Shown here: one piece after another, positions 1 through 14,173 of the stretch | Layout: every line of letters begins with the position of its first letter | How positions within the stretch are numbered: the stretch's first letter is position 1 | Assembly: GCA_017405115.1 (NCBI GenBank) | Contig: JAFRBA010000214.1 | Coordinates: 1-14,173 of the forward strand | Reading direction: 5' to 3' | DNA length: 14,173 nucleotides | Origin: Kiritimatiellia bacterium | GTDB lineage: Bacteria > Verrucomicrobiota > Kiritimatiellia > RFP12 > UBA1067 | Notes under the pieces: generated by a model | The model's database searches: none | Seen by the model: only the letters and a program-made list of their open reading frames with translations | What the model was told of the DNA's origin: nothing | Program-made: the position numbers and the translations under genes

Positions 1-1
1 G

Positions 2-208
2 CCCGAGGTGGACGACGCGGAGGTGTCGACGAAGCTGTTCGGGGTGGATGGCGTCAAGGCGTGGGCGGTTCGTCCGTACGACTACATGGATCCCGTCCTC
101 GAGCCAAAACAGTCGGAGGTCACGGTGAAGTCGGTAAAGGGGGAGACCGTCTTCTCCGTCCCTCCGTTCAGGTACTACACGCTGCTGATTGTCCGCAGAT
201 ATGAATAA
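2..208 (+). CDS. C-terminal end of an unidentified protein, truncated by the window start
   Basis: An open frame runs in from the left edge and ends at TAA 206-208, giving 68 codons and no visible start. The last residues (FSVPPFRYYTLLIVRRYE) look like the final strands of a beta-sandwich. The pattern of a proline, hydrophobic residues, then YYTLLIV is common at the C-termini of bacterial glycoside hydrolases with a terminal beta-domain. The stop overlaps the ATG of the next gene (ATGAATAA, 201-208), so the two are probably co-transcribed and translationally coupled. Given the GH20 and GH29 genes downstream, another glycan-active enzyme is plausible, but too little sequence is present to name a family. 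I am fairly sure the frame is coding and unsure of its function. Confidence 0.6.
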   Translation, partial: PEVDDAEVSTKLFGVDGVKAWAVRPYDYMDPVLEPKQSEVTVKSVKGETVFSVPPFRYYTLLIVRRYE

Positions 209-1157
209 GGCGATTTTCACAGTTCCGTTTTTAATCTTCGCGGTCGCCGCAATTGCGGGCGAAGTGGTGCCTGCCCTCGGCACGGAAAGCCGAGTGGGCG
301 GTGTCGTTCTAAGGGGGCGTGGATGCCTGTACGTCGCCTGCGGAAGCAATATCGGCGGGAAGAACCAGATCAAGAGGCTTGCGCTCGGGGCGGACGGCAT
401 TCCGACGTCAGCCGAGGGGGTAGGGGAGGTCGACAAGGCGGGGCTTGGCGGATCCTCCGCCGCGATTTCGGGCCGGTGGCTTTTCGTCGTCGGAGGCGCC
501 TTGGGCGACAAGGTGGTGCGTTTCACGATCATGGACGACGGTTCGCTTTCAGGACGCGCAGAGCTGCCGATTGCGCGCCCAGAGGAAAATGCCCTGCGCA
601 GCGTCGGGCTTGTCGCGAGCGGTAGTCATCTCGTGGCCATTGGCGGATGGCAGACGCGTCAGGTGTTCACGGCAAAGGTCGGGCAGGACGGTTCGCTAGA
701 GCCGTGGGTCAAGCGAAGGCCGCTGCCGGCGATATGCTTTTGCCAGGGCAGGTGCTTTCGGATTGGCAAGCGCATCTACGTCTCTGGCAACCAGGTATTC
801 AAGGGCGCCACAGACCGCGTCTACTCCGCAGAAGTGGACGAAGAAGGTTTGCCTACGAAGTGGCAGAGATGGGCGGAGCTCCCGGAATCGACCGGAAAAT
901 ACGATTTTCGCGAGATGCCGGGCGGGCAGCGCGTTTTCTACCGCAGCGAGGAAACTGGCTGCATGTACGTCGCGCCGATTGTCGAAGATGGAGAAATCGG
1001 GGAATGGACCAAGCTGGGGGGCAGGTTCCCCGTTTTGGACTATGTTTCCGTCCTGGCCTTTCCGCTCAACGACAAATGGATATTGCGCTACAGCAACCTT
1101 AGCGGCGACCCGCGCAAGTTCCATCCCGCAGACCTCATATCCCTAAATTGCCAGTGA
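201..1157 (+). CDS. Secreted kelch-like beta-propeller protein
   Basis: A 318-aa protein starting at ATG 201, which overlaps the upstream stop; a TTG at 189 is in frame but leaves the signal peptide less well placed. Residues 1-20 (MNKAIFTVPFLIFAVAAIAG) are a Sec signal peptide. The rest contains recurring short hydrophobic strands at about residues 43 (LYVACGS), 94 (LFVVGG), 144 (LVAIGG), 192 (IYVSGN), 255 (MYVAPI) and 293 (WILRYS). Their spacing is roughly 40-60 residues, and they alternate with turns such as DDGSL, QDGSLEPW and EDGEIGEW. This is the periodicity of a kelch or galactose-oxidase-like propeller with about six blades. No catalytic residues are recognisable. It lies 5 bases before the GH20 gene, so it probably acts with these hydrolases, perhaps by binding glycan. 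The propeller assignment is inference from the repeats. Confidence 0.7.
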   Translation: MNKAIFTVPFLIFAVAAIAGEVVPALGTESRVGGVVLRGRGCLYVACGSNIGGKNQIKRLALGADGIPTSAEGVGEVDKAGLGGSSAAISGRWLFVVGGALGDKVVRFTIMDDGSLSGRAELPIARPEENALRSVGLVASGSHLVAIGGWQTRQVFTAKVGQDGSLEPWVKRRPLPAICFCQGRCFRIGKRIYVSGNQVFKGATDRVYSAEVDEEGLPTKWQRWAELPESTGKYDFREMPGGQRVFYRSEETGCMYVAPIVEDGEIGEWTKLGGRFPVLDYVSVLAFPLNDKWILRYSNLSGDPRKFHPADLISLNCQ

Positions 1158-1162
1158 AGACA

Positions 1163-2656
1163 ATGAGAGCGACATTTTCCCTTTGCCTGTCCATGGCGGC
1201 CGCTGCCGCGCTCGGGGGCGAGAAGCCGGCGCTGCGGCCCAAGGTCTGTCCAACGCCGGTGCGCGCCGAGATCGCGGCCGCGGACTATGTTCCGCTGCGC
1301 CGCCTGACGCTCAGCTGCGGCGACGCGCAGGCGGCCGACTGGGTGCGCCGGCATCTCTCCGCGTGGTATGGCCGGCACATGCCGGAGCTTGCAGTCGGAG
1401 GCGGGCCGATTCCCGAAGGGCCTGAGGAATACCTCCTGTCGGCGGACGCAGGGGGCGTGCGGATGTCGGCAGGCTCTCTCGCCGGCGCGCGCTGGGCGAT
1501 GCAGACGCTGCGGCAGCTGGCGATCCCGGAACGAGGCACGGAGAAAGTCGAGGGATGGATCGTGCCAGTCTGCAGAATCGACGACTGCCCGGCGATGGCG
1601 TTCCGCGCGATGCACGTCTGCTGGTTCCCCGAGACGGCCGAGTGGCAGGTCGAACGGCTCGTCCGCCTCGCCGGCGCGTACAAGATGAACTACGTAGTCC
1701 TCGAGCCGTGGGGAACCTTCGACAGCAGGGTCGCGCCGTGGTATGCGTGGAGCGGACAGGCGAAGATGACTAAGCCTGTACTGGCCCGTCTGCGCGTGCT
1801 TGCGGCGGATCTCGGCGTGACGCTTGTGCCGCAGCTCAACGTGTTCGGGCACGCCACGATGAGCCGCGTAGCTGCCGGCAAGCACGCGGCGCTCGACTTC
1901 CATCCGGAATACCAGCCGCTCTTCGAGCCGATGGGCGGCTGGAACTGGTGCCTGACTAATCCGGCGACGCGCAAGCTCCTGGTGGCGCTCATCGGCGAAC
2001 TTTGCGAGGCGTTCGGGAATCCACCGTACTTCCATCTCGGCTGCGACGAGGCGAATCCGCCGAGCTGCCCCGACTGCATGAAGCGTCCGTATTCGGAAAT
2101 ACTGCTGGAGCATGTCCGCGCGATGAACGACGCGGTCGCGGCGCGCGGGGCGAAGTCGATGATGTGGCACGACCAGCTGCTGGAGCAAGGCGACGAGCGC
2201 TGGAAGGGCTTCTACGCCTACGGAACGCGCGAGACGGCCGCCGCGGCGAAGGGCCTGCCGAAGGACATCGTCATCTGCGACTGGCACTACGCCGGTCCGA
2301 AGACGAACTATCCGACGATGAAGTACTTCTCCGACCTCGGCTTCAAGGTCGTCACCTGCCCCTGGCAGGACAAGGACGGCATCGCCGCGCAGGGCGCGTT
2401 TGCGCGGACCAACGGACTTTTCGGCGTCATGGGGACGTACTGGCACCACTTCCACGGGCAGAACCTGCCCAAGATCGCCGTCAACACGGCGTGCGCGGCG
2501 TGGGGGACGCCGCTCGACGAGCTTGACCGCCCGTGGAACCACGTCAGGTTCATGAACGACCTGCGGCGCATCGGCTGGGACATGAATGCGGCGGACTACG
2601 ACCGCACGGGCGTATACATGAAGCAGACAGTGCCGGTCTCGGCGCAGGACGACTGA
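1163..2656 (+). CDS. Secreted GH20 beta-N-acetylhexosaminidase-like enzyme
   Basis: A 497-aa protein starting at ATG 1163, 5 bases after the previous stop; TTG 1148 and GTG 1154 are in-frame alternatives, but ATG 1163 gives a clean signal peptide (MRATFSLCLSMAAAAALGG). Residues about 25-130 resemble the GH20b domain, with the typical YLLSADAGGVRM and GARWAMQTLRQL elements. The catalytic barrel follows: FGHA at 228-231 corresponds to the family's GH motif, and HLGCDE ends in Asp295-Glu296, the substrate-assisted catalytic pair. GH20 enzymes release terminal GlcNAc or GalNAc, with the Asp orienting the substrate acetamido group and the Glu acting as acid/base. The motif reads HLGCDE rather than the usual HxGGDE, and the C-terminal half departs from classical hexosaminidases, so the exact substrate is uncertain. 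The GH29 neighbour suggests fucosylated, HexNAc-containing glycans. Confidence 0.85.
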   Translation: MRATFSLCLSMAAAAALGGEKPALRPKVCPTPVRAEIAAADYVPLRRLTLSCGDAQAADWVRRHLSAWYGRHMPELAVGGGPIPEGPEEYLLSADAGGVRMSAGSLAGARWAMQTLRQLAIPERGTEKVEGWIVPVCRIDDCPAMAFRAMHVCWFPETAEWQVERLVRLAGAYKMNYVVLEPWGTFDSRVAPWYAWSGQAKMTKPVLARLRVLAADLGVTLVPQLNVFGHATMSRVAAGKHAALDFHPEYQPLFEPMGGWNWCLTNPATRKLLVALIGELCEAFGNPPYFHLGCDEANPPSCPDCMKRPYSEILLEHVRAMNDAVAARGAKSMMWHDQLLEQGDERWKGFYAYGTRETAAAAKGLPKDIVICDWHYAGPKTNYPTMKYFSDLGFKVVTCPWQDKDGIAAQGAFARTNGLFGVMGTYWHHFHGQNLPKIAVNTACAAWGTPLDELDRPWNHVRFMNDLRRIGWDMNAADYDRTGVYMKQTVPVSAQDD

Positions 2657-2677
2657 CTTTGCAGGTAAAAAGTACAC

Positions 2678-2682
2678 AAGGA
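2678..2682 (+). promoter_or_regulatory. Shine-Dalgarno of the GH29-esterase gene
   Basis: AAGGA lies 6 nt before ATG 2689 in the 32-nt gap after the GH20 stop. It decides the start among three in-frame ATGs (2689, 2695, 2701) in favour of the first. It is the only clear Shine-Dalgarno I see in the window and contrasts with the promoter-proximal genes, which have none. Confidence 0.65.
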
Positions 2683-2688
2683 AAGACA

Positions 2689-4722
2689 ATGACAATGAAC
2701 ATGACGAGGTTTGCAGGCTCCACGGCACTGGCGCTGGCTTTAGCGGCCGGGGCGCTCCTTGCGGACAACATCGCGCCGAAGCTGACGGCGTACAACGAGA
2801 ACCCCACTAAGGAGAACCTTGCGGCGCGCGAGCTCTTCCGCCAGCGCGCGTTCGGCCTGTTCATACACTACGGCCCGTATTCGGTGTCCGGCAACGGCGA
2901 GTGGCAGATGTTCCAGGACGCCATCGAGCCCGAGGAGTATTTCGCCGAGCGCCTGCCGCGCTTCAAGCCCAAGGCCGGCTGCGTGGACGAGTGGATACGC
3001 CTCGCGAAGGATACCGGCATGCGCTACGTCGTGATGACGACGCGCCACCACGACGGCTACTGGCTCGGCGACGACTTCATCCGCGAGTACACGACGAAGG
3101 TGCGCGAGGCCGGCCTTGGCGTGGGCGTCTACTTCTCGGTCACCGACTGGTGCGACCCGGGCTTCCGCGCGGGCAACAAGAAGGATCCCGAAGGGTGGAA
3201 GAGGTTCGTCGGCAAGGCGCATCGCCTCCTGAAGCACCTCATGTCGGACTTCGGGAAGATCGAGTACCTCTTCTACGACGGCTGCCCGCCGCCGGACGAG
3301 TGGGACCTCGCCGGCATCAACGCCGAGATGCGCAGGCTCCAGCCGCACCTCCTCATCTGCCGCGGCCACAAGGACTGCGACTTCAAGAGCTGCGAGGGCA
3401 ACGTCGCGTTCGACGGCGCCCCGCTCTGGGAGGCGTGCTACACGTTCAACGACAGCTGGGGGTACAACAAGAACGACTTCAACTTCAAGCCGATTCACAA
3501 GACGGCGTCGATGTTCTTCTCTATGCGGCACAACGGCGGGAACTTCCTGCTGAACGTCGGGCCAATGGCGGACGGCACCGTGCAGCCGGAGGCGGCCGAG
3601 CGCCTGCGCGAGCTCGGCAAGTGGGTGAGGGCCAACGAGGAGGCTATATTCGACGTCGTGCCCCATCCGTTCAGCTATGCGCCGCGCGAGCTGACGGTCG
3701 GCAGCCGCACGACCCCGTCCGTAGTCTACTGGATGGACTACCGTCCGCGCCCTGGCCGTACGGTCATCGGCATCGGCAACAAGGTCCGGCGCATGTCGTA
3801 TCTCGACAACGGGGAGGAGATCGCGTTCCGGCAGGACGTCTCGGGCGTCACTCCGAGGCTGATACTGCCCGATGCGAGGCCGAGCGCGCCAGGCGCAATG
3901 CCGCGCATCGTGAAGATCGAGCTCGACGGTGCGCCCAACGGAGTCTTCAGCGACCGCGTCATGCCGAAGCTTGCGGGGAACCGCAAGGACCAGACGCTCG
4001 AGAGGATCGCCAGGACGTGCAAGGTGACGCGCGAGGACGAGTTCCACGGCTTTGAGCGCGTAGTGTTCGACTTCAAGGGCCACGAGGCGTGGGTCGTCTT
4101 CCCGAAGGGCGTCCCGGCGAAGGGCCGTCCCTGGACGTGGACCATGCAGTGGCCGACGGCCTTCGTGCCGCGCACAGGCGTCCTGAAGCTCCTTGATGAG
4201 GGCTTCCACCACGTGACGATCGGCAGCCTCCGCGAGATGGATGCGGAAGGGCTCGCCGTCGCCGCAGAGTTCCAGAAGTTCCTTGTCGACGAGCTGGGCT
4301 TCGCGCCGAAGGCAAGCCTTGTCGGCATGAGCTGGGGCGGATTCTACTCAATTCGCTATGCGGCGGCGCATCCGGAGAACGTGCGTAGGATATATCTCGA
4401 CGCGCCGCTTCTCACGTTCTCCCCCGGCAAGGTGGTCGGCACCGGCTCGTGGAAGGAGCGCGCCCCGGCGGACGGCGACTGGCTCAAGGATCCGGAGATG
4501 CCTATCAACAAGACCGAGCTTGTTGCGAAGGCCGGCATCCCCGTGCTGCTGCTGTACGGCGGGCAGGACCAGACCGTGCCGCCGGAGACCAATGCGGAGC
4601 TGTTCGAGAAGCGCTTCCGCGAAGCAGGCGGGGACATCAAGGTCGTGAAGCGTAATTTGTTCGGGCATCATCCCCACGGCGACGAGGAGAGCTCCGTCAG
4701 AATCGTAGACTTCCTCAGGTAG
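2689..4722 (+). CDS. Secreted GH29 alpha-L-fucosidase fused to an alpha/beta-hydrolase (probable esterase)
   Basis: A 677-aa protein with a signal peptide (residues 1-25, ending LLA-DN). Residues about 45-340 are a GH29 barrel: FGLFIHYGPYS (55-65), TTRHHDGY (117-124), YLFYDG with Asp197 as the expected nucleophile, FNDSWGY, and GGNFLLNVGPMADG. GH29 enzymes remove alpha-L-fucose with retention of configuration. A beta-rich linker leads to residues about 420-677, an alpha/beta-hydrolase: GMSWGG nucleophile elbow with Ser548, YGGQDQTVPP with Asp627, and FGHHPHGD supplying the catalytic His (660, 661 or 663). This second domain resembles bacterial carbohydrate-esterase-like hydrolases with a GMSxGG elbow. 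GH29 proteins usually end after one barrel plus a beta-domain, so the fusion is unusual. One polypeptide may remove both fucose and an ester such as acetyl from one glycan; the ester substrate is inference. The gene is last in its cluster and convergent with mfd, with 39 bp between stops and no convincing U-tract terminator. Confidence 0.88.
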   Translation: MTMNMTRFAGSTALALALAAGALLADNIAPKLTAYNENPTKENLAARELFRQRAFGLFIHYGPYSVSGNGEWQMFQDAIEPEEYFAERLPRFKPKAGCVDEWIRLAKDTGMRYVVMTTRHHDGYWLGDDFIREYTTKVREAGLGVGVYFSVTDWCDPGFRAGNKKDPEGWKRFVGKAHRLLKHLMSDFGKIEYLFYDGCPPPDEWDLAGINAEMRRLQPHLLICRGHKDCDFKSCEGNVAFDGAPLWEACYTFNDSWGYNKNDFNFKPIHKTASMFFSMRHNGGNFLLNVGPMADGTVQPEAAERLRELGKWVRANEEAIFDVVPHPFSYAPRELTVGSRTTPSVVYWMDYRPRPGRTVIGIGNKVRRMSYLDNGEEIAFRQDVSGVTPRLILPDARPSAPGAMPRIVKIELDGAPNGVFSDRVMPKLAGNRKDQTLERIARTCKVTREDEFHGFERVVFDFKGHEAWVVFPKGVPAKGRPWTWTMQWPTAFVPRTGVLKLLDEGFHHVTIGSLREMDAEGLAVAAEFQKFLVDELGFAPKASLVGMSWGGFYSIRYAAAHPENVRRIYLDAPLLTFSPGKVVGTGSWKERAPADGDWLKDPEMPINKTELVAKAGIPVLLLYGGQDQTVPPETNAELFEKRFREAGGDIKVVKRNLFGHHPHGDEESSVRIVDFLR

Positions 4723-4761
4723 CGACGCATTCGCGCGGCGCTAGGCAGACAATCGGACCAT

Positions 4762-7700
4762 TCAACTGCGCGTGGTTCCGGGTCTGCGTCGCCCAAATCG
4801 CACGGCAGCGCGGATCAGCTCGGATATCTTCCCGCTCGCCGTGCGGCTCCTGAGGGTCTCGACGCTGGAGATCTCGCCGGACCCCGCCTTGTAGAACACC
4901 GCGCGGCTGCCCGTCATGTCTATGCGGTCTATGCTGGCCGCCGCGCAGGCGACGCGCAGGGCGACGGTGCTCACGAACTCCTTCGCCTCGGGCGGCGGCG
5001 GGCCGAAGCGGTCGCGCATCTCGTCCTCGAGCGCCCGCACGACTCGCATGTCCTGTGCCTCCGCGAACCTCTTCATGAGGCTCATCCTCTGCACGTCCTC
5101 CTCGATGTACTCGCAGGGCAGCCGCGGATTCGTGAAGTCCAGGTTCAGCTTTACGTCCACCACCTCCCGGACCTTCTCGCCCTTCAGCCGCGCAATGGTG
5201 CGCTGCAGCAGCTGGCAGTACAGCCCAAAGCCGACGGCCGCTATGTGGCCGGACTGCTGGGAACCGAGCAGGTTCCCCGCTCCGCGCAGCTCCAGGTCGC
5301 GCACCGCCAGGTTGAAGCCGCTTCCGAGCCCGCCGTGGCGCTTCAGCGCCGCAAGGCGCTCGCGCGCCTCAGAGTCCACCGAGCCCGAGGCAGGCAGCAG
5401 GAAGTACGCGTATCCCTGCCTGGCCGACCGCCCCACGCGCCCGCGCAGCTGGTAGAGGTCCGCCATGCCGAAAGTCTCCGCCTGGTCGACCAGTATCGTG
5501 TTCGCCCTCGGTATGTCGATGCCGGACTCCACGATCGTAGTGGAGAGCAGCACATCGTACTCGCCGCGTTCGAAGCCACGCATCTTCTTCGCGAGCGTGC
5601 GCGCGTCCATTCGCCCGTGCGCCACGACGATCCGCGCCTTCGGGCACAGCGCCCGCAGGCGGCGCTCGGCCTTCCCGATCGAGAACACGCGGTTGTGGAG
5701 GAAGTACACCTGCCCCCCGCGGCGCAACTCGGCCTCCACCGCCTCGCGGACGGTCTCGTCGGAGTCGCGCACGATCCGCGTCTCCACGGCGACGCGCTCC
5801 CGCGGCGGCGACCTTAGCAGCGAGAGGTCCCGCGCGCCGGTCATCGACAGGTAGAGCGTGCGCGGAATGGGCGTCGCCGACAGGGTGAGCACGTCGGCAG
5901 TCGCCCTGAGGCGCTTGAGGAACTCCTTGTGCCTCACGCCGAAGCGCTGCTCCTCGTCGATTATGATGAGCCCGAGGTCGTGGAAGCATATCCGGTCGGA
6001 AAGGATCGCGTGGGTGCCGATCACGATGTCGCATACGCCCGTCGCAAGCCGCTTGAAGGTGCCCTCGTGGACGCCGCCCGTCTGGAAGCGCGAGACGGAC
6101 TCTATCCGTATCGGCGTTCCGTCGAAGCGGGAGGTGAAGGTCTCGAAGTGCTGTTCCGCCAGCACGGTCGTCGGCGCGAGCACAGCGACCTGCTTGCCGT
6201 TCATGGCCGCGATGAACGCCGCGCGCATCGCCACCTCCGTCTTGCCGTATCCGGCGTCGCCGCAGATGAGCCTGTCCATCGGCTTGCTCGCGGCGAGGTC
6301 CTTCTTCACCGCCTCGATGGCGGACGCCTGGTCCGGGGTCTCTTCGTAGGGGAACGCGGCCTCGAATGCCTCGATCCCGTCGCAGTTGACGTCGTAGGCG
6401 AAGCCCGGCACGGTCTCCCGCCTGGCCTGCGTGTCGAGAAGCGCCGAGGCGAGGTCCGTCACGGCGCGCTGGGCGTTCAGCTTGTCCTTGGCCCAGCGCC
6501 TGCCGTCCAGGCGGTGAAGCCTCACTTCCTCGCCGCGCACGCCTATGTAGCGCGAGAGGAGGTGCGCATGGGCCGCTGGCACGTGGAGCATGCCGCCGTC
6601 CGCGTATTCGATCGAGAACACCTCGCTCCTGACGCCGTCGACGAGGATCTCCGAAGAGCCGACGTATCGCCCTACGCCGTGGTCTACGTGCACCACGTAC
6701 TCTCCCGGCTCGAGGTCCTCGAAGTCGGAGAGGCGGGCCCCGCGGGAGAGCGCCGGATTGCCCCTGGCGTGGATCTTGCGTCGGGTGAAGACGCGGTCCG
6801 CCTTCGTCACCACGACGAGCCCGCCGATCTCGAACCCTCCCGAGAGGTCGTCGGCGGAGAGGACGAGCGCCCCGCGCCGCCTTGCCGCGGCGATGTGCTG
6901 TTCGAGGCGCTGGCGCGCGGCGTCGAACAGCTCTGGATGGTGCGCCTCGTCAGCCCCAAGCTCTGCGAAGCCTGGAAGGGGAGACGTCTGGAAGTCGCCG
7001 GAGGGGACGCCTCGCGGCGCCGGATCGCCTGTGAAGACCCGGGTGGTGAACGTGCCGGGCGGCAGAAGGGGCGCGATGTCGTAGTCGTTGTGCTCGAGCG
7101 CGAGCAGCGTGCTGCCGGGGGGGATGAGGCCGGGCAGCGTCGGGCCGCCGTTCCCCTGTCCGCCGCCCTCGACGGCCGGCAGCAGTTCGCAGGCGTCTAT
7201 TCGGCCGATGGAAAGCTGCGTCGCGGCGTTGAAGGTGCGCAGGCTCTCCAGCTCGTCCCCGAAGAACTCGGCGCGGACGGGGAATTCGTCGCCTGGGCTC
7301 CAGGCGTCGACGATGCCGCCCCTGACAGAGCAGTCGCCTTCCTGTTCCACGAGCGGGGATCGCCTGTACCCCAGTTCGGCGAGACGCGCGGTAAGTTCGG
7401 AGAGCCCGGGCCCGCGGCCGCCGACAGAGAGCGACACGCCTTCCGCCGCCGCGCCGGTTGGCACCGGAGAGTAAAGCGCCGGAAACGCCGCCACCACCAC
7501 GCCGGGCCAAGGCGAAATCTCCCGCGCGCGAAGCGCCGCGATCGTCTTCAGCCGCGTGCCAAGAGCGGACTTGTCGCCGTCCAGCGGAGGAGGGAACTCC
7601 AGCACGCGCATTCCCGTAGGCGCCACGAGGCGCAGGTCGTCGGCGAGGCGGTCGGCGTCCGGCAGCCCCGGCGTGACCGCGAGGACGAGCCCTTCGCGTG

Positions 7701-7827
7701 CGAGCGCGACGGCGAGAAACGCGTCGGCCGCGCCGGTAAGGGACGGGATGCAAACGGCCCTCTCCCCGCCGGGGATCCCCCCGGGGGGCTTGAAGTACGA
7801 GGCGAACAGCTGACGCGCATTTTCCAT
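4762..7827 (-). CDS. mfd: Transcription-repair coupling factor Mfd
   Basis: A 1021-aa protein. Mfd removes RNA polymerase stalled at DNA lesions using ATP-driven translocation and recruits UvrA for nucleotide excision repair. Visible domains are: an N-terminal UvrB-like part (1 to about 330) with the conserved SVRGGIVDAW segment; the RNAP-interaction domain at about 370-430 (GEYVVHVDHGVGRY); the first helicase domain with Walker A GDAGYGKTEV from residue 523, DEEQ at 624-627 and TLSATPIPRTLYLSM; the second helicase domain with STTIVESGIDIPRANT and QLRGRVGRS; and a C-terminal D7-like domain (PCEYIEEDVQRMSLMKRF). It is somewhat shorter than the usual 1100-1150 aa, apparently at the N-terminus. 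ATG 7827 is preferred because a TATAAT box at 7840-7845 lies just upstream; the earlier in-frame ATG at 7872 would put the promoter inside the coding sequence. It is transcribed independently of the flanking genes. Confidence 0.96.
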   Translation of the reverse strand: MENARQLFASYFKPPGGIPGGERAVCIPSLTGAADAFLAVALAREGLVLAVTPGLPDADRLADDLRLVAPTGMRVLEFPPPLDGDKSALGTRLKTIAALRAREISPWPGVVVAAFPALYSPVPTGAAAEGVSLSVGGRGPGLSELTARLAELGYRRSPLVEQEGDCSVRGGIVDAWSPGDEFPVRAEFFGDELESLRTFNAATQLSIGRIDACELLPAVEGGGQGNGGPTLPGLIPPGSTLLALEHNDYDIAPLLPPGTFTTRVFTGDPAPRGVPSGDFQTSPLPGFAELGADEAHHPELFDAARQRLEQHIAAARRRGALVLSADDLSGGFEIGGLVVVTKADRVFTRRKIHARGNPALSRGARLSDFEDLEPGEYVVHVDHGVGRYVGSSEILVDGVRSEVFSIEYADGGMLHVPAAHAHLLSRYIGVRGEEVRLHRLDGRRWAKDKLNAQRAVTDLASALLDTQARRETVPGFAYDVNCDGIEAFEAAFPYEETPDQASAIEAVKKDLAASKPMDRLICGDAGYGKTEVAMRAAFIAAMNGKQVAVLAPTTVLAEQHFETFTSRFDGTPIRIESVSRFQTGGVHEGTFKRLATGVCDIVIGTHAILSDRICFHDLGLIIIDEEQRFGVRHKEFLKRLRATADVLTLSATPIPRTLYLSMTGARDLSLLRSPPRERVAVETRIVRDSDETVREAVEAELRRGGQVYFLHNRVFSIGKAERRLRALCPKARIVVAHGRMDARTLAKKMRGFERGEYDVLLSTTIVESGIDIPRANTILVDQAETFGMADLYQLRGRVGRSARQGYAYFLLPASGSVDSEARERLAALKRHGGLGSGFNLAVRDLELRGAGNLLGSQQSGHIAAVGFGLYCQLLQRTIARLKGEKVREVVDVKLNLDFTNPRLPCEYIEEDVQRMSLMKRFAEAQDMRVVRALEDEMRDRFGPPPPEAKEFVSTVALRVACAAASIDRIDMTGSRAVFYKAGSGEISSVETLRSRTASGKISELIRAAVRFGRRRPGTTRS

Positions 7828-7839
7828 CGCCGAGAGTGA

Positions 7840-7848
7840 ATTATACCA
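7840..7848 (-). promoter_or_regulatory. Extended -10 promoter of mfd, near-leaderless
   Basis: The minus strand reads TGGTATAAT, an extended -10 with a perfect TATAAT. No good -35 is present at 16-18 nt spacing. Counting the last T as -7 places +1 near 7833, about 6 nt before ATG 7827, and there is no Shine-Dalgarno between them. Confidence 0.75.
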
Positions 7849-7941
7849 CAAATCGGCATTGGTCGTAGACATGCAGCCGTCTGCGGAATGACTAATGCGC
7901 GAAGAAGAGCAAAGCCGTAGCCAACGCAAACCCAGTATACG

Positions 7942-8757
7942 CTATAGCTGATCGCATGGTTGCTTGACTGCGTATTCCGACAGCCACGCGGGGGTATAGC
8001 CCGTTGGGTTGAGCATTGCCGCCGCTAAGCCGTACGACTGTCTCGCCGCATCGTCCCGCGACATTGCACGCTCCGGCTTTACAATCTTGGCATAGTCGGT
8101 GTTTAGCCTGAACTCATGGTTTGCGTATTGCCGCGTGAACCCTTCCCGTGACTCTATCCACGCCGTCCAGAATGCGATTTCTTTTGCCGCGACATTCCTA
8201 AGCTCGACCTTCCCCTCCTTTTCGAACTTCTCCTTGTACTGCCTGAGGCGCAGAAATGTCAACGTCTCATAGGATGAAGCAAAATCAAAGTTTTTTCGCC
8301 TTGCGTAAACGCCGCCCAGGAACAGCGCAACCTCAGTGTTGGCCTTGACGAACCTTTCAAACTGCACCGGAGAATCGAAGTCTGACAACTTCGGTGCAAA
8401 ACGAAACGCTTTGTCAAACACCACGGTTAGCGGAGACTCTATCGGTGGTCTAATCTGCCAGGTGAGGTGGTCGTTAACTGACGGCATTTTTAGCATTGCA
8501 ATGCGCATCGCCATTATGTCGCGATTAGTGTATGCCTGTGCAATGTCGCGGTAAATGCCAATCATCTCTTCCTTTACGCTGTCAGAAACGCCGACACACC
8601 CCGCCCGGAATTTCGCATGCGCCGCACGCACTCGTTCTTCTTCCAGTTGTTGCACCTGACTTCGCAACCGCCGCGTTTCGCGTACAAGATGAACCGTCAG
8701 CAGTACTGATACAGCGAGAACCGCAAGATAGACGCATTTCTTCATTTTGTGGCTCAT
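7942..8757 (-). CDS. Membrane-anchored protein of unknown function with a short coiled coil
   Basis: I do not recognise the family. The start at ATG 8757 (MSHKMKKC...) lies 10 nt after the upstream stop; ATG 8745 (MKKC...) is an alternative, and there is no Shine-Dalgarno. The 271-aa product has a hydrophobic segment at about residues 8-22 (YLAVLAVSVLLTVHLV), then a charged amphipathic helix (RRLRSQVQQLEEERVRAAHAKF) likely to be a short coiled coil, then a mostly helical soluble region without catalytic motifs. Topology is probably N-in, with the bulk in the periplasm. It is the last of three consecutive minus-strand genes, after a secreted Cys-rich protein and a lipoprotein, so a role at the same envelope site is likely. 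GC (about 48% in a sampled line) is well below that of mfd next door (about 68%). Confidence 0.75.
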   Translation of the reverse strand: MSHKMKKCVYLAVLAVSVLLTVHLVRETRRLRSQVQQLEEERVRAAHAKFRAGCVGVSDSVKEEMIGIYRDIAQAYTNRDIMAMRIAMLKMPSVNDHLTWQIRPPIESPLTVVFDKAFRFAPKLSDFDSPVQFERFVKANTEVALFLGGVYARRKNFDFASSYETLTFLRLRQYKEKFEKEGKVELRNVAAKEIAFWTAWIESREGFTRQYANHEFRLNTDYAKIVKPERAMSRDDAARQSYGLAAAMLNPTGYTPAWLSEYAVKQPCDQL

Positions 8758-8767
8758 GGGACGTTTG

Positions 8768-9526
8768 TCACATACACCATTTTGGCTTGCGACCGAGGCG
8801 CTTCGACACGCGAGCAATCATCTTGCTTGCCCTGCCTGGGTTCTCTTTGCAAAACTTTGCAAGGATGCTGCTCTCGGAGTCAACCACAAGATTGCAAGTG
8901 GCGCTCAATGTGCCTCGGCAAAGACTGGCCTGATGCATGAAATTGCAATGCGCACGACCATATTTGCCGCCTGCAAATCTCGCATCTCGTCCGGACTCGC
9001 AAGCACCTGCCAACTCGAACTTACGTGCCGTCTCGTAACATTTCCGCGCCTCCATTTCGCATCGCCGCGCTTCCGCTTCACAACGCTCACGTTCGGCGTC
9101 GAAGAAGTCAAGTTCCCTAAACCAACATTCCAATGCCTCCTCGCGTCCACCGCTCACGCTTGAATACATTCCGCGTGCCACAAATAGAAGCTCTCGAATC
9201 CACGACTCAGTGTATTGCCATCCTTGGAAATCAAGTTGTCGAAGATCCGTCCGAAGCGCCGTGTTTTCAAGCCCTCGCGCAATGTAGAAAACTTCAACAT
9301 CATTTGACAGCGCCGAACACATCTTGAATATGCCTCTGTTGAATTCGCCACGATCTTGAAGGCGTTTGGATGCAATCAGCTTCGGCAATGTCGAGATGTA
9401 CTTTGCAACTTCCAGGCAGTTGCTTGATGCATTCGCGGGAATGGCGTCGTCGTGCCTTGTCCTTTTGCATCCAGCAAATGAAGCAACGAGAGCGGCCAGC
9501 ACACAAACCTTGATCACGCGCTTCAT
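8768..9526 (-). CDS. Predicted lipoprotein with a heptad-spaced cysteine helix
   Basis: A 252-aa protein whose ATG (9526-9524) overlaps the upstream stop in an ATGA junction, indicating translational coupling. Residues 1-20 form a lipoprotein signal with lipobox SFAG-C (Cys20 the predicted lipidated residue). The rest is mainly helical. Near residues 147-175 lies an acidic/basic helix with cysteines at 149, 156 and 163, exactly 7 residues apart, encoded by a three-unit 21-nt imperfect tandem repeat (9020-9082). On a helix those cysteines would line one face, suggesting disulfide-linked oligomers or metal or heme contact; this is inference. No known family is recognised. It sits between the large secreted protein and the membrane-anchored protein and likely belongs to the same envelope assembly. 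Base composition is lower in GC than the flanking conserved genes. Confidence 0.78.
   Translation of the reverse strand: MKRVIKVCVLAALVASFAGCKRTRHDDAIPANASSNCLEVAKYISTLPKLIASKRLQDRGEFNRGIFKMCSALSNDVEVFYIARGLENTALRTDLRQLDFQGWQYTESWIRELLFVARGMYSSVSGGREEALECWFRELDFFDAERERCEAEARRCEMEARKCYETARKFELAGACESGRDARFAGGKYGRAHCNFMHQASLCRGTLSATCNLVVDSESSILAKFCKENPGRASKMIARVSKRLGRKPKWCM
9020..9082 (-). repeat. Three-unit 21-nt tandem repeat encoding Cys heptads
   Basis: On the minus strand, units at 9082-9062, 9061-9041 and 9040-9020 align without gaps. Each begins with a Cys codon (TGT, TGC, TGT) and encodes the seven-residue pattern C-E/Y-x-E-A/T-R-R/K with small variations (CEAEARR, CEMEARK, CYETARK). 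The first two units are the most alike and the third is more diverged. This looks like an in-frame duplication that built the Cys-bearing helix of the lipoprotein. Confidence 0.75.
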
Positions 9527-12072
9527 TTCTTTTGCACTCCATTCAAGTATATGTGGTCGTCGATTGTTCTATGGACTTCCATGTCGTATTTTTCTATCTG
9601 CATCGTACCGTTAGTTGTCAACACAAACACCTGATCATGCGAAAAATCATGCTGCATCTCCTTGACGACAGGCCCAGTTGATCCGCGGGCACGCCAACCG
9701 ATTGGGATGAACCACACTTTCTCACCTGCACACCAATCTGCATCCAAATAATAATTCTGAGTGACTACGTCAACTCCAAAACTGTTGCTCGCATTTATCG
9801 CTATCCATTCCCCGGCTCCCATGCTGACCGTATGATACCAGAAAGGCATGTCAGACAACCGGTTGAAATACCCAGTGTGCGATCCTGTTTCAGAAGGCAC
9901 CTCCTGCATGTCTATCTCGCTAAACGACACCGACTCAGGGATGACAAACGTTGGCATTCTCATCCCGGCACCGCCAGGGGTCCCAACCGGGAAATGCAAA
10001 TCATAAATATATGGATTTCTGCAAATGACATTCTGGGGCTCAACAACCGTTATTGAAAAGGTGTATGTTACATCGGCAAACGCGACCGACAAGTCGGCAA
10101 TCTCATCATTTGTCAATGGACAGAGGTATATGCTCCTTTTGCCAGCAGTCGTTGAAGCAAAAGCTGTAGAACCACGAGATGAGTACCACGCAATTAAATT
10201 AAGAAGCGGACTCGAATTCAACTTGATGCGCTCATTTACCCCGTATGTATGGCGTGTGCTGTTGGTAAAGGCTGGTGCGGTCTGCATCGCCTCCAGCTCA
10301 ACCTTCACACTCGTGATCTTCGACTGAGACGACACCGGCGTTGCACCCTCCGCGTTCTCCGTGAACGTCGTCGTAACGACGATGTCCTCGGCGTCTGTGC
10401 TTGGCAGCTGGCCCTTGTAGACGATGGTGAAGTCAAGATTCTTGCCGGGCAAGACCTCCTGCTCGACGGGAAGGAGGTGTCCGGAGACGCGCTCCAGCTT
10501 GTTTTCGCCCGCGATCTCGAATCGGACGTGTCCGCCGTTCGGGCCGCCGTGCGCTACGCAATGAAGCTCCGTCTGCGATGACTGACGCTCGACCCACACA
10601 CCGGGCGCATTCTCGTAACGATCCTCGAATATGACCGCACTCTTCGAGAAGGTCGCCGAAGCGCCTGCGGCATATGGTCCGTCGTCATCGCCCTGTTCCG
10701 GGCTAGGATCGTACGCGCCGCTGCATCCGCACCACCCTCCGCACGCAGGGAGACTGTAGCCCTCGTATCCGTAATAGCCAGTGGCAGAGCAACCTCCGCA
10801 ATGGCATGCGTCGTTGCAGGAATACGCGAACATTCCACCTCCAAGTGAACTGATGTTACAGCAGCTGTTCGTCCACGTGAATCCACCGCCGAGGCAGTCG
10901 GGCCAGACGGACATCGCGAACGACGCGCCGCTTCGCATGCCCACGCACTCAATCTCAACCGGCCAAACAATTTGAAGTTCCGTCGCCGAGACCTGGTCGA
11001 CCTCTATCTCGCCGATCGACTGCCCGATGCAAGCTATCGGCATGCGGCTCGTGACATGGTACGTCTTGCCAATGAGCAGAATGACGCGGTTCGTCGCCCC
11101 AGCCTTGGCGACAAACGTCGGATCGGGCAGGGTCGAATAGCCATCGCCAATGAACGTCACGAGCGCGTTGGCATCGGGCACGACGAGGTCTACCCAGCAG
11201 TATGCGTTGGAGCTCGCCCCCTCGGGCAGCGTCTGGTGCGGGCCGAAGTTGTCGCCGTCGTATGCGAGCGGCTGGATGTCGCCGTCGTTCGGGATGCCGT
11301 CGTCGTCCCAGTCGTCGGGGTTGACGCGGCGATATAGTCGTTCCACGAGATTGGAGCGCGCAATGAAGTCGCCGGACGGCATAAGCTCCAGCTGCGCCGA
11401 GACGGGCGTGTTCGTGTCGCGGTTCAAGAAGAAGTTCTCCCAGGTGAGGAGGTGCGATCGGTTGGTGGTTGGCGCATCCCAGAAGCGCGAGACCTGCGGC
11501 ACCGCCGACATCGGAGCGCCCGTCGCGACGATGCGGTTCGACGCATCGCCGAGACGCGCGCCCGCCATGCCCCACGTGTAGACCCAGAGCGTGTCGCAGA
11601 GGTTCGTGCCGAGCGGGAAGAGCAGCCCGTCCAAGTCAAGGCGGAACACGTCCTCGTACGCCCCGCGAAGCCACCAGTTCTCGCGGCGCATTCCGTTCGT
11701 CGGCATAGCATAGGAATACGTCTCGTTCGTCGTCTCGGACTCGAGCCTGAATGAGTGTAAAGTTGAAAGTGTAGAGTGTAAAATTGTGGAGTCGCCTGCG
11801 GCGACGACACCTCCATTCTCCACTTTCCATTTTACACTTTCCACTCTCAACTCTACACTTGCGCCCCTCGGCGGCTCGTTCGTGCCGCCGGGCTTCTGGG
11901 CGCAGACGGTGGCAATGGCGACAAAGAAAAGAAACGCCGCAAGACGTGCGCGAGAAACCTTCGCGAGCGCGTCCGTCGCGCGGGCGAAGCATCCGCGATA
12001 TCGCAACACAAACCACGCGGCAAAGAGAACCGCCGCGCCGACAAGGCAGAGTTTTGTCAGGAAGTTCGTCAT
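9523..12072 (-). CDS. Large secreted or membrane-anchored Cys-rich protein, lineage-specific family of unknown function
   Basis: An 849-aa protein starting at ATG 12072, about 5 nt after the predicted transcription start of its promoter. Two N-terminal hydrophobic segments (about 6-24 and 44-58) separated by a basic stretch suggest a membrane anchor or a second signal with cleavage near VCA-Q. Residues about 73-105 are encoded by an inserted heptamer repeat element. Then come a conserved-looking block (VFRLDLDGLLFPLGTN), an Asp-rich NPDDWDDDGIPNDGD segment near 250-264 resembling a thrombospondin type-3 calcium-binding repeat, and a Cys-rich module near 403-450 (CC, CNDACHCGGC, GGWCGC) followed by AVIFEDRYENAPG. 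The C-terminal third appears beta-rich. I associate this architecture with Kiritimatiellota secreted proteins, from memory and not verified. GC falls sharply downstream of about 10330, so residues from about 582 onward may have a different origin. Function is unknown. Confidence 0.85.
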   Translation of the reverse strand: MTNFLTKLCLVGAAVLFAAWFVLRYRGCFARATDALAKVSRARLAAFLFFVAIATVCAQKPGGTNEPPRGASVELRVESVKWKVENGGVVAAGDSTILHSTLSTLHSFRLESETTNETYSYAMPTNGMRRENWWLRGAYEDVFRLDLDGLLFPLGTNLCDTLWVYTWGMAGARLGDASNRIVATGAPMSAVPQVSRFWDAPTTNRSHLLTWENFFLNRDTNTPVSAQLELMPSGDFIARSNLVERLYRRVNPDDWDDDGIPNDGDIQPLAYDGDNFGPHQTLPEGASSNAYCWVDLVVPDANALVTFIGDGYSTLPDPTFVAKAGATNRVILLIGKTYHVTSRMPIACIGQSIGEIEVDQVSATELQIVWPVEIECVGMRSGASFAMSVWPDCLGGGFTWTNSCCNISSLGGGMFAYSCNDACHCGGCSATGYYGYEGYSLPACGGWCGCSGAYDPSPEQGDDDGPYAAGASATFSKSAVIFEDRYENAPGVWVERQSSQTELHCVAHGGPNGGHVRFEIAGENKLERVSGHLLPVEQEVLPGKNLDFTIVYKGQLPSTDAEDIVVTTTFTENAEGATPVSSQSKITSVKVELEAMQTAPAFTNSTRHTYGVNERIKLNSSPLLNLIAWYSSRGSTAFASTTAGKRSIYLCPLTNDEIADLSVAFADVTYTFSITVVEPQNVICRNPYIYDLHFPVGTPGGAGMRMPTFVIPESVSFSEIDMQEVPSETGSHTGYFNRLSDMPFWYHTVSMGAGEWIAINASNSFGVDVVTQNYYLDADWCAGEKVWFIPIGWRARGSTGPVVKEMQHDFSHDQVFVLTTNGTMQIEKYDMEVHRTIDDHIYLNGVQKK
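11754..11860. repeat. Heptamer-built inverted-repeat element with a GC hairpin core, inserted in a CDS
   Basis: On the plus strand the left arm is AGTGTAA, AGTTGAA, AGTGTAG, AGTGTAA (11754-11781), then AATTGTGGA. A GC core follows: GTCGCC-TGC-GGCGAC (11791-11805), a 6-bp stem with a 3-nt loop. The right arm is CCATTCT, CCACTTT, CCATTTT, ACACTTT, CCACTCT, CAACTCT, ACACTT (11813-11860), whose reverse complement is again AGTGTAG, AGTTGAG, AGTGGAA and so on. Both arms are therefore arrays of one degenerate 7-nt unit (about AGTGKAR) in opposite orientation around the hairpin. Three units make 21 nt, so a frame is kept every third unit and reads like VESVKWK in the host gene. No target-site duplication is obvious. 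Confidence 0.8.
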
Positions 12073-12083
12073 GTGTAAGGGGT

Positions 12084-12092
12084 ATTATACCA
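12084..12092 (-). promoter_or_regulatory. Extended -10 promoter of the 849-aa gene and its operon, near-leaderless
   Basis: The minus strand reads TGGTATAAT preceded by TTT. Predicted +1 is near 12077, 5 nt before ATG 12072. No Shine-Dalgarno and no recognisable -35 hexamer are present. It is back to back with the lolC promoter. Confidence 0.75.
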
Positions 12093-12095
12093 AAA

Positions 12096-12123
12096 CCGCC
12101 GCGCGGTACGGCCGTAGCGGCGG
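12096..12123. promoter_or_regulatory. Inverted repeat between divergent promoters, possible operator
   Basis: CCGCCGC (12096-12102) and GCGGCGG (12117-12123) are a perfect 7-bp inverted repeat. The interval contains a perfect 10-bp palindrome, TACGGCCGTA (12107-12116). The two dyads have slightly different centres. The structure spans the -35 positions of both outward-facing promoters, where a shared regulator could bind. High GC raises the chance that this is coincidental. Confidence 0.4.
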
Positions 12124-12136
12124 GGCGTCCGCAATA

Positions 12137-12145
12137 TGGTATAAT
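12137..12145 (+). promoter_or_regulatory. Extended -10 promoter of lolC, leaderless
   Basis: TGGTATAAT with no recognisable -35. If the final T is -7, +1 is base 12152, the G of the GTG start codon. The ATG at 12146 directly abuts the box and would not be in the transcript. Confidence 0.75.
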
Positions 12146-12151
12146 ATGCGC

Positions 12152-13375
12152 GTGAGCTTCTCTCTCTTTCTAGCCGCGAAGTACCTGAAGCCGACGCGTT
12201 CGGTCGCCTCGGTCATCACGTGCGTGTCCGTTCTGGGCGTCATGCTCGGCGTCGCGGTCGTCGTGATCGTCCGCAGCGTGATGACGGGCTTCGGCGACAT
12301 ATGGGAGGAGAAGATACTGGACTTCAAGCCCCACGTGTCCCTTGTGCCGGTCTATGGCAACGTGGTCCACGGAGAGGACGAAGTCGCCGCGAAGGCGCGC
12401 GCTGTGCCCGGGGTGACGTGCGTCACGCCCGAGATAGACACGCGTGTGCTGCTGTCGCACCGCGGCCGGGTGCTCGCGCCCGTCATGCTGGGCGTGGACG
12501 GCGACGACTTCACGCGCGCATACCGCATCGGGGCGCCGCGGGCGGGGACGTTCGACCTTTCGGGGGACTCGCTGGTGCTGGGCGCGACGGCGGCCAGGTC
12601 GCTCGGCGTCTGGGTCGGCGACGAGGTCGTCGTGTACTCTCCGAAGACGCTTGTGGCGAGGGACGAGATATTCCTGCCGGTGAAGTGGAAGGTGGCCGGC
12701 ATCTTCTCGTGCGGGCAGCACGAGTACGACTCGGGCTACGCCGTGGCGTCGCTGCCGAACGTGCGGGACCTCATGGGCATGGAGAAGGGCGTCTTCGCGG
12801 TGCACGTGAAGACCGACTGCCCGACGGACAGGGCGAAGTTCGAGGCGGTCTGCACGGCGCTTTCCGAGTGCGCGCCGCATCTGCGCCAGATAACGTGGCG
12901 CGAGGCGGACCGGGAGATATTCAGCGCACTGGCGGTGGAGAAGAACATGACGGCGCTGCTGCTCTCGCTGATCTCCCTCGTGGCGGTCTTCTGCGTGATG
13001 AACACCCTCCTGGTGCTTACGGTGCAGAAGACCCCGGAGATCGGGCTCCTGAAGGCGCTAGGCTTCCGGAACTGGCAGATCATGAAGGTCTTCATGGTGC
13101 ACGGGATGATCCAGTGCGGGGTGGGGATAGCGCTGGGGCTGTTGGCGTCCTGGGCGGTCCTCTCGAACCTGCAGGGGATAGTGGAGTGGCTTGCGAAGAT
13201 GGGGCTGGAGGTCTTTCCGGCGTCCGTCTACGGGCTTGCGACGATACCCCACCGGCTTATCGTGTCGGACATATTCTGGGTCGTCGGACTTGTCTTCGTG
13301 TTCGGCCTGCTGGCCTCCTTCGTCCCGGCGCTCTGCGCGGCGATGAAGGATCCCGTCCGCGCACTGAACCAGTAG
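12152..13375 (+). CDS. LolC/LolE-family lipoprotein-releasing ABC transporter permease
   Basis: A 407-aa inner-membrane protein, matching the family's usual 400-415 aa. The LolCDE complex extracts mature lipoproteins from the inner membrane and passes them to LolA for delivery to the outer membrane. GTG 12152 gives the typical start MSFSLFLAAKYLKPTRS; ATG 12146 is two codons earlier but abuts the -10 box. TM1 is about residues 20-42. A periplasmic MacB-like domain follows (to about 265), then three C-terminal TMs at about 267-290, 315-338 and 374-396. The FtsX-type segment MNTLLVLTVQKTPEIGLLKALGF is clear. LolC and LolE cannot be told apart confidently, so no symbol is assigned. No LolD ATPase lies in the window; since lysS follows 54 bp downstream, it may lie beyond. 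The gene is divergent from a secreted-protein operon that includes a lipoprotein, a possible Lol substrate. Confidence 0.92.
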   Translation: MSFSLFLAAKYLKPTRSVASVITCVSVLGVMLGVAVVVIVRSVMTGFGDIWEEKILDFKPHVSLVPVYGNVVHGEDEVAAKARAVPGVTCVTPEIDTRVLLSHRGRVLAPVMLGVDGDDFTRAYRIGAPRAGTFDLSGDSLVLGATAARSLGVWVGDEVVVYSPKTLVARDEIFLPVKWKVAGIFSCGQHEYDSGYAVASLPNVRDLMGMEKGVFAVHVKTDCPTDRAKFEAVCTALSECAPHLRQITWREADREIFSALAVEKNMTALLLSLISLVAVFCVMNTLLVLTVQKTPEIGLLKALGFRNWQIMKVFMVHGMIQCGVGIALGLLASWAVLSNLQGIVEWLAKMGLEVFPASVYGLATIPHRLIVSDIFWVVGLVFVFGLLASFVPALCAAMKDPVRALNQ

Positions 13376-13378
13376 CGG

Positions 13379-13400
13379 TGCTGGGCAAGTTGCCCGAGCA
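13379..13400 (+). terminator. Hairpin after lolC, weak terminator or attenuation structure
   Basis: TGCT-GGGC (13379-13386), loop AAGTT, then GCCC-G-AGCA (13392-13400) forms an 8-bp stem with one bulged G, starting 3 nt after the lolC stop. No U-tract follows, so it is not a canonical intrinsic terminator. Its right arm overlaps the candidate lysS -35 (TTGCCC, 13390-13395). Confidence 0.3.
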
Positions 13401-13410
13401 GGGGACATTG

Positions 13411-13419
13411 TGGTAAAAT
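13411..13419 (+). promoter_or_regulatory. Extended -10 promoter of lysS, near-leaderless
   Basis: TGGTAAAAT with a possible -35, TTGCCC (13390-13395, 4 of 6 matches to TTGACA, 18-nt spacer). Predicted +1 is near 13426, about 4 nt before ATG 13430. There is no Shine-Dalgarno. Confidence 0.65.
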
Positions 13420-13429
13420 ACACCACGAC

Positions 13430-14173
13430 ATGGCACAGGAAACTAACGAATACAGGGAGCAGCGCCTCCAGAGCATGGCGGCTCTGAGGGAGATGGGCTT
13501 CGAGCCCTATGGCTGCAGATACGACCACGCCGACCTGCGCGACGTGCGCGCTGGCTTCGAGGAGGGCAAGGCCGTGCGCGTCGCGGGCAGGCTCCTCATG
13601 ATCCGCCGCATGGGCAAGATGAACTTCTGCACCATGAACGACGGCACCGACCGCTTCCAGCTCATCTTCAAGAGGGACGAGCTCTCCGAGGCGATGTTCG
13701 CGGGCTTCAAGCAGCTCAACCTCGGCGACATCATAGGCGCCGAGGGCTCGCTCTTCACGACCCAGAAGGGCGAGAAGTCCGTCGTCGTGAAGGAGTGGAC
13801 GATGCTAGCCAAGGCCCTCGAGCAGCCGCCGGAGAAGTTCCACGGCCTCGCCGACCAGGAGGAATGCTACCGCCGCCGCTACGTCGACCTGATGACCAAC
13901 GACGAGAGCCGCGAGCGCTTCTACACCCGCAGCCGCATCCTCATGGAGATCCGCAAGTACCTGTGGTCCAGGGGCTTCGTCGAGGTCGAGACGCCGATCC
14001 TGCAGGACCAGGCCGGCGGCGCCGCGGCAAAGCCGTTCTTCTCGCACTTCAACGCGCTCGACAAGGACTGTGTGATGCGCATCGCGCCCGAGCTCTACCT
14101 GAAGCGGCTCCTCGTCGGCGGAATGAACAAGGTGTTCGAGCTCGGGACGGACTTCCGCAACGAGGGCATCGAC
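13430..14173 (+). CDS. lysS: Lysyl-tRNA synthetase, class II, N-terminal 248 residues (runs off the window)
   Basis: The frame from ATG 13430 is open to the window end. LysS charges tRNA-Lys with lysine in the cytoplasm. The start gives a typical N-terminus (MAQETNEYREQRLQSMAALREMG), an anticodon-binding OB-fold at about residues 45-140 (VRVAGRLLMIRRMGKMNF, then FQLIFKRDEL and LGDIIGAEGSLF), the linker ECYRRRYVDLM, class II motif 1 at 182-189 (GFVEVETP), and the beginning of motif 2 at 242-248 (FRNEGID). The segment KPFFSHFNALDKDCVMRIAPELYLKRLLVGG is diagnostic for LysS. The rest of the catalytic domain, including motif 3, lies beyond the window. It has its own -10 box in the 54-bp gap after lolC but could also receive lolC read-through. 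Confidence 0.95.
   Translation, partial: MAQETNEYREQRLQSMAALREMGFEPYGCRYDHADLRDVRAGFEEGKAVRVAGRLLMIRRMGKMNFCTMNDGTDRFQLIFKRDELSEAMFAGFKQLNLGDIIGAEGSLFTTQKGEKSVVVKEWTMLAKALEQPPEKFHGLADQEECYRRRYVDLMTNDESRERFYTRSRILMEIRKYLWSRGFVEVETPILQDQAGGAAAKPFFSHFNALDKDCVMRIAPELYLKRLLVGGMNKVFELGTDFRNEGID

Follow-up and report, generated by a model that had tools for sequence, protein, structure and literature searches.

Genes of the TA-led type, in which a −10-like box lies just upstream of the start codon, occur beside Shine-Dalgarno (SD)-led genes, and Zheng et al. 2011 (PMC3160421) give the share of such leaderless genes as about 20% for Actinobacteria and about 40% for Deinococcus-Thermus. In that paper, the form of the signal follows GC content, being TAnnnT above 60% and TAtaaT at 40–60%; several genomes of low GC have a TG peak, which is strongest in Lactococcus. 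Its main text makes no mention of 'Verrucomicrob' or 'Lentisphaer'. According to PMC12340547, nearly a third of Deinococcus radiodurans genes have a motif mostly about 6–7 bp ahead of the ORF, together with a separate GGAG class; the Deinococcus-Thermus motif, TANNNT and most often TACACT, is accompanied there by transcript data and, apparently, reporter tests. The share from Lomsadze 2018, as given in PMC9581028, is 21.6% of bacterial species. In PMC10783764, the one paper found to bring together leaderless genes and Kiritimatiellae, the latter are listed in an anti-SD table, and some Akkermansia are termed SD-scarce. Our literature searches returned nothing joining leaderless genes, Verrucomicrobia and transcription start sites, and nothing joining leaderless genes with Akkermansia promoters and start codons; the single match that combined leaderless genes, Verrucomicrobia, SD and promoters concerns Rhodobacter.

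The window analyzed here, a stretch of 14,173 nt, is of a Kiritimatiellae-type lineage as judged by its Mfd (79% to the nearest one), within a clade of uncultured, largely gut-dwelling bacteria. The first-pass annotation had placed extended −10 boxes shortly before four of its start codons, and all four box coordinates proved correct, with TGGTATAAT at three genes and the variant TGGTAAAAT at one. On the minus strand, the box at 7840..7848 lies 12 nt from the ATG (7827) of mfd (TRCF; 4762..7827, 1021 aa; Pfam TRCF, CarD_TRCF_RID, UvrB_inter and DEAD), with a predicted leader of about 5–6 nt, and the box at 12084..12092 lies 11 nt from the ATG of an 849-aa ORF (9523..12072; no Pfam family at E 0.001), with a predicted leader of about 4–5 nt. 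On the plus strand, the variant at 13411..13419 lies 10 nt from the ATG of lysS (predicted leader about 3–4 nt), the 5΄ part of which (13430..14173; Pfam tRNA-synt_2 and tRNA_anti-codon) runs off the window, and the box at 12137..12145 precedes a lolC-type FtsX/MacB permease gene (12152..13375; Pfam FtsX and MacB_PCD). The lolC box is 6 nt from a GTG (12152), which we took as the start, and 0 nt from an in-frame ATG. The GTG is the likelier start because the nearest orthologue (L195) has TGGTATAAT and, after the same 6-nt gap, an ATG at the aligned position; the in-frame ATG of the window gene would fall upstream of the predicted +1, an example of how SD-tuned gene callers may misplace starts in this clade. 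The short gaps claimed for the four genes were borne out, as was the lack of SD sequences, since inspection found no SD-like tetramer in any gap. The window contained six matches to the box at ≤1 mismatch, while dinucleotide shuffles gave a mean of 0.35 and 0/200 reached six. The remaining two matches, TGGTCTAAT (8446, plus strand) and TGGTATCAT (9832, minus strand), lie away from the four starts. Another window gene, with its ATG at 2689 and probably operon-internal, is preceded by AAGGA, indicating that SD is used in this window too.

Genome-scale counts were obtained from relatives of the window's lineage. The genome-wide scan of start codons proposed in the first-pass annotation was positive in the nearest genomes examined, with a bias toward operon heads and with housekeeping genes included. 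In the nearest genome (G001), TGGTATAAT occurred 324 times and the reversed word seven times, and TGGTATAAT-N6-13-ATG was found 161 times compared with 0 for the reversed word. Distances to the start codon were computed for a pooled set of 100 loci, 59 of which were fetched through mfd; starts were picked by coding score or as the nearest in-frame start, so that single distances can be wrong. The distances of 254 placed TGNTATAAT boxes peaked at 6–8 nt (18 boxes at 6, 41 at 7 and 28 at 8 nt, with five or fewer at each distance between 0 and 5 nt), and a start codon followed 5–13 nt after the box in 145 of the 254. At 6–8 nt, the ATG density was 33 per nt, compared with 4.08 expected from the overall ATG frequency. 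When long genes the size of mfd were removed from the mfd loci, the peak was kept (18, 41, 22) and the tail became smaller; the samples of G001 and G140, which are free of the mfd-fetch bias, displayed the same peak. Among boxes whose nearest in-frame start lay at 0–5 nt, 10 of 12 had a second in-frame start at 6–11 nt, which matches the demand of a +1 near 7. Gaps of 9–13 nt made up 56 of the 145 short-spaced boxes; this class, to which three of the four window genes belong (10–12 nt, the tail of the distances in this lineage), would be only near-leaderless, with leaders of about 2–7 nt.

SD sequences accompanied only 1 of the 145 boxes at 5–13 nt and 58 of the 88 at 20–120 nt (Fisher test, P = 4e-31), and the same contrast was observed by subset (1/88 vs 27/41, 0/31 vs 13/23 and 0/26 vs 18/24). 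Because there is little room at 5–8 nt, the absence of SD at these distances follows in part from the spacing; more telling is the reappearance of SD when the box lies farther away. The sole 16S rRNA found for the clade keeps an intact anti-SD tail, CACCTCCTTT. SD-like tetramers preceded 76/126 operon-internal genes in G001 and 86/133 in G140 (30 and 33, respectively, in a control stretch further upstream), and 57/137 and 39/114 operon heads (control 24 and 12). Judged by these tetramers, SD use is still common in the clade.

To locate short-spaced boxes within operons, we used a position weight matrix (PWM) learned on mfd loci, with mismatches allowed; two of these loci (L001 and L049) come from the genomes examined. 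The scan, from which genes starting ≤110 nt from the end of a fragment were left out, as were co-directional genes separated by 30–49 nt, found a box at 5–13 nt before 25/123 heads in G001 and 28/100 in G140, compared with 4/126 and 6/133 operon-internal genes; in the outgroup sample G082, the same scan yielded 0/188 heads and 0/77 internal genes. The suggestion that leaderless translation may be the default mode of this lineage is overstated, and was rejected on these head-gene counts and the SD counts.

The distribution of the box among genomes shows that the regime marks one clade. A gap in LysS identity separated 48 genomes with 17–196 spaced hits from 24 genomes with 0–12; partial LysS matches (G132 and G155) were kept in this comparison, and 4 of 76 genomes were omitted for want of a comparable match (G121, G137, G139 and G166, with 11, 68, 0 and 27 spaced hits). 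No TATAAT peak was found before starts in the samples of three genomes outside the clade (G114, G109 and G082). A 400-kb sample of G069 was dropped before the counts for faulty gene calls (102/181 head starts were GTG); with these calls, no TATAAT peak was seen. Five loci (L056, L059, L060, L061 and L065) from genomes with 0–7 hits were judged to lie outside the clade and were not pooled. They are among the 10 loci absent from the Mfd tree, which was built from 71 rows by a quick method and carries a long-branch warning, so that the nearest relatives outside the clade are not placed by it. L032, whose genome (G191) has 0 spaced hits and whose Mfd groups among clade members with a zero end branch, was read as a putative misbinned contig and also excluded; L076 lay outside the genome-hit search. 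G031 had 30 hits in the genome pattern count.

Extended −10 promoters of the sigma-70 type carry TGn directly before TATAAT together with an upstream T, and make little use of a −35 element. The box of the clade, with the consensus T-n-TGG-TATAAT, is alike in the TGn and the upstream T: its PWM has high weights at TG and throughout TATAAT, at each of the six positions, and the T two bases before TGn, present in 123 of the 145 short-spaced boxes, matches the extended −10 form. The view that such promoters hardly need a −35 was partly supported: the best column of the −35 stretch reached 0.24 bits, and a minority of the boxes have a residual −35 (at least 4/6 matches to TTGACA in 33/145, compared with 14.5 expected). 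Upstream of tRNA units, TGNTAWAHT, a pattern written after viewing these upstream sequences, was found in 12/15 clade units (shuffled expectation 0.08) and 1/15 outside, and a pattern fixed beforehand in 6/15 and 0/9; a related box before tRNA units indicates a transcription signal. What differs from extended −10 promoters in general is the placement of so many boxes (145/254) 5–13 nt before a start codon.

We consider it highly probable (roughly 88%) that the boxes are the extended −10 elements of housekeeping sigma-70-type promoters, with a predicted transcription start at, or 0–6 nt before, the start codon. With little help from a −35, RNA polymerase would read TGnTATAAT, and transcription would begin about 7–8 nt downstream of the box, the +1 position expected of sigma-70 promoters in general. 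The mRNA would then begin with AUG or GUG, or a few nucleotides before it, and the ribosome would initiate at the 5΄-terminal codon without SD; the same type of promoter at least 20 nt upstream would give a leader, usually with SD.

The box could instead act in translation, as an AT-rich, non-SD element to which the ribosome or S1 binds in an mRNA whose real promoter lies further upstream, and PMC5397173 and PMC9581028 describe AT-rich signals of a non-SD kind close to starts in other phyla. However, the box has the sigma-70 extended −10 form, upstream T included, and also lies 20–60 nt before SD-bearing genes; the boxes before tRNA units, which are untranslated, led us to reject this explanation, and we accord it a very small probability. 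The distance peak far over background, the absence of SD exactly in the short-spaced class and the lack of a TATAAT peak in the three genomes outside the clade speak against an ordinary −10 that falls near the start by chance while functional mRNAs with longer leaders arise from upstream promoters. That account, which draws on uncertain start annotation in draft genomes and the possibility of several promoters per gene, seems to us the most improbable.

The strictness of the word and its restriction to the clade would also suit binding by an alternative sigma factor or by a transcription factor peculiar to the clade, in which case the box would define a regulon and not a general promoter. Yet housekeeping genes and tRNA units carry it, as do many heads (20/36 and 16/26 divergent heads within 100 nt), and among the 6-mers enriched upstream of heads TATAAT took first place in G001 and second in G140; we hold a regulon to be very unlikely.

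With the TA-led genes described in PMC3160421, the clade shares the −10-like box close before the start and the coexistence with SD-led genes: the short spacing is fixed and above background, SD is nearly absent here and used elsewhere, and the boxes concentrate at heads. The Deinococcus-Thermus system described in PMC12340547 is similar in having a −10 motif adjoining ORFs, with its GGAG class beside it; the clade belongs to another phylum, and its T-n-TGG-TATAAT is read here from sequence. Unlike the TAnnnT form reported above 60% GC in PMC3160421, which is a trend and not a defining rule, TGnTATAAT is nearly complete in the clade, where GC content was 60.0 and 63.3% in the two samples, 62.7% in the window and 48.9–69.0% across 59 loci (38 at ≥60%). 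The contrast with the published trend is real, not extreme. Leaderless genes adjoining a −10 are already known in other phyla; what is new is this clade and, in genomes that are largely GC-rich, an extended −10 that is nearly complete, which at 60% GC and higher departs from that trend.

Comparison can test how leaderless translation evolves, both across the gap that divides related genomes having the regime from those lacking it and in single genes such as lysS, which switches between leaderless-spaced and leadered forms among relatives. The lysS of the nearest relative (L165) has the identical TGGTAAAAT and 10-nt gap, and, by hand count, 8 of 30 orthologues have a box at 7–11 nt and 5 a looser box at 23–27 nt. 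At the mfd loci of the clade, also counted by hand, a TGN-TA-type box lies 6–16 nt before the start in 30 of 49, with two more doubtful.

RpoD was found in 21/21 genomes searched, and the 21 C-termini were aligned and compared by eye. Changes in the DNA contacts of sigma were rejected as a cause, as clade and comparators agree both in the extended −10 helix (HMIETIN) and in the stretch of the −35 helix (NVTRERIRQIEAKALRK). As a speculative and rather unlikely proposal, the housekeeping promoter may have become a near-invariant extended −10 on the clade's stem, often doubling as the translation start signal, with clade-specific changes in the region 3.2 loop of sigma-70 and in largely GC-rich genomes; in that case the clade would offer a natural test of how leaderless translation evolves jointly with the choice of start site by RNA polymerase. 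Consistent differences between clade and comparator RpoD were found elsewhere in the alignment, region 3.2 among them, where two aligned columns held K and P in 11/11 clade proteins and P and E or Q in 10/10 comparators.

Re-checking of the window confirmed the four extended –10-like boxes that the first-pass annotation had placed upstream of mfd (7840–7848), the 849-aa gene (12084–12092), lolC (12137–12145) and lysS (13411–13419). Exact TGGTATAAT occurs at the first three, and the lysS box is TGGTAAAAT; allowing at most one mismatch, the window contains six matches compared with 0.35 expected, and none of 200 shuffles reached six. The gaps between box and start are 12, 11, 6 (GTG) and 10 nt, respectively, and inspection by eye found no Shine–Dalgarno (SD)-like tetramer in any of them, as had been claimed. 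Pfam assigned TRCF, UvrB_inter and helicase domains to mfd, FtsX and MacB_PCD to lolC and a class II synthetase domain to lysS; none was found in the 849-aa ORF. An inverted repeat with 31-nt arms (11754–11784 and 11829–11859; 87% complementary, 44 nt between) lies within the 849-aa gene.

All genome-scale counts refer to relatives of the window, not to its own genome. The best relative by Mfd (79%), which was also its partner in the Mfd tree, belongs to a Kiritimatiellae MAG from goat ileum (G001), and rumen or other animal gut is the recorded site for many of the relatives. In G001 (3.9 Mb), TGGTATAAT appears 324 times (reversed control, 7) and the spaced pattern TGGTATAAT-N6-13-ATG (spaced hit) 161 times (reversed control, 0); thus, the short-spacing enrichment for which the first-pass annotation had proposed a genome-wide scan is present in this genome. 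A 396-kb sample of G001 (L081–L100) contained 29 exact boxes; an in-frame start followed the box after 6–10 nt in 15 cases, after 15–40 nt in 6, after 41–250 nt in 4 and after 0–5 nt in 1, and 3 boxes were unplaced.

We then compared spaced hits among genomes. At least one was found in 61 of 97 genomes sampled from the class (highest counts: G001, 161; G079, 63; G031, 30; G069, 15) and in 66 of 76 from the family. In the family sample, with 4 genomes left out, no genome had a LysS identity to the window between 66 and 77%; spaced hits numbered 17–196 (6.5–76.5 per Mb) in the 48 genomes on the high side of this gap and 0–12 (at most 2.9 per Mb) in the 24 on the low side. We refer to the rich lineage containing the window as the clade. 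A further 29 genomes (reversed controls, 0–5) comprised 10 clade members with 18–173 hits, 5 Kiritimatiellota-like genomes outside the clade with 0–7 and 14 from other phyla with 0–8. In an Mfd tree built without the nearest relatives outside the clade, a branch fully supported by SH-aLRT separated the 55 rich genomes, the window and locus L032 from the rest. The 50 genomes that supplied loci L001–L050 had 21–196 hits in 49 cases and 0 in G191, the MAG carrying L032; L032 has a zero end branch inside the clade, and its presence in G191 is probably misbinning. No TATAAT peak near starts was detected in samples of G114, G109 and G082, and G082 displayed a slight TAnnnT excess at 6–8 nt (16 versus 9.1). 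Five genomes of the class sample (G010, G026, G050, G059 and G069) had just 4–15 spaced hits, many of those listed being 6–8 nt before ATG; judging from this spacing, leaderless starts may occur at a low level elsewhere in the class, and the class member G031 is possibly another lineage with the trait.

Spacing was examined in a pooled set consisting of the window, the samples of G001 and G140, and 59 loci retrieved by way of mfd (mfd loci), which together made 100 loci and 1,696,722 bases. Of 303 TGNTATAAT boxes, 254 could be assigned to a gene start no more than 120 nt away, 48 could not be assigned and 1 was too close to a sequence end. Distances peaked at 6, 7 and 8 nt (18, 41 and 28 boxes), with a total of 12 at 0–5 nt. 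After removal of genes longer than 2400 nt from the mfd loci, this peak remained (18, 41 and 22) and the counts at 11, 12 and 13 nt dropped to 4, 2 and 3, indicating that mfd itself makes up a large part of the long-distance tail. A second in-frame start at 6–11 nt was present for 10 of the 12 boxes whose nearest in-frame start was at 0–5 nt, including lolC of the window. ATG was the start codon of 137/145 short-spaced genes compared with 65/77 at 15–60 nt (P = 0.024). SD-like tetramers accompanied 0/89 boxes at 5–8 nt, 1/56 at 9–13 nt and 1/11 at 14–19 nt, compared with 33/49 at 20–40 nt and 25/39 at 41–120 nt. Because the shortest distances leave scant room for an SD sequence, the informative observation is that SD sequences reappear in genes with a leader; this was seen separately (5–13 versus 20–120 nt) in the mfd loci plus window (1/88 versus 27/41), G001 (0/31 versus 13/23) and G140 (0/26 versus 18/24).

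Sequence comparisons identify the box as a promoter element. The pattern TGNTAWAHT, composed after inspection of tRNA upstream sequences, was found 14–33 nt upstream of 12 of 15 clade tRNA units (shuffled expectation, 0.08) and before 1 of 15 outside the clade (0.23); the first pattern gave 6/15 and 0/9, respectively. The extended –10 consensus includes a T two bases upstream of TGn, and in agreement with this, 123 of 145 short-spaced boxes carry that T. Matches to TTGACA with spacers of 16–18 were weak (at least four of six positions in 33/145 boxes; 14.5 expected).

To estimate the share of genes involved, a PWM trained on the mfd loci was run over 100 nt upstream of genes in the G001 and G140 samples. 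Boxes preceded 20/36 and 16/26 divergent operon heads, respectively, 12 and 10 of them at 5–13 nt. Boxes at 5–13 nt were found for 25/123 and 28/100 of all heads and for 4/126 and 6/133 operon-internal genes; in G082, outside the clade, they were found for 0/188 heads and 0/77 internal genes. With heads and internal genes summed, SD sequences accompanied 1/63 PWM boxes at 5–13 nt and 38/50 beyond 18 nt. SD-like tetramers were common before internal genes (76/126 and 86/133; control, 30 and 33) and heads (57/137 and 39/114; control, 24 and 12). The 16S tail of G175 contains CACCTCCTTT; a search of 13 genomes gave a 16S match in 3, of which one belongs to the clade. By these counts, leaderless-spaced starts form a large minority at heads, rather than the default mode of translation that had been suggested.

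A –10 box adjoining the start is an established mark of leaderless genes in Actinobacteria, Deinococcus-Thermus and others (PMC3160421; PMC12340547), and a survey cited in PMC9581028 predicted leaderless transcription for 21.6% of bacterial species. Among the matches listed from openly licensed PubMed Central literature, we found no earlier description of leaderless genes in the clade. The unusual points are the clade boundary and an extended –10 that is nearly complete at 60–63% GC, whereas PMC3160421 reports TAnnnT above 60%. The recognition helices of RpoD look similar in the clade and comparators (L245–L265). Two columns in the region 3.2 loop are K and P in 11/11 clade sequences, and P and E or Q in 10/10 comparators; RpoD also contains further consistent differences. 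As a lead only, the region 3.2 differences could be linked to start-site choice.

Differences among orthologues of lysS, mfd and lolC indicate that a gene can switch mode between relatives. By hand count, a TGN-TA-type box was present 6–16 nt before mfd at 30 of 49 clade loci (2 further doubtful) and at 0 of 10 outside the clade, and for lolC a box within the 48 nt examined occurred only in the nearest of 30 loci (L195). Hand counts for 30 lysS loci gave a box 7–11 nt before ATG in 8 (one of which, L170, also has TTG at 2 nt), a looser TGGTA box at 23–27 nt in 5, a box at 51 nt in 1 and none in the scanned stretch in 15; in another (L188), TATAAT lies 42 nt upstream of TTG. The lysS of the nearest relative (L165) shares TGGTAAAAT and the 10-nt gap with the window.
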